DNA of 58,674 nt from Candidatus Eiseniibacteriota bacterium. Lineage in GTDB: Bacteria > Eisenbacteria > RBG-16-71-46 > SZUA-252. Location of the stretch: assembly GCA_003235575.1 (NCBI GenBank), contig QJVW01000107.1, positions 1-58,674 of the forward strand, in the 5' to 3' direction. The notes beneath the pieces are model-generated. The model ran no database searches. It saw only the letters and a list, made by a program, of their open reading frames with translations, and was not told the DNA's origin. The position numbers and the translations under genes were made by a program. Shown piece after piece: positions 1 through 58,674 of the stretch; the first letter of the stretch is position 1; every line of letters starts with the position of its first letter.

Positions 1-425
1 GCGCGCGCACGGCTCTTCCCCGGGGGCAGGTAGAGCTCGACGCGGTCGGTGAAGAGGAGGAGGCCGACGCGGTCACGGTTCCGCGCCGCCGCGAGGGACA
101 CGAGCGCTCCGGCCTCGGCCGCGGCGTCACGCTTGGCGCGGGCCCGGCTGCCGAACCCGAGTGAGCCGGAGAGATCGAGCGCCACGACCACCGTCAACTC
201 GCGCTCCTCGTCGAAGCGCTTGACGAAGGGCCGGCCCGCCCGCGCGGTCACGTTCCAATCGATGGAGCGGATGTCGTCGCCGGGCACGTACTCGCGAACC
301 TCGGCGAACTCCAGGCCTTGGCCGCGGAAGGCGCTGCGGTAGGCGCCCGAAAAGACTTCCTCCACCGCCCGGCGGCTTCGAATCGTCAGCCGCCGAACCT
401 GCGCCAGAAGTTCGGGCGTGATCAC
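1..425 (-). CDS. DUF58 domain protein (C-terminus outside window)
   Basis: This is the N-terminal 141 residues of a DUF58-family protein; the rest runs off the left edge. A YVPGDD..SIDWN signature sits at about residues 46-58, and a VWA/MIDAS-like DLSGS (DxSxS) at 84-88. DUF58 proteins are usually paired with a MoxR ATPase and are thought to act on envelope or complex maturation; their exact role is poorly known. The start is a GTG whose last two bases form the TGA stop of the upstream moxR gene (GTGA overlap), so the two are probably translationally coupled. The substrate cannot be told from sequence. Confidence 0.9.
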   Translation of the reverse strand, partial: MITPELLAQVRRLTIRSRRAVEEVFSGAYRSAFRGQGLEFAEVREYVPGDDIRSIDWNVTARAGRPFVKRFDEERELTVVVALDLSGSLGFGSRARAKRDAAAEAGALVSLAAARNRDRVGLLLFTDRVELYLPPGKSRAR

Positions 426-1411
426 GGAACCGCGACGCGGGCCAGAATGCGGCGCGTGATCTCGTCCACCGGGACGCCTTCCGCCTCCGCCTCGTAGGTG
501 AGAAGGATCCGGTGACGAAAGACGTCGGGCGCCAGTTCCTTCACGTCGTCGGGCGTGACGTAGGCGCGGCCGTCCAGGAACGCATTGGCGCGGCAGGCCC
601 GCGCGAGGGAGAGCGTGGCCCGCGGCGAGGCGCCGAATTGGATCAGCGGGCGGAGGTCGAGGCCGAAGCGCTCCGGCTCCCGTGTCGCATGAACCAGGTC
701 GACGATGTAGCGACGGATCCGCCCGTCGAGATAGACCGTGTGGACCGTGTGTCGGGCGGCCCGAATGGCCTCCGCGGTCACGACGGGCTTCGGCGCGGGC
801 GCCGCTTCGCCGCCCATACGCTCCAGGATCTCCGTCTCCTCCTCGGGGCTCGGGTAGCCGACACGGATCTTCAGGAGGAAGCGGTCCATCTGCGCTTCCG
901 GAAGCGGGTAGGTTCCCTCCTGCTCGATCGGGTTCTGCGTCGCCAGGACCCAGAAGAGCTCGTCGAGCGGATACGTCGTGTCCCCGATCGTCACCTGGCG
1001 CTCCTGCATCGACTCGAGGAGAGCGCTCTGGACCTTGGCCGGGGCGCGATTGACCTCGTCCGCGAGGAGAATCTGCGTGAACACCGGCCCGAACTTCGGG
1101 CTGAACGACCCTTCCCTCGGATCGAACACGAGCGTGCCGGTCAGATCGGCGGGAAGTAGGTCCGGCGTGAATTGGATCCGCCGGAACTGGGCGTCGATCG
1201 CCTGGGCGACGGTCTTCACGGCAAGCGTCTTCGCGAGTCCGGGTACGCCCTCGAGCAGGAGATGTCCGTCCGAAAGTAGCCCGATCAGGATCCGGCGCAC
1301 CATCGTCTCCTGTCCGACGATCGTGCGCTCCACCGCCTCGAGCAGCCGGGGAACGAATTCGCTCTCGGCCCGCACCTGCGCGGTTCGTTCTTCGAGGGAT
1401 GTGTCGCTCAT
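422..1411 (-). CDS. MoxR-family AAA+ ATPase
   Basis: A 329-residue cytoplasmic AAA+ ATPase of the MoxR group. Walker A is GVPGLAKT at residues 55-62, Walker B is ILLADE at 114-119, followed by a sensor-1 region with ATQNP. The length is normal for MoxR. MoxR proteins act as chaperone-like ATPases for VWA-domain partners, and the next gene is such a partner (DUF58). I chose the ATG at 1411, giving MSDTSLEER, because the open frame upstream of it is low-complexity Arg-rich sequence overlapping glyA. It follows glyA by 23 nt and is probably in the same transcript. Confidence 0.93.
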   Translation of the reverse strand: MSDTSLEERTAQVRAESEFVPRLLEAVERTIVGQETMVRRILIGLLSDGHLLLEGVPGLAKTLAVKTVAQAIDAQFRRIQFTPDLLPADLTGTLVFDPREGSFSPKFGPVFTQILLADEVNRAPAKVQSALLESMQERQVTIGDTTYPLDELFWVLATQNPIEQEGTYPLPEAQMDRFLLKIRVGYPSPEEETEILERMGGEAAPAPKPVVTAEAIRAARHTVHTVYLDGRIRRYIVDLVHATREPERFGLDLRPLIQFGASPRATLSLARACRANAFLDGRAYVTPDDVKELAPDVFRHRILLTYEAEAEGVPVDEITRRILARVAVP

Positions 1412-1434
1412 GGTTTGACGGCGACGACCGGCGT

Positions 1435-2733
1435 CTATCCCAGCCGTCGCGGGTAGAGGGGGTGCGCGGCGCACAGGTCCGCCACCTTGACGCGGATCTT
1501 CTCGAGCGCGGCCTCGTCCGCGCGAAGGCGAAGCGCCTCGTCGATCCATCCGGCGAGGTCGCGCATCGCGGCGACGCCCAGCCCTCGCGTGGTGACGGCC
1601 GGGGTGCCGATGCGGAGCCCGCTCGTTACCGCCGGCGGACGCGGATCGCCGGGCACCGCGTTCTTGTTCACGGTGATTCCCGCGCGGTGGAGCGCGACCT
1701 CGGCTTCGGCGCCGGAGTAGTCGGCCCGCTTCAGATCGACCAGGATGAGATGGTTGTCCGTGCCGCCGGTGACGAGGTCGTAGCCCCGCTCCAGGAGCGC
1801 CGCGGCCAGGGCCTGCGCGTTCTCAACGACGCGCCGGGCGTAGTCGCCGAATTCCGGCGTCGCCGCCTCGCGGAAGCAAACGGCCTTGGCGGCGATCACA
1901 TGCATGAGCGGCCCACCCTGCATCCCGGGAAAGACCGACTTATCAATCGCTTTTGCGAATTCCTTCTTGCAGAGGATGAGCCCACTGCGCGGTCCACGCA
2001 GCGTCTTGTGGGTGGTGGTCGTGACCACGTCGGCGTGCGGCACCGGGCTCGGATGGCACCCCGCCGCGACGAGGCCGGCGATGTGGGCCATGTCGACCAC
2101 GAAGCGCGCGCCCACCTCGTCCGCGATCGCCCGGAAGCGGGCGAAGTCGATGACGCGCGGGTAGGCGCTGGCGCCGGCGACGATCACCTGGGGCCGATGC
2201 TCGCGCGCCATCGCCGCGACCTGATCGTAGTCGAGAAGTCCGGTCTCGGCGGACAGTCCGTACTGGACGGCCTTGAAGACGATCCCCGTCGCCGACACCT
2301 TGTGCCCGTGCGTGAGGTGGCCCCCATGCGCGAGCGCCATGCCGAGAAGGGTGGAGCCCGGAGGCATGAGCGCCAGGTAGGCGGCGAGATTCGCCTGGGC
2401 GCCCGCGTGCGGCTGCACGTTCACGTGCTCGGCGCCGAAGAGCGCCTTCGCCCGTTCGATGGCGAGGGTCTCCGCGACGTCGACATGTTCGCATCCGCCG
2501 TAGTACCGCTTGCCCGGATAGCCCTCGGCGTACTTGTTGGTCAGCGGGGTGCCCATCGCCTCCAGGACCGCTTCGCTGACGAAGTTCTCGGATGCGATCA
2601 GCTCCAGCGTCGCGCGCTGTCGTTCGACCTCGTGCGTGATCGCGGAGGCGATGTCCGGATCGATATCGGCCAGCGGCGCATCCCGTCGCTCGAGACCGGC
2701 CGCGTCCATGGATTCGGTGCGTGGGCTCGTCAC
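1435..2733 (-). CDS. glyA: serine hydroxymethyltransferase
   Basis: PLP enzyme that interconverts serine plus THF and glycine plus 5,10-methylene-THF. The 432-residue length fits the bacterial family. The PLP lysine is Lys243 in [10 protein letters not shown], and the [15 protein letters not shown] substrate/PLP segment lies at 66-80. The start is a GTG at 2733 with an AAGGCG just upstream; the next ATG, at 2709, has no ribosome site. It lies 9 nt after ilvE. The order sua5, LMW phosphatase, (ilvE), glyA resembles the sua5-ywlE-glyA neighbourhood known in Firmicutes. Confidence 0.97.
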
Positions 2734-2742
2734 GCCGACGCC

Positions 2743-3705
2743 TTAGCGAGCCTTCCGGGCGGCGCGCTGCACCTTTCCCGATGTCTCGATCGGGAAGAGC
2801 CAGCCGTGACGGTCCGGTTCGCGCCCCTCGATGATGTCGAAGAACGCTTCCTGGAGTCGTTTCGTGATCTTCCCCACCTTGCCGTCCCCCACGGGGACCC
2901 GGTCCACCGACGTGATCGGGGTGATCTCCGCCGCCGTACCGGTGAAGAAGACCTCGTCGGCCAAGGAAAGCATCTCGCGAGGCAACTGCTCCTCGCGCAC
3001 CTCGTAACCCAGCTCGCGTGCCAAGACCATGATGCAGTCACGCGTGACGCCGGGAAGGATCGCGCTGGCCAGGGAGGGTGTGTAGAGCGTCTCGCCTCGT
3101 ACGAGGAACAGGTTTTCCCCGCTTCCCTCCGCAAGGAACCCGAACGAGTCGAGGGCGATCCCCTCCACGTAGCCGTCGGCGACGGCCTCGAGCTTGATCA
3201 GCTGGCCGTTCAGGTAGTTCGCCCCGGTCTTCGCCATGAAGGGGAACGTGTCGGGCGCGGCGCGGCGCCAGGACGAGACGCGCACGGCGATCCCCTTGTC
3301 CAGTGCCTCTTTGCCCAGGTACTTCCCCCAATCGAGCGTGGCGATGGCGACGTCGACGGGCACGCCGGCCGGGTTCACGCCCAGCGACTTGTACCCACGG
3401 TAGACGACCGGGCGGACGTAGCACGCGTGGCCGCCGTTCCGGCGCACGGTCTCGCGGCACGCCTCCATCAACTCGTCGAACGTGTACGTGATCTCCATCC
3501 GGGCGATCTTGCTGGAGTCGAGAAGACGCTGCACGTGGCGGTCGAGGCGGAAGATCGCGGTGCCGCGGGGCGTATCGTACGCGCGGATCCCCTCGAAGAC
3601 GCTCGACCCGTAGTGCACGACGTGGGACAGCACGTGAATCGTCGCATCCTCGAACGCGACGAGCTTGCCGTTCATCCATACGACCGGCTGGGCATCCCGA
3701 GCCAT
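2743..3705 (-). CDS. ilvE: branched-chain amino acid aminotransferase
   Basis: Class IV PLP aminotransferase for the last step of Ile/Leu/Val synthesis. It has 320 residues with the schiff-base Lys159 in MAKTGANYLNG and the class IV segment EGSGENLFLV near 217-226. The start at 3705 (MARDAQ) is preceded by a strong GGGAGG seven bases upstream; the longer reading from 3729 has none. A class IV relative such as D-amino-acid aminotransferase is possible but the whole-length match is to IlvE. Confidence 0.95.
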   Translation of the reverse strand: MARDAQPVVWMNGKLVAFEDATIHVLSHVVHYGSSVFEGIRAYDTPRGTAIFRLDRHVQRLLDSSKIARMEITYTFDELMEACRETVRRNGGHACYVRPVVYRGYKSLGVNPAGVPVDVAIATLDWGKYLGKEALDKGIAVRVSSWRRAAPDTFPFMAKTGANYLNGQLIKLEAVADGYVEGIALDSFGFLAEGSGENLFLVRGETLYTPSLASAILPGVTRDCIMVLARELGYEVREEQLPREMLSLADEVFFTGTAAEITPITSVDRVPVGDGKVGKITKRLQEAFFDIIEGREPDRHGWLFPIETSGKVQRAARKAR

Positions 3706-3744
3706 GAATTCCTCCCAAGGTCCTGCCACGGTACGCCTGCGCGC

Positions 3745-3754
3745 CGTGACAAAA
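3745..3754. repeat. 10-bp direct repeat, copy 1 (CGTGACAAAA)
   Basis: The ten bases cgtgacaaaa occur here, just after the stop codon of the LMW phosphatase and about 40 bases before the ilvE start, and again at 4268-4277 before the phosphatase start. Both copies have the same orientation. It could be a regulatory site in two 5' leaders or chance. Confidence 0.35.
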
Positions 3755-4243
3755 TTATCGAACGCCCTCCCGCCGCTCGATCGCGTCCCGAATCACGGGA
3801 AGCCAGCGAAGCAGGTGGCTGCGAATACGGTGAAACGTGTCGTCGTAGTCCTCTGCCGTGCCCCCGATCGGGTCGGTCACCCCCGCCGGCTTCATGCCCT
3901 CCTCGGCGCTCCGCTCGGCGATCAGGTGAATCCGGTCCCGCACGTCGGGGGCCAGGCCGCGCGCCCATTCCGCGTGGTGGGACTCCATGGCCAGGATCAG
4001 GTCCGCCTCGCGCACCATGCGGGGCGTCAGCGCCCTGGAGCGGTGCGCGCTCAGATCCAGATCGTGAGCGGCGGCCGTCGTAATGGCCAGCGACGTCGCC
4101 GGGAGTCCGTCCGTAGCCCCGGTGCCCGCGGAGCCGATTTCCACGTTTCCGGTCGGATCGTTTGCAAGCATCGAGCGGAGAAGCGCCTCGGCCATTGGGC
4201 TTCGGCAGGTGTTCCCCGTGCAGATCAGGAGTACGTGGAACAT
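3755..4243 (-). CDS. low-molecular-weight phosphatase, YwlE (protein-arginine phosphatase)-like
   Basis: A 162-residue LMW-PTP fold protein. The P-loop is CTGNTCRS at residues 8-15 with nucleophile Cys8 and Arg14, and the general-acid Asp124 sits in DPIGGT. The residue after the P-loop Asn is Thr12; in Bacillus YwlE the matching Thr11 selects phospho-arginine, while tyrosine phosphatases have Ile there. The sua5 neighbour upstream and glyA downstream also recall the ywlE locus. I therefore infer an arginine phosphatase, but no McsB kinase is visible in the window. A sigma70-like promoter lies directly upstream (4280-4308). Confidence 0.88.
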   Translation of the reverse strand: MFHVLLICTGNTCRSPMAEALLRSMLANDPTGNVEIGSAGTGATDGLPATSLAITTAAAHDLDLSAHRSRALTPRMVREADLILAMESHHAEWARGLAPDVRDRIHLIAERSAEEGMKPAGVTDPIGGTAEDYDDTFHRIRSHLLRWLPVIRDAIERREGVR

Positions 4244-4267
4244 GAGCCTCGCAGGGTCGGTTGGCAG

Positions 4268-4277
4268 CGTGACAAAA
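4268..4277. repeat. 10-bp direct repeat, copy 2 (CGTGACAAAA)
   Basis: Second copy of cgtgacaaaa, in the 5' leader of the LMW phosphatase, at or just past the predicted transcription start and about 25 bases before the start codon. The other copy is at 3745-3754. Confidence 0.35.
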
Positions 4278-4279
4278 CG

Positions 4280-4308
4280 AGTCTAGGGTGGCGGCCAAGG
4301 GGCGTCAA
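4280..4308 (-). promoter_or_regulatory. sigma70-type promoter for LMW phosphatase-ilvE-glyA
   Basis: Reading the minus strand: -35 TTGACG (4308-4303), a 17-nt spacer, then -10 TAGACT (4285-4280). The predicted start gives a leader of about 30 nt. The TGA stop codon of the upstream sua5-like gene (4307-4305) lies inside the -35 hexamer. Confidence 0.65.
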
Positions 4309-4949
4309 GTGTGGTCGCCGCCGATATCTGCGAGACCAACGGCACCCGTCCGAAGCACCGCGACGGTACTTCCGTCCACGCGCACCAGGGTCGACGGCAC
4401 GCCCCCGAGGTCTCCTCCATCGATTGCGATCGACGCCCCCGCTCGGGCGGCGTCCGCCATCCGGGCCGGCGGGTCGCCGCCCGGCCGGTTCGCCGACGTC
4501 GAGACGAGCAGGCCCCCGGAGGCCCGAACGACCTCTCGAAGGAACGGGCTGCCGGGGCACCGAACCGCCGCCGTGCCGTCGGCGGCGCGGAGCGCCTCCG
4601 GGATCGACGTGGAGGCCGGGAGAACGATCGTGAGCGCCCCCGGCCAGTGTCGCTCCGCCAGTTCCAGCGCGCGGACCGGGACCGTGACGTCCCAGCGGCC
4701 CAGCGCGTGTGGATCGTCGATCAGGAGAACCCAGCCCTTCTTCGCCGCGTCGCGCGGCTTCAGCGCGCGCAGCCGCTCCAGCCCCGCGGGCCGGTCGGCG
4801 CGGACGTGATAGCCGTAGAGGCCCTCGGCGGGCAGCAGGGCGATTTCTCCGTCCGCGAGGCGGGCGGCAGCCTCGTCGCGGGCATGGGCCCAGGAGGCAG
4901 GGTCTTCGAGGTTGATGCGCAGCACCGGCGGCTCGGCCGGGATCGCCAC
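4305..4949 (-). CDS. divergent Sua5/YciO/YrdC-domain protein
   Basis: A 214-residue YrdC-like protein. The family makes L-threonylcarbamoyl-AMP from Thr, bicarbonate and ATP for tRNA t6A37. Visible marks are an ATP/Thr-site-like LLPAEGLYGYHV (canonical PTETVYGL), the ALKPRDAAKKGW basic loop and the STSANRPGG C-terminal motif. The first two depart from consensus: no PTET, and no Pro closing the KxRxxxP loop. It may be a true t6A enzyme or a YciO-like paralogue of unknown role. GTG start, 3 nt after purE. Confidence 0.82.
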   Translation of the reverse strand: MAIPAEPPVLRINLEDPASWAHARDEAAARLADGEIALLPAEGLYGYHVRADRPAGLERLRALKPRDAAKKGWVLLIDDPHALGRWDVTVPVRALELAERHWPGALTIVLPASTSIPEALRAADGTAAVRCPGSPFLREVVRASGGLLVSTSANRPGGDPPARMADAARAGASIAIDGGDLGGVPSTLVRVDGSTVAVLRTGAVGLADIGGDHT

Positions 4950-4952
4950 GCC

Positions 4953-5429
4953 CTAGACCTTTCCGCCGCTCGCGAGGTTCTCCTTCATGGTTCGCAGCTT
5001 CTCGTGGAGCGCGGCGTCGTTCAGCGCGAGGATCTGCACCGCCAGGATCGCCGCGTTCTTCGCGCCGGGGGCGCCGATGGCGACGGTCGCCACGGGGACG
5101 CCGGGCGGCATCTGCACCGTGGCGTAGAGCGAGTCCGCCCCGCCCAGCGCGGTTCCCAGGAGCGGCACGCCGATCACCGGGAGCGTCGTATGCGCCGCGA
5201 CCGTCCCCGCCAGGTGGTTCGCCATGCCGGCGGCCGCGATGAACACCCGAACACCGCGTCCGGGGGCGGCGTCGACGATCTGTCGAACCTTCTCCGGCGA
5301 GCGATGCGCCGAGGCGTGATGCATTTCGTGCGCGACGCCGAAGGAGTCCAGCACCTTCGCCGTCGCTTCCATGGTCGCGCGATCGTTCTCGCTTCCGAAG
5401 AGGATCGCAACACGGCTAGTCGAGGTCAT
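4953..5429 (-). CDS. purE: N5-carboxyaminoimidazole ribonucleotide mutase
   Basis: Class I PurE of 158 residues, converting N5-CAIR to CAIR in purine synthesis. Typical segments are the phosphate-binding FGSENDRATM near the N-terminus, HHASAHRSPE with the catalytic-loop His, and AAAGMANHLAG. No PurK is visible in the window. The ATG overlaps the TGA of purD (ATGA), so translation is probably coupled. The long open frame reading further upstream is only a shadow of purD. Confidence 0.96.
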   Translation of the reverse strand: MTSTSRVAILFGSENDRATMEATAKVLDSFGVAHEMHHASAHRSPEKVRQIVDAAPGRGVRVFIAAAGMANHLAGTVAAHTTLPVIGVPLLGTALGGADSLYATVQMPPGVPVATVAIGAPGAKNAAILAVQILALNDAALHEKLRTMKENLASGGKV

Positions 5430-6727
5430 GGATCGGTTCTCCCCACCTGTTCGGATGTCAGCGCGATGTCGCGCCGGTATTGCATGCCTGCGAAATAGAT
5501 CCGGGACGTGGCCGCGTACGCGGCCTCCCGGGCTTCCTCGAGGTTGACGCCGCGCGCGGTCACGCCCAGGACCCGGCCGCCGCTCGTGACCCACCGTCCC
5601 ATGTGCTTGTCGATGCCCGCGTGGAAGAGATGGATCCCGTGCTGCCACGGCCCCTCGAGCCCTTCGATGTCGTCTCCGGTCGCCGGTCGCGCGGGATAGC
5701 CGCGTGACGCAAGGACCACGCAGACGGCCGCTCCGCGGTACTTCAAAAACGTCGCGTGCCGATCCGCGGGCAGCCGGCCGAGCGCGGCATTCCAGAGCAG
5801 CGGCAGCGCATCTTCCTCCAGGAGCGGCAGAACCACCTGCGCCTCCGGATCCCCGAAGCGAGCGTTGAATTCGAGCACCTGCGGCCCCTCCGACGTCAGC
5901 ATCAGACCGAGGTAGAGGATCCCGCGGTACGGCGTGTTCTCCTCGCGGAGGGTGCGCAGGATCGGATCGACGATCCGCTTCCCGAAGGCGATCGCGTCCG
6001 CCTCCGACGGCAGGCGCGCCGGCGCGCACGCGCCCATCCCGCCGGTGTTCGGACCCGTGTCGCCTTCTCCGATCCGCTTGTGATCCCGCGCGGGCGGAAA
6101 GAGCATCCACCGCTGCCCGTCGGTGAGGACCAATACCGACGCTTCCTCTCCCCGGATGAAGTCCTCGATGACGATCGTCTCACCGGCCGGGCCCAGGGCG
6201 CCGTCGCGCATCCAGGCGTCGACCGTGGCGCGGGCCTCGTCGGCGTTCTCCGCGATGACGACGCCCTTCCCCGCGGCCAATCCGTCCGCCTTGAGGACGA
6301 TCGGATAGGTAACCGTCGCGAGCAGCGCATCCGCTTCGTCCGCCGAGGTCGCGACGCGATACGGCGCGGTCGGCAGGCCGAGGCGGGTCAAGAGATCCTT
6401 CGTGTAGCGCTTGCTCGATTCCAGGCGCGCGGCCGCGGCCCCCGGGCCGAGCGTCGCGATGCCCACGGCGCGCAGGGCGTCCGCCAGACCCGCCGCCAAC
6501 GCCACCTCGGGGCCGACCACCACGAAGTCGATCTCGTTCTTCTTGGACCAGCCCACGATCGACTCCACGTCGTCGGGGGCGACCGGGATGCGCTCGGCGA
6601 GCGGTTCCATGCCGGGATTGCCGGGCGCGACGAAGATTTGCGGCGAGTCCTCCGCCCGATGGAGCGCCTCGACGATGGCGTGCTCGCGGCCCCCCTGCCC
6701 TACGACCAAGACGCGCATGCCGATCAT
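5426..6727 (-). CDS. purD: phosphoribosylamine-glycine ligase
   Basis: ATP-grasp GAR synthetase, 433 residues: 5-phosphoribosylamine + Gly + ATP to GAR. The N-terminal GQGGREHAI, the ATP-grasp LKADGLAAGKGV, the GPNTGGMGA substrate loop and the metal-binding LEFNARFGDPE are all present. The first ATG (6727) overlaps the gatB stop as ATGA; a second ATG three codons in is a possible alternative. The purD-purE pair is embedded between gatB and sua5 rather than in a purine operon. Confidence 0.97.
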   Translation of the reverse strand: MIGMRVLVVGQGGREHAIVEALHRAEDSPQIFVAPGNPGMEPLAERIPVAPDDVESIVGWSKKNEIDFVVVGPEVALAAGLADALRAVGIATLGPGAAAARLESSKRYTKDLLTRLGLPTAPYRVATSADEADALLATVTYPIVLKADGLAAGKGVVIAENADEARATVDAWMRDGALGPAGETIVIEDFIRGEEASVLVLTDGQRWMLFPPARDHKRIGEGDTGPNTGGMGACAPARLPSEADAIAFGKRIVDPILRTLREENTPYRGILYLGLMLTSEGPQVLEFNARFGDPEAQVVLPLLEEDALPLLWNAALGRLPADRHATFLKYRGAAVCVVLASRGYPARPATGDDIEGLEGPWQHGIHLFHAGIDKHMGRWVTSGGRVLGVTARGVNLEEAREAAYAATSRIYFAGMQYRRDIALTSEQVGRTDP

Positions 6728-8208
6728 GAGGATTCCTCCGCCAGCACCGCCCGAAGGGCCGCCTGCAGCTTCTCGGGGTGGGCGCGGCCGCGGGACTGCT
6801 TCATCGCCTGCCCCACGAGATACGCGAACGTCTTCTCCTTGCCGGCGCGGAACTCGGCGGTCGGTCCCGGATTCGCCGCCAAGACCTCGCGCGCGAGGGC
6901 GCGCAACGCCGCGTCATCGTCGATCGGGAGAAGTCCGTGCTTCTGCACCAACGCCTCGGGTCCTTCGGGATCCGTGAGCATCTTTTCGAAGAGTTGCTTT
7001 CCGATCTTTCCCGATACGCGGCCCGCCGCGACCATGCCGACCAGGTCGCCGAGTCGGTCGGCGCGAATGGGGAAGGTTTCGATGCTGCCGCCGATCTTGT
7101 TCCGCACGGCGTTCACCTCCGTCATGATCCAGTTCGAGGCGAGCTTGGGGTGTCCCGAGCGCGCGGCCGTCTCCTCGTAGTACGCCGCCAGGGCGCGCGT
7201 CTCCGTCAGCACCTCGGCGTCGTAGTCGGGAATGCCGTGCGCGCGCACCAGGCGCGCCCGAAGCGCGTCGGGCAGTTCGGGGAGCGAGGCGCGCAGTCGC
7301 TCGATCCATGCCGCGTCGAGGTCGAGCGGCAGCAAGTCGGGCTCGGGGAAATAGCGATAGTCGTGCGCCTCCTCCTTGCTACGCATCGTCTCGGCGACGC
7401 CGCGCGCGGAATCCCACAGCAGCGTCTCCTGCACGACCCGCCCGCCGGACTCCAGCAGCGCGATCTGCCGGTCGATCTCGTAGGCGATCGCCTTTTCGAC
7501 GTAGCGGAAGGAATTCAAGTTCTTGATCTCGGTCTTCGTGCCGAATTCCGCCTGGCCGCGCGGGCGCACCGACACGTTCGCGTCGCAACGAAGGCTGCCC
7601 TCCTCCATGTTCCCGTCGCAGACGTCGAGGTAGATGAGGATCTGCTTCAATTTGGTCAAGTACTGGTACGCCTCCTCGCCGGTGCGAAGCTCCGGCTCCG
7701 AGACGATCTCGATCAGCGGAACCCCGGCGCGATTGAGGTCCACGCGCGTCGTGGAGACGCCCTCGCGGCCCTCCGGGTGCAGGGACTTGCCCGCGTCCTC
7801 TTCGAGATGGATGCGCACGAGCCCGATGACCTTCGGGCCTTCCGCGGTGCGGATCGCCACGCCGCCCCCTTCGCAGAGAGGACGGTCGTACTGGGAGATC
7901 TGGTAGCCCTTGGGCAGATCGGGGTAGAAGTAGTTCTTGCGGGCGAAGACGCTGCGCGGGTGGATCGTGGCGCCGACCGCCAGCCCCGTCATGACGGCGA
8001 ACTCCACGGCCCGGCCGTTCAAGACCGGAAGCACGCCCGGGAGTCCGAGACAGAGCGGGCAAACCTGCGTGTTCGCGGACGCGCCGAACGAGGTCGAACA
8101 GGCGCAGAAGATCTTCGTCTTCGTCTTGAGCTGCGCGTGGACCTCGAGCCCGATCACCGCCTCGTACCGGTCCCGCGCGGCGTTGCCCGCGGCGCCCGAC
8201 TTCGTCAT
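6724..8208 (-). CDS. gatB: Asp/Glu-tRNA(Asn/Gln) amidotransferase subunit B
   Basis: A 494-residue subunit of GatCAB that holds the misacylated tRNA and phosphorylates the Glu/Asp side chain. It shows the IGLEVHAQLKTKTKIFC start, a Zn-site pair of cysteines in CPLCLG, the YPDLPKGYQISQYD block and a C-terminal GatB/YqeY tRNA-binding domain. The start at 8208 has a GGAGGAGGT site and overlaps the gatA stop by four bases (ATGA). It forms a complete set with gatA and gatC just upstream. Confidence 0.98.
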   Translation of the reverse strand: MTKSGAAGNAARDRYEAVIGLEVHAQLKTKTKIFCACSTSFGASANTQVCPLCLGLPGVLPVLNGRAVEFAVMTGLAVGATIHPRSVFARKNYFYPDLPKGYQISQYDRPLCEGGGVAIRTAEGPKVIGLVRIHLEEDAGKSLHPEGREGVSTTRVDLNRAGVPLIEIVSEPELRTGEEAYQYLTKLKQILIYLDVCDGNMEEGSLRCDANVSVRPRGQAEFGTKTEIKNLNSFRYVEKAIAYEIDRQIALLESGGRVVQETLLWDSARGVAETMRSKEEAHDYRYFPEPDLLPLDLDAAWIERLRASLPELPDALRARLVRAHGIPDYDAEVLTETRALAAYYEETAARSGHPKLASNWIMTEVNAVRNKIGGSIETFPIRADRLGDLVGMVAAGRVSGKIGKQLFEKMLTDPEGPEALVQKHGLLPIDDDAALRALAREVLAANPGPTAEFRAGKEKTFAYLVGQAMKQSRGRAHPEKLQAALRAVLAEESS

Positions 8209-9701
8209 GGGGCACCTCCTCCCGCGGCCGCGAGCGGGGGAACGCGGGACGCGGCGTCGTGCTCGCGCTCGTAGGCCCTGGCGACGCGGAGGATCGTGCG
8301 CTCGTCGAACGGACGGCCCACGAGCTGCAGGCCGATCGGCAGGCCCGTCGCGTCGAACGTCGCCGGGAACGAGAGCCCCGGCACGCCCGCCAGCGAGGCG
8401 GGGATCGAGAAGATGTCGCTCAGGTACATCGCGAGCGGATCGTCGGCCTTCTCCCCGATCGGGAACGCCGGCGTGGGCGTGACCGGCATGAGGATGGCAT
8501 CGCACCGCCCCAGCGCCTCCAGGAAGTCCTGGCGAATGAGCGTCCGCACCTTTTGCGCCCGGAGGTAGAACGCGTCGTAGTACCCCGCCGAGAGGGCGTA
8601 GGTGCCGAGCAGGATGCGGCGCGTCACCTCGCGCCCGAAGCCCGCGCCCCGCGTCGCTTCGTACATCGCGCGAAGGTCGCCGTCGCCGCGGCGGACGCCG
8701 TACCGAACACCGTCATACCGCGCGAGGTTGCTGGACGCCTCCGCCGGAGCGATCAGGTAGTAGGTCGCGATCGCGTAGCGTGCGTGCGGCAGCGCGACGT
8801 CGATCAGGGTCGCGCCGGCGCGCTCGAACGCGGACGCCGCCGACGTCAGCGCCGCGCGGATCGACGGCGCCAGCGCGTCGCCCGCTTCATCCAGGATGGC
8901 GCGCGGCACGCCGATCGTGAGGCCGGCGACCGGCCGCTCCAGATCGTTCAGGTCGATCGGCGTCGCCTCGGCCCGGCTGGTCATGTCGCGGGCATCGCGA
9001 CCGCAGATCGCGCTCTGCACCAAGGCCGTATCGCGCGCCGTGCGCGCGAACGGACCAATCTGATCGAGCGACGACGCGAACGCCACGAGCCCGTAGCGCG
9101 AGACGGCCCCGTAGGTGGGCTTCAGGCCGTAGACGCCGCAGAAGGCGGCCGGCTGCCGCACGGATCCCCCGGTGTCCGAGCCGAGCGAGAGCGGCGCTTC
9201 ACACGCCGCCACGGTGGCCGCGGACCCGCCGCTGGATCCACCCGGGACCCGCTCCGGATCCCACGGGTTGCGTGTGACCGCGTAGGCGGAGTTTTCGGTG
9301 GACGAACCCATCGCGAACTCGTCGCAGTTCGTCTTCCCCACGATCACCGCGTCCGCGGCGCGGAGCCGCTCGATGACGTGCGCGTCGTAGGGCGGGCAAT
9401 AGCGCTCCAGGATTCGCGATCCGCACGTCGTCGGGACGCCGCGAACGCAGATGTTGTCCTTGATCGCGATGGGAACGCCCGCCAAGGGACCCAGCGACTC
9501 CTTCGCCGCCCGGCGGCGATCGATCGCGGCGGCCGTCTCGAGCGCCGCCTCCGGCATGCGGTGGAGATAGGTGCGCAATGTGTCCGCGGTCCGATCGGCC
9601 TGCGCCAGGAAGGACGTCACCACCTCGACGGCGGAGCGTTTGCCGGAGGCGACGTCGGCCGCGATGGCCTCCGCGCTCGCCAGGATGCCGTCCGCGCTCA
9701 T
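8205..9701 (-). CDS. gatA: Asp/Glu-tRNA(Asn/Gln) amidotransferase subunit A
   Basis: Amidase-signature glutaminase subunit of GatCAB, 498 residues, releasing ammonia from Gln for transamidation. The Ser-cisSer-Lys triad is present: Lys in [12 protein letters not shown], and the two serines in the [16 protein letters not shown] block. The MSADG start at 9701 was chosen because it overlaps the gatC stop (ATGA); the frame upstream belongs to gatC's shadow. Confidence 0.98.
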
Positions 9702-9985
9702 ACGACCTGCGGCACCGTGAAGTAGTCGCCGTCGCGGTCCGGCGCCTGTCCCAGCGCCTCCTCCCGCTCGCCGAAGGCGCACACCTCGTCGGTTCGAAGC
9801 GGCGGCGGCGCGCCCTCGGTCACCTGACTCGTCGGCTCGATGTTCGTGACATCCAGCTCTTGGAGCTGCGCCACGTAGCCCAGGATCGCGTCCAACTCGC
9901 GGGCGTATCGCTCCTCGTCCTTCGGCTCGATCTTCAGTCGCGCCAGGGACGCGATCTTGTGTACGACGGTTACGTCAATCGGCAT
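9698..9985 (-). CDS. gatC: Asp/Glu-tRNA(Asn/Gln) amidotransferase subunit C
   Basis: A 95-residue GatC, the small clamp between GatA and GatB. It matches the family in length and in the VHKIASLARL helix, the LDAILGYVAQLQELD region and the C-terminal FTVPQVV end. The ATG at 9985 overlaps the 3' end of the pcrA gene by 11 nt. An earlier start at 10030 would lie deep inside pcrA and is unlikely. Confidence 0.96.
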   Translation of the reverse strand: MPIDVTVVHKIASLARLKIEPKDEERYARELDAILGYVAQLQELDVTNIEPTSQVTEGAPPPLRTDEVCAFGEREEALGQAPDRDGDYFTVPQVV

Positions 9986-12134
9986 AGCTCCACTCCGCGA
10001 AGGCGGCGAGGATCTTCTTCGTCCCCGCACGCTGAAATTGGACCGTCAACTTGGCCCGCTCGCCGCGACCTTCACACGCCACGACGCGGCCGTCCCCGAA
10101 CTGCGGATGATGCACCCACGCGCCGACCGGACTCCGTTCCTCCACCTCTTCGTCGCGGACCAGCCTCGGCCCCCGCGGCGTTCGCGACGGACGCGGCAGG
10201 TCGGCATCGGTCGCGTCCTCTTCCACCGCCAGGCAGTCGTCCGGGATCTCGTTCAGGAACCGGGACACGCCGCCCCCGCCGGCATTCCACGTCCGACGGA
10301 ACGAGGCCTGGAGCAGGAACACACGTTCCCGCGCCCGCGTCAGCGCCACGTAGAAGAGGCGGCGCTCCTCTTCCAGTTCCTTGGGGTTGTCGAGCGAGGA
10401 GGCATGCGGCAGAAGCCCCTCCTCCATCCCGACGACGAAGACGACGGGGAATTCTAGCCCCTTCGCCGCGTGGATGGTCATCAGATTGACCGTATCCTCC
10501 GTGTCCTCCCACTCGTCCACGTCGCTGAGGAGGGCCACCTCCGCCAGAAAGCCCTCGACCGTCGGTTCCTCGGTGCGGCGCGCGTACGCATCGGCTCCGG
10601 TGATGAGCTCCTCGACGTTCTCCATCCGCTCCGACGCTTCCGCCGGATCGTCCTCCAACAGGTACTCTCGATAGCGAAGACGCGCCACCAGTTCGGCCAG
10701 GCAGGACGACGGCGGCAGCGACACGAGCGGACGCAACTCCTCCAGCAGCCGCGCCACGCCCAGCAGCCGCGTCGCCGGCGCGTTCCCGACGGCATCGGCG
10801 AGCCGCGGATGCGTCAAGGCGTCCGGCAGCGCCAATCCTTCGGCATCGGCGAATCCGCGAAACCGATCCAGCGTGGTCTTGCCGATTCCGCGCCCCGGCA
10901 CGTTGACGATCCGCATCCAGGCCACGGTGTCCCGCGGCTGCGTCAGGGCCCGGAGGTACGCAAGGAGGTCCTTCACCTCGCGGCGCTGGTAGAACGACAC
11001 GCCCCCGGTCAGTTGGTAGGGAATGGCCGAGCGCCGCAGCGCGTTCTCCACGGCGCGCGACTGGGCGTTCGTCCGGTAGAGCACGACGAAGTCCTTGTTG
11101 GCGCGTCCGCGCAGACGCTGCTCCTCCAGAAGGAGCGACACGACGCGCTCCCCCTCCGCCTCCTCGTCACGCAGCAGGTGGAGCCCCAGCGGCTCGCCGG
11201 TCGCGTTCTCCGTCCACAGTTCCTTCTCCTTGCGCGCTTCATTGTGCCGCACGACGTGGTTCGCGGCGCGCAGGATCGTCCCCGTCGAGCGGTAGTTCTG
11301 CGTCAGGCGCAGCACGGCCGCGTCCGGGAAGTGTTCCTCGAACGAGAGAATGTTGCCGATATCCGCGCCGCGCCAGCCGTAGATCGACTGATCGTCGTCG
11401 CCGACCACGAGGAGGTTCCGGTGGACGCGGGAAAGCCGTTCGATCAGGGCGAACTGGACGGCGTTCGTGTCCTGGTACTCGTCGACGAGCACATGACGGA
11501 AGCGATGGGCGTACTGCCGGTGCACCTCGGCGTCGAGATCGAAGAGGCGCACGGTGTAGAGAAGGAGGTCGTCGAAATCCATGGCGGCGCGGTCGCGCAG
11601 CCCCTTCTCGTAGCGCGCGTACACGTCGGCGAGGGTCCGGTCGAGCGGCCCCGACACGGTCGGGGCGAACGCCTCGGGCGTGATGCCGTCGTTCTTCAGT
11701 TTCGAAATGCGCGATCCGGCGCCCGCCGGCGTCAGCCGCTGGTCGTGGGAACCCGATTCGCGAAGCAGTTCCTTCAGGAGCGCGCGCTGATCGGCCGTAT
11801 CGTAGATCACGAACGACTTCGGGAACCCCAGCAGCGTGCCGTGCCGGCGCAGGATGCGCACGCACGTCCCGTGAAACGTGCCGAGCCACACGCCGCGCGC
11901 GTCCTCCGCGTCTTCCCCGCCCAGAAGGCGCGCCGCGCGCTCCTTCATCTCACGCGCCGCCTTGTTCGTGAACGTGAAGGCGAGGATGGACCAGGGAGGC
12001 ACGCCGCGTTCGCGCACGAGGTGCGCGATGCGGCCGGTCAGCACGCGCGTCTTTCCGCTGCCGGCGCCGGCCAGGACGAGCAGGGGCCCGCCCGGGTGCT
12101 CGACGGCCTGCCGTTGGACGCCGTTCAATTCCAC
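9975..12134 (-). CDS. pcrA: UvrD/PcrA-type DNA helicase
   Basis: Superfamily 1A 3'-5' helicase, 719 residues, for repair and replication-conflict handling. Motifs in order: Q-motif LNGVQRQAV, Walker A AGAGSGKT (about 23-30), Walker B LVDEYQDTN, motif III GDDDQSIYGWRGAD, motif IV TQNYRS, motif V TIHAAKGLEFP and motif VI YVALTRARE. The C-terminal HPQFGDGRV...KKILAAFA segment is the Tudor-like RNAP-binding tail typical of PcrA. GTG start, 7 nt after tamB, with a poor ribosome site. Confidence 0.97.
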   Translation of the reverse strand: MELNGVQRQAVEHPGGPLLVLAGAGSGKTRVLTGRIAHLVRERGVPPWSILAFTFTNKAAREMKERAARLLGGEDAEDARGVWLGTFHGTCVRILRRHGTLLGFPKSFVIYDTADQRALLKELLRESGSHDQRLTPAGAGSRISKLKNDGITPEAFAPTVSGPLDRTLADVYARYEKGLRDRAAMDFDDLLLYTVRLFDLDAEVHRQYAHRFRHVLVDEYQDTNAVQFALIERLSRVHRNLLVVGDDDQSIYGWRGADIGNILSFEEHFPDAAVLRLTQNYRSTGTILRAANHVVRHNEARKEKELWTENATGEPLGLHLLRDEEAEGERVVSLLLEEQRLRGRANKDFVVLYRTNAQSRAVENALRRSAIPYQLTGGVSFYQRREVKDLLAYLRALTQPRDTVAWMRIVNVPGRGIGKTTLDRFRGFADAEGLALPDALTHPRLADAVGNAPATRLLGVARLLEELRPLVSLPPSSCLAELVARLRYREYLLEDDPAEASERMENVEELITGADAYARRTEEPTVEGFLAEVALLSDVDEWEDTEDTVNLMTIHAAKGLEFPVVFVVGMEEGLLPHASSLDNPKELEEERRLFYVALTRARERVFLLQASFRRTWNAGGGGVSRFLNEIPDDCLAVEEDATDADLPRPSRTPRGPRLVRDEEVEERSPVGAWVHHPQFGDGRVVACEGRGERAKLTVQFQRAGTKKILAAFAEWSYAD

Positions 12135-12141
12135 CGTCGGG

Positions 12142-15100
12142 TCAGTACTCCAAGCGTATCTTGAGGTCGAGATTGTACTCCTGCTCCTTTCCGGGGACCG
12201 TACGCTGGATCTGCGTCCCCCGCAGCAGGAGGTGGCGGGTCACGCGGTATTCCGCGCTGATCCGTTGATCGTTTTCACCCGAGAAGTCGCGAGAATACTT
12301 GAGATAGAGGTCGCGCGTCACGTACTTCCCCACGCCGAGCGTGCCGAGATCGATGAGGCTCGCGCCGGCGCCCTGTGTGCCGCCCGACCCGGCGCCGGAC
12401 TGGAGATCGATCGTGTCGACCAGCTGCGTCCCCGCGACGAAACGCTCGGCATTGCGGAAGAGGTAGTCGCGGATCGGGAGGTTGCCCGCGTTCACGCCCG
12501 TCAGCGGGTTGTTGGAGGCGGTGCCCGGGTCGCCGCCGGACGCGAATTGCCCGACGGAGAGTTCGCGCCACAGATCGGTTGGCGACGAGGTCCCCCCCTC
12601 CACCCACGGACGGATTTGGAGCTGGCTGGCACGCCCCGTGATCGCGAGGTAGATGACCTGATCCTCCTGCTCGAGATTGTCCTGGGTGCGGCCTCTCCGA
12701 ATGCGCGTGCTGGCGTCGATGGCGACGTCCGGGTCGAAACGGTCTGGTCGATTGAAATTGACCTCGCCGGTGAGATTCTGGAACTTGCGCGTCAGGAAGT
12801 AGAACTGGCCGCCCCGCACGGACAGCGACCCGAGCGCGACGTCGCCCGTTCCCTCGTTTCGCAGTTGGAGCGACCCCGCGAGATCCACTTCCGTATCGAG
12901 TTGGCGGTAACGCAGCTCCCGCGGAAACTCCGCGTTGATGTCGTACAGGAACGGCAGGGGCGCGCGCGGCTCGTTCGCCGGGGCGGCGAGATTCATCGTC
13001 AGGTCGCCGCGCGACACGACGGCGTCGCCGGTGATGCGCGGTTTGATCACGCCGTCCGGCGTCGCGCCGTTCTCCACGACGAAGGTGCCGGAGAACTGGA
13101 ACAAGTAGTACTCCCGATCGGTGCCCACGCAATCCGTCGCTTTCAAATCGAGGTGATAGGAGCCCGGCGGACCGACGCTCCCCGGCGGCATCGGCGGCGC
13201 GCCGGCCCAGGTCCACGTGCCGGTTCCCGAAACCTTGCCGCGCTTCCCCTGTCGCGCCTCGATACGAGTCAGGGTCAGCGTTCCCTCGTCGAACGTCCCG
13301 TCCACCGTCACCTTCTCCAGGACCTCGTAGCGGCCGGCGAAACGAATGCGGCCGTCGCGCAGCCGCGCGGATCCGGTTACGTCGGGATGCCGCAGGGTGC
13401 CGCGAACCTCGGCGTCGCCGCTCAGCTTGCCGGCGCTGGCCGCGACGAGGCTCGTCAGTTCAGGGAGCACGGAAATGTCGGTCTCGTTCATCCGCAGCGA
13501 GAGGGTGAGCGGCTCGTCCCGAAGCCATCGCTCCGTCGCGAACGGCGCCAGATCGATGGGCACGGCGCCGGTGACGGTCGTCATGGCGGGCCCCTGACGC
13601 ACCTCGAGCCTCTGGATGCGCAGCACGCGGTCACGGTACTCGATGTCCGCGGCCGTGATGCTGCCGTCGATCGCGCGCACGTGGACGCTGCCCGCCTTCC
13701 CGTTCAGCGTCATCGTGGGGGACGCAACGGTCCCTCCGATCCGGGCATGGAGGCTGGCCACGCCCTCCAGTTCTTGCCACGTCGAGTCGATAGGGGCCAG
13801 AGCCGACAGGTCGAACGAGTCGGCGTTGGCCTCGAGCGCGAGCGTGGTCTCTCCCCGCCACGGCGATCCGCCCCGCAGTGCCTCGCGCAGCCACTCCTCC
13901 AGGGGGCGCCGCGTGCGGACCGTCCCGGTCACCGTCGCCCCGGAGTTGCCCGCGCGCCAGGACAACGACTCCACCGTCAGGATGCCGGGCGCGTACTGGA
14001 ATCTTGCTCGCAGCGAGTCGCCGATGACGCCGGCCGCCTTCGGCCCCCGGATCACCCCCGCGAGGGACAGTTCCGGGTCCGCGGTATGCCCCGACACCAG
14101 GAATTGGGCCCGCAGAATGCCCTCCGGCGATCGGGCGTGTCGGCGACCGATGCGAGCAAGGTCCATGTCCTCCACCATGCCGCGCAGGTCGATGGTCCCC
14201 TCGGTGATATCCCAATCGAGGTCGAGTTCCAAACGGCCGGGCTCGAGGTCCAGGGTCAGCGGACTGGCGCGCAGGCGGCCACGGGCGAACGAGAACTGCG
14301 ATGGCCCGCGTGCGGCGGCATGCAGCGTCCCCGCCAGAAGGCGAAGCGAGTCGACGTCGGCGCGCACGCCGCCGTTCTCGAAGGTGAGCACTCCGGACAG
14401 CGTCAGGGTCGTGTCGCCCAGAGATTGGACGAAGCGCGGCACCCGAAGGGGCTGCCCGCCCCCGAACTCGGCCTGCGTGTTCCCCAGCGCCCGCAGCCCC
14501 GTCGCCAGCGAGGCGATACGTACGTTTCCACGCAAATCGAGCGTCGGCGCCAGTGGACCCGATGCCACGACGACCACGGAGTCGGCGTGCAGGCCGCTCT
14601 CGGTTCGAGGCCGAATCAGCACGGCCCGCCCCTGGACCGTCGGCGCGTTCACCGTTCCGCCCAAGGTGGCCACGACGCGCCCCCTTCCCTCGCGCGGCGA
14701 GAGCGGAGCGGTCACCACGCCCATCCGACCGAGGTCTCCGATCACGGCCACGGCGGAGGCCCGAAGCGATCCATCCGCGGCGACCGCGCCTTCCCCGCTC
14801 AGGCGCGACCCCGGCGTATCGAGCACGAGCGTGTCGATCTCGATGCCCCCAAGCGGGGGCGAGTGCGCCTCGAAGAACGCGCGGTCGATCGGCAACCGAC
14901 CCAGGCGGCTTCGCTCGACGGTGCCCGTCACGCTGATCGCCGGTCGCGGTCGCGCGCGCGAGATTCGCAGCCGGGCGTCCCCTGCCAGCGAGCCCGACGG
15001 AAGCTTCGCCGAGGCTTTCCACCACGGCAGGTTCGACGGATCCGCGTTCACGAACTGAAGCGTTGCCTCCAGGGTGCCGGTCGGGGCGATCGTGCCGGTC

Positions 15101-16128
15101 CCGGTCACGGTAGCCCCGCGCAGGCGTGTCTGGAGCGCGTCCACCCGGATCCGGCGAGGTCGAAATGTGGCGCTGACGAGCAGCGTGTCGATCGGCTCGC
15201 CCTCCAGCATGCCGCCCAGACACCCGGACGCCGTGCCGTCGGTGGGCAGCCCCGCGAAGGTGATGTCACCTCCCAGCGAGCCCGAGACGCCGCGCACGTC
15301 GAAGAGAGGCAGCGCCTCGTCCAGCAGGAGCGGCGCCAGATGAAGCGTCCCCTCGCGGACCCTGCCCCGCTGCGGATCCCAATCGACCGTTGCCGCGATC
15401 CGCGATCCCCCGAGCGTCACGCCGAGAGGATCGGCGCGCCAGGTGGAGTCCGCCATCGCGACGACCCCCTCGAGTCCGATCGGGACGGTATCGCCCGCGC
15501 CGCTCACCAGTCCTCGCAGACGCCGGATTGCGATCGAGGACCCGGAGGGCCCCAGCGACACCGTTCCGCCCCCGCTCACCCGATCGAGCCGCACGCCCTC
15601 CCGCGGAAACATGACCGAGCCGTGACGCATCTCGAGCAGGACCGTCACCGTCGCGGGCGGCCCCTTGCCGGGGCCCCGGCGGAACGTCGGCATGATCAGG
15701 GCGCCGGTGGAGTCGCGATCGAGCACCACCTCGAGCGAGTCGAGCCGTACGGTGAACGCGCGGCGCTTCGTGAAAAGGAGACCGAAGAGGTCGTAGTCGA
15801 TCGTGGCGCGGCGGGCCGCGGCCCACCGTACCTCGCCCCCGTCGCGGCGCACCAGAAGGCGGGGTCGCTCGAGGATCGCCCCACGCAAGATCGTGCCGTG
15901 AACCCGTTCGCACGCGAAGCGCGTCGCTTCCGGCAGGAGCAGGGTGTTGATCGTGCCCACCACCCGGCGGGAAAGCCCGGCATCTCCGGAAGCGAACAGG
16001 CTCGAGATGACGCCCACGCCCCCGCCAAGCACGACGAGCACCGTCAGGAGCAGCACCCCCACGACGATGGCCGTGACGCGGAAGGCGCTGGCGCCTCGTT
16101 TGACCTTCGGTGTCGGCGTTTCGTTCAT
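12142..16128 (-). CDS. tamB: TamB-like inner-membrane/periplasmic AsmA-family protein (DUF490)
   Basis: A 1328-residue protein with a single N-terminal membrane segment (about 17-42), then a long beta-rich periplasmic body and a C-terminal DUF490/TamB domain ending in LDLKIRLEY. TamB-type proteins bridge inner and outer membrane and are linked to phospholipid transport and outer-membrane protein assembly. The C-terminal part contains VSRGDLTMNL and GNLPIRDYLF-type beta strands. The bamA gene 40 nt upstream supports this call. Very similar AsmA-like proteins (YhdP, YdbH) cannot be excluded. Confidence 0.92.
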   Translation of the reverse strand: MNETPTPKVKRGASAFRVTAIVVGVLLLTVLVVLGGGVGVISSLFASGDAGLSRRVVGTINTLLLPEATRFACERVHGTILRGAILERPRLLVRRDGGEVRWAAARRATIDYDLFGLLFTKRRAFTVRLDSLEVVLDRDSTGALIMPTFRRGPGKGPPATVTVLLEMRHGSVMFPREGVRLDRVSGGGTVSLGPSGSSIAIRRLRGLVSGAGDTVPIGLEGVVAMADSTWRADPLGVTLGGSRIAATVDWDPQRGRVREGTLHLAPLLLDEALPLFDVRGVSGSLGGDITFAGLPTDGTASGCLGGMLEGEPIDTLLVSATFRPRRIRVDALQTRLRGATVTGTGTIAPTGTLEATLQFVNADPSNLPWWKASAKLPSGSLAGDARLRISRARPRPAISVTGTVERSRLGRLPIDRAFFEAHSPPLGGIEIDTLVLDTPGSRLSGEGAVAADGSLRASAVAVIGDLGRMGVVTAPLSPREGRGRVVATLGGTVNAPTVQGRAVLIRPRTESGLHADSVVVVASGPLAPTLDLRGNVRIASLATGLRALGNTQAEFGGGQPLRVPRFVQSLGDTTLTLSGVLTFENGGVRADVDSLRLLAGTLHAAARGPSQFSFARGRLRASPLTLDLEPGRLELDLDWDITEGTIDLRGMVEDMDLARIGRRHARSPEGILRAQFLVSGHTADPELSLAGVIRGPKAAGVIGDSLRARFQYAPGILTVESLSWRAGNSGATVTGTVRTRRPLEEWLREALRGGSPWRGETTLALEANADSFDLSALAPIDSTWQELEGVASLHARIGGTVASPTMTLNGKAGSVHVRAIDGSITAADIEYRDRVLRIQRLEVRQGPAMTTVTGAVPIDLAPFATERWLRDEPLTLSLRMNETDISVLPELTSLVAASAGKLSGDAEVRGTLRHPDVTGSARLRDGRIRFAGRYEVLEKVTVDGTFDEGTLTLTRIEARQGKRGKVSGTGTWTWAGAPPMPPGSVGPPGSYHLDLKATDCVGTDREYYLFQFSGTFVVENGATPDGVIKPRITGDAVVSRGDLTMNLAAPANEPRAPLPFLYDINAEFPRELRYRQLDTEVDLAGSLQLRNEGTGDVALGSLSVRGGQFYFLTRKFQNLTGEVNFNRPDRFDPDVAIDASTRIRRGRTQDNLEQEDQVIYLAITGRASQLQIRPWVEGGTSSPTDLWRELSVGQFASGGDPGTASNNPLTGVNAGNLPIRDYLFRNAERFVAGTQLVDTIDLQSGAGSGGTQGAGASLIDLGTLGVGKYVTRDLYLKYSRDFSGENDQRISAEYRVTRHLLLRGTQIQRTVPGKEQEYNLDLKIRLEY

Positions 16129-16168
16129 TGGGATGCCCTGGCCGGCCGCGCTGCTGGCGCCGGGGTGG

Positions 16169-18223
16169 TTAGAACGCTTGTCCGAGGCTGAACGCGAACG
16201 CGCCCCGCCCCGTCACGGTGTTCGGCTCGTCTCCCCGCGCCAGACGCAGCTTCCAGCCGTAGTCGAGCCGCACCGGCCCGACCGGCGTTGCAATACGCGC
16301 GCCGAGACCGGCCGTGTACTTCATATCCTTGTACCCCGCTCCGTTCGAAAAGGAGAAGACGCGCCGCCAGGTGGCGTCCTCGAACCGCTCCCAGACGTTT
16401 CCCGCGTCGAAGAAGGCGGCCGCTCCGATGAACCCGGTCAGCCGCAGACGCATCTCGGCGTTGGCGAGGACGAGCAGCCTTCCTCCCCGCGGCGTCTTCG
16501 AATTGGGATCGCTCGGGGAATCGCCCCGAACATAGCCGATCTCGTTGTCATGGTACCCGCGCACGCTCGTTCCGCCGCCCAGGAAGAAGCGATCGTTCAG
16601 CGGGATGAGTTCCAGCGCCGGAATGGCTTCTCCGGTTCCCGCCGCCGCCCCTTCGGCTCTCGAGAAGATCATCCCGACCCGCCCGCGCACGGCGACGGTA
16701 ACTCCGCGTCCCCAAGGACGATACCTGCTCGCCGAACCCGAGATCTTCAGGAACTGAGCCGTCCCCCCGAGCCTTCCGCCGGCGAATTCGGCGGTGGCGA
16801 CCGAATAGCTGCCCTGCCGGGGGTCGAAGAGATTGAGTCGCGTGTCGCGCTCCAGGGACACGACGACGCGGTTCAGCGTGTAGGAACGCACGGAGTCGCC
16901 GTCCACGGTACGCTGGGTCGTGCTGTCGGAGAAGACGCGCGACGGCTGGTACACCAGCGATACGCGGCTGACCGGGTCGAGTTCGTAGCGCAATCCCGCC
17001 GAGAGTCCGATCGCCCGAAATGGAAACGTCTGCACCGAATCCGATGTCGTTTCCTCCGCGGGCACGTCCTCGGCGAACGCGCCGAGCGTGCCCTGCACCC
17101 GAACGCCCGCGAGCCAGTCGCGGGTCAGGGAGATGTCGCCGCGACGCTCCCCCGCGAACAGATCCCGAACGTACGGAAACTGTGGCTTCGTGCTCGCGCG
17201 AATGCCCAGCCGTGCCGTCGCGACGAATCGAACGCCATCCCGGAACAGGTTCCGCTGCCCGACCTGGGCGCTGAGTCGGAGCACGTCGAGCGACTGGCTC
17301 GGATTCAGCGACGGGGCGTACGCCACCCCGATACCGGCGTCGAGCCACCCCAGGCGCCGTTCCCGGACCGAAACGATCAAGTCGGTTCGCTGTGTCGCCG
17401 AGTCGATCTCGCCGGTCGAGAATTGAACGTCGTTGTAGAACCCCGAGTTGTAGATACGCTGCTGGCTTTGCAACAGGCGGGACCGGGAAAGCGGGTCGTC
17501 CCGATCCAACGTCACCTCGCGCGTCACGAACCCCGGTCGCGTTCGCTGGGCGCCTTCGACGACCACCGTACCCAGGCGCAGGATCGGCCCGGGCCGGATG
17601 CGGAATCGGACGTGCACGTAGTCTTCCACGATCTCCAGCGAGTCCCGCACCGACGCCGTCACCTGGCCACGCTGCGCGTACAGACTGTCGATCGCCGAGC
17701 GGCTGACCTCGAGCTGAAGGTAGTCGAAGGGCCCGTCCGCATGCAGCGGAATGGCGCCCCGTATCGCCTCCTCCTCCTCCGCGGAGGGTCCCTCGAAATC
17801 CAGGGACGCGACGCGCGCGCGCGGGCCCTCCGCGATCTCGAAGCGCACGACGACGTCCGTACCCTCGTTTCGGATCAGGTAGACGCTGTCGACGCGCGCG
17901 CTCAGAAATCCCCGACGCCGATAGAAGTCCTGAAGCGCTCCCTGGTCGTACCGGAGGAAATCGGCGCGAAGCGGAGCGCCCCGCCAGAACGACTTGCTGC
18001 GCGTTCGGAGGATCGAACGGAGCGTCTTGTCCGAGTAGGCGGTATTGCCGGTGATCTCCACCCGCTTGACCTGGGGTTCGTCTTCGGTGAGGTCGAACTG
18101 CGCGCGGGCGGTCGCGGGGAGGATCAGGGTCAGCGCGGCGGCGACGAGGATCGCGAGCACGGAGCCGCGCGCCGAGGGCACGATCCCTTTCGCGCTCGGA
18201 ACGGGCAACCGAATTCGGGTCAA
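16169..18223 (-). CDS. bamA: outer-membrane assembly factor BamA/TamA family
   Basis: Omp85-family protein of 684 residues: signal peptide ending at ATARA near 41, about three POTRA domains (about 48-350), then a 16-strand barrel. The L6 signature appears as FFLGGGTSVRGY and the chain ends in Phe, as usual for barrels inserted by BAM. Three rather than five POTRAs would also suit TamA, and tamB is next door. The most upstream start is a TTG at 18223, 10 nt after rseP, without a clear ribosome site. GTGs at 18181 and 18160 would still keep the signal peptide. Confidence 0.92.
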   Translation of the reverse strand: MTRIRLPVPSAKGIVPSARGSVLAILVAAALTLILPATARAQFDLTEDEPQVKRVEITGNTAYSDKTLRSILRTRSKSFWRGAPLRADFLRYDQGALQDFYRRRGFLSARVDSVYLIRNEGTDVVVRFEIAEGPRARVASLDFEGPSAEEEEAIRGAIPLHADGPFDYLQLEVSRSAIDSLYAQRGQVTASVRDSLEIVEDYVHVRFRIRPGPILRLGTVVVEGAQRTRPGFVTREVTLDRDDPLSRSRLLQSQQRIYNSGFYNDVQFSTGEIDSATQRTDLIVSVRERRLGWLDAGIGVAYAPSLNPSQSLDVLRLSAQVGQRNLFRDGVRFVATARLGIRASTKPQFPYVRDLFAGERRGDISLTRDWLAGVRVQGTLGAFAEDVPAEETTSDSVQTFPFRAIGLSAGLRYELDPVSRVSLVYQPSRVFSDSTTQRTVDGDSVRSYTLNRVVVSLERDTRLNLFDPRQGSYSVATAEFAGGRLGGTAQFLKISGSASRYRPWGRGVTVAVRGRVGMIFSRAEGAAAGTGEAIPALELIPLNDRFFLGGGTSVRGYHDNEIGYVRGDSPSDPNSKTPRGGRLLVLANAEMRLRLTGFIGAAAFFDAGNVWERFEDATWRRVFSFSNGAGYKDMKYTAGLGARIATPVGPVRLDYGWKLRLARGDEPNTVTGRGAFAFSLGQAF

Positions 18224-18233
18224 GGGAAGGCGA

Positions 18234-19616
18234 TCAGGGGGACCCGGGCACGGCGGCCGAGTCGGCGGGCGCGGGCGTCGACAGTAGCTTCGAGACGTCC
18301 GCTTCGGCGCGCTTGCGCTGGGAGACCCGGTTCAGATCGTTGTAGAACGAGAAGACGACCAGCGTGACCAGCACGAACAAGCCGACACGCTGAAAGAAGA
18401 GCTGGGTGCGCATGGAGAGCGGCCGCCGACGGATGCCTTCCACCAGCGAGAAGACGATGTGGCCGCCGTCCAGGATCGGAATCGGCAAGAGATTCATGGC
18501 CATGAGCGCCAGGCTGATGAACGCCGCGAACCCGATCAGTTCGCCCACCCCGCTGGCCGCCGTCTGCTTGGCGACCTGCGCGATGGCGATCGGACCGGCC
18601 ACGCTCTCGCCGAGCCGCGCGGGCCTCGTCACGAAACTCCAGAGCCCGGCGTAGATCTGCCCGCAAACCCGCATCGTTTGATCGAAGGCCAGGGGCACGA
18701 CATCCGCGGGCGCGAAGGTCTGGCGGAAGGAGAGACGCTCCGGCGGGGAGATGCCGACGTAGCCCTCCGGCGTGGTGCGCACGGTCACCGTGAAGGGGCG
18801 GCCGTCGCGGACGGCGTCGAGGGTCACCTCCGTATCGGGTTTCGCGCGCACGGAACGCGCGAGCTCATTCCAGTTCCCGACCGGGACGCCGTCGACGGCG
18901 GTCACGCGGTCGCCGTCTCGGATTCCGGCCGAGTAGGCGGGGAGCCCGATGAGGACCTTTCCGATGACCGTATCGGTGCCCCACTCGATGCCTTCCGCGA
19001 TCTGAAGCGCCTCCTCGCGGGGAACCTGCAGCGTCACGGTGGAACCGCCACGATTGACCTCGAGCGGAATCGGCCCGGTCGCGTTCTTCTCCCCCGCGGT
19101 CCGTTCGAGCGCTGTGGAGAGGGTCGCCATGGTGCCGGCCGGCTGCTTGTCCCACGTCACGAGAACGTCCTCGCCCTGCAGACCCACGCGCTCCGCCACC
19201 GAACCCGGGACGACCGAACCGACGTGCGCGGCGAAGTCGCCGATGGAGATGCCGCCCAGGTAGAGACCCACGTAGAGGAGGAACGCGAAGACCAGGTTGG
19301 CGGCGGGGCCCGCCACGGAAATCAGGGCGCGCACCCACCAGGGGCGCTCGAGGAACTCATCCGGCGCGCCGGTTCTGTCCTCGCCCTCCATCGTGTCGCC
19401 CGCCATCCGGACGTAGCCGCCGAGGGGCAGGAGCGACAGACGGTAGTCGGTGCCGCCGCGACGGAATCCGGCCACGCGGGGTCCCATGCCGATGGAGAAC
19501 GAAAGCACGCGCACGCCGAGCCACTTGGCGACCAGGAAATGGCCCAATTCGTGGACGAAGACGAGGACGCCCAGAATCAGGGCACCGTAGAGGGCGATGG
19601 AGAGAAAATTAGACAT
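18234..19616 (-). CDS. rseP: RseP-type site-2 zinc metalloprotease (M50)
   Basis: Intramembrane protease of 460 residues. The zinc site HELGH is at about 23-27 and the third ligand in NLLPIPILDGGH near the C-terminus. Two PDZ domains lie between the membrane segments (about 125-210 and 215-300). The family cleaves anti-sigma factors and remnant signal peptides in the inner membrane. GAGGA sits seven bases before the ATG. It starts a new transcription unit with the promoter at 19663-19691 and is followed by bamA after 10 nt, the usual rseP-bamA order. Confidence 0.97.
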   Translation of the reverse strand: MSNFLSIALYGALILGVLVFVHELGHFLVAKWLGVRVLSFSIGMGPRVAGFRRGGTDYRLSLLPLGGYVRMAGDTMEGEDRTGAPDEFLERPWWVRALISVAGPAANLVFAFLLYVGLYLGGISIGDFAAHVGSVVPGSVAERVGLQGEDVLVTWDKQPAGTMATLSTALERTAGEKNATGPIPLEVNRGGSTVTLQVPREEALQIAEGIEWGTDTVIGKVLIGLPAYSAGIRDGDRVTAVDGVPVGNWNELARSVRAKPDTEVTLDAVRDGRPFTVTVRTTPEGYVGISPPERLSFRQTFAPADVVPLAFDQTMRVCGQIYAGLWSFVTRPARLGESVAGPIAIAQVAKQTAASGVGELIGFAAFISLALMAMNLLPIPILDGGHIVFSLVEGIRRRPLSMRTQLFFQRVGLFVLVTLVVFSFYNDLNRVSQRKRAEADVSKLLSTPAPADSAAVPGSP

Positions 19617-19662
19617 GAACGGTCCTCAAGTGGTCCGGGGTCCGAGCAACGAGGCTCGTATC

Positions 19663-19691
19663 AGGCTAACACCTTGCAATTGCAGGGTCAA
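19663..19691 (-). promoter_or_regulatory. sigma70-type promoter for rseP-bamA-tamB-...
   Basis: Minus-strand -35 TTGACC (19691-19686), 17-nt spacer, -10 TAGCCT (19668-19663), about 47 nt from the rseP ATG. The TGA stop of the upstream glycosyltransferase (19690-19688) lies inside the -35. The spacer contains a small palindrome, TTGCAATTGCAA-like (ttgcaattgca at 19674-19684). Confidence 0.65.
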
Positions 19692-20869
19692 GGAGCGGAA
19701 CCGGCGTCTTCGACCCGTGGCCGGGTCGGGCCCTCGCGGCGCGTCAGAATCTCCGCGTAGAGGGCGTCCGTCCGCTCCTCCGTTTGATCGGCCGAAAACG
19801 CCAGAACCTTGATCTTTCCCCCGTTCCCCAGCCGGGCTCGGAGTTCCCGATCCAGGGCTAGCCTCGTCATGGCTTCGCTCAAGGCCGTGGGGTCGCGCGG
19901 CGGCACCAGGAGACCCGTCTGGCCGTCCTGAACGATTTCCGGCACGCCGCCGACCCGCGTCGCCGCGACGGGAAGTCCTGCCGCCATGGCATCGAGCGTG
20001 GCGGTTCCCATTCCCTCCAAGTACGACGAAACGACGAAGAAATCCGCCGCCCGAAGGAGATCGATGACGTCCTCTCGAAACCCGAGAAAGCGCACCGTGG
20101 TTCCCAGGCCGAGTTCCCGCTGCTCCGCCTCCAGGGCCGGCCCGAGCGGGCCCTCCCCCGCGATCCAGATCCGTAGCGACGGAGCCCGCCCGCGCGCCAG
20201 CGCGGCGGCGCGCAGGAGATCCGACTGCGCCTTGTGGGGCGCCAGGGCGGCCACCTGGAGCGCCACGATCTCCTCGTCGCCGATTCCGTATCGCGCCCGG
20301 AGGGCGGCCCGATCGAACGGCGCCTCGTGCGGCGTGAGATCGATGCCGCTCGGGACCACGCGCACACGGGCCGGATCCACCCCTGATCGCTCCAGCGCGG
20401 TCCGCACACCGTCGGAGATCGCCGCGATTCCCTCGACCGGGAGCGCCCACAGGAGCTTCGAGCCCGGCGTTCGCCGGACCGGAAAATCGACGCGGCGCGA
20501 GAGGACCCGGGCGGGGCCGGGGGCGAACACGGAGGCCATCGCGCCAAGCGCGTGCGCCCGAGCCGCGTGCCAGTGGACGATGTCGGGGCGCAGCCGGCGG
20601 TGAAGCCCGGCGATCGCGAGCGCCGAGAAGACATCCCACGTGCCTCGCATCGGAACGGCGTGGACGGGAAAGCCCTCCGCGCCCGCGCGCGCGGCAATGG
20701 CGCTCGCGCCCGGCGCCGCGAGATGCGGCGTGTGCCCGCGGCGGCGCTGGCGGCGCATCAATTCCATCACCTGCCGCTCCCCGCCGCGCCACGTCCGCTC
20801 GGAATCGACGTGGAGGATCGACCACGGCGGGCGCGCCGCTCCCGCGGCGCCGTCGCGATGCCGCGTCAC
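19688..20869 (-). CDS. GT4-family glycosyltransferase
   Basis: A 393-residue GT-B glycosyltransferase with a GT4-type C-terminal domain: acceptor/donor site VPSGIDLTPH, then GEGPLGPALEAEQRELGLG, the ADFFVVSSYLEGMGTATLDAMAAG block with the E-x7-E pair, and GLLVPPRDP. The start is a GTG that overlaps the TGA of the upstream GT (GTGA). It is the last gene of the LPS-core block before rseP. The sugar and acceptor cannot be told from sequence. Confidence 0.9.
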   Translation of the reverse strand: MTRHRDGAAGAARPPWSILHVDSERTWRGGERQVMELMRRQRRRGHTPHLAAPGASAIAARAGAEGFPVHAVPMRGTWDVFSALAIAGLHRRLRPDIVHWHAARAHALGAMASVFAPGPARVLSRRVDFPVRRTPGSKLLWALPVEGIAAISDGVRTALERSGVDPARVRVVPSGIDLTPHEAPFDRAALRARYGIGDEEIVALQVAALAPHKAQSDLLRAAALARGRAPSLRIWIAGEGPLGPALEAEQRELGLGTTVRFLGFREDVIDLLRAADFFVVSSYLEGMGTATLDAMAAGLPVAATRVGGVPEIVQDGQTGLLVPPRDPTALSEAMTRLALDRELRARLGNGGKIKVLAFSADQTEERTDALYAEILTRREGPTRPRVEDAGSAP

Positions 20870-21981
20870 GGTCTCCGCCTCGGCGTGGTTCGATCCCGCG
20901 CCTGTCGCACGGCATCGGCGAGGATCGTCCCGAGGCGATCGGGATGGCCCGCGTCGAACGCCGCGGCGCGGCCCCGCACTCCCAGCGCCCGGCGCGCGAC
21001 GGGATCCCCGGCCAGCGCCTCGATGGCGCCGGCCAGGGCGTCGGCGTCCCCGGCCGAGACGAGCGAGAGGTGCTCTCCGTCGCGGAAGAATTCCGCGATC
21101 GCGGCCGATCGCCTCGTGATCGTCGGCACGCCCATCGCCATCGCCTGAATGACCTTGTGGGGCACGACGCGCGATGCCTTGTCGGTCGTGCCGAAGATGC
21201 CGAGGGCGATGTCGGCGGCCGCCAGCGAATCCATCGCCTGCGCGTACGGGACGCGGCCGGGCATTCGAACCGACCGCAAACCGGCGGACGCCACGTCCCG
21301 CGCTGCACGGTGCGCCAGCATGCCCGCCCCCAGAAGGGTGAAGCGCGCGTAGTCGGCGCCGTGGCGCCGCTCGATCGAGGTCGCGGCGGCGACGATCGTG
21401 TCCATTCCGTGGAGGGGCAGGAAACCGCCGACGTACAGGATCTCGATCGGCCGGGACGAGGGCGCCTCCGCGCGTGTCGTGCCGCCCCGGCCAAATGTAT
21501 CGCGGTCGGCGCCGACGGGAAGGCGCACCATCTTCCGGCGCGAGACGCCGAATTCGGTGCTGAAGAAGTCCGCGTGCTCCCAGGTGTCGCAGAGCACGAT
21601 GTCCGCGAGCGAAAGCGAGAGGCGGTCGCTCCAGCGAAGTCGGCGCGCCGATACGCTGCCGCGGCGCACCCGCTCCAAGTCGCCCACCTGGGTATCCCAA
21701 CGCGAGACGAGTGGATCGAAGAGAACCGGGACGCCGCTCACCCGCCCGATGGCCGCCGCGAGCAGCACGTCGCGATGGCCGAATGCCGGCACCAGGAGCG
21801 CATCGATCCCGGCACCCCGGAGCGCCCAAGCGCCCAGGCTGGCCAGGGTGCGCGCGAAGGCGCCGGCGCGCGGCGGCGCGTGGAGCTCGCGGACCTCGAT
21901 CCCCTGGGATTCGAGGCTCTCCCGAAGGACGCGGCTCCGCGGATAGGCGGGGTCGTAGCCGCCGAAGAGCCCGACCCTCAC
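20866..21981 (-). CDS. GT4-like glycosyltransferase
   Basis: A 371-residue GT-B protein. The N-terminus has the FGGYDPAYPRSRVLRESL segment, and the C-terminal donor-binding half has ILYVGGFLPLHGMDTIVAAA, VRMPGRVPYAQ, ADIALGIFG and VPHKVIQAMAMGVPTITR. The E-x7-E motif is not well conserved, so the donor contact differs from the neighbouring GT4. It overlaps the GT2 gene upstream by four bases (ATGA). Probable role in LPS core or O-chain assembly, by position. Confidence 0.87.
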   Translation of the reverse strand: MRVGLFGGYDPAYPRSRVLRESLESQGIEVRELHAPPRAGAFARTLASLGAWALRGAGIDALLVPAFGHRDVLLAAAIGRVSGVPVLFDPLVSRWDTQVGDLERVRRGSVSARRLRWSDRLSLSLADIVLCDTWEHADFFSTEFGVSRRKMVRLPVGADRDTFGRGGTTRAEAPSSRPIEILYVGGFLPLHGMDTIVAAATSIERRHGADYARFTLLGAGMLAHRAARDVASAGLRSVRMPGRVPYAQAMDSLAAADIALGIFGTTDKASRVVPHKVIQAMAMGVPTITRRSAAIAEFFRDGEHLSLVSAGDADALAGAIEALAGDPVARRALGVRGRAAAFDAGHPDRLGTILADAVRQARDRTTPRRRP

Positions 21982-22757
21982 GGCGTCGTGGCCGGGGGGT
22001 CGGAGCCGCCGCGCGTCTCGTCCTCCCAGCGACGCGCGTACTTCGTGAAGACGGAGAACGCGGCCAGCATGCAGAGCACGAGTCCGTGCCGGCCGTACCG
22101 GAAGCCTCCCTCCAGGATGTACTGGCGAAGGAAGCGTGCGACGGGCCGGAGGAAGAGGCGCGCGCCCGACGCGCGGACGCCGCGCGCCTTCAAGTCCTCC
22201 GCGGACCAGCGCGTGTAGCGGAGGAATTTCTCGAAGTAGCGATCCAGGCTGCGGTACGTGTCATGGGTCAACCGCCCGCGAAGCGTCTCGACGCGCCCGT
22301 CGATCTCGACTTCGGCGTGGACGTGGAGCGGTTGGTACGCGCCCTTGGTCCGATCGAACAGACGAAGCACGCGATCCCGCTGCCACCCGGCGCCGCGAAT
22401 CCGCTTTCCCAGGAAGTGGTTGTCGCGGTAGATCCAGTAGCCGTCCGCGGCGTGCGGCGACGCCAGCACTTCTTCGATCTCCGCGCGAAGCGCGGGGGGG
22501 ACGCGCTCGTCGGCATCGACGATCAGGACCCACGGGTGCGTCAGCTGCGGGAGCGCCCAGTTCTTCTGCGCCGCTGAGTTCACGTACTCGTGTTCCAGGA
22601 CGCGGTCGGCGTCCGCCCGCGCGATCGCGACCGTGTCGTCCGTGCTTCCCGAGTCGACCACCACGACTTCGTCCGCCCATCGCACGGAAGCCAGGCACCC
22701 GGGCAGATTGTCCGATTCGTTCCGTGTCGGGATGAGAACGCTCAGCTTCCGGCGCAT
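21978..22757 (-). CDS. GT2-family glycosyltransferase (WaaE/KdtX-like)
   Basis: A 259-residue GT-A transferase. It begins MRRKLSVLIPTRNESDNLP and has the DSGSTDDT nucleotide site and a VDADER (DxD-like) metal site near 95. The C-terminal part (HDTYRSLDRYFEKFLRY, then a hydrophobic stretch) is typical of the LPS-core KdtX/WaaE group that adds glucose to heptose. ATG at 22757 has GGGAGG upstream. It overlaps the GT9 gene by 16 nt. Confidence 0.9.
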   Translation of the reverse strand: MRRKLSVLIPTRNESDNLPGCLASVRWADEVVVVDSGSTDDTVAIARADADRVLEHEYVNSAAQKNWALPQLTHPWVLIVDADERVPPALRAEIEEVLASPHAADGYWIYRDNHFLGKRIRGAGWQRDRVLRLFDRTKGAYQPLHVHAEVEIDGRVETLRGRLTHDTYRSLDRYFEKFLRYTRWSAEDLKARGVRASGARLFLRPVARFLRQYILEGGFRYGRHGLVLCMLAAFSVFTKYARRWEDETRGGSDPPATTP

Positions 22758-23809
22758 GGGACCTCCCGTTCGGCTCCGCGAAGCAGCGCCCGCGACGCCT
22801 CCACGACCCGTTCCACGCCGATGTCGCGCATGCATCGATGAAATCGCGCGCCCTCCAGCGGACAGTGATTGGCGTTGCAGTGCAGGCACTCGAGATCGGC
22901 CGCCACGACGGCGACGTGAGCGCCGGCCGGCGGATGCCACGTCCTCGGATGGGTCGGACCGTACAGGGTGACCGTCGGCGTGCCGACGGCGACGGCGACG
23001 TGCTTGGGGCCCGAGTCGTTCGTGACGAGAAGCGCGCATCGCGAGAGGAGCGCGCCCAGATCCTGCCATCCCGTCGGGGGCGCCATCCACGATGGCCGGG
23101 TCATCCGCCCGCGCACGGCCGTCACCGTTGCCTCCTCGCCCGGTCCCCAGATCCAGACCACGGAGGCCTGCTCCGCCAGGACATCCATGGCGGCCGCGAA
23201 GCGCTCGGGGAGCCACGTCTTGGCGGGCCACGATCCGGTCGGCAGGCAAGCCACGATGGGCCGCGCGCGGAGGGCGCCGCCCTGCGCCCCGAGCCAGGCA
23301 TCGATGCGACGGTGCGCGGGCTCCCCGGCGCGAAATCGAAGGTCGAGACCCCTCGCCTCGAATCCCAGCGCCCGCACGATATCCAGCGCGGCTTCGGGCG
23401 CGTACCGGAGAACGGGCCGCCCGTCGGACCCGATCGGCTCACGCGGGACGCGAACGGTGTACGCCCATGCGCGGCCCGGGATGTCGTAGCCCGCCCGGAT
23501 CGGCGCCCGCGTCAGAGCCGTCATCACCGCGGTCCTCGGATTGGACACGAGATCGAGCACGCGGCGATAGCCCCCGCGCGCCAGCCGCGCGTAGGTCGCC
23601 GCCTGCGACGGCAGCGATGTTCGGTCGAGCGCCAGGATGTGGTCGACATCGGGATTTCCCTCGAGCAGTTCCTCCATGCCCCTGGACACGAGGACGTGGA
23701 TTTCCGCCTCGGGCGCCCCAAGGCGCAGGGCGCGCAGCGCGGGGGTCGTCAGGAGCAGATCGCCGGCAGCGCGGTGCCGGATGACGAGAATGCGCTCACG
23801 CGACGGCAT
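22742..23809 (-). CDS. GT9-family (heptosyltransferase-like) glycosyltransferase, first copy
   Basis: A 355-residue GT9 protein of the ADP-heptose:LPS heptosyltransferase family. The N-terminal ILVIRHRAAGDLLLTTPALRALR and the C-terminal TNDSGPKHVAVAVGTPTVTLYGPT (donor site) are clear. A Cys cluster, ECLHCNANHC near 320, is usual for this family. I used the ATG at 23809; a GTG at 23821 is possible. It overlaps the second GT9 gene. Order within the core pathway (I or II) is not decided by sequence. Confidence 0.92.
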   Translation of the reverse strand: MPSRERILVIRHRAAGDLLLTTPALRALRLGAPEAEIHVLVSRGMEELLEGNPDVDHILALDRTSLPSQAATYARLARGGYRRVLDLVSNPRTAVMTALTRAPIRAGYDIPGRAWAYTVRVPREPIGSDGRPVLRYAPEAALDIVRALGFEARGLDLRFRAGEPAHRRIDAWLGAQGGALRARPIVACLPTGSWPAKTWLPERFAAAMDVLAEQASVVWIWGPGEEATVTAVRGRMTRPSWMAPPTGWQDLGALLSRCALLVTNDSGPKHVAVAVGTPTVTLYGPTHPRTWHPPAGAHVAVVAADLECLHCNANHCPLEGARFHRCMRDIGVERVVEASRALLRGAEREVPCAGS

Positions 23810-24851
23810 CGCGCGTTCCACCCCGGGCCAGCGCCCGCTCCACGGCCCCGGCGGCCTCGCTCACGGAGATCCACTCCAAGCAGTCGAGGCGGGCGCACTC
23901 ATGGCGATGACACGGGCGGCACCAGATATCCTTGCAGAGGAGTTGGTGCCCATCCCGCGCGGCATAGGGGAACCAGATCTCCGGAACCGTCGGCCCCAGG
24001 ATGCCCACGGTGGGCGTACCCACGGCGGGCCCGGCATGGAGCGGGCTCCCATCGTTCGTCACGAGCACGTCCAGCGCCGCGACGACCGACCAGTACGTTC
24101 GGAGCGGGAGACCGCTGATGACCGCCGCGCGGGGTGCGCCGCCCGTTCCGAGGACGCGTGCGGCGAGCGCCTCCTCGCCCGGTCCGGCCAGGATCGCCGC
24201 CCGCGCCCCACGTCTAGAAAGCACGCGAACCAACGAGGCGAAATTGGCTTCCGCCCATCGCTTGGCGGACCAACGATTGGAGACGTGCAGTCCCACGATC
24301 GGTCCCTCGCCGGGGAGATGCTCCCGGATGACGGCCATCCCCCGCTCCCTCTCGGCATCGGACAGATGGAGCCGGGGCGCGCGCGAGCCGACGGGGACGC
24401 CCAGTACGGCCAGGGCGCGGAGATGGTGGTCCACCGCCGAAAGCGGCGTCCGGGCTCCGGGGACAACGTGCGTATAGAGTCGCCGTCGTGCCCGGCGGTC
24501 CGGGCCCACGCGAATGGGGGCGCCCGTCCATGCGGAGAGGATGGCGCTCCGCGGGTTGCCGTACAGGTCGATCACCCAGTCGTACCGCTCGCGGCGCAGC
24601 TGTTTCAAGAGCCCCCACGGCGCCGGAAGCGGCGAGGCGCCTCCCGTCGGGATCGGGACGATTCGGTTCACTGCCGGATGGCCGACGGCGGCCTGCGCCG
24701 GCCCTTCCTCCGCCATGAAATCGACCGCCGCCGCCGGAAAGCGCTCGCGCAGGGCGTCGAGAACAGGCAGGGAGAGGATCGCGTCCCCGATTCGGCGGAG
24801 TCTCGTGACCAGAACCCGGCGGGGCGACTCCGCGGGGGGCCCGCCCGTCAC
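23796..24851 (-). CDS. GT9-family (heptosyltransferase-like) glycosyltransferase, second copy
   Basis: A 351-residue GT9 protein, a paralogue of the previous one. It shows VLVTRLRRIGDAILSLPVLDALR at the N-terminus and VTNDGSPLHAGPAVGTPTVGILGPT at the donor site, plus a Cys-rich CKDIWCRPCHRHEC near 315. GTG start overlapping the TGA of rfaE2 (GTGA). Together with rfaE1/rfaE2 it indicates an ADP-heptose-based LPS inner core. Confidence 0.92.
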   Translation of the reverse strand: MTGGPPAESPRRVLVTRLRRIGDAILSLPVLDALRERFPAAAVDFMAEEGPAQAAVGHPAVNRIVPIPTGGASPLPAPWGLLKQLRRERYDWVIDLYGNPRSAILSAWTGAPIRVGPDRRARRRLYTHVVPGARTPLSAVDHHLRALAVLGVPVGSRAPRLHLSDAERERGMAVIREHLPGEGPIVGLHVSNRWSAKRWAEANFASLVRVLSRRGARAAILAGPGEEALAARVLGTGGAPRAAVISGLPLRTYWSVVAALDVLVTNDGSPLHAGPAVGTPTVGILGPTVPEIWFPYAARDGHQLLCKDIWCRPCHRHECARLDCLEWISVSEAAGAVERALARGGTRDAVA

Positions 24852-25393
24852 CCGGACTCCCTGGGCGCCGACCCGGAGGCGGGTGCGTCCGGCGCGCGCA
24901 GCCTCTCGAGGAGCCGGGTCGTCGCGTGCTCCTTCGGATCGCCGACGATCGCCGTACGGATCCCGAGCGACGCGGCCAGCGGCGCCTCCGGCACGCTCTC
25001 CGCGGTGTAGTCGGTCCCCTTGGCGTGCACCGCGGGCCGAAGTAGGCGAAGAAGGTCATCCACGCGATCACCCTCGAACCATGTGACCCAATCGACGACG
25101 CGAAGGGACGCGATCAATTCCAGCCGCTCGGGGAGCGCGACGACAGGGCGTCCCTCCCCCTTCAGTCGACGCGCCGAGGCGTCGGAGTTGAGCGCCACGA
25201 CCAGCCGTTTCCCTTCCGCGCGGGCGCCCTCCAGATAACGGACGTGCCCCACGTGCAAGAGGTCGAAGATGCCGTTCGCCAGAACAAGGCCCAGCCGGTC
25301 GTCGGGCGACGCGTCGAGCCGGCGGGCGAGTTCAGGCGCCGCGACGATCCGCGAGACGTCCCGTTGCTCGTTGCGGCCCCCTCCGCCCTCCAT
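24848..25393 (-). CDS. rfaE2: D-glycero-beta-D-manno-heptose 1-phosphate adenylyltransferase
   Basis: A 181-residue cytidylyltransferase-fold protein, corresponding to the C-terminal domain of HldE. It has ANGIFDLLHVGHVRYLEGAR with the HxGH nucleotide site, LNSDASARRLKG and KGTDYTAESVPE. It makes ADP-heptose from heptose-1-P and ATP. The start at 25393 overlaps the kinase stop by one base (TGATG). In E. coli the two activities are fused; here they are two adjoining genes, as in many bacteria. Confidence 0.95.
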   Translation of the reverse strand: MEGGGGRNEQRDVSRIVAAPELARRLDASPDDRLGLVLANGIFDLLHVGHVRYLEGARAEGKRLVVALNSDASARRLKGEGRPVVALPERLELIASLRVVDWVTWFEGDRVDDLLRLLRPAVHAKGTDYTAESVPEAPLAASLGIRTAIVGDPKEHATTRLLERLRAPDAPASGSAPRESG

Positions 25394-26466
25394 CACCGCA
25401 CCCGGGGAACGGCGTGCGCACCGACCGCGGCGAGCAGCTCGCGTCGCGTCACCGTCGCGGTGCCGCGTTTCATCACGACCACCGAGGCGGCGTACGTCGC
25501 GAGCATGGCCGCCTCGATCTGGCTGGCCCCGACGCCCAGGGCGAGGGACGCCACCGCCGAGACCACGTCTCCGGCGCCCGTCGTGTCCACGATGTCCGCT
25601 CCACCGACCACCGGAATCCGGCGCGCACGCATCCTCCGTTCGAGAAGGAGCATGCCGTCGCTGCCCCGCGTGATCCACACGGAGGCCGCTCCCGCGGCCC
25701 GGCGAAGCGCCTCCCCCGCCCGTCGCAATCCGGACGGCTCGAGGGTCGGCAAATGGAAGGCCTCGGCGATCTCGTGCTCGTTGGGCGTCAGGAGCGTGGC
25801 GCCTCGAAAGGAGCGCAACGCCCAGCGCGAGTCGACGATCACCGGCACGCCGGCTCGCCGCGCCAGCCGCAGGGCTCCCGCGCGCACCCCCGGCCCCAGC
25901 ACGCCGTACCCGTAGTCGGAGAGGAGGAGCGCCGATGCCCCGCGAAGCGCGCGCCGCGTCCGGGCCAGAAGCGACCGCTCCACCGCGGTTCCCACCGGCA
26001 CCCGGCGGCCGCGATCGAGACGGACGACCTGCTGACGGGAGGCGTGACTCGACCCCGCGAGGATTCGCGTCTTTACGGCGGTGTCGATCGAGGCGTCGCG
26101 GACGATCCCCGCCGGATCGAGGCCATGGCTTCTCAGGACGCGGCGGAGGGCCGTGCCCGCCGGATCACGCCCGGCGCGCCCGACCAGCGACGCCTTTCCT
26201 CCCAGCGAACGGACACTGGCAGCCGCGTTTCCCGCACCGCCCGGCACGCCGTGCGCGGCCTCGAATTCGAGAATGATCACCGGCGCTTCGCGCGACAATC
26301 GAGACGAGCGTCCGACCCAGTAGCGGTCGAGCACGACGTCTCCGAGAACGACGACGCGGGTCCCCGCGAGCAGGCCCACCAGTTCGACAAGGCGATCCTG
26401 ACTGGGCGTTCCCGCGGCGGATGGCCGGTCCATCTTCCGCGCGGACGCGCGGCGGCGGGGTGTCAT
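25393..26466 (-). CDS. rfaE1: D-glycero-beta-D-manno-heptose-7-phosphate kinase (PfkB family)
   Basis: A 357-residue PfkB-family sugar kinase matching the N-terminal domain of HldE. Seen are VVVLGDVVLDRYWVG, VPGGAGNAAASVRSLGG, LSDYGYGVL, TPNEHE and the catalytic GADIVDTTGAGDVVSAV. It phosphorylates heptose-7-P at C1. Start at 26466 overlaps dxr's TGA (ATGA). The gmhA isomerase and gmhB phosphatase of the pathway are not in the window. Confidence 0.94.
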   Translation of the reverse strand: MTPRRRASARKMDRPSAAGTPSQDRLVELVGLLAGTRVVVLGDVVLDRYWVGRSSRLSREAPVIILEFEAAHGVPGGAGNAAASVRSLGGKASLVGRAGRDPAGTALRRVLRSHGLDPAGIVRDASIDTAVKTRILAGSSHASRQQVVRLDRGRRVPVGTAVERSLLARTRRALRGASALLLSDYGYGVLGPGVRAGALRLARRAGVPVIVDSRWALRSFRGATLLTPNEHEIAEAFHLPTLEPSGLRRAGEALRRAAGAASVWITRGSDGMLLLERRMRARRIPVVGGADIVDTTGAGDVVSAVASLALGVGASQIEAAMLATYAASVVVMKRGTATVTRRELLAAVGAHAVPRVR

Positions 26467-27623
26467 GTCCGGAGCCTCGGCGTCGCGGCCTCGTGCAGGC
26501 GCCCACGCGCCCACCGATCGGCCTCTTCGACGGCCTGGAGCGAATCGGCCGGGCGCGCGACATGCGCGTCGAGAACCTCGCGCACCAGTTTCGTGATGTC
26601 CCCGTAGGCGATCTTGCGCGCCAGGAAAAGGTGCACGGCCTCCTCGTCCGCGCCGTTCAACACCGCCGGAGCCGTCCCCCCCGATCGCAGCGCCCGTCGC
26701 GCCAGCACGAGGCCGGGGGCGCGCGCCGGGTCCACGGCCTCGAACTGCAGCGAACCGACCAGCGTGAGATCGAGGCGCGGCAAGGTCGAGGCCCATCGGT
26801 CGGGGTGCGACAGCGCGTACAGGAGCGGGAGGCGCATGTCGGGCGTCGAGAGTTGCGCCACCATGGACCCATCCAGGAACTCCACGATGGCGTGTACGAT
26901 CGATTGCGGGTGGATCACGACATCCAACTGATCCGGTTCGAGCCCGAAGAGCCAGCGCGCTTCGATCAGCTCGAAGCCCTTGTTCACCAGCGTGGCGGAG
27001 TCGACCGTGATGCGCGGCCCCATGGACCAGGTCGGATGCCGCAGGACCTCCTCCGGGTCCGCGTGCTCCATCGTGGACGGGTCGCGCCGGAGAAACGGCC
27101 CGCCCGACGCCGTGAGCACGACGCGGCGGACTTGGGACACGGGGCGCCCCGCCAGGCACTGGTGCAGTCCGCTGTGCTCGGAGTCCACGGGAAGAACCGA
27201 CCCCCCGTGGCGCGCGGCCTCGCGGGCCACCAATTCTCCGGCCGTCACGATCGATTCCTTGTTGGCGAGGGCCACCCGCTTGCCGGCGCGCAGGGCGGCC
27301 AGCGTCGGGCGAAGTCCGGCGAACCCCACGAGGGCGTTCACCACCACGTCCACATCCTTGGCGCCGGCCAGCGATTCGAGCCCGCTCACGCCCTCCAGCA
27401 CCTCACCCTCGAACGAGGCTCGAGCCCGTGCGGCGGCGGCCGCATCGTCCAGGGCGATGCGCGCGATGCCGAACTCGCGGGCCGCTCGAACGAGGGCCGC
27501 ATCCTTGGCGCGTGCGCCGAGCGAGACAAGACGAAACCGATCGGGGAATTCGCGCGCCAGGGCCAGGGCGGCCGTCCCGATCGAGCCCGTGGCGCCCAGG
27601 AGCGCGATGCGGGTCGGGGTCAT
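26463..27623 (-). CDS. dxr: 1-deoxy-D-xylulose 5-phosphate reductoisomerase
   Basis: A 386-residue NADPH-dependent enzyme of the MEP isoprenoid pathway, DXP to MEP. The N-terminal GATGSIG binds NADPH; LANKESIVTAG, VDSEHSG, the TASGGPF loop and NKGFELIEARWLFG follow. It overlaps cdsA by four bases (ATGA). The position between cdsA and the rest of the envelope genes follows the usual uppS-cdsA-dxr order, but rseP, which normally comes next, is displaced by about 7 kb of LPS-core genes. Confidence 0.97.
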   Translation of the reverse strand: MTPTRIALLGATGSIGTAALALAREFPDRFRLVSLGARAKDAALVRAAREFGIARIALDDAAAAARARASFEGEVLEGVSGLESLAGAKDVDVVVNALVGFAGLRPTLAALRAGKRVALANKESIVTAGELVAREAARHGGSVLPVDSEHSGLHQCLAGRPVSQVRRVVLTASGGPFLRRDPSTMEHADPEEVLRHPTWSMGPRITVDSATLVNKGFELIEARWLFGLEPDQLDVVIHPQSIVHAIVEFLDGSMVAQLSTPDMRLPLLYALSHPDRWASTLPRLDLTLVGSLQFEAVDPARAPGLVLARRALRSGGTAPAVLNGADEEAVHLFLARKIAYGDITKLVREVLDAHVARPADSLQAVEEADRWARGRLHEAATPRLRT

Positions 27624-28534
27624 GGGGATGGAAGCCGGAACAGGAGGTAGTAGTAGACGACCGGGGCGGCGAAGAGGAGGCTGTCGAAGCGATCGAGCAC
27701 GCCGCCGTGGCCGGGGATCATCTCGGAAGTGTTCTTCGTATGGGCGTCCCGCTTGAGGAGCGACTCCACCAGATCGCCCAACTGGCCGAACACCCCCACG
27801 AGGACTCCGAGGGCCGCCGCGTCGATCACCGTGAGGAACGGCGCGAAGGTCGCGCGCGCGAGAAACGCGGCGCCGATGGAGGCGGCGAGTCCGCCCACGG
27901 CGCCCTCGAGCGTCTTCCCGGGACTGACCTCCGGCATGAGCCGATGACGCCCCCAGCGCTTCCCCACGAGATACGCGGCGGTATCGCAGACCCAGACGAG
28001 CACGAAGGGCAGGATGGCGTAGGCCGCGCCCCGCGCGTACGAATCGCCGGTGATCCACGGCAGTTCCCGCAGCGCCACGATGTGCGTGCCCAGCCACCCC
28101 ACGTAGAGCACCGCGAGCAGCGTCGCCGCGCTGTTCGCGATCGCCTGCCGTCCCGCTCCCCGGCGCAACTCCGCCAGCAGGACCGCGACGATCAGCACCG
28201 TCATGAGCCCGCCGACGTGCCACTCCTCGAGGCGGCCCGTGCGTACCCGCTGGACCATGGCGATCGGCGCCAGGAGCACCGCGACCATGCCGGTCTTCCA
28301 ATGGGGGTGGAGCCCCTTCGATTCCAGGAGGTGGAGCAATTCCCGCATGGCCAGGGACAGGAGGAGGAGGACGAAGGCGAGGTAGGCGACGCCGCCGATC
28401 CACGCCAGGAAGATCAGGATGGGGACGGTGACGATCGCCGTGCCGGCCCGCAGCGGAAACGAGGTCGCGCCCGGCGTGGGAACGCTCCCGTCAGCCCGTG
28501 CGGCCAAAGCGCCGGCTGCGATTTTGGAATTCAT
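27620..28534 (-). CDS. cdsA: phosphatidate cytidylyltransferase
   Basis: A multi-pass membrane enzyme of 304 residues that makes CDP-diacylglycerol. The CdsA signature is seen as SLLKRDAHTKNT...PGHGGVLDRFDS near the C-terminus, and at least seven hydrophobic helices precede it. The first ATG at 28534 lies 44 nt inside uppS, with only a weak ribosome site, so the start is uncertain; no better ATG or GTG exists before the first membrane helix. Confidence 0.95.
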   Translation of the reverse strand: MNSKIAAGALAARADGSVPTPGATSFPLRAGTAIVTVPILIFLAWIGGVAYLAFVLLLLSLAMRELLHLLESKGLHPHWKTGMVAVLLAPIAMVQRVRTGRLEEWHVGGLMTVLIVAVLLAELRRGAGRQAIANSAATLLAVLYVGWLGTHIVALRELPWITGDSYARGAAYAILPFVLVWVCDTAAYLVGKRWGRHRLMPEVSPGKTLEGAVGGLAASIGAAFLARATFAPFLTVIDAAALGVLVGVFGQLGDLVESLLKRDAHTKNTSEMIPGHGGVLDRFDSLLFAAPVVYYYLLFRLPSP

Positions 28535-29237
28535 GAACCGCCTGGTAGAGGTGCTTGCGACGGAAGTCCGGCCACAGCGTATCGGTCACCCAGAACTCGG
28601 CATAGGCCGACTGCCAGAGCAGGAAGTTCGATAGGCGCAGTTCCCCGCTGGTGCGGATCAGCAGGTCCGGGTCGGGCAGACCGTCCGTATCGAGCTGGTG
28701 ACGGAAGAACTCCTCGTCCAAGCGGGAGAGCGGCACGCGGCGCTTGCGATCGGTCGCGATGATCCGCCGGACGGCATCCACGATCTCCGCCCGTCCGCCG
28801 TAGGAGAGCGCGAGCACCAGCGTCATGCCGGTGGAGCCCTCCAGGTAGCGACGTGTCTCCATCAGGACGTCCCGACTGTGCGGAGGGAGCAGGTCGACTC
28901 TGCCGATGGTTCGGAGCTGGACGTTGTTTCGCTTCAGTTCCTCGCGCTCCTGGCGCAGCACCTGCTCCAGGATGCGCATGAGGCCCCCGACTTCCCGTGG
29001 ACCCCGCTCCCAGTTCTCCAGCGAGAACGTGTACAGGGTAAGGACCTTCACGCCGAGCGCCACCGAACCCTCCACCACTTCGCGGACCGCGCGGCGCCCC
29101 GCGCGGTGCCCCATCAGCCGCGGCAGACCGCGCTTCTGGGCCCAGCGGCCGTTGCCGTCCATGATGATCGCGATGTGCGATGGCACCGGACGGCGTAGAA
29201 CCTGCTCGAGGGTGGGTGCTGCTTTGGTGGCGCTCAT
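28491..29237 (-). CDS. uppS: undecaprenyl diphosphate synthase
   Basis: Cis-prenyltransferase of 248 residues making C55-PP for cell-wall and LPS carriers. Characteristic are IAIIMDGNGRWAQKRG (about 22-37), YTFSLENWERG, SYGGRAEI and RTSGELRLSNFLLWQSAYAE. The start at 29237 has no strong Shine-Dalgarno. It is separated from frr by 125 nt that contain strong GC hairpins. Confidence 0.97.
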   Translation of the reverse strand: MSATKAAPTLEQVLRRPVPSHIAIIMDGNGRWAQKRGLPRLMGHRAGRRAVREVVEGSVALGVKVLTLYTFSLENWERGPREVGGLMRILEQVLRQEREELKRNNVQLRTIGRVDLLPPHSRDVLMETRRYLEGSTGMTLVLALSYGGRAEIVDAVRRIIATDRKRRVPLSRLDEEFFRHQLDTDGLPDPDLLIRTSGELRLSNFLLWQSAYAEFWVTDTLWPDFRRKHLYQAVHEFQNRSRRFGRTG

Positions 29238-29260
29238 CTGAAACGGGTCCCGGAAACGGC

Positions 29261-29295
29261 AGCGGGCCGGCGGACGCTTCGTCCGGCGGCCCGCT
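29261..29295 (-). terminator. GC hairpin between frr and uppS
   Basis: Minus-strand stem of nine plus five base pairs around one G-G mismatch, with loop gaagc; it lies about 24 nt before the uppS start. No U-run follows, so it may be an attenuator, an mRNA-stability stem or a weak terminator. A second small stem, gcccggc/gccgggc, sits at 29313-29329. Confidence 0.35.
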
Positions 29296-29362
29296 TGCCA
29301 GGGGCGCTTTCTGCCCGGCGCGGCCGGGCCGCCTAGGTCCGCGGCTACATTGCGCGCGCGGG

Positions 29363-29920
29363 TCAGACCTCCATGATCTCGACCTGCTTCTTCTGGAACA
29401 GCTCGTCGAGGTGCGCGATGTAGCGGTCGTGCAGCTTTTGCACTTCGGCGCGCGACTTCTTGGCGTCATCTTCCGAGATTTTGTGCTCGCGTTCCAGTTT
29501 TTTGAAGTGATCGTTGGCTTCGTGCCGGATGGTGCGGATTCGGACCCGCCCGTCCTCGATCAACCGGCCCAGCACCTTGACGAGATCCTTGCGCCGCTCT
29601 TCGGTGAGGGCCGGAAGCGTGAGCCGGATCATCGCGCCGTCGTCGAGCGGGGTGAGCCCGAGGTCCGACTTCTGGATCGCCTTCACGATTTCCGGCAGCG
29701 TCGAGCGCTCCCAGGGGGTGATCGTCAGCATGCGGGGCTCCGGAACGCCGACGTTCGCGACCTGCTGCAGCGGCGTCGGGGTGCCGTAGTAGTCGACGCG
29801 GATCCCGTCCAGCAGCGCCGTCGTAGCCCGGTTCGAGCGAATCGACGCCACCTCGTGGCGAATGGTCTCGAGCGCTTTCTTCATGCGCTCTTCGATTGCC
29901 TTCATCTCCTTTGGGTCCAT
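29363..29920 (-). CDS. frr: ribosome recycling factor
   Basis: A 185-residue RRF, which splits post-termination ribosomes with EF-G. It is the standard length, with the RSNRATTALLDGIRVDYYGTPTPLQQVANV block in domain I/II and the long C-terminal helix (EDDAKKSRAEVQKLHDRYI). It follows pyrH by one base, in the usual tsf-pyrH-frr order. Confidence 0.98.
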   Translation of the reverse strand: MDPKEMKAIEERMKKALETIRHEVASIRSNRATTALLDGIRVDYYGTPTPLQQVANVGVPEPRMLTITPWERSTLPEIVKAIQKSDLGLTPLDDGAMIRLTLPALTEERRKDLVKVLGRLIEDGRVRIRTIRHEANDHFKKLEREHKISEDDAKKSRAEVQKLHDRYIAHLDELFQKKQVEIMEV

Positions 29921-29921
29921 C

Positions 29922-30641
29922 CTAGACCTCCACGGCGACGTGCGTCCCGACGGACTCCCCGCGCAGGGCGCGGACGAGGTTGCCGGGCACCGTCACGTTG
30001 AACACCACGAGCGGCAACCGATGGTCCATGCCCATCGTGAACGCCGTCATGTCCATCACGCTCAATCGTTGGTTGATCGCGTCGAGATAGCTGAGGCGAT
30101 CGTAGCGAATCGCCTCGGGATTCCCGCGCGGGTCCTCGTTGAATACCCCGTCGACCTTCGTACCCTTGAGCAGCACGGTGGCGCTGATTTCGACGGCGCG
30201 CAGCACGGCCGCGGTGTCGGTCGTGAAGTAGGGGTGGCCCGTCCCCGCGGCGAGGATCACGATGCGGCCCTTTTCCAGGTGGCGCACCGCGCGACGGCGG
30301 ATGTAGGGCTCGGCCAGGGAGCGCATTTCCATGGCCGTCATGACGCGCGTGGAGAGACCGCGGTGCTCCAGGGCGTCCTGTAGCGCCAAGGCGTTGATCA
30401 CGGTGGCCAGCATCCCCATCGCGTCGCCGGTGGCGCGATCGAAGCCCTCCCCGGCGGCGGTGGTGCCGCGGACGATGTTGCCGCCTCCGATGACGATCCC
30501 GAGCTGCGTTCCGCCCTCGACGCCGGCCTCGATCTCCTCCGCCAGGCGACCGATCGCCCCGGCGTCGATGCCGTGACCAGCCTCGCCGGCCAGGACCTCA
30601 CCGCTCAACTTCAGCAGGACGCGCCGAGGAGCGCCGTCCAC
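29922..30641 (-). CDS. pyrH: UMP kinase
   Basis: Amino-acid-kinase-fold UMP kinase of 239 residues. It has RVLLKLSGEVLAG, IVIGGGNIVRG, the GTGHPYFTTDTAAVLRA loop and KGTKVDGVFNEDP. I chose the GTG at 30641, which lies five bases after the tsf stop with GGAGAG upstream; a TTG at 30659 would overlap tsf. Confidence 0.96.
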   Translation of the reverse strand: MDGAPRRVLLKLSGEVLAGEAGHGIDAGAIGRLAEEIEAGVEGGTQLGIVIGGGNIVRGTTAAGEGFDRATGDAMGMLATVINALALQDALEHRGLSTRVMTAMEMRSLAEPYIRRRAVRHLEKGRIVILAAGTGHPYFTTDTAAVLRAVEISATVLLKGTKVDGVFNEDPRGNPEAIRYDRLSYLDAINQRLSVMDMTAFTMGMDHRLPLVVFNVTVPGNLVRALRGESVGTHVAVEV

Positions 30642-30645
30642 GGGA

Positions 30646-31242
30646 TCAGTTCTCTCCAATTCGGAACTTGATGAACCGTCGGATCACGATGTTTTCGCCG
30701 ATCTTCGCGATCATCTGGTCGAGAAGATCCTTCACCTTCCGGTCGGGATCCTTGATGAAGGGCTGCTCCAGGAGAACGATGTCCTCGTAGAACTTGTCCA
30801 GGCGTCCCTCGACCATCTTCTGGAGGATGGCCTCGGGCTTCCCGGATGCGCGCGATTGCTCGAGGAGCACCTCGCGCTCCTTGGCCACCAGCGCGGGATC
30901 GACGTCCTCGCGGCGCACCGCCTGGGCGTTCGTGGCGGCGATTTGCATCGCCATCATGCGGACGAACTCCCGGAATTCGTCCGTTCGGGCGACGAAATCC
31001 GTCTCGCAATTCACCTCGATCAGGACTCCCAGCTGGTCGCCGGGGTGGATGTACGAGTGGACGACGCCTTGTCGCACCTCGCGTCCCGCTTTCGAGGCGG
31101 CGCGCAACACGCCCTGCTTGCGCAGGTGGTCGATCGCCTTATCGATATCGCCATTCACCTCGGCGAGGGCTTTCTTGCATTCCATCATGCCCGCGCCGGT
31201 CCGCTCGCGAAGGTCCTTCACGAGGGAGGCGGTGATCGTCAT
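30646..31242 (-). CDS. tsf: translation elongation factor Ts
   Basis: A 198-residue EF-Ts, the nucleotide-exchange factor for EF-Tu. The N-terminal signature LRERTGAGMMECKKAL and the core VNCETDFVAR are clear. The length is of the short EF-Ts class, with a single core subdomain. The start at 31242 has AAGGAGATA seven bases upstream; the in-frame ATG at 31275 does not. Confidence 0.97.
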   Translation of the reverse strand: MTITASLVKDLRERTGAGMMECKKALAEVNGDIDKAIDHLRKQGVLRAASKAGREVRQGVVHSYIHPGDQLGVLIEVNCETDFVARTDEFREFVRMMAMQIAATNAQAVRREDVDPALVAKEREVLLEQSRASGKPEAILQKMVEGRLDKFYEDIVLLEQPFIKDPDRKVKDLLDQMIAKIGENIVIRRFIKFRIGEN

Positions 31243-31271
31243 GGGGGTATCTCCTTCTCGGGTCTCGGTCG

Positions 31272-31299
31272 GCACCCGCGGCGCGATGCCGCCGGGTGC
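31272..31299 (-). terminator. hairpin between rpsB and tsf
   Basis: On the minus strand GCACCC-(G bulge)-GGCGGC pairs with GCCGC-GGGTGC around the loop ATCGC. It sits in the 63-nt rpsB-tsf gap. An attenuating hairpin between these two genes is known in E. coli; there is no U-run here, so the role is inferred. Confidence 0.35.
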
Positions 31300-31305
31300 A
31301 TCGTG

Positions 31306-32073
31306 TCAGGTCGTGGCGGGCTGCGACGGCGCCGCGGGGCTGTCGCCCGCGGCGGCGGCGGCCAACGCGGCCAAATCCGCTCCCTCGCGCATCTCCTGGC
31401 GAACGCGCAGCACCGTGTCGCTGATGAATCGCGCGAAGAGCCGAATGGCGCGAATCGCGTCGTCGTTGCCCGGAATCGGGTAGTCGATCACTTCGGGATC
31501 GCAGTTCGTGTCGACGACGCCGAACACCGGGAGCCCCAGACGGTTCGCCTCGGCGACCGCGATGCGCTCCTTCTTGGTGTCGATGACGAACACGGCGGCC
31601 GGAAGCCCGTTGATCTCCTTGATGCCGGTGAAAATCTTCTCCAGCCGGGTCATCTCCTTCGTAAGCTGAGACTGCTCCTTCTTCGAAAGCCCGTCGAAGG
31701 TGCCGTCCTCCTTCATCTTGTCGAGTTCCTTGAAGCGGCGCAGATTCGACCGAATCGTCTTGAAGTTCGTCAGCATGCCGCCGAGCCAGCGCTCGTTCAC
31801 GTACGGCATCCCGCAACGCTCCGACTCCTCGCGGATCGTGTCCTTCGCCTGTCGTTTGGTCCCGACGAAGAGGATGCTGCCGCCCTTGCGCGCGATCGCC
31901 TCGAGGGCCGCCTGCGCTTCCTGGAGGGACTTCAGGGTTTTTTGGAGGTCGATGATGTAGATGCCGTTCCGTTCGATGAAAATGAACTTCTTCATCTTCG
32001 GATTCCAGCGGCGGGTCTGATGCCCGAAGTGGACTCCCGCTTCGAGCAGTTCCTTCATTCCGATATCGGCCAC
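31306..32073 (-). CDS. rpsB: 30S ribosomal protein S2
   Basis: A 255-residue S2 with the family signature [19 protein letters not shown] near the N-terminus and [25 protein letters not shown] near the C-terminus. It ends in an Ala/Pro tail. The start is a GTG at 32073 with GGAGGT eight bases upstream. It is followed by tsf. Confidence 0.98.
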
Positions 32074-32168
32074 GTCGAATACCTCCGGTCTTGTTCTTCC
32101 GCCCCTTCGATCCGTGGCGCCATCCCGTTCGGGAGACCGGCGCCGCGGCCCGGAGCGTGCGAGATCGC

Positions 32169-32185
32169 CGCGGCCGGCGGCCGCG
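32169..32185 (-). other. GC palindrome upstream of rpsB
   Basis: CGCGGCC-GCC-GGCCGCG stem-loop on the minus strand, in the 133-nt gap between rpsI and rpsB, about 95 nt before the rpsB start. It could be part of an S2-responsive leader or an intercistronic hairpin; I see no promoter in this gap. Confidence 0.3.
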
Positions 32186-32206
32186 ACGTGCTGCGAGTAC
32201 GAACGA

Positions 32207-32602
32207 TTACCGCTTGGAGAACTGGAAGCGCTTGCGCGCGCCCGCCTGCCCGTACTTCTTGCGTTCCTTCATGCGGGCGTCCCGCGTCAGGAAGCCTTCC
32301 TTCCCCATCAAGCCGCGGAGGCTGGGATCCGCCAGCTGAATCGCGCGTGCGACGCCGAGCGCGATCGCGCCGGCTTGGCCCGAATGGCCGCCGCCGTGGA
32401 CCGTCGCCACGACGTCGAACTTGTCGGCCAGGTTCGCGGTGAGGAGCGGCTCGTTGGCCGTGTGGCTCAGCGAAATCCGACAGAAGTACTTGTCGAGTTC
32501 GACACCGTTCACGGTGCGCTTGCCCGCACCCGGTATCAGCCGGACCCGCGCGACGGAGGTCTTCCGACGCCCGGTGGCCCTGTAGGTGGTCGTCAGGGTC
32601 AC
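32207..32602 (-). CDS. rpsI: 30S ribosomal protein S9
   Basis: A 131-residue S9 ending in the typical RKRFQFSKR tail that reaches the P site, preceded by [20 protein letters not shown]-terminal [14 protein letters not shown] is the family signature. The GTG start overlaps the rplM TGA (GTGA). rplM-rpsI is the normal order. Confidence 0.98.
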
Positions 32603-33048
32603 TCACCTCCCATCGCGCCGGGAAGCGACATCGCCTTCGGCTGCTGCGCCGCGTGCGGATGCTCGGCTCCGGCATACACTTTGAGCTTCTTCATCATGGC
32701 GCGCCCGAGCCGGTTGTGGGGCATCATCCCCTTCACCGCGAGTCGGATGATTTCTTCGGGCTTCGCCGCCTGCATGTCGCGAAACCGGGTCAGCGTGTGA
32801 CCGCCCGGATAGAGCGAATGCCGGAAATACATTTTGTTGTCTCGCTTGCGTCCCGTAACTCGAATCTTGTCCGCGTTGATCACGATCACGTGATCACCCA
32901 CGTCCAAGTGCGTCGAATAGGTCGGCTTGCGCTTTCCCTTGAGCACGCTCGCCACTTCCGAGGCGAGCCGCCCGAGGATTTGCCCCTCGGCGTCCACGAC
33001 GAACCAGTCGTGGCAAATCTCCGAGGCGCGCACCGAGTACGTGCCCAT
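32599..33048 (-). CDS. rplM: 50S ribosomal protein L13
   Basis: A 149-residue L13 with [31 protein letters not shown] and the [22 protein letters not shown] segment. The MGTYSVR start at 33048 has GGAGG upstream; the ORF extending to 33090 overlaps the promoter. It is the first gene of the long translation/envelope run. Confidence 0.98.
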
Positions 33049-33090
33049 TGATCGAACCTCCAAGGTGTTCTGAGGATGACGAAACGCCAA

Positions 33091-33120
33091 AGACTACCAG
33101 CAGTTAGGAAGGCGTGTCAA
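33091..33120 (-). promoter_or_regulatory. sigma70-type promoter for rplM-rpsI...
   Basis: Minus-strand -35 TTGACA (33120-33115), 18-nt spacer, -10 TAGTCT (33096-33091), about 43 nt before the rplM ATG. The mtnA stop codon (33106-33104) lies within the spacer. Confidence 0.6.
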
Positions 33121-34153
33121 CGGCCGCGAAGGCCGCCGACGGGGGGCTGAATGCCCCCTGTTCGGTCACCAGCGCGGTGACGAGATCCGCAGGGGTGATA
33201 TCGAAGGCTGGGTTTTCCGCCCGCATGCCATCCGGAGCAGTCGGAACCCCTGCAAAGGCAGTGACTTCCGAGGCATTTCGCTCCTCGACCGGGATCGCCT
33301 CGCCGCTCGCCGCGGCAGGGTCCAGCGTGCTGACGGGGGCCACGACCACGAAGGGGATCCCCGCGGCCCGCGCCGCCAGCGCCAGCGCGTAAGTTCCTAT
33401 CTTGTTGGCCACGTCGCCGTTTCGGGCGACCCGGTCGGCCCCGACGAGCACCCCCTCGATCCCGCGGCGGCGAATCGTGAACGCGGCGGCGCCGTCCGCC
33501 ACGACGAAAGCGTCCACCCCCGCGCGCCGCAGTTCCCAGGCCGTCAGGCGCGCGCCCTGGAGGAGCGGCCGCGTCTCCGTGGCCCAGACGCGGATGGCGC
33601 GATTTCCCTCTCGATGGAGCCCGAGAATGACGCCCAGCGCGGTCCCCCCGCCCCCGGTCGCCAGCCCCCCGGTGTTGCAGTGCGTGAGAAACCGCGTTGC
33701 CGTGGGGAACAAGGTCGCCCCGTGCCGTGCCATCGCCTCCGAGGCGGCAAGATCCTCGTTCCAGATCGCCATCGCCTCCGCGCGAATGCCGTCGCTCCAG
33801 GACGCCGGGGACAGCGACGAGGAGGCCAGGCCGCGCGCCGCGTCCACGATCCGATCGCACGCCCAGGCCAAATTCACCGCGGTCGGACGCGCGGCGCGGA
33901 GCCGTTCGGCCGCCGCGGCGACGCGCGCCACGCGCTCCGCGACGGTCCCTGCGCGCGCGGCCTCCTGCGCCAGGGAGAGCGCCGCCGCGATGCCGATGGC
34001 CGGCGCCCCGCGGACGCGGAGCGCGCCGATCGCCTCGTGCATCGCCTCGGTGTCCCGAATTTCGATCCAGACCTCGCGTCCCGGTAGGAGTGATTGATCC
34101 AAAAGGAAGAGCCGGTCGTCCTCCAGACGCATCGGCTTCATGCTATTCGGCAT
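33104..34153 (-). CDS. mtnA: S-methyl-5-thioribose-1-phosphate isomerase
   Basis: A 349-residue aldose-ketose isomerase of methionine salvage, eIF2B-like fold. The catalytic Cys lies in THCNTGGLATGGGGTALG and the Asp in GADRVARNGDVANKIGTY; the substrate loop RVRGAPAIG is also present. The start at 34153 has GGAGAGGAAG upstream and overlaps maf by 11 nt; an ATG at 34141 is an alternative. No other methionine-salvage gene is in the window. Confidence 0.95.
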   Translation of the reverse strand: MPNSMKPMRLEDDRLFLLDQSLLPGREVWIEIRDTEAMHEAIGALRVRGAPAIGIAAALSLAQEAARAGTVAERVARVAAAAERLRAARPTAVNLAWACDRIVDAARGLASSSLSPASWSDGIRAEAMAIWNEDLAASEAMARHGATLFPTATRFLTHCNTGGLATGGGGTALGVILGLHREGNRAIRVWATETRPLLQGARLTAWELRRAGVDAFVVADGAAAFTIRRRGIEGVLVGADRVARNGDVANKIGTYALALAARAAGIPFVVVAPVSTLDPAAASGEAIPVEERNASEVTAFAGVPTAPDGMRAENPAFDITPADLVTALVTEQGAFSPPSAAFAAVDTPS

Positions 34154-34763
34154 CCGCTTCCTCTCCTCGCGCCAGGCGCAGCAGGTGGCGCAAATGCCCC
34201 AGCGGCAACCCCACGACGTTGGTGTAGGAACCCTCGATCGCCTCGACGAACGCGGCGCCATAGCCCTGCACGGCGTAGGCGCCGGCCTTGTCCTGGGGCT
34301 CGCCCGTGGCGACGTAGTCCGCGATCTCTCGCGGGGTCAGCTTCGAGAACTTCACGATGCTTCGCACCGACTCCCCGACGCCTCGGTCGCGCTGCGGATC
34401 GAACAGGAAGATGCCGCTCCACACCTCGTGCACGCGCCCCGAGAGATCGGAGAGCATCCGACGCGCCTCATCCGCGTCGGCCGGTTTCCCCAGGATGGCC
34501 CGGTCGAGCGTGACGACCGTGTCGGCGCCGAGGACCAGCGCTTCCTCCCCCGAATCCACCGGGGGCGACGCGGCACGCGCCTTCGCCTCCGCCAGCCGCA
34601 ACACGTGGGCGTCGGGGCGCTCCTCCTCCAGCGGGCGCTCATCCACGCTGGTCGGCACGACGTCGAAGCGCGCGCCCACGAGCGTCAGGAGCTCCGCGCG
34701 GCGCGGCGAGCGCGACGCCAAGACGAGCCGCGGTCCCAGGGGGTTCAGGAGGTTGGCGCGCAT
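34143..34763 (-). CDS. maf: Maf-family nucleoside triphosphate pyrophosphatase
   Basis: A 206-residue Maf-like house-cleaning pyrophosphatase that removes modified or non-canonical dTTP/UTP-type nucleotides. Marks: LASRSPRRAELL with the phosphate-binding SxSPRR, the ADTVV metal site, and GAYAVQGYGAAFVEAIEGSYTNVVGLPL. The start at 34763 overlaps dtd by 19 nt; the family usually starts close to RLVLAS, so a shorter start may be used. Confidence 0.93.
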   Translation of the reverse strand: MRANLLNPLGPRLVLASRSPRRAELLTLVGARFDVVPTSVDERPLEEERPDAHVLRLAEAKARAASPPVDSGEEALVLGADTVVTLDRAILGKPADADEARRMLSDLSGRVHEVWSGIFLFDPQRDRGVGESVRSIVKFSKLTPREIADYVATGEPQDKAGAYAVQGYGAAFVEAIEGSYTNVVGLPLGHLRHLLRLARGEEADAE

Positions 34764-35224
34764 GCGTCCGCGGCGGGCCGGGGGGGCGATTCTTCGAGGA
34801 GGAAGGTTACGGGGCCACGGTTCACGAGCTCGATCTCCATCGATGCGCCGAACCGGCCCCGCCGCACCGCCACGCCCCGCGATTCCAGCGCGGCGCACAA
34901 CCGCTCGTACAGCGGTTCCGCCACGTCCGGCGCCGCCGCGGGCTCGAAACCCGGGCGACGTCCCCGCGACGTCTCCGCGCACAGGGTGAACTGGGAGACG
35001 ACGAGGGCCATGCCGCCCGCTTCCAGCACGCTCCGGTTCATGCGGCCGGCATCGTCCTCGAAGATGCGGTATCCGGCCACCCGTTCCGCCAGGCGATCGG
35101 CCGTCGCGGCGACGTCGCCGCGGGCCACGCCCACCAGGACGAGGAGGCCGAGACCGATCGCCCCCACTTCCTCGTTGTCCACGCGCACCGCGGCGCGGCT
35201 GACGCGCTGTAGGAGCGCCCTCAC
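34745..35224 (-). CDS. dtd: D-aminoacyl-tRNA deacylase
   Basis: A 159-residue DTD that recycles D-amino acids wrongly loaded on tRNA. It begins MRALLQRVSRAAVRVD, has the catalytic SQFTL and the Gly-cisPro motif as NRGPVT. The start is a GTG whose bases overlap the relA/spoT stop (GTGA). Neighbours are relA/spoT upstream and maf downstream. Confidence 0.95.
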   Translation of the reverse strand: MRALLQRVSRAAVRVDNEEVGAIGLGLLVLVGVARGDVAATADRLAERVAGYRIFEDDAGRMNRSVLEAGGMALVVSQFTLCAETSRGRRPGFEPAAAPDVAEPLYERLCAALESRGVAVRRGRFGASMEIELVNRGPVTFLLEESPPRPAADACAPTS

Positions 35225-37434
35225 GACGTGGAACCCGAGGCGCCGCCGCGCGCGCTGCCGAAGATCTGCTCGCGGTGAACCGCCTCCACGCCGGGCACGC
35301 GCTCGACCGCCGCGATGACGCGTCGCAGCTGGGCCAGGTCGCGGACCTCGACGACGAACGCGCCGCGCGCGTTCGAGTCGTTCGCCTTGATCCCGGCGGT
35401 GCGGATGTTCGTCTCGGTGGCCGAAATCGCCTTCGCGATGTCCGCCAGGAAGCTTGTCCGGTCGACGCCGAAGATGGAAAGCTTCACCGCGAACGACTCG
35501 TCCACGGTAGTGCTCCACTCGACCGCGACGCGGCGCTCCACCGCCACGCGTCCGTCGAACGTGTTCGGGCAGTCGGTCCGGTGCACCGTGACGCCGCGTC
35601 CGCGGGTGACGAGTCCGACGACCCGGTCGCCCGGCACGGGTTGGCAGCAGCGCGCGTACGAGACCATCACGTTGTCCACGCCCTGCAGCCGCACGCCCGT
35701 CGACGGGCGGCGCGTCAGGGTGCGGAACGTCTCCAGCGACGCCTCCTTCAGCCGCTGCACCGGCCCGCCCTCGTCGGGGATCCATTTCTGGATCACCTGC
35801 GTCACCGACAGGTCCCCGGCTCCGATCGCCGCGTGCAGCGCCGGCACGTCCGCGTACCCCAGCGTCTCGGCCAGCCGCTCGATCGGGACATCCGGCGGGA
35901 CCGTCAGACGACGACGGCGCATTTCGCGCTCCAGCATCTCCTTGCCCAGCACGACGCTGTCGTCGTGCTGCTCGGCTTTCAGCCAGTGTCGGATCTTGTT
36001 TCGCGCGCTGGGCGTACGCACCAATTTCAGCCAGTCGCGGCTCGGACGCCCCATGGGCGACGTGACGATCTGCACGTGGTCGCCGTTCCGCAGCGCGTAC
36101 CGAAGCGGGACGATGCGTCCGTCCACCTTGGCCCCCACGCAGTGATTGCCGACTTCCGTATGCACCAGATACGCGAAGTCGATCGGGGTGGCGCCCCGCG
36201 GCAGGCGCTTCAAATCGCCCTGCGGCGTGAAGACGAACACCTCGTCCTGGTAGAGCGACGTCTTCAAATATTCCATGAACTCGTCGGGATCGCTGCCGGC
36301 GCCCTGGAAGTCGACGGAGCTCAGGAGCGGCGCCAGTTTCTCGTGCAGCTCGGCGTCGGTCTGCCGGCCACCTTCCTTGTAGCGGTAGTGCGCGGCGACG
36401 CCGAGTTCCGCGATGTGGTGCATCTCGTGGGTGCGGATTTGAAACTCCACCATCACCCCGCCGGGCGCGATGACGGTGGTGTGGAGCGACTGGTACATGT
36501 TGCTCTTCGGCGTGGCGATGTAGTCCTTGAACCGATCGTGGACCGGCGTGTAGAGATCGTGCAGGACGCCGAGGACGCGATAGCAATCGGCCTTGTCCGG
36601 CACGACGACGCGAATGCCGAAGAGGTCGTAGATGTCCTCGAAGGGCCGACCGCGACTCATCTTCCGGTGGATCGATTCCAGATGCTTCGGGCGCCCCGAC
36701 ACCTCGGCCGTGATCCCCAGATCGTGAAGACGCGCGATCACCGGCGACGCGACCTTGCCGATGAGCGCTTCGCGCTCTTCCCCGCGCAGCGCGACCTTTT
36801 CCGCGATCTCCCGGTGCACCTTGGGCTCCAGGTAGAGCAGGCATAGATCCTCCAGCTCCGCCTTGACCGTTCCGATGCCGAGCCGGTGCGCCAGCGGCGC
36901 GTAGATCTCCTTCGTCTCGCGCGCGATGCGCTTCGCCCGCTCCGGCTCGAGCCCGTGAAGCGTCCGCATGTTGTGGAGCCGGTCGGCCAGCTTGATCAAG
37001 ATGACGCGTAGATCCCGCGCCATGGAGAAGAGCATCTTGCGGAAATTCTCGGCCTGCTCCCGCTCCGGCCGGTCGAAATGGAGGCCGCTGATCTTCGTGA
37101 CCCCGTCGACCAGCGCCGCGACCTCCGGTCCGAAGGCGGCTCGAATCGCTTCCACGTCCTGCTTCGTGTCCTCGGGAACGTCGTGCAGCAGCGACGCCTG
37201 AACGAGGGTCGTGTTCGCGCCGGCGCCCAGGAGGTCCACGATGATCGTGGCGACCGCCACGGGATGGGTCACAAAGGGATCGCCGGTCCGGCGTACCTGG
37301 GATTGGTGCGCCTCGGCGGCGAAGGCGTAGGCCGCGCGAATCGCCTCGATGTCGCCGGAACGTTCGGTCCGGCCTAGCGCTTCGAGCAGCGGGGCGAGAT
37401 GGTCCTCGGAGCGGGGATCAGGTACCGCGTCCAT
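35221..37434 (-). CDS. bifunctional (p)ppGpp synthetase/hydrolase (RelA/SpoT)
   Basis: A 737-residue long RSH. Domains: HD hydrolase (about 30-180, with HDVPEDT and LADRLHNMRTL), synthetase (about 230-340), TGS (about 395-455), Cys-containing CC domain (ARCCQPVPGD) and C-terminal ACT. The synthetase loop reads RFKDYIATPKSNMYQSLHT; RxKD is the mark of bifunctional enzymes, while E. coli RelA has ExDD. The hydrolase HD pair is intact. It overlaps recJ by 17 nt. Confidence 0.96.
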   Translation of the reverse strand: MDAVPDPRSEDHLAPLLEALGRTERSGDIEAIRAAYAFAAEAHQSQVRRTGDPFVTHPVAVATIIVDLLGAGANTTLVQASLLHDVPEDTKQDVEAIRAAFGPEVAALVDGVTKISGLHFDRPEREQAENFRKMLFSMARDLRVILIKLADRLHNMRTLHGLEPERAKRIARETKEIYAPLAHRLGIGTVKAELEDLCLLYLEPKVHREIAEKVALRGEEREALIGKVASPVIARLHDLGITAEVSGRPKHLESIHRKMSRGRPFEDIYDLFGIRVVVPDKADCYRVLGVLHDLYTPVHDRFKDYIATPKSNMYQSLHTTVIAPGGVMVEFQIRTHEMHHIAELGVAAHYRYKEGGRQTDAELHEKLAPLLSSVDFQGAGSDPDEFMEYLKTSLYQDEVFVFTPQGDLKRLPRGATPIDFAYLVHTEVGNHCVGAKVDGRIVPLRYALRNGDHVQIVTSPMGRPSRDWLKLVRTPSARNKIRHWLKAEQHDDSVVLGKEMLEREMRRRRLTVPPDVPIERLAETLGYADVPALHAAIGAGDLSVTQVIQKWIPDEGGPVQRLKEASLETFRTLTRRPSTGVRLQGVDNVMVSYARCCQPVPGDRVVGLVTRGRGVTVHRTDCPNTFDGRVAVERRVAVEWSTTVDESFAVKLSIFGVDRTSFLADIAKAISATETNIRTAGIKANDSNARGAFVVEVRDLAQLRRVIAAVERVPGVEAVHREQIFGSARGGASGSTS

Positions 37435-39154
37435 CGGGACGTACCTGGATGTCCCGCAGCTTGAGCTGCAGGCGCGCGCGATTTTGCCAGACGTTGATCG
37501 TGGGCACGAAGGCGACGAAGACGCGGCCCTCGTCGGCCCGGAGCGGCGCCACGAGGTACCCGAGACCGAACCCGATGCAGTCCAGCTCGCGTCCGTTCTG
37601 CCGGATGCTCATCTTCAGGTGGTTCTTGCTCACCACCATGGGGGGCGCGCCCCAGGTGATGTCCTCCGCCACGAACAAGGGCTCGGTGTTGCCGATCCCG
37701 AACGGCGAGAGGCGCTCCAGCGCCCGGACCAGGTTCTCGTCGCACTGATCCAGCGGCAACGTGCCGTCGATCGAAAGGGTGGGAACGTAGTCTTCGGCCT
37801 TGAGACGTTCGCCGACGACGCGGCAGAAGTGCTCGCGAAACGCCTCCAGGCGCTCCGCGCGGATCGTCAGGCCCGCCGCGTACGAGTGTCCGCCGAAGCC
37901 GACCAGGTGCTCGCCGCATTCCTGCAGCGCCTGGCAGATGTCGAAGCCCTTGATGCTTCGGCCCGACCCCTTCCCCTCGTCCTCGTCGGCGGAGATCAGG
38001 ATCGTCGGTCGGTGGAACCGCTCCATGAGCCGGGAGGCCACGATGCCGAGCACGCCCGGATGCCAGCGGTCGGACCAGAGCACGATCGCGGGCGGCAGCT
38101 CGGGGCCCTGCCGTCGCAGCAGCTCGAGCGCGTCTTCCAGCGTGGACTCGTCGATCTTCTTCCGGTTGGTGTTGTCCTCCTCGAGGCTCTCCGCGATGCT
38201 GGTCGCCTCGCGCGGCTCGTTGGAGAGCAGGAGGCGAACCCCGCTCTCGGCGTTTCCCAGCCGTCCCGCCGCGTTGATGCGCGGCGCCAGGATGTAGGCG
38301 ACGTGGCCGCTCTCGATGCGCCGCGCGGTGAGCCCCGCAACCTCCTTGAGCGCCGTGATGCCCGGCCGGTGCGAATCGTGTAATTGCTCGAGACCCAACT
38401 TGGCGAACACGCGGTTCTCGCCGACGAGCGGCACCACGTCGGCGATCGTGCCAAGCGAAACCAGGTCGAGATTCCGCGCGACGAATCCCTCGGGATAGGC
38501 GTCCGGTCGGGAGGCGTGCAGCCCCTGCACCAGCTTGAACACAACGCCGACACCGGCGAGATCCTTGAAGGCATAGCTGCAATCGTGGCGCTTCGGGTTC
38601 AGGATCGCCACGGCCTCCGGCATCGTCCCGATCGGTTCGTGGTGATCGGTGACGATGACGTCGATCCCGTGCTCCCGGGCGAGGCGGACCTCGGCCGTGG
38701 CCGTAATGCCGCAATCGGCGGTGATGATGAGATTGACGCGGCGTTTGCGCGCCATCTCCACGCCGCGGACGCTGAGGCCGTACCCGTCCTTGATTCGATC
38801 AGGAATGAAATACGAGACCTTGGCCCCCAGCGTTTCGAGCGCGGAGGTCAGAAGCGACGTGGACGTGATGCCGTCGACGTCGTAGTCCCCGTAGACGAGG
38901 ATGTGCTCCTGGGCCTCGACCGCCTTCCAGATGCGGTCCAAGGCGAGTTCCATGTCCCGCATCGTATAGGGGTCGAGGAGACTGTCCATGGATGGCTCCA
39001 TGAAGTCCGTGACCTCTTTCGCCGTTCGGAAACCTCGGCCCGCCAACAACTGGGCGAAAGCCGGCGGGACGCCGAGCGAGGACTCAAGCTGCGCCGCGAT
39101 CTCGGGATCGGCGGCGGGGCGCAGCACCCATGTCTTTGGAGTGACGGTTCGCAC
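37418..39154 (-). CDS. recJ: single-stranded-DNA exonuclease RecJ
   Basis: A 578-residue DHH-family 5'-3' exonuclease. Motifs: VYGDYDVDGITST (motif I), ITADCGI (II), TDHHEP (DHH, III), LVSLGTIADVVPL (IV), and GGHSYAAG in the DHHA1 domain; an OB-fold ends the chain. GTG start with GAGG upstream. It leads a compact operon and has its own promoter at 39203-39231. Confidence 0.97.
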   Translation of the reverse strand: MRTVTPKTWVLRPAADPEIAAQLESSLGVPPAFAQLLAGRGFRTAKEVTDFMEPSMDSLLDPYTMRDMELALDRIWKAVEAQEHILVYGDYDVDGITSTSLLTSALETLGAKVSYFIPDRIKDGYGLSVRGVEMARKRRVNLIITADCGITATAEVRLAREHGIDVIVTDHHEPIGTMPEAVAILNPKRHDCSYAFKDLAGVGVVFKLVQGLHASRPDAYPEGFVARNLDLVSLGTIADVVPLVGENRVFAKLGLEQLHDSHRPGITALKEVAGLTARRIESGHVAYILAPRINAAGRLGNAESGVRLLLSNEPREATSIAESLEEDNTNRKKIDESTLEDALELLRRQGPELPPAIVLWSDRWHPGVLGIVASRLMERFHRPTILISADEDEGKGSGRSIKGFDICQALQECGEHLVGFGGHSYAAGLTIRAERLEAFREHFCRVVGERLKAEDYVPTLSIDGTLPLDQCDENLVRALERLSPFGIGNTEPLFVAEDITWGAPPMVVSKNHLKMSIRQNGRELDCIGFGLGYLVAPLRADEGRVFVAFVPTINVWQNRARLQLKLRDIQVRPDGRGT

Positions 39155-39202
39155 GGTACCTCGCGGTCGGCTGGTCTGGCCGGGGATCGGCCAAGCATAC
39201 CG

Positions 39203-39231
39203 AGGCTACCATCGCAGGCCCGTGGGGTCAA
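39203..39231 (-). promoter_or_regulatory. sigma70-type promoter for recJ-relA/spoT-dtd-maf-mtnA
   Basis: Minus-strand -35 TTGACC (39231-39226), 17-nt spacer, -10 TAGCCT (39208-39203), about 49 nt from the recJ GTG. Both hexamers are identical to those before rseP. Confidence 0.65.
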
Positions 39232-39244
39232 CGAACCCGAAGCG

Positions 39245-39736
39245 CTAGGCGAGTTTGTACCCGATCGTTCGCACGAACGCCCGGCGCTCCGCCGCCTGCC
39301 CGGAGGTCTCGATGCCGAGGGGGCCGGCGCCGTCCATCACGCCGAGCACCGCCCCCGCCTCCCCGTCCCGTAGCACGACGACCGTGACGGGATTCGCGGT
39401 CGCGCAGTAGATCGTGGCCACCTCGACACAGGCGCGCACATCGCGCAGGAGATTGATGGGATAGGCTCCGCGCAGGAGAATCGCAAACGTGTGCCCGCAG
39501 GCGATCGCGAGGAGCGCCTGCTCCGCCGCGCGCGAAAGCGTTTCGTCGTTCCCCTCGGTGCGGATCAGACGGGGTCCGGACGCTTCCGAGAAGGCGACCC
39601 CGAATCGCGCCCCGGGGACCGCGTTCACGACCGTCTCGTAGAGATCCTCGGCGGTCTTGATGAAGTGGGCGTGCCCCAGGATCAGGTTCGCTTCCTCGGG
39701 AATGTCGAGGCGAACCCGCTCGAGCGAGTCATGCAT
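39245..39736 (-). CDS. adenosine-specific kinase-like protein (COG1839/DUF355)
   Basis: A 163-residue protein of the family first described as adenosine-specific kinase. Matching segments are ANLILGHAHFIKTAEDLYETVVN, FGVAFSEASGPRLIR, GHTFAILLRGAYPINLL and IYCATANPVTVVV. The family is widespread in archaea and sporadic in bacteria; its physiological role is not settled. It follows the SDR gene by 21 nt and has a purine-rich AAGGGGAAG before the ATG, so the two probably share a transcript. Confidence 0.85.
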   Translation of the reverse strand: MHDSLERVRLDIPEEANLILGHAHFIKTAEDLYETVVNAVPGARFGVAFSEASGPRLIRTEGNDETLSRAAEQALLAIACGHTFAILLRGAYPINLLRDVRACVEVATIYCATANPVTVVVLRDGEAGAVLGVMDGAGPLGIETSGQAAERRAFVRTIGYKLA

Positions 39737-39757
39737 GGCTTCCCCTTCCCTTCGGGT

Positions 39758-40513
39758 CTACAGGAGGTATCCCCCCGAGATCGTGAGCGCCGAGCCCGTG
39801 ATGTACCCGGACTCCTCGTGCAGCAGAAAGAGCGCCGCCCGGGAAACCTCGTGCGGCGTACCCAGTCGCCTGGCCGGAACCCGCGAGGCGGTCGCACGGA
39901 ACGATCGCGGGAGATCCGGCGTGCGGATGATTCCGGGAAGGATGACGTTCACCGTGATCCCGTTCGCGGCTTCCTCGACGGCGACGCTGCGCGCCAGGCT
40001 CAGAAGGGCCGTCTTCAACGCACGGTAGGCGTGCGCGCGCGGCGCCGCGCGGGGCGAATCCCCTCCCGCGACGCCGAACAGAAGAATGCGCCCATACCGG
40101 CGGAGACGCATGCCCGGAAGCGCCTCCTGCATCGCAACGAGCGCGCTCGTGAGGTTGGAATCCACCAGAGCCCGCCACGCTCGCTCCGACAGCCGTGACA
40201 GCGGGCCTTCCCAGTAGTCCCCCGGCGTATGCACCAGAATGTCCAGCGGGCCGGCGCGGCGCGCCAACGTGCGCCAGGGCGCTCGGCGCGTCGCATCGCC
40301 GCGCGCCGTGCGGATGGCCAAGCCCTGCGCCTCCGCCATCGTGCGCAGGGAACGAAGCGGACCGGCCGCACGTCCCGTGGCGAGCACATCCGCCCCCGCG
40401 CGCGCCAGATCGAGCGCCACCGCGCTCCCCAGGCCGCCCGAGCCTCCGATCACCAGGGCGCGCCTGCCCTGGAACGCCGATGGCCCGCTATCCCTCCATG
40501 CCCCGTTCGTCAT
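39758..40513 (-). CDS. SDR-family oxidoreductase
   Basis: A 251-residue short-chain dehydrogenase. The nucleotide loop is GGSGGLG (22-28), the active-site Asn is Asn120, and YRALK (Tyr163-Lys167) gives the YxxxK pair. The usual catalytic Ser 13 residues before Tyr appears to be Gly150, and NNAG is replaced by HTPGDY. The end (SGYITGSALTISGGYLL) is FabG-like. Substrate unknown. The start has no Shine-Dalgarno and lies only 10 nt past a predicted -10, so the mRNA may be nearly leaderless. Confidence 0.88.
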   Translation of the reverse strand: MTNGAWRDSGPSAFQGRRALVIGGSGGLGSAVALDLARAGADVLATGRAAGPLRSLRTMAEAQGLAIRTARGDATRRAPWRTLARRAGPLDILVHTPGDYWEGPLSRLSERAWRALVDSNLTSALVAMQEALPGMRLRRYGRILLFGVAGGDSPRAAPRAHAYRALKTALLSLARSVAVEEAANGITVNVILPGIIRTPDLPRSFRATASRVPARRLGTPHEVSRAALFLLHEESGYITGSALTISGGYLL

Positions 40514-40523
40514 GCCGTGTGCT

Positions 40524-40553
40524 ACTATAAAGTCTACGCGAGTCGCTCATCAA
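40524..40553 (-). promoter_or_regulatory. promoter for the SDR gene (near-leaderless)
   Basis: Minus-strand -35 TTGATG (40553-40548), 18-nt spacer, -10 TATAGT (40529-40524), 10 nt before the SDR ATG at 40513. The same AT-rich patch reads TATAAA (40526-40531) on the plus strand and may act for the divergent gene, but no good plus-strand -35 is seen. Confidence 0.5.
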
Positions 40554-40577
40554 CGCATCAACGTTCGGAGATCGCAC

Positions 40578-40913
40578 ATGAACGATCAGCGCTGGGAACA
40601 GGTGCTCCGGCGCCTCGACAAGCAGTTCGGCGACCTCGAATTCGACGAGATCGAGGATGAGACCACGCACGCCGTCGTCGAGTCCGTCGTCTGGAACGGA
40701 CCCACCGGGCGCATGAAGCTGACGCGCACCACCCGCCCCGTCATTCTCGACTCCAAGCGGCATTTTTCCAATCGCGCCGGCGCCGGGTCGCACGTCGAGT
40801 ACATCTTCTCCAAGACCGAAACCACCACGAAGTTGAAACTGTACCGCTGGGTGGAGTCCGTCAACGACTGGGATGAAGTGGACGCCTCGATGTTCGAGGA
40901 CGCGAACCCGTAG
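40578..40913 (+). CDS. conserved-looking hypothetical protein, 111 aa
   Basis: I do not recognise this protein. It is acidic, soluble, 111 residues, with no signal peptide, no membrane segment and no cysteine. A short N-terminal helix (MNDQRWEQVLRRLDKQFGD) is followed by a beta-rich part with GRMKLTRTTRPVIL, HVEYIFSKTET and a Trp-containing C-terminus. GGAG lies seven to eight bases before the ATG. It is transcribed away from the SDR gene and lies 20 nt before glpX, so it may be co-expressed with it. Good codon pattern and ribosome site make it a real gene. Confidence 0.8.
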   Translation: MNDQRWEQVLRRLDKQFGDLEFDEIEDETTHAVVESVVWNGPTGRMKLTRTTRPVILDSKRHFSNRAGAGSHVEYIFSKTETTTKLKLYRWVESVNDWDEVDASMFEDANP

Positions 40914-40933
40914 GAATCGGCACCGGGGGAACG

Positions 40934-41917
40934 ATGGATCGGCACGTTGGTCTCGATTTGGTCCGAATCACGGAATCCGCTGCGATCGCCTGCGCGCGGT
41001 GGATGGGACGCGGTGACGCGCACGGGGCCGACCAGGCCGCGGTGACCGCCATGCGGCAGGCGTTCGACGCGGTGGACATCCGCGGCACGGTCGTCATCGG
41101 CGAAGGCGAGCGGGACGAGGCCCCGATGCTCTACATCGGCGAGCGCGTCGGAACCGGGTACGGCCCCGAGGTGGACATCGCGCTCGATCCGCTCGAGTGC
41201 ACGAATTCGGTGGCCTACGGGCGCCCCAATGCGCTCGCCGTGATCGCGCTCGCCCAGCGCGGCCACTTCCTCCACGCTCCCGACACCTACATGGAGAAGA
41301 TCGCCGTCGGACCCGATGCCGTGGGCGCCATCGATCTGCGGCGCTCCATCGAGGAGAACCTCGAGGCCGTGGCCGCGGCGAAGAAGTACCGCCTGCGGGA
41401 ACTGACCGTCGCGATCCTCGATCGCCCGCGTCACGAGGCTCTGGTGCAGAACGTCCGGAGGACGGGCGCTCGCATCAACCTGATCCCCGATGGCGACGTG
41501 TCGGCCGCCATCGCCACGTCCGTGGAGGGCACCGGCGTGGACGTCCTGGTCGGCATCGGAGGCGCGCCGGAGGGCGTCCTCGCCGCCGCCGCGCTTCGCT
41601 GTCTCGGCGGCGCGATTCAGGGCCGTCTCAAGTTCCGCAACGACCAGGAAACCGAGCGCGCCCGCGCCATGGGCGTCAAAGACCTCGACCGCATCTACGG
41701 CGAGCACGATTTGGCCCGCGGCGACTCGATCATCTTCGCCGCGACCGGCGTCACCAACGGCGACATGCTGGAGGGCGTCCGGTTCACGGGCGAGGGCGCG
41801 GAAACCCAGTCCATGGTGATGCGGGTCAAGAGCGGCACCGTGCGCACGATCGCCACGCGCTACCGCCACAACACCGACGGCGAGCTGGCGCCGCTGGGCA
41901 GCAGTGACGACGACTGA
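40934..41917 (+). CDS. glpX: class II fructose-1,6-bisphosphatase
   Basis: A 327-residue GlpX-type FBPase (gluconeogenesis; some also act on sedoheptulose bisphosphate). Metal and phosphate motifs are GEGERDEAPMLYIGE (56-70) and DPLECTN (85-91). The usual reading of the latter is DPxEGTN, so Gly is Cys89 here. The C-terminal GGAPEGVLAAAALRCLGG and YRHNTDGELAPL are typical. GGGGGA lies before the ATG. It overlaps the deacetylase gene by 14 nt. Confidence 0.96.
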   Translation: MDRHVGLDLVRITESAAIACARWMGRGDAHGADQAAVTAMRQAFDAVDIRGTVVIGEGERDEAPMLYIGERVGTGYGPEVDIALDPLECTNSVAYGRPNALAVIALAQRGHFLHAPDTYMEKIAVGPDAVGAIDLRRSIEENLEAVAAAKKYRLRELTVAILDRPRHEALVQNVRRTGARINLIPDGDVSAAIATSVEGTGVDVLVGIGGAPEGVLAAAALRCLGGAIQGRLKFRNDQETERARAMGVKDLDRIYGEHDLARGDSIIFAATGVTNGDMLEGVRFTGEGAETQSMVMRVKSGTVRTIATRYRHNTDGELAPLGSSDDD

Positions 41918-42659
41918 GGGTCCGCTCGACCTTCTCGCCGTCGGCGCTCATCCCGACGACGTCGAGATTTCCTGCGGTGGCACCGTCGCGCTCGCGGCGG
42001 CGCAGGGGCTGGCCGTCGGCATCCTCGACCTCACCCGCGGCGATCTTTCCACGAACGGCACCCCCGAAGAGCGCGCCGGCGAGGCGTCCGAGGCCGCGCG
42101 GCTGCTGGGCGCGCGCGGACGCTGGAACGCCGCCCTGCCCGATGGGGGGATCTCCGACCACGACCCGGAGCACGTGGCGGCCGTCGTCGGCCTGATCCGG
42201 AGCCTACGACCCCGCGTCCTCCTGACCCACTTCCCGCGCGACCGGCATCCCGATCACGTGGCCGCGTCGCACCTGCTCGAACGCGCGTGGTACCTGGCCG
42301 GGCTTCGCCGCTATGCCCCCGGATCGCCGCCGTTCCGCCCCGAGGCGCGATTCCACTTCGCCTCCCGGATCGGTTTCACCCCGACGGTCGTCGTCGACAT
42401 CACCGAGACGTGGGAGACGAAGCGCAGGGCCATCCTCGCGCACGCGACGCAGGTGAGCCGCGCCGTCTCGGGCGCCCGCCCGACCCCCCTCAACGACGAC
42501 GAGTTCCTGGTGAAGGTGGAGGCGCGCGCCCGGCACTACGGGGGGATGATCGGGGCGCGGTACGGGGAGCCGTTCCACGGCACGGAGCCGCTGGGCGTGC
42601 GCGCGATCGCCACGCTGCTCGACGCCCCGCGACTGTCGCCCGGCGCGTTCACGGGCTGA
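41904..42659 (+). CDS. PIG-L/LmbE deacetylase, BshB1-like
   Basis: A 251-residue zinc deacetylase. The zinc ligands are in AVGAHPDDVE (HPDD) and DRHPDHVAASHLL. ILDLTRGDLSTNGTPEERA and ALPDGGI match the BshB1 branch, which deacetylates GlcNAc-malate for bacillithiol. GTG start inside the end of glpX. bshA and bshC are not in the window, so use in another sugar pathway is possible. Confidence 0.88.
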   Translation: MTTTEGPLDLLAVGAHPDDVEISCGGTVALAAAQGLAVGILDLTRGDLSTNGTPEERAGEASEAARLLGARGRWNAALPDGGISDHDPEHVAAVVGLIRSLRPRVLLTHFPRDRHPDHVAASHLLERAWYLAGLRRYAPGSPPFRPEARFHFASRIGFTPTVVVDITETWETKRRAILAHATQVSRAVSGARPTPLNDDEFLVKVEARARHYGGMIGARYGEPFHGTEPLGVRAIATLLDAPRLSPGAFTG

Positions 42660-42667
42660 CGGCGTGA

Positions 42668-42689
42668 CCCGGCGCGCCTAGGCGCCGGG
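42668..42689. terminator. palindromic hairpin between convergent genes
   Basis: An 8-bp perfect stem, cccggcgc/gcgccggg, with a six-base loop, lies between the ends of the plus-strand deacetylase and the minus-strand transketolase C-half. On the plus strand it is followed by cttctt. The tkt TAG stop lies in the loop. It may serve both directions. Confidence 0.45.
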
Positions 42690-43676
42690 CTTCTTGCGGG
42701 CCAGGACCCGGTCGGCCGCCCGGAGCACGTCGGGGGCCTTGATCCCGAAGGCGGCCATCAACTCCTCCGGTTTTCCGCTTCGGCCGAATCGATCGCGGAC
42801 CGCCACGAATTCCATCGGGACGGGATGCTGCCGGACCACGACTTCGGCCACCGCACCGCCCAGTCCGCCGTAGATCTGGTGCTCCTCCGCGGTGACGATC
42901 GCGCCGCATTCGCGGGCCGCGGTCGCGATGGCGTCCTCGTCCAGGGGCTTTAGCGTGTGCAGGTTGACGACCCGCGCCTGGATTCCCCGGGATGCGAGTG
43001 CCTCGGCGGCCACGAGCGCCTCGTACACCATGACGCCGCACGCGATGATCGCCAGGTCACCTCCCTCGCGCATCACGTTCGCCTTCCCGATGACGAACGG
43101 CGTGTCTTCCTTCGTGACGACCGGGACGGACTCCCGGCCGAACCGCAGGTAGTACGGGTGCGCGTCGCCGGCCATGGCGATCGTGGCCTTCCGCGTCTCC
43201 CAGTAGTCGCACGGGACCACCATGCGCATGTTGGGGATGGATCGCACGATCGCGATCTCCTCCATGGCCTGGTGCGTGGCGCCGTCCGGGCCGACACTGA
43301 TGCCCCCGTGGGCGCCCGCGATCTTCACCGGTAGATCGGTATAGGCCACGGTGACCCGCATTTGGTCCGCGGAGCGGCAGGAAGCGAACGCGCCGTAGGT
43401 GGCCAGGAACGGGATCTTCCCGACGGAAGCCAACCCCGCCGCGACGCACATCATGTTCTGCTCCGCGATGCCGACCTGCACGAAACGCTCCGGAAAGCGT
43501 TCCGCGAAGAAACTGACGTTCGTGGAGCCCGAAAGATCGCCCACGAGCACCACGACGTTCGGGTTGGTCTCCCCCAGCGCCACCAGACCGTGACCGAAGC
43601 CTTCGCGCGTCTTCTTCATCTCGGGATTGGCGAGCACGGCCGCGGGCGCGGGCGAGGGAGGTGTCGCGCGACTCAT
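42678..43676 (-). CDS. transketolase, C-terminal subunit
   Basis: A 332-residue half-transketolase carrying the pyrimidine-binding and C-terminal domains. Marks: VLVGDLSGSTNVSFF, GIAEQNMMCVAAGLASVGKIPF (the TPP-activating Glu), GAHGGISVGPDGATHQ and YYLRFGRESVP. It needs the N-terminal subunit, which is the gene directly upstream; the two overlap by four bases (ATGA). Split transketolases are common in archaea and many bacteria. Confidence 0.95.
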   Translation of the reverse strand: MSRATPPSPAPAAVLANPEMKKTREGFGHGLVALGETNPNVVVLVGDLSGSTNVSFFAERFPERFVQVGIAEQNMMCVAAGLASVGKIPFLATYGAFASCRSADQMRVTVAYTDLPVKIAGAHGGISVGPDGATHQAMEEIAIVRSIPNMRMVVPCDYWETRKATIAMAGDAHPYYLRFGRESVPVVTKEDTPFVIGKANVMREGGDLAIIACGVMVYEALVAAEALASRGIQARVVNLHTLKPLDEDAIATAARECGAIVTAEEHQIYGGLGGAVAEVVVRQHPVPMEFVAVRDRFGRSGKPEELMAAFGIKAPDVLRAADRVLARKKPGA

Positions 43677-44575
43677 GAGGCTCCGTTCACGGAGGGCGCC
43701 ACCGCGACCTCCTTGTGATGGCGCAGACGCTCGGTCCACGCGTCGAGCGTCGTACCCATCTCGCGCAGCGCCTTGTCCGCCTGTTCCTTGCTGGGTGGCA
43801 CGCCGTGCCACCGGTAGTCGTCTTCCATGAAGGACACGCCCTTCCCCATCACCGTATGCGCCAGGATCACGGTCGGGCGGCCTTTCGCCTCGCGCGCCTG
43901 CGCGAACGCCCCGAGCAGCGCGGGGATGTCGTGTCCGTCCGCCTCGAGCACGTTCCAACCGAAGGCGCGCCACTTGTCCGCGAGGGGCGCGATTCCCATG
44001 ATGTCCTGCACGTCGCCGTCGATCTGCTTTCGGTTGTAGTCGATCACGGCGCAGAGACTGTCCAGTTTGTAGTGCGCGGCGAACATCGCCGCCTCCCAAA
44101 TCTGCCCTTCCTGCTGCTCGCCGTCCCCCATCACGCAGTAGACGCGCCGGGACGATCCGTCCATGCGGGCGCCGAGCGCCATGCCGCAGCACACCGAGAG
44201 CCCCTGCCCCAGCGAGCCGGCGGAAACGTCGATGCCGGGCGTGTCGTGCTTGCTGGGGTGGCCCTGCAGATGCCCCTCCAGGGATCGGAATCCGAGCAGA
44301 TCGATCAGCGGGTAGTAGCCGCGCTCGCCCATCAGGGCGTAGATGGCCGGAGTGACGTGTCCGATCGAGAAGTGCCACAGGTCGCGACCCGCGTCCTTCT
44401 GGTCCCCCGGCGTCAGGTTCATTTCGTGGAAGAAGAGGACGGTGCCGAAGTCGGCCGACGACAGTGGACCGCCGCTGTGTCCGCTCTTGGCGTGGGCCAG
44501 GAGCGTGATGATGTCCCGTCGGACGATCAGCGCACGCTCACGCAACTGGTCGACGGTTAGCTGCAGACGAGGCAT
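43673..44575 (-). CDS. transketolase, N-terminal subunit
   Basis: A 300-residue half-transketolase holding the TPP-binding domain: HAKSGHSGGPLSSAD, SAGSLGQGLSVCCGMALG, and the GDGE...N motif (GDGEQQEGQIWEAAMF, then DYN). ATG at 44575 has GGGAG upstream; a TTG at 44590 is less likely. A promoter is seen at 44642-44670. With the C-half it forms a pentose-phosphate transketolase. Confidence 0.95.
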   Translation of the reverse strand: MPRLQLTVDQLRERALIVRRDIITLLAHAKSGHSGGPLSSADFGTVLFFHEMNLTPGDQKDAGRDLWHFSIGHVTPAIYALMGERGYYPLIDLLGFRSLEGHLQGHPSKHDTPGIDVSAGSLGQGLSVCCGMALGARMDGSSRRVYCVMGDGEQQEGQIWEAAMFAAHYKLDSLCAVIDYNRKQIDGDVQDIMGIAPLADKWRAFGWNVLEADGHDIPALLGAFAQAREAKGRPTVILAHTVMGKGVSFMEDDYRWHGVPPSKEQADKALREMGTTLDAWTERLRHHKEVAVAPSVNGAS

Positions 44576-44641
44576 TCGACAGGCTCCCAAGACGTGGATC
44601 GATGTAGCCGCCGAATCGTTTCGGCCGGCCCCAGACCCCTA

Positions 44642-44670
44642 ACGCTATCGAAGCGCGCCGCGACGGGCAA
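44642..44670 (-). promoter_or_regulatory. promoter for the transketolase genes
   Basis: Minus-strand -35 TTGCCC (44670-44665), 17-nt spacer, -10 TAGCGT (44647-44642), about 67 nt before the start codon, in the 115-nt gap after the epimerase gene. Confidence 0.5.
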
Positions 44671-44690
44671 GGCCTTTCCCGCCCCTGGGG

Positions 44691-45665
44691 TCATGCGTTC
44701 ACGTACCTCCGGTGCCCCGGATCGGGGATCGACCCGGCGCGGAGCGCGGCGGCGATCTCTTCGATGCCGTCCGGGACGCGCCGGCTGGCCCGGAACCCCC
44801 ACAGCCGCTCGATGCGGTCGAACGACACGCGGTAGGTGCGCGGGTCGCTGGCCTCCGGCGCGTGACGCACGCGCACGCGCGGAAAGGCGCGCTCGTAGTA
44901 TTCCGCCAAATCCCGAAGCTGGTAGTTCTCGAGGTTGTCGCCCACGTTCAGGATCGGCTCCCCCTCGAGCGGCGGCGGCTCGACCATCGCGCACTCCAGC
45001 GCCCGCGCGATATCGATGACGTGCACGAATGGGCGCCACTGCGACCCCCCGAAGATCGAGATCTCCCCGTCGCGGGCGGCGCGAAGCGTCAGCAGGTTCA
45101 CCACGAGATCGAAGCGCATCCGCGGCGACAGGCCGTAGACGGTTCCGAAGCGCAGGATCACCGGTTCGAACGACGCCCCCCGCGCTCGCTCCAGGATGCC
45201 GCGCTCGGCGTGATAGCGCGTCTCGGCGTAGAGCGAGAGAGGACGGACGGGCGACGACTCGGTCAGGAGTTCGTTACGGCCCTCTCCATACACGCTGCAC
45301 GTCGAGGCGAAGACGAAGCGCCGCACGCCGAGGACCGCGGCACGACACGCGAGATTGACCGTCGCGGTCCAGTTGGTCTGTACGGCGACCTCTTCATCCA
45401 GCGCGCAGGCCTTGTCTCCGACGATGGCGGCAAGGTGCACGACCGTGTCGCATCCCTCCAGGGCCTCGTCGTGGGTGCGTGGGTCCCGCAGATCCACGGT
45501 GCGGACCTCCAGCCGCTCCTCGGCCTCGAGCCCGGCCAGCCCGTGCGCGCCGTGGAGCATGCGGTCCAGGACGCGAACGCGCTCTCCGGCGTTCAGCAGT
45601 CGCCGAACCAAAATGGCGCCGATGTAGCCGGCCCCTCCGGTGACCAGCACGGGACCCCGACTCAT
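44691..45665 (-). CDS. NAD-dependent epimerase/dehydratase (extended SDR)
   Basis: A 324-residue nucleotide-sugar SDR. Rossmann motif GGAGYIG is at 10-16; STCSVYG (121-127) supplies the Ser/Thr; Tyr146 is followed at +4 by Arg150 (YAETR) where the family has Lys. FGTVYGLSPRMRFDLVVN and QWRPFVHVIDIARA are typical of the UDP-glucose 4-epimerase/GDP-mannose-dehydratase-like group. It overlaps the methyltransferase gene by four bases. Substrate unknown. Confidence 0.9.
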   Translation of the reverse strand: MSRGPVLVTGGAGYIGAILVRRLLNAGERVRVLDRMLHGAHGLAGLEAEERLEVRTVDLRDPRTHDEALEGCDTVVHLAAIVGDKACALDEEVAVQTNWTATVNLACRAAVLGVRRFVFASTCSVYGEGRNELLTESSPVRPLSLYAETRYHAERGILERARGASFEPVILRFGTVYGLSPRMRFDLVVNLLTLRAARDGEISIFGGSQWRPFVHVIDIARALECAMVEPPPLEGEPILNVGDNLENYQLRDLAEYYERAFPRVRVRHAPEASDPRTYRVSFDRIERLWGFRASRRVPDGIEEIAAALRAGSIPDPGHRRYVNA

Positions 45666-46480
45666 CGACGCCGCAGCAGGTAGAGGTGGTGGTCGGCGGC
45701 GACGGCGGCCAGCCCTTCACGGGCCCGCAGAGCCAGGTCCCATCGCGCCGCGGCCGCGAGGAAGGCGCCGACGGCCGCGGAGGCACGGTCCTCGTCCGAG
45801 AGGTGGCGGGCCGCGTGGCGCTGCATGGAGTAGAACACGTTGGAACCCAGGCTGGAGGCGTCGAACCACGCCGCCGCCTCGCGCAGGAGCGACCGCTCGT
45901 CGAGCAGGGCGCAGAAATATCCGTTCTCACGCTGCACCCCGACGCGGTGCGGATTGTCCTTGGGGTCCTCCAGGAACCTGCTCCGGCTGTTGTTGAGCAC
46001 CAGGGCCAGGCGGCCGCCCGGCCGAAGAACGCGCGCGGCCTCCTGCAGAACGGCGGAGCGCGCCTCGTCCGGCAGGTGCTCCAGGAGACCCAGGCAAACG
46101 ACGACGTCCAGCGCCCCGTTGCGATACGGCAGGCGGTCCGCCCGGTGGCGGACCCGATCGTAGGCCTCGGTCGGAATGCCGGCCGCGGCCAGGCGGCGGC
46201 CGAGGCGGTCGAGCATGCCGGGTGCGATGTCGGCGCAAAGAAGTCGCCCCGCGCCCGGCGCCAGACGCTCAGAAACCCTTCCGACCCCCGCGCCCAGATC
46301 GAGGACGGTGGACGATTCCAGCGGGCCGAGCGAGGAAAGCAGAAGCCCGGTCTCCCAGGCGTCATACGCCTGGTTCACCGAGGGAGGCTCGCCCAGACTC
46401 AGGACCGCGCCCAACTCGTCGCCACGCTCGTGGCGCGGCCCGCTCCAGTAGGAGGCGGCGCGGCGCGGGTCGTAGCTCAC
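45662..46480 (-). CDS. class I SAM-dependent methyltransferase
   Basis: A 272-residue methyltransferase of the Methyltransf_11/25 kind. Motif I is VLDLGAGVGRVSERL (about 59-73), the acidic motif II is LLCADIAPGML, and LDVVVCLGLLEHLPDEAR followed by RVLRPGGRLALVL gives motifs III-IV. GTG start with GGAGGG upstream. Paired with the epimerase, it may act in sugar or surface-glycan modification; substrate unknown. Confidence 0.88.
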   Translation of the reverse strand: MSYDPRRAASYWSGPRHERGDELGAVLSLGEPPSVNQAYDAWETGLLLSSLGPLESSTVLDLGAGVGRVSERLAPGAGRLLCADIAPGMLDRLGRRLAAAGIPTEAYDRVRHRADRLPYRNGALDVVVCLGLLEHLPDEARSAVLQEAARVLRPGGRLALVLNNSRSRFLEDPKDNPHRVGVQRENGYFCALLDERSLLREAAAWFDASSLGSNVFYSMQRHAARHLSDEDRASAAVGAFLAAAARWDLALRAREGLAAVAADHHLYLLRRR

Positions 46481-46504
46481 GCGGACCCTCCGGCGTGGGA
46501 CGGC

Positions 46505-46533
46505 TGGACGCCGGCGAACGCCTTGGTTAGGAT
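46505..46533 (+). promoter_or_regulatory. possible promoter for the zinc-ribbon gene
   Basis: TGGACG (46505-46510), 17-nt spacer, TAGGAT (46528-46533) on the plus strand, about 70 nt before the predicted start. A GC hairpin, ccccgg-gactg-ccgggg, follows at 46551-46567. The hexamers are weak. Confidence 0.3.
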
Positions 46534-46602
46534 GGCGGACATGCGAGCGGCCCCGGGACTGCCGGGGTCCAGGAGGGACGCACCACGCGTGGAGGAATGG
46601 AA

Positions 46603-46827
46603 ATGGTCGAGAGCGCCCAGATCGTCAGCAACCCGGCCGTCGAGTGTCTTCGCTGCGGCAAGCTGTTCGGTCCGAATCAGATCTTCCACCTGAAGGAGGA
46701 CCCCCGGCGCCCCTACCTACGGTGTCAGCATTGCGGGGCAAAGAATGAAATCCGCGCCGAAGAGCGATTCTGCATCCGGCTGATCGGGATCATCCCGGAG
46801 CCGGTCGCATCCCGTCCCGGCGCCTAG
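46603..46827 (+). CDS. small zinc-ribbon protein, 74 aa
   Basis: A 74-residue protein with two CxxC pairs (Cys15/Cys18 in CLRCG and Cys41/Cys44 in CQHCG) spaced like a zinc ribbon or rubredoxin-like knuckle. I do not recognise the family. The ATG at 46603 is preferred over that at 46597 because GGAGGA at 46591-46596 would directly touch the latter. It is alone on the plus strand between two minus-strand units. A DNA- or RNA-binding adaptor is possible but not shown. Confidence 0.7.
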   Translation: MVESAQIVSNPAVECLRCGKLFGPNQIFHLKEDPRRPYLRCQHCGAKNEIRAEERFCIRLIGIIPEPVASRPGA

Positions 46828-46861
46828 ATCCGCCGCGACGTCGTTCCACCTGCCTAAAGAT

Positions 46862-46896
46862 TTGGGTCCCCTCCCCTCCGGGGGAAGAGGACCCAA
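46862..46896 (-). terminator. terminator after tRNA-Leu
   Basis: Strong stem with arms ttgggtcc and ggacccaa plus an inner C/G-rich pairing, 4 nt past the end of the mature tRNA. On the minus strand it is followed by ATCTTT. It also faces the end of the plus-strand zinc-ribbon gene, so it could work in both directions. Confidence 0.65.
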
Positions 46897-46900
46897 GGTG

Positions 46901-46983
<83 letters not shown>

Positions 46984-47012
46984 GAAGCATCACCTGTAAC
47001 CGAATCGTTCGC

Positions 47013-47447
47013 TTACTGACCACCGCCCGGCGCGGGAGCCGGCGGAACCGCTTCACCCGCCGGCGCTCCTGGCGCCGCCGCCCCGTCGGCGGGGTTCTGC
47101 GATGGCGCCGTGCTCGGGGGCGCCTGCTGAACGGGAGCGCCCTCGCGCTGCGTCGCTCGCCGGCGCGCCTCCTCCTGAATGAGGCTGCTCCGCGTCGAGG
47201 CGCTGCGTGACTGCGACAGCCCAAGCGTCAAAGACGTGACGAAGAATATGACGGCCAGCACGGTCGTGGTCCTGCTCAGAAACGTCGCCGCGCCGCGCCC
47301 GCCGAACAGCGTCTGGCTTCCGCCGCCACCGCCGAAGGCACCCGCCAGCCCGCCTCCCTTGCCCGATTGCAGCAGGATCGTGACCGTGAGCGCGATGCAG
47401 CAGACAACGTGAATCGTCATGATGATGGCGATCAGAAAAGAAGGCAT
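47013..47447 (-). CDS. secG: preprotein translocase subunit SecG
   Basis: A SecYEG subunit with two membrane helices (about 4-26 and 57-78) and the LLQSGKGGGLAGAFGGG loop between them. SecG is usually 70-110 residues; this one has 144 because of a C-terminal tail of about 65 residues rich in Pro, Ala, Gln and Gly. The start is placed at 47447 (MPSFLIA); GGAGG lies 14 nt upstream. An ATG at 47468 is possible. Both agree with the promoter at 47501-47529; the ORF start at 47510 does not. Confidence 0.92.
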   Translation of the reverse strand: MPSFLIAIIMTIHVVCCIALTVTILLQSGKGGGLAGAFGGGGGSQTLFGGRGAATFLSRTTTVLAVIFFVTSLTLGLSQSRSASTRSSLIQEEARRRATQREGAPVQQAPPSTAPSQNPADGAAAPGAPAGEAVPPAPAPGGGQ

Positions 47448-47500
47448 GGTTTCGGTTGCATCCTCCATGGGTCGGCGACATGCCGATTCCCGAGTCGACG

Positions 47501-47529
47501 AGAATAGCACGCGGCCCCGAGGTGGTCAA
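47501..47529 (-). promoter_or_regulatory. sigma70-type promoter for secG-tRNA-Leu
   Basis: Minus-strand -35 TTGACC (47529-47524), 17-nt spacer, -10 TATTCT (47506-47501). The TGA stop codon of tpiA (47528-47526) lies inside the -35 hexamer. Confidence 0.65.
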
Positions 47530-48287
47530 TGAGCCGGCGGGTCCCCCCGCAGCGCCTCCGCGATCGCAAGGAACGACTCCGCCCGTAGGGAGGCGCCGCC
47601 TACCAGGAACCCGTCGACGGCCGGAATCGCGGCCAGCGAGGCGGCGTTCTTCGGGTCGACGCTCCCGCCGTAGAGAATGGGAGTCGGGGGTTCGTCACCG
47701 CGGCCGGCGGCGGTCAGTTCCTCCGAGATCCACGCGTGCGCTTCCCCGACCTCCGCGGGCGCGGCGACGACCCCCGTCCCGATCGCCCACACGGGCTCAT
47801 AGGCCACGCGCAGGGGGGCGCGGGGCGAGGCGCCCTCCAACGCACGCTGAATCTGCCGCGCCAACACGTCCCGTGTCTCGCGGCGTTCACGCTCGGCCAG
47901 GGTCTCCCCCACGCAGAGAACGGGCGTCAGCTCGGCGCGCCACGCCGCCTTCAACTTCTGCCGAACCAACGCATCGCTCTCGCAGAAGAGACGCCGCCGC
48001 TCCGAATGGCCGACCAGGATGTACTCGGCGCCAGCTTCGCGGGCCTGCTCCGCCGCGATTTCACCGGTGAACGCCCCCTTCGGTTCCGTCGAGCAGTTCT
48101 GCGCGCCCAGCTTCGGATCCCCTGGGCCCCGGGCGCCGGCCAGTGCGTGCAGCGCCGTCGCGGGGGGGAAGACGAGGCAGGAAACGCCACCCGCGCCGCG
48201 CAACCCCTCGGCCACGGACGTGAAGAGCGCCAGCGCCTCGGCGACCCCTAGGTTCATCTTCCAGTTTCCCGCGAGGATCCGTTTCAT
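47526..48287 (-). CDS. tpiA: triosephosphate isomerase
   Basis: A 253-residue TIM barrel. Catalytic residues are in GNWKMN (Asn/Lys), GHSERR (His) and YEPVWAIGTG (Glu); the ILYGGSVDPKNA phosphate loop is present. It follows pgk by 12 nt. gap-pgk-tpiA-secG is a widespread bacterial order. Confidence 0.98.
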   Translation of the reverse strand: MKRILAGNWKMNLGVAEALALFTSVAEGLRGAGGVSCLVFPPATALHALAGARGPGDPKLGAQNCSTEPKGAFTGEIAAEQAREAGAEYILVGHSERRRLFCESDALVRQKLKAAWRAELTPVLCVGETLAERERRETRDVLARQIQRALEGASPRAPLRVAYEPVWAIGTGVVAAPAEVGEAHAWISEELTAAGRGDEPPTPILYGGSVDPKNAASLAAIPAVDGFLVGGASLRAESFLAIAEALRGDPPAH

Positions 48288-48299
48288 GTCGTGTTCGCC

Positions 48300-49505
48300 C
48301 TAGGATCGAGCGGCGGCCTCCCCTTCCAGGGCCGCGACGCCGGGAAGCGTGCGGCCCCCCAGAAACTCGAGCGACGCCCCGCCGCCTGTCGAGCAATGGG
48401 TGATCTGGTGTTCCAGTCCCGCCTGATGCACGGCGGCCAGCGAATCGCCACCCCCGACCACCGTGAAGGCCCCCCGTTTCGTGGCGCGCGCCACCTCCCG
48501 GGCGACGGCATTCGTCCCCTCCGCATAGGCCGGGACCTCGCAGATGCCCATCGGCCCGTTCCATACGACGGTTCGCGCCTCCGCCAGCACGGCCGCGATC
48601 GCATCGACGGAGGCGGGACCGATGTCCACCCCGGCGCGATCCTTCGGGATCGCGTCCGCGGCAACGACCACGCCGGCATCGGAGCCGCTGACGTCGGCGG
48701 CGACCCTGCAATCGACGGCCAGCACGACCTTCGCCGCATCGGGTCCGTCCAGGACGGCCCGCGCCGTCTCCACGCGGTCGTCTTCGACCAGCGACCTGCC
48801 CGTTTCCCTCCCCTGCGCGCGGAGGAACGTGAACATCATGCCCCCGCCGACGATGAGTCGATCCACCCGGGGTAGCAGATTCTGAAGGACCTCGATCTTG
48901 CCGGAGATCTTCGCTCCACCGAGAATCGCCACGAACGGGGCTTCCGGCGTCTGGAGGAGCTTGCCCAAAGCCGATAGCTCCTTTTCCATGAGGAACCCTG
49001 CGGCGCGATCCGCCACGAAGGCGGTGATCCCCTCCGTCGAGGCGTGCGCCCGGTGCGCCGCGCCGAACGCATCGTTCACGTAGACGTCGGCCAGGCTCGC
49101 GAGCTTTCGGCTGAATTCCGGATCGTTCTTTTCCTCGCCGGGATCGAAGCGCAGATTCTCCAGCAGAAGCACCTGGCCGTCCCCCAGACCCTTCGCGGCG
49201 GCTTCCGCCTCCGGGCCCACGATGGACTCGGCCATGGCAACCGGCTGGCGAAGGAACTTCTCCAGACGCTCGCGAACGGCGCGAAGGCTCTGCGCGGGGT
49301 CTCGCTTGCCGCGCGGGCGCCCCAGGTGCGACGCGACGACCAGGCGGGCCTTCTGCTCGATGAGGTAGCGGAGCGTCGGAAGCGTGGCGACGATCCGCGT
49401 GTCGTCCGCCACCGACCCGTCGGATGCGAGCGGAACGTTGAAGTCGACGCGCACGAAGACGCGGCGGCCCGCGACCTCCAGCGATCGGATCGTGCGAATA
49501 GTCAT
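48300..49505 (-). CDS. pgk: phosphoglycerate kinase
   Basis: A 401-residue two-domain kinase. N-terminal VFVRVDFNVPL, SHLGRPRGKRD and LLLENLRFDPGEEKND bind 3-phosphoglycerate; AILGGAKISGKI and VVGGGDSLAAV bind nucleotide. The ATG at 49505 has AGGAGG six to seven bases upstream. It follows gap by 10 nt. Confidence 0.98.
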   Translation of the reverse strand: MTIRTIRSLEVAGRRVFVRVDFNVPLASDGSVADDTRIVATLPTLRYLIEQKARLVVASHLGRPRGKRDPAQSLRAVRERLEKFLRQPVAMAESIVGPEAEAAAKGLGDGQVLLLENLRFDPGEEKNDPEFSRKLASLADVYVNDAFGAAHRAHASTEGITAFVADRAAGFLMEKELSALGKLLQTPEAPFVAILGGAKISGKIEVLQNLLPRVDRLIVGGGMMFTFLRAQGRETGRSLVEDDRVETARAVLDGPDAAKVVLAVDCRVAADVSGSDAGVVVAADAIPKDRAGVDIGPASVDAIAAVLAEARTVVWNGPMGICEVPAYAEGTNAVAREVARATKRGAFTVVGGGDSLAAVHQAGLEHQITHCSTGGGASLEFLGGRTLPGVAALEGEAAARS

Positions 49506-49515
49506 GACAGCCCTC

Positions 49516-50514
49516 CTAGGAACGGCCAAGGAGCAGCAGTGCGTCCACCATCCGGTTCGAGAAGCCCCACTCGTTGTCATACCACGCGAGGACCTTCACC
49601 AACCGATCCCCGGAAACCATGGTGAGCGGCGCGTCGAAGACGGCCGAGTGCGGGTTTCCGACGATGTCGGACGAGACGATCGGTTCCTCGGAATACTGGA
49701 CGATTCCCTTCAGCTTTCCGGCGGCCGCGGTGCGCACGGCGTCGTTCACCGTCGCGGCGCTCGCCGCCTTCCCCACCACGAGCGAGACGTCGATCAGCGA
49801 ACCGTTCGACACCGGAACCCGAACGGCGACGCCATCGAGCTTTCCTTGGAGCGACGGCAACACCAGCCCGATCGCCTTCGCGGCGCCCGTGCTGGTCGGG
49901 ATCATCGAAAGGGCGGCGGCGCGCGCCCGGCGCAGATCCTTGTGCGGCGCGTCGTGGATTCGCTGGTCGCTGGTATAGGCATGCACCGTCGTCATGAGCC
50001 CGCGTTCGATGCCGAACGTCCCATCGATCACCGACAGAACGGGAGCCAGGCAGTTCGTCGTGCAGGAGGCGATGGATACGACGTGGTGCTTCGCGGGGTC
50101 GAACGTGTGTTCGTTCACGCCGATGACGAAGGTCGCGTCGGCGCCCTTCGATGGAGCCGAGACCAGGACGCGCTTGGCGCCGGCCGCGAGGTGCGCGGCG
50201 GCCTTGTCCCGCTCGGTGAAGCGTCCCGTGCACTCCAGCACGACGTCCGCGCCGAGATCCTTCCAGGGCAGCGCCGTGGGATCGGTTTCGCGGAGACATC
50301 GAATGCCCGTCCCATCGATGCGAAGGCCCCCATCGGCCGCTTCGACGCTCCCCGGCCACGGACCGTGGATGGAATCGTACCGGAAGAGGTGCGCGAGCGT
50401 TCCGGCGTCGGTGACGTCGTTCACAGCCACGAACTCGATTCCGGCATTTCGTTTCAAGGCCGCGCGAACGACCAGTCGGCCAATCCGGCCGAATCCATTG
50501 ACGGCGACGCGCAC
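49516..50514 (-). CDS. gap: glyceraldehyde-3-phosphate dehydrogenase (NAD type)
   Basis: A 332-residue GAPDH. NAD site GFGRIGR (7-13) with Asp33 after the second strand (AVND) favouring NAD; the catalytic Cys is in SIASCTTNCLAP (usually SNASCTTN), and WYDNEWGFSNRM closes the catalytic domain. GGGGAG precedes the ATG; 15 nt separate it from pfk. Confidence 0.97.
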   Translation of the reverse strand: MRVAVNGFGRIGRLVVRAALKRNAGIEFVAVNDVTDAGTLAHLFRYDSIHGPWPGSVEAADGGLRIDGTGIRCLRETDPTALPWKDLGADVVLECTGRFTERDKAAAHLAAGAKRVLVSAPSKGADATFVIGVNEHTFDPAKHHVVSIASCTTNCLAPVLSVIDGTFGIERGLMTTVHAYTSDQRIHDAPHKDLRRARAAALSMIPTSTGAAKAIGLVLPSLQGKLDGVAVRVPVSNGSLIDVSLVVGKAASAATVNDAVRTAAAGKLKGIVQYSEEPIVSSDIVGNPHSAVFDAPLTMVSGDRLVKVLAWYDNEWGFSNRMVDALLLLGRS

Positions 50515-50529
50515 GGTTCTCCCCTTTCC

Positions 50530-51567
50530 CTAACTGAAGAAGACTCGAGCCGTTTCGTACAGCTCGGGACTAACGACCTTCATCGAGCCCACCGCTTCGG
50601 TGAGCGGGATCGTGACGATTCTCGTTCCCTGCACGGCCACCATCCTCCCGTACCCCTTCTCGGCCACCAGGTCCACGGCGGCGACACCGAACCGGGAACC
50701 CAAGACGCGGTCGAAAGCCGTCGGGGAGCCTCCGCGCTGAATGTGGCCCAGAACGGTGTAGCGTGTCTCGAAGCCCGTCGCGGCCTCCACCTGCTCGGCG
50801 ATCGCCGGGGCGATGCCGCCCAGGCGCACGTGGCCGAAGGCGTCGCGCTTCTCCCCGGGAACGAAGAGGGGCGCCCCGCTGTCGTCCGACACCTGCGCTC
50901 CTTCGGCCACGACGATGATGCTGAAGCTCTTTCCCCGGTCGTGCCGGCGCGTGACCATCTCACCGATCTCTTTGGTGGTGACGGGGAACTCGGGAATCAG
51001 GATCAGGTCGGCCCCGCCGGCGATTCCGGCTTCCAGGGCGATCCAGCCGGCGTGGCGGCCCATGACCTCCACCACCATGACCCGATCGTGCGATTCGGCC
51101 GTGGTGTGCAAGCGGTCGATCGCCTCCGTGGCCACCGTCATGGCCGTATCGAAGCCGAACGTATAGTCGGTGCCGTTGACGTCGTTGTCGATTGTCTTGG
51201 GAACACCCACGATGGGCAGGCCCGACGCGGCGAGCTTGTTCGCGGCGCCCAGGGTGTCTTCGCCGCCGATGGCGATCAGCGCTTCGAGGCGGTGCGTCTG
51301 GAACGCGCGTCGTACGCGCTCCTCCCCGTCGGGGTCGTGGTAGGGATTCGTGCGCGAGGTTCCGAGGATCGTTCCGCCACGAGGAAGGATGCCGGACACG
51401 TCGTCGAGATCGAGCACATCGACCTCGTCCACGAGGAGGCCCCGCCATCCGTGTCGAACACCCGCGACTTCCCAGCCGTGCGAGCGCACGGCGCGTTTCA
51501 CGATCGCCCGAAGGACGGCGTTCAGGCCCGGACAGTCGCCGCCGCCGGTAAGAACTCCTATGCGCAT
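50530..51567 (-). CDS. 6-phosphofructokinase, PPi-type signature
   Basis: A 345-residue PfkA-family enzyme (group III / mixed-substrate type). The phosphoryl-donor site reads GGEDTLG with Asp104, and PKTIDND with Lys124. Asp104 plus Lys124 is the pair known to select pyrophosphate over ATP, where ATP enzymes have Gly104 and Gly124. MGRHAGW and GHIQRGGSPTAFDR are standard. It starts the glycolytic operon; the promoter at 51627-51655 lies 60 nt upstream. PPi use is inferred. Confidence 0.93.
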   Translation of the reverse strand: MRIGVLTGGGDCPGLNAVLRAIVKRAVRSHGWEVAGVRHGWRGLLVDEVDVLDLDDVSGILPRGGTILGTSRTNPYHDPDGEERVRRAFQTHRLEALIAIGGEDTLGAANKLAASGLPIVGVPKTIDNDVNGTDYTFGFDTAMTVATEAIDRLHTTAESHDRVMVVEVMGRHAGWIALEAGIAGGADLILIPEFPVTTKEIGEMVTRRHDRGKSFSIIVVAEGAQVSDDSGAPLFVPGEKRDAFGHVRLGGIAPAIAEQVEAATGFETRYTVLGHIQRGGSPTAFDRVLGSRFGVAAVDLVAEKGYGRMVAVQGTRIVTIPLTEAVGSMKVVSPELYETARVFFS

Positions 51568-51620
51568 TCGGCCCCCAGGAGGAATGTGAGATTAAGTCTT
51601 TTCCCTAATGGCACTTACGG

Positions 51621-51638
51621 CGCTCGATCATACGAGCG
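51621..51638. promoter_or_regulatory. inverted repeat around the pfk -10 box
   Basis: cgctcg (51621-51626) and cgagcg (51633-51638) are perfect 6-bp inverted arms on either side of the six-base -10 box, so the box sits exactly at the centre. An operator or a cruciform-prone site is possible. Confidence 0.45.
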
Positions 51639-51655
51639 TCGGGCCGCGAAGTCAA
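51627..51655 (-). promoter_or_regulatory. sigma70-type promoter for pfk-gap-pgk-tpiA
   Basis: Minus-strand -35 TTGACT (51655-51650), 17-nt spacer, -10 TATGAT (51632-51627), near consensus. Predicted leader about 53 nt. This is the best promoter in the window. Confidence 0.75.
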
Positions 51656-51669
51656 GGGTGGTCGCGGGG

Positions 51670-51686
51670 GCGCCGCCGGCCGGCGC
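51670..51686 (-). terminator. GC hairpin at the end of the GWxTD gene
   Basis: GCGCCG-GCCGG-CGGCGC stem-loop on the minus strand, overlapping the last base of the TAG stop. No U-run follows. It separates the outer-membrane cassette from the pfk promoter. Confidence 0.4.
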
Positions 51687-53215
51687 TAGTGCATGCCCGG
51701 CGTCGAGGAATACCGGAGGATGTAGTCGCCGTAGCCCTGGTCGTCCACGAAGACGAACTTGAGGGAGCTGCCCGTTTCGCTCAGCCCGCGACGGGGCACG
51801 ATCTCGTTGCCGCGAAGATTGTACGACCAGATCTCGAACGGCCGGGTATCCACGACCCCCGACTTCCGGTTCGAAATCCGCTGTCCCGATTCGCGGGGGA
51901 TCTCATCGCTCATCGCGAATCCCAGCGTGCGGTCGTTGACGGGCAGCCGCTCGACCTGAATGTCGTCGGGCTCTCCGTACCGGAGATACACGCGACCCCG
52001 GTCGGTGAACATCCCGCGTTCGAACACCGAGTAGAGCGTATTCGCGTGCCGGACGCGTCTCAGGAACTCCAGATACGCCTCGTTCTCCGCGGTATCCGGA
52101 GTCGGATCCACCGATCGCCAAAGCTCCTGCAGCCTCGCTTCCTTTTCCCCCAGGGGCAGCAGGTTGAAGGCCAGGGCCTCCTCGTTCGACAACAGGACCG
52201 TCCCCTCGACCTCGTAGCCGTCACCCGCGTAGGGCCCCCACGATGCCTCCTGCCACAGCACGTCGAACTCGGTCACGCTGGTCGCGGGCGGCGCGCCGGG
52301 ATCCGACGATTGGAGTCGCAGGGTGAGCCAGTAGTGCCCCGCGGCGAAGTGGGAGAGGTCGATCGCAAGGGCATGAGGCCAGGCATTCCCCTCGGTGACG
52401 CGAAGCGAATCGTGCGCGAAGAAGACGGTGTCGCGAGCCGCGTTGACGATCACGGATTGAAGCTGGTAACGGCGGCCCTCCGGCGGCGGCGGCGTATCGT
52501 AGATCTCGTAGTAGGCCGACAGCACGTCCTGGAAGAGTCCGAAATAGCCGCTGGGATGCGGCAAGACCTCGTACGGCCCCTTGGAGAAGCGCGTCCGCTC
52601 GGGTTGCTTCGAAATCGACCATGCCGACGCGATGCCGCTGATGCTCGGATTCTGGAACAACCAAGCGCTCAGATCGATCTCCCCCTCGACTACGCCCTGC
52701 CGCTTTTGGTTCTTCATCACGTAGACCAGACCCCGCCGCGCGACGTTCAGGTCCTCGACCGTCACCCGGTACCCGTAGGTCCCCCGCCCCGCGGCGAGTC
52801 CGACCGAATAGATTTCGCCGAGAAGCGAGTCGCCCGCCGCGCCGAGGTCGGTGATCTGGACCCGCGCCTCCTCGCTGTTGGAGGCCACCTTCTTTCCGGA
52901 TCGGTTCCTGAGCTCGACGGTAATGCGCAGCTTCGCCTCGAAGAGCGTATCGACCGGCATGAACTTCATCTGCTGGTACGGAACGCGAATCGAGAACTCG
53001 GCGCGCCCCTCCTTGGCACCGTGGCGGAACGGCACGGCCCGGGCATGGAAGCGCAGATCGCCGAGAGAGGCGTTCCCGACCTGGTCACGGGGGCGATCCG
53101 CGGATGCCGTGGCGGGCTGGAGAAAACAAACGAGGGCGGCCAGCAAAAGGCCGCCCTCGCAGATGAAACGAAGTCTTCTTGCCGCGGTCCGGCGAAGGTC
53201 CGGGTGGCGGCTCAT
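51686..53215 (-). CDS. GWxTD domain-containing secreted protein
   Basis: A 509-residue exported protein: signal peptide to about 39 (hydrophobic stretch LLLAALVCFL, then ATASA). The C-terminal third (about 360-509) is the GWxTD domain known from FCB-type bacteria: EARLQELWRSVDPTPDT, then GMFTDRGRVYLRYGEPDDI (the W/TD core here reads GMFTD), PFEIWSYN and FVFVDDQGYGDYILRY. The N-terminal part is beta-rich. Function of the family is unknown. It is the last gene of the cassette, 11 nt after the PorV-like gene. Confidence 0.9.
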   Translation of the reverse strand: MSRHPDLRRTAARRLRFICEGGLLLAALVCFLQPATASADRPRDQVGNASLGDLRFHARAVPFRHGAKEGRAEFSIRVPYQQMKFMPVDTLFEAKLRITVELRNRSGKKVASNSEEARVQITDLGAAGDSLLGEIYSVGLAAGRGTYGYRVTVEDLNVARRGLVYVMKNQKRQGVVEGEIDLSAWLFQNPSISGIASAWSISKQPERTRFSKGPYEVLPHPSGYFGLFQDVLSAYYEIYDTPPPPEGRRYQLQSVIVNAARDTVFFAHDSLRVTEGNAWPHALAIDLSHFAAGHYWLTLRLQSSDPGAPPATSVTEFDVLWQEASWGPYAGDGYEVEGTVLLSNEEALAFNLLPLGEKEARLQELWRSVDPTPDTAENEAYLEFLRRVRHANTLYSVFERGMFTDRGRVYLRYGEPDDIQVERLPVNDRTLGFAMSDEIPRESGQRISNRKSGVVDTRPFEIWSYNLRGNEIVPRRGLSETGSSLKFVFVDDQGYGDYILRYSSTPGMH

Positions 53216-53226
53216 GTCGCGAGACC

Positions 53227-54165
53227 CTAGAACCCGACGTTCACCGATACCCTGTGCGCCGACGACAGATACTTCAGATCGCTATATGCGTAATCGAGGC
53301 GAGCGACCGACGACTTCACGAGGGTGAGCGGGAACTTCACACCGAAGCCTGCCGTGAGGCCCTCGGTGTCGTAGTTCATCTTGTACCCTCCGCGAAGGAA
53401 CAGGTAGTCGCGGAAGGCGTACTCGGCGCCCAGGTTGAGCTTTTCCGAGTTGTCGGGCGGATGGGTGAACTCGGCCGAGGTCAACAGCCGGCTCTCCCCG
53501 CGCTGCATCAGGCTGAACGAGCCCCCGACGCGGAAGAACACGGGCATCTTCACGCTCTCGTCGATGAACGTCATATCGCTTCCGATGTTCTGGATCGACA
53601 TGCCGATCTTCGCGCCGAGAACTCCAATGTCGTACAGGGTCCCGAAATCGAACGTCGTCGAGGATCCCGTAATGTCATCCAGTCCGGTCTGCACGTAGTT
53701 GATGCTCATCCCCGCGGAGAACTTATCCGTGAGGGAACGCGCGTACGAGAGGCCGTAGGCCCACTCACCCGCGTCGAACGTCTCGCCGGTCCCGTCCGGT
53801 AGGTACGTGGTCCGCACCTTGTCCCGGCTCATGGTGAGCGCGCGGACATTGACGCCGAACATCCCGGGGATCCACTTCACGCCGAAGACGTAGGCCGCCT
53901 GGTCGAACAGGATGTCGGCCGGCCACGCGGTGTGATTCAAGCTGATCGTCTGGCCGGATAGACGGGCGATGCCCGCCGGATTCCAGTAGACGGCCGTTGC
54001 GTCGTCGGAGATGGCGACGTACGCGTCACCCATCGCCGCGGCGCGGGCGCCAACGCCGATTTTCAGCGATTGGCCCCCCAGCGTTCCGACCTTCTCGAAA
54101 ATCTGCGCTCCCTGAGCGTGATACGGGAGCGACAGAACCATGACGATGGCGAGCGCGATTCTCAC
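53227..54165 (-). CDS. PorV/PorQ-family outer-membrane barrel protein
   Basis: A 312-residue beta-barrel protein related to PorV/FadL. It shows the family start GVGARAAAMGDAYVAISDDATAVYWNPAGIA and ends in VSVNVGF. I chose the GTG at 54165 because AGGAGGAG lies five to six bases before it and it gives a clean signal peptide (MRIALAIVMVLSLPYHAQGA). The ATG at 54219 overlaps the previous gene by four bases but has no such site. PorV is a type IX secretion shuttle in Bacteroidetes; no other T9SS gene is in the window. Confidence 0.9.
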   Translation of the reverse strand: MRIALAIVMVLSLPYHAQGAQIFEKVGTLGGQSLKIGVGARAAAMGDAYVAISDDATAVYWNPAGIARLSGQTISLNHTAWPADILFDQAAYVFGVKWIPGMFGVNVRALTMSRDKVRTTYLPDGTGETFDAGEWAYGLSYARSLTDKFSAGMSINYVQTGLDDITGSSTTFDFGTLYDIGVLGAKIGMSIQNIGSDMTFIDESVKMPVFFRVGGSFSLMQRGESRLLTSAEFTHPPDNSEKLNLGAEYAFRDYLFLRGGYKMNYDTEGLTAGFGVKFPLTLVKSSVARLDYAYSDLKYLSSAHRVSVNVGF

Positions 54166-54215
54166 GAAACTCCTCCTCGGTTGGCCCGTGGAACGACGGG
54201 TCGCTCCGGCCGGTC

Positions 54216-56999
54216 TCATCGGATGATGATGAACTTTCCGACGTCCCTACCCAACTCCGTGTCGACGGAGAACAGGTAGATTCCGCTCACGATCTTTTGA
54301 CCGTTGCGCGAGATCAAATTCCAGGGGATCGACCCGGTAGCGGCAACCACGGGATCCTTCCCATATTGAAGGTCCTCGGGCGCCCTTCCATCGAAGGGCA
54401 GCGTCTGCACCAGGTCTCCGGCCAAGGAATAGATTCGGATCGTTCCCTTCACCCGCGGCAAATTCCGGAACGTCACCTTCGTACCGGAGGGGTCTTCCTC
54501 GCGCGGCACGAGATCCCACTCGGCCGTCGCTCGGTATGGGTTCGGTACCACGAACACGTGCTGCTGATCATCGACCGCATCCGCCCGCGGGTAGATGACC
54601 TGGACATTCTGAGCGCTCGGATTCGAACTGAGCACGATGTCCTGGTCGGTCGTCGCCCCCGGCACGATGGACACCGGCACGATCGAGTAGAAGTAGGGGA
54701 ACCCGTTCAGCACGTTCGTATCGACAAAACTGTAGCGCCCCACGGCGAACAGCGAGTCGCGTTCGATATAGGACGTGTCCGGGTTGACGCGGCGCAGGGC
54801 GGGATCCCACCGGACCGTCACGTCCTGCGTGAGGACGATGGGCGTCGACGGATCGATCAGCTCGGACAACGAGCGCGCCGGCGTTCCCTTGGGATCGAGG
54901 CGCCACTCGCCGAGGAGCGACCAGAGCTCCCGGCCCGGCCCGTTCGTGCCCAGCGGCCGGTTCCACCCCGCCGCCTTATAGATCCGGTAACCGACGAATT
55001 CCTTCAGATTCCCGCGCTGAGCGTCGCGCACCATTTCCGCGAAGTTGTTCCACTTCAGCGTCACCTTCCGGTCCCCGGGGAAGAACCACGCCGACACGCG
55101 CGCGGAATCCCTTCCGGATCGGTAGTTGTCCAAGAAATCGCGCGGCTCCGCGCTTCCGTCCAATCCGGAGAACACGGGCGATGGTAGCGGCGCCGCCGCC
55201 ACCCAGTTGACCAAGTGCTCCCGGCCACCCTGCCCCGTATTGACATTGCAGTCCAGGTCCACGTACACGCATTCGTTGCCGACGGGGGTATTGATCGTGT
55301 CGGCGCTCGCGCAATGCGTGGTCGGCAATCCGCCCGGAGTCGTCGGCGGGTCGACGCACACGAAGCGCCCCTGCTGCTGCGCCTCGCACGGAGCGAGCGG
55401 GTCCCACGGGAGGAGGTTCGCGTACTGCGGGAACTCCGATCCCGACGGGATGGCGGACCAGAACCGAACACGGCAAACCGATGATTCCGGGATCTGGTAG
55501 ACGAAGGTGATGCCCGACGGAGACCGCAGACACGTCTCCTTGCCGCACTGCCCGGTCAGGCTGTTGCCGTCCAGATCCGTGTAGAGCCCGTCGAAGACCT
55601 GTTGCGCGGCGATGGCGTTCTCGACGAGCGTGCCGCCGGCGTTGATCTTGAAGTTCTGCTCCCCGAGACCGAGCCCCATGACCCAGCCGACGGAGACCGT
55701 CAGGGTGGACTCCGGAAGCAGCGACCGGAACGGTCCCGTCGCCATGACGAAGCGGTAGTCCAACGGGCGGCTCGAGCGAATCTCTCCCAGAGCGTCCGGA
55801 TTCAACGTCGGGTCGGTCATCAACTGGTATCGCTGCGCGTCGTTCTCCGGATCGCCGCCTGCCGCGAACGGAGCGCCCGAACCCGAGAAGAACTTGTACG
55901 ACGTGATCCCGACCGCCTTGGGCGCCAGCACGCCGCTGGGATCGGTCGTATGGTTCAAGAACATGCACCCGAAGTACCCCGGAACGTCGCCGCCCTTGTT
56001 CTCCTGCGGATTGTTGGGGTTGTCCGGGTTGTCATACATGTAGCCCATCTGGATCTTCCGGCGCACGATGTCGCCGCTGGCGCCGATGTACTCGATCTCG
56101 CGATTGATCAGGCCCACCTGGTCGTCGACGAAGTACGTGGGGATGCTGCGGACACCCACGTCCATATCCGCGAAGATCGCGACCATGACGTTCCGGATCG
56201 TCCGACCGCTGATGTTCTTGATGCGGTAGTCCATGCCGACGAAGTCGTTCTGCCCGGGCGTGGCCCAGGAGTACGACGTTTGCCGAACGCGGAGACCCAG
56301 CGGTACGTGCTCGGGGAACTGCTGGCGAGTCTGAGGAATGTTGTCGTAGTACTCGGCCGCGAGCATCTGCTGCCCGATGGCCGCGTAGTCCTCGTCGCAC
56401 AGTCCGTCGCCGTCGTCGTCCTTGCCGTTCAGGAAGTCCTCGTCCACCAGGCCGTCGCCGTCGTCGTCCGGATTGACGCTGGACGAAATGACGCGATTGC
56501 CGGTCGGGATTCCCTCGTACGACTCCCGGACGTCGGCGATCTGATCGATCGGCAACGGGGCGCACGGGTTCTCCGGCGTGATCTCCGGCGAGAACTCCCG
56601 CTCGTAGGCCGCCGTGGTGACGTGCGGAATGCCGCTGGCATCGAGAGCCCCGACCCAGAGCCCCGCCGCGTAGAGGTAGTCATGACCCGACCCGCCCGGC
56701 CACTCGGCCGAGGGGACCGTGGTGAGGAGCGGATTGCTCTGATTGCCCGTCTCCCCGATGTTCGTGATCTGAAGCTGCAGCCTTCCCACGTTGTGGACGT
56801 ACTTTCCGTCCAAGCGGAAGACCTTGTTGATCGTACGCGGATCCTGGCTCGATACGCCCACCGGTTCGTGATAGCCGCATACGGTCGCGTAGAGCACCGT
56901 GGTGAGGATCGCGACGCCGCTGAAGCGCGCGGCGGCTCTGAGCCGGGCACCGGCGCCGCCGCGAGCAGAACTGCCTCGATGCATCGGTCTCATCTCCAT
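54216..56999 (-). CDS. large secreted protein with Asp-rich calcium motifs and FlgD/type-A-sorting-like C-terminus
   Basis: A 927-residue exported protein. N-terminal hydrophobic segment at about 28-41; a weak lipobox-like ATVC at 38-41 follows. Two tandem DDDGDG motifs at 178-188 and 194-204 look like thrombospondin-3/EF-loop calcium sites. The middle is beta-rich with eight or more cysteines (about 495-620). The end (about 830-927) is FlgD-like: VVPNPYRATAEW, GTIRIYSLAGDLVQTL, WNLISRNGQKIVSGIYLF and the terminal KFIIIR. The start may be any of three close ATGs (56999, 56993, 56984). It overlaps the receptor stop by one base. Confidence 0.8.
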   Translation of the reverse strand: MEMRPMHRGSSARGGAGARLRAAARFSGVAILTTVLYATVCGYHEPVGVSSQDPRTINKVFRLDGKYVHNVGRLQLQITNIGETGNQSNPLLTTVPSAEWPGGSGHDYLYAAGLWVGALDASGIPHVTTAAYEREFSPEITPENPCAPLPIDQIADVRESYEGIPTGNRVISSSVNPDDDGDGLVDEDFLNGKDDDGDGLCDEDYAAIGQQMLAAEYYDNIPQTRQQFPEHVPLGLRVRQTSYSWATPGQNDFVGMDYRIKNISGRTIRNVMVAIFADMDVGVRSIPTYFVDDQVGLINREIEYIGASGDIVRRKIQMGYMYDNPDNPNNPQENKGGDVPGYFGCMFLNHTTDPSGVLAPKAVGITSYKFFSGSGAPFAAGGDPENDAQRYQLMTDPTLNPDALGEIRSSRPLDYRFVMATGPFRSLLPESTLTVSVGWVMGLGLGEQNFKINAGGTLVENAIAAQQVFDGLYTDLDGNSLTGQCGKETCLRSPSGITFVYQIPESSVCRVRFWSAIPSGSEFPQYANLLPWDPLAPCEAQQQGRFVCVDPPTTPGGLPTTHCASADTINTPVGNECVYVDLDCNVNTGQGGREHLVNWVAAAPLPSPVFSGLDGSAEPRDFLDNYRSGRDSARVSAWFFPGDRKVTLKWNNFAEMVRDAQRGNLKEFVGYRIYKAAGWNRPLGTNGPGRELWSLLGEWRLDPKGTPARSLSELIDPSTPIVLTQDVTVRWDPALRRVNPDTSYIERDSLFAVGRYSFVDTNVLNGFPYFYSIVPVSIVPGATTDQDIVLSSNPSAQNVQVIYPRADAVDDQQHVFVVPNPYRATAEWDLVPREEDPSGTKVTFRNLPRVKGTIRIYSLAGDLVQTLPFDGRAPEDLQYGKDPVVAATGSIPWNLISRNGQKIVSGIYLFSVDTELGRDVGKFIIIR

Positions 57000-58674
57000 C
57001 AGAATTGGACCCCCAATCCGACCCGAATGACGCGACCCGCCTGGAAGACGCGAGGATCATTCACCGCGAACCAATCCTCCAGTCCGTCTCCATCCTGGTC
57101 GGGGGTCAGGAAGGCGCCGCCGGCACGGCCTGTCTCACTGTAGTAGACCCTGTAGGAAGTGGCGTTTACCTGGTTGTTCGGCCACAGCGACGGCTGCAGG
57201 TCGTTGATGTTCTTCGCGTCGAGCAGGTTCGAACCCTGGACGTAGAACGTGACGTTCTGACCCCAGAACTTGAAGAACCGCTCTCCTTGCAGCGAAAGCG
57301 TCGAGGTCGACGGGAGCCGGCTCGCATTCACGAGGCTCGGATCCTGGCGGCGCTGCTGTCGCTGCTCCTTCGTGTAGGGGAACCCCGTACCGAACGTGTA
57401 GACGAACGTGGCCGCCCAGTCGCGCTCGTTTCCGAGTCGCAGCGTGGCGGAGGCCGAGTGACGCTGATCCCAGTCGAGCGGCTGCTCGGAGGTCGGCTTG
57501 AACTGATCGCGCAGGTTGCCCGAGCTGGCCAGCGCGCGGTTGGGATCGGAAGCCGTTCCCGTCGCGTTGCCGTACGTGTAGTTGAGCTCTCCAGAGAATC
57601 CGTGGCTGTGCTTCTTGATGAGCGTGAATTCGATGCCGCGGGACGACGCGTAGTCGCCGTTCACGTACGTCGGCACCGTCAGACCAAAGCCGGGAATCTG
57701 CTGATCGACCGTCGTCAGGAGCCCGAAGATGTCTTTGAAGTAGACGCCGAACTGCCCGTAGATCTCCTTGCTGAACAGGTGCTGCACGCCCAGCTGGTAG
57801 GAAATCGTCGTCTGCGGTTCGAGATTCGGGTTGCCCCGGGCGGTGGCGGAGATGTTCCGGCCCTGGTAGATGAACACTCGCTCCGGCACTTGGAAGAGCC
57901 GGCCGTAGTGGAAACTCATCACATCGCGATCCGAAATCGGATAGGCGATCCCGACGCGAGGGCTCCACTGCGTCTTGACCGGATCGGTGACCTCGGACGA
58001 GGAGATCTGGTCCCCTACCGAGAACGTGTCGTACCGAAGCCCGGCGTTGAGAACCATCCCCTCGTACTCCCAACGGTCCTGCATGAAGAACGACCCTTCG
58101 GGATTGAAATTGCGGAACTCGTCCCGCGTGGCGCCGTAGTCGCCGTTGGCGTCGAGGATGTTCGGGAAATCCGTCTTCAGGAACTGGAGCGAGTTGTACG
58201 AGATATCGCCGCCCACCATCAGATTGTGGGTGCCGACCTTCTTCGCGAAGTCGCCGTTGACGGTATACGTCGTCGTATTCCGGGTCTCGTATTCGGGATA
58301 GTCGCCGTTCGTGACGTAATAGGGACCGTCGATTCTGTTGAAGGGATCGTAGTAGTTGCCGGGCTGCTGCTGGTACTCCCACAGCTTGCGGTCCAGGACG
58401 TCCCGACGGGTATCCCAATTCTGGCGCGATGCGCGAAGGTTGTAGATCGTGCCCGGTGAGAGCGTCTGGCGCCAGGTCAAGGCTACCTGGGAGTAGTCCT
58501 CGTCGGTCACCGGCAAGTGTTCCGCCGTGTTGCTCGGCACGAACGACGCGTCGACCGGGTAGTAGGCCCACGTGCCGTAGCGCTGGGAAATCGAGCCGTC
58601 GGTCGGCGCGGTGCTGTCCTGCCGGACCTGGACGAAGCCGTCGCGATTCCAGCGGTTGTGGAACCGTCCGCGAA
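56999..58674 (-). CDS. TonB-dependent receptor, C-terminal part (5' end outside window)
   Basis: At least 557 residues of a TonB-dependent outer-membrane receptor barrel, open to the right edge with no start. It has alternating strands with TBDR features such as FFMQDRWEYEGMVLNAGLRYD, QWSPRVGIAYPISD, NPNLEPQTTISYQLGVQH and a final GLGVQF. A DQDGDGLED acidic loop lies 33 residues from the C-terminus. The plug, TonB box and any carboxypeptidase-like N-domain are off the window. Ligand unknown; it heads the outer-membrane cassette. Confidence 0.9.
   Translation of the reverse strand, partial: RGRFHNRWNRDGFVQVRQDSTAPTDGSISQRYGTWAYYPVDASFVPSNTAEHLPVTDEDYSQVALTWRQTLSPGTIYNLRASRQNWDTRRDVLDRKLWEYQQQPGNYYDPFNRIDGPYYVTNGDYPEYETRNTTTYTVNGDFAKKVGTHNLMVGGDISYNSLQFLKTDFPNILDANGDYGATRDEFRNFNPEGSFFMQDRWEYEGMVLNAGLRYDTFSVGDQISSSEVTDPVKTQWSPRVGIAYPISDRDVMSFHYGRLFQVPERVFIYQGRNISATARGNPNLEPQTTISYQLGVQHLFSKEIYGQFGVYFKDIFGLLTTVDQQIPGFGLTVPTYVNGDYASSRGIEFTLIKKHSHGFSGELNYTYGNATGTASDPNRALASSGNLRDQFKPTSEQPLDWDQRHSASATLRLGNERDWAATFVYTFGTGFPYTKEQRQQRRQDPSLVNASRLPSTSTLSLQGERFFKFWGQNVTFYVQGSNLLDAKNINDLQPSLWPNNQVNATSYRVYYSETGRAGGAFLTPDQDGDGLEDWFAVNDPRVFQAGRVIRVGLGVQF

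Follow-up and report, generated by a model that had tools for sequence, protein, structure and literature searches.

A predicted YwlE-type protein-arginine phosphatase in Candidatus Eisenbacteria, a lineage that encodes McsA, McsB and ClpC beside outer-membrane genes

In the window, by which we mean the whole 58,674-nucleotide stretch of DNA that was analysed, we identified a low molecular weight (LMW) phosphatase gene whose product is probably, with a likelihood that we put at about 0.8 from sequence comparisons, a protein-arginine phosphatase of the YwlE type that would act as the eraser of a McsA/McsB/ClpC system in an uncultured diderm bacterium of Candidatus Eisenbacteria. Protein-arginine phosphorylation is usually described in Gram-positive bacteria and has been studied mostly in Firmicutes. 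The phosphatase itself is an ordinary-looking YwlE orthologue; what makes it noteworthy is its lineage, which encodes the kinase, the activator and the reader beside outer-membrane genes, without CtsR.

Results

The phosphatase gene is a complete open reading frame on the minus strand, with an ATG start, 162 codons and zero internal stops. Its features are:

3755..4243, minus strand: LMW phosphatase of the YwlE type (predicted protein-arginine phosphatase), 162 aa; from the open reading frame, Pfam, profile search and tree
4199..4222, minus strand: P-loop CTGNTCRS (Cys8 nucleophile, Thr12 specificity position, Arg14); from the motif, with the role of the position taken from PMC8001253
3857..3874, minus strand: acid loop DPIGGT, residues 124-129 (Asp124 predicted general acid); from the motif, with its role inferred from the family

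The P-loop runs C8-T9-G10-N11-T12-C13-R14-S15. Both this loop, with its Thr, and the DPIGGT acid loop are as the initial annotation had described them, and Thr is found in 9/9 members of the same family, whose phosphatases share 57-62% identity. The protein belongs to the LMW-PTP superfamily, with a Pfam LMWPc (PF01451) score of 98.9 bits (cut-off 23.2), a CX5R(S/T) loop and a distant Asp-Pro; C8, R14, S15, D124 and P125 do not vary across the 17 rows aligned. Its own genome holds a single match to it at E <= 1e-3. Used as a query, the window phosphatase found a match in 36 of the 39 genomes searched, its own included, and in 26/26 of those that are nearly complete (completeness of 90% or more, contamination of 5% or less); this recurrence, together with the Thr of the nine family members, argues that the gene is not a chance find. 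Arsenate reductase (ArsC) was also considered and ruled out, with NCBIfam scores of 41.7 bits against a cut-off of 215 and 40 against 174.3.

The genes around the phosphatase form the order purE-sua5-phosphatase-ilvE-glyA:

4953..5429, minus strand: purE (AIR carboxylase), beside sua5; PF00731, 186.2 bits, with the start picked by eye within the open reading frame 4953-6110
4305..4949, minus strand: sua5/tsaC-like L-threonylcarbamoyladenylate synthase; NCBIfam 91.2 bits (below the 123.2 cut-off), Pfam 110.1 (above 25.1)
2743..3729, minus strand: ilvE, branched-chain amino acid transaminase; NCBIfam/Pfam scan
1435..2733, minus strand: glyA, serine hydroxymethyltransferase; NCBIfam/Pfam scan

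The sua5 and glyA neighbours that had been claimed for the gene are thus both there, with ilvE separating the phosphatase from glyA. The order sua5-ywlE-(ilvE)-(rpiB)-glyA is repeated in Eisenbacteria and also, without ilvE, in Firmicutes, and portions of it occur in Planctomycetota and Verrucomicrobiota; B. subtilis ywlE presumably lies in the same sua5/glyA-type neighbourhood. Because an order of the sua5-ywlE-rpiB-glyA type is common to the Firmicutes loci, it argues for a YwlE-type protein. In the window (2743-4243) and the other own-family loci, no rpiB was found in the interval from the phosphatase to glyA; in several other members of the class rpiB adjoins ilvE. The search for purE covered 100 loci, many of which do not extend far enough to include it; this gene lay within the fetched stretch at 7/9 own-family loci and, outside the family, at L010, L012, L019, L020, L023, L027 and L043.

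Sequence searches pointed to more than one kind of LMW phosphatase. A single-sequence search of the PDB placed E. coli Wzb (2e-17) before 4egs (6e-17) and YwlE (2e-16), and the best NCBIfam model was Wzb too, far below its cut-off (81.5 against 243). When the query was a profile built from 17 sequences of the class, including that of the window protein, YwlE chains came first (5e-35), then 4egs and then a Vibrio Wzb. In a maximum-likelihood tree of 124 rows, midpoint-rooted and built without MPtpA, S. aureus PtpA or the mammalian enzymes, a branch with 96/90 support stands between the window protein, YwlE and 4egs on one side and YfkJ, Slr0328 and the Vibrio LMW-PTP on the other, so that the placement with tyrosine-specific enzymes, which the initial annotation had named as contrary to its reading, did not occur. 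The latter three group with an Eisenbacteria paralogue (L153) at 100/98, and a Kocuria row with Ile joins them at 100/93; two rows with Thr, L065 and L100, fall on this tyrosine-phosphatase side. The window protein and YwlE are not close sisters: YwlE and 4egs sit within Bacillota and the window protein with its own family and class. It is because YwlE comes first in the profile search and the tree sets the protein away from the classical PTPs that we read it as YwlE-type.

The predicted structure of the window protein (mean pLDDT 95.9) resembles YwlE over its full length (4kk4: Z 25.2, rmsd 1.6, 151 aligned, 32% identity), tied with M. tuberculosis PtpA (Z 24.8), and the top Foldseek row was Wzb. 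Because YwlE and the tyrosine phosphatases tie, structure cannot discriminate between them.

These results bear on a first alternative, that the protein is a Wzb-like phosphotyrosine phosphatase and the partner of a bacterial tyrosine kinase, its Thr being incidental. Wzb leads the single-sequence PDB, NCBIfam and Foldseek results, and in the tree it is placed, with weak support (88/51), within the larger side that holds YwlE; E. coli and Vibrio Wzb (2wmy, 2fek, 7dhd) share the fold and about 32% identity with the window protein. However, the Wzb P-loop is CVGNICRS, with Ile where CTGNTCRS has the Thr of the specificity position, YwlE is first in the profile search, and the window gene has purE, sua5, ilvE and glyA as its neighbours, a setting that we take to differ from that of wzb, as well as a kinase operon in its relatives. 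We therefore regard a Wzb-like role as unlikely.

That operon is part of the evidence that the YwlE-type phosphatase belongs to an arginine-phosphorylation system. Of the 47 genomes of the phylum (the Candidatus Eisenbacteria lineage), 44 contain the kinase family PF00217, among them all eight other members of the same family. The name of the phylum comes from L023, a Candidatus Eisenbacteria record: one kinase match, at identical coordinates, belongs both to G045, of the same class, and to G049, the genome of L023. A sister McsB (L108) reached 435.2 bits, above the 385 that NCBIfam sets as its cut-off for protein-arginine kinases, and matched solved protein-arginine kinases in the PDB at 9e-92, the first chain with another name being a taurocyamine kinase at 4e-46. 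Across 41 McsB rows, in which four genomes were read twice, the NEEDH motif occurs in 41 and the cysteine motif TxCPTNxGT in 39. An McsA-like gene lies beside mcsB in 17/17 genomes examined (21 loci) and encodes four CxxC motifs in each row; the one sister McsA that was scanned fell short of its NCBIfam cut-off (184.5 bits against 210). ClpC of the sisters has Clp_N and AAA domains, with two GTEH motifs in 21/21 rows (L101-L121). The frequency of PF00217, the mcsA-mcsB-clpC cluster of the sisters and the scores and motifs of McsB are among the reasons for this reading. The partners whose presence the initial annotation had proposed to check were accordingly found in relatives as far as McsA, McsB and ClpC are concerned; the search was negative for CtsR in the phylum and for McsB (PF00217 and NF002194) in the assembly of the window's own genome.

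In sister genomes the gene order is lysS-lolC-lolD-mcsA-mcsB-clpC-bamA-lpxD. The segment lolD-mcsA-mcsB-clpC is contiguous in every one of the 17 phylum genomes examined, which are a subset of the 44 positives and contribute 21 loci (L101-L121), and lolC-lolD-mcsA-mcsB-clpC are co-directional in all 11 of the longer stretches (L111-L121). In these same 11, lysS lies upstream in 10 and was not found in L119, and downstream genes include bamA in 10 (the exception is L118) and lpxD in nine. The products of lysS, bamA and lpxD score above NCBIfam cut-offs, and the best models for the lolC/E-like and lolD-like genes fall just under theirs (350.5 against 362.45 and 263.4 against 307.75). The predicted BamA and LpxD indicate a diderm that has genes for the outer membrane and for lipid A.

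In the window's own genome, base 1 of contig C61 falls inside clpC. The contig covers residues 348-761 of the sister protein at 84% identity and continues with bamA and lpxD, collinear with the sisters. Searches of this assembly, which is estimated to be 94.79% complete, did not find the first 347 residues of clpC, a contig on the far side of the gap, or orthologues of lolD (best 43%, against 68-86% among own-family sisters), lolC (best 33%, partial) or lysS (best 33%). A second assembly, G019, has a 100-N scaffold gap (L118:10290-10389) at the same point of clpC as the start of our contig (L152), and a break shared by two assemblies suggests a stretch that assembles badly. Since loss of lysS is unlikely, since lysS, lolC and lolD are all missing alongside, and since the contig begins inside clpC, mcsAB of this genome most likely lies, unassembled, in the gap. 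Loss of mcsB from this genome is, for the same reasons, the less likely explanation. A stronger version of it, in which the window protein is a YwlE orthologue that was retained after its lineage lost the kinase and now has some other target, draws on the missing PF00217 and NF002194 matches; it is highly improbable, given that mcsB is missing together with lysS, lolC, lolD and the beginning of clpC and that G019 is interrupted at the same place.

Kinase and phosphatase also occur together more widely. Of 50 named genomes with the phosphatase, which represent 50 of the 80 best named loci in the genome collection, 44 have PF00217; at least some of the six without it (L030, L037, L041, L057, L071 and L079) are incomplete MAGs. 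PF00217 was found in 99/101 genomes sampled from the phylum of G079, a Gemmatimonadota (Gemmatimonadetes) record, in 0/118 sampled from the phylum of G066, a Proteobacteria record, and in none of 14 control genomes. CtsR is the repressor that regulates the operon of Firmicutes and is not taken here as a defining component; the corresponding family (PF05848) had a match in 0/47 genomes of the phylum, with Lactococcus lactis matching as a positive control.

At the fifth P-loop position, where the window protein has the Thr of YwlE-type enzymes, YwlE and PtpB also carry Thr, and PtpA carries Ile (PMC8001253). The same text relates that exchanging this Thr for Ile in YwlE had, in earlier work, raised phosphotyrosine activity and lowered phosphoarginine activity, that pNPP hydrolysis was about 6-fold higher in PtpB T11I, and that the Thr of PtpB is taken to set its phosphoarginine preference (PMC8001253). 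The presence of Thr12 at this published specificity position is thus a further reason for the YwlE-type reading. Taken by itself, however, the residue is weak evidence because relatives that bear the kinase carry Ile, Val or Gln there. Among 36 class orthologues, 29 have Thr, five Ile, one Val and one Gln, and PF00217 was found in the genomes of all seven that lack Thr, among them G020, which has an in-frame TGA; L017, L018, L165, L172 and L177 are the class loci that combine an Ile-type YwlE gene with PF00217 in the genome. The best 80 named loci, collected with a pattern that admits Thr, Ile or Gln only, divide into 65 with Thr and 15 with Ile. In the 50 named genomes the kinase accompanies Thr in 35 cases and is missing in three, and accompanies Ile in nine (L028, L032, L038, L039, L046, L055, L068, L070 and L078) and is missing in three, so that residue and kinase are not significantly linked in this sample (Fisher p 0.14). 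A simple motif-match count gave no clear pattern between the residue after Asp-Pro and Thr or Ile, and well-supported branches of the tree require that Thr was gained or lost at least five times. Thr12 is thus a lead toward a putative phosphoarginine specificity and no proof of it.

This drift, in which orthologues hold their genomic position while the specificity residue passes to Ile, Val or Gln, could also be accommodated by a phosphatase of broad or dual specificity that acts mainly on something other than phosphoarginine or phosphotyrosine, such as a small phosphorylated metabolite tied to Sua5, RpiB or GlyA. The conserved neighbourhood of sua5, rpiB, glyA and ilvE would fit such a role. 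However, orthologues in Firmicutes, presumably including B. subtilis YwlE, have the same neighbourhood, and the kinase family accompanies the phosphatase in 44/50 named genomes; we consider this second alternative very unlikely.

Discussion

According to the model that we favour, Cys8 of the YwlE-type enzyme would attack the phosphorus of phosphoarginine in the P-loop, and Asp124 would protonate the leaving guanidinium before water frees the phosphate. Thr12 would favour phosphoarginine over phosphotyrosine. McsB, activated by McsA, would mark proteins, ClpC would recognise the mark and bring about degradation, and the window phosphatase would remove the arginine-phosphate mark. Here we infer the substrate, the direction of action, the coupling to ClpC and the mcsAB of the genome itself. 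As a predicted specificity, the arginine-phosphatase reading of the initial annotation is supported by the tree and by McsA, McsB and ClpC in relatives.

The window protein shares the P-loop CTGNTCRS and a DPxGG acid loop with YwlE of B. subtilis and G. stearothermophilus (4kk3, 4kk4, 4etn, 4pic), from which it differs in having Ile in place of Phe after Asp-Pro and in an overall identity of about 30%. Its host, unlike the hosts of YwlE, is a diderm, and no CtsR was found in the 47 genomes of its phylum. S. aureus PtpB, a phosphoarginine phosphatase to which we liken it from the published description, likewise has Thr at the fifth P-loop position (PMC8001253).

It should be noted that McsAB in a diderm is already known, from Chlamydia (PMC10128030). 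The expectation that a phosphoarginine system would be notable in a diderm of the present type is thus upheld by the kinase, activator and ClpC of relatives, and tempered by what is already in print. Chlamydia has a McsAB operon, and its ClpC protease depended in assays on casein phosphorylated at arginine (PMC10128030); overexpression of ClpC was accompanied by a rise in mcsA and mcsB transcripts (PMC11708050). Chlamydia is therefore likewise a diderm with McsA, McsB and ClpC; however, its mcsAB lies apart from clpC, whereas in the Eisenbacteria sisters mcsA-mcsB-clpC are adjacent and stand among lol-like genes, bamA and lpxD. The YwlE-type phosphatase of Eisenbacteria is encoded away from mcsA-mcsB-clpC, and "YwlE" does not appear in the text of either Chlamydia paper (PMC10128030, PMC11708050). 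A paper on phosphoarginine in mycobacteria notes that neither a McsB homologue nor an arginine phosphatase is known there (PMC9604228). The literature searched, which left most subscription papers outside its scope and so does not prove absence, contained no McsB from Eisenbacteria or Gemmatimonadota, and mentioned neither the spread of the kinase (99/101 against 0/118) nor its place among outer-membrane genes.

Collectively these observations raise the possibility, which we put forward tentatively, that arginine-phosphate marking with a YwlE-type eraser is old and near-universal in several LPS-type diderm phyla (Eisenbacteria, Gemmatimonadota, Zixibacteria and others), where it would operate without CtsR. 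In Eisenbacteria at least it would sit inside an envelope-building cluster (lolCD, bamA, lpxD), guarding or tuning outer-membrane assembly, and in some lineages the specificity residue of the eraser would have changed while the kinase was kept. Were this so, whole diderm phyla would have the kinase, and Eisenbacteria the activator, reader and eraser as well; control by CtsR would be an addition particular to Firmicutes and not central to the system, and phosphoarginine proteomics in cultured Gemmatimonadota or Planctomycetota would be a direct test. The repeated changes from Thr to Ile in kinase-bearing genomes offer natural variants with which to weigh that residue.

Two minor observations concern the kinase operon. 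At the Planctomycetota mcsB loci L132, L135 and L136, the McsA-like gene was found to encode only two CxxC motifs and clpC was not found within the fetched stretch. The C-terminal region of McsB in Eisenbacteria (L101-L121) has Arg-Asn-x-x-Arg-Ala, against Arg-Asp-x-x-Arg-Ala in two solved McsB chains; the substitutions R337A/D338A in this region, a phosphoarginine receptor of McsB, are described as destabilising its multimers (PMC8370763).
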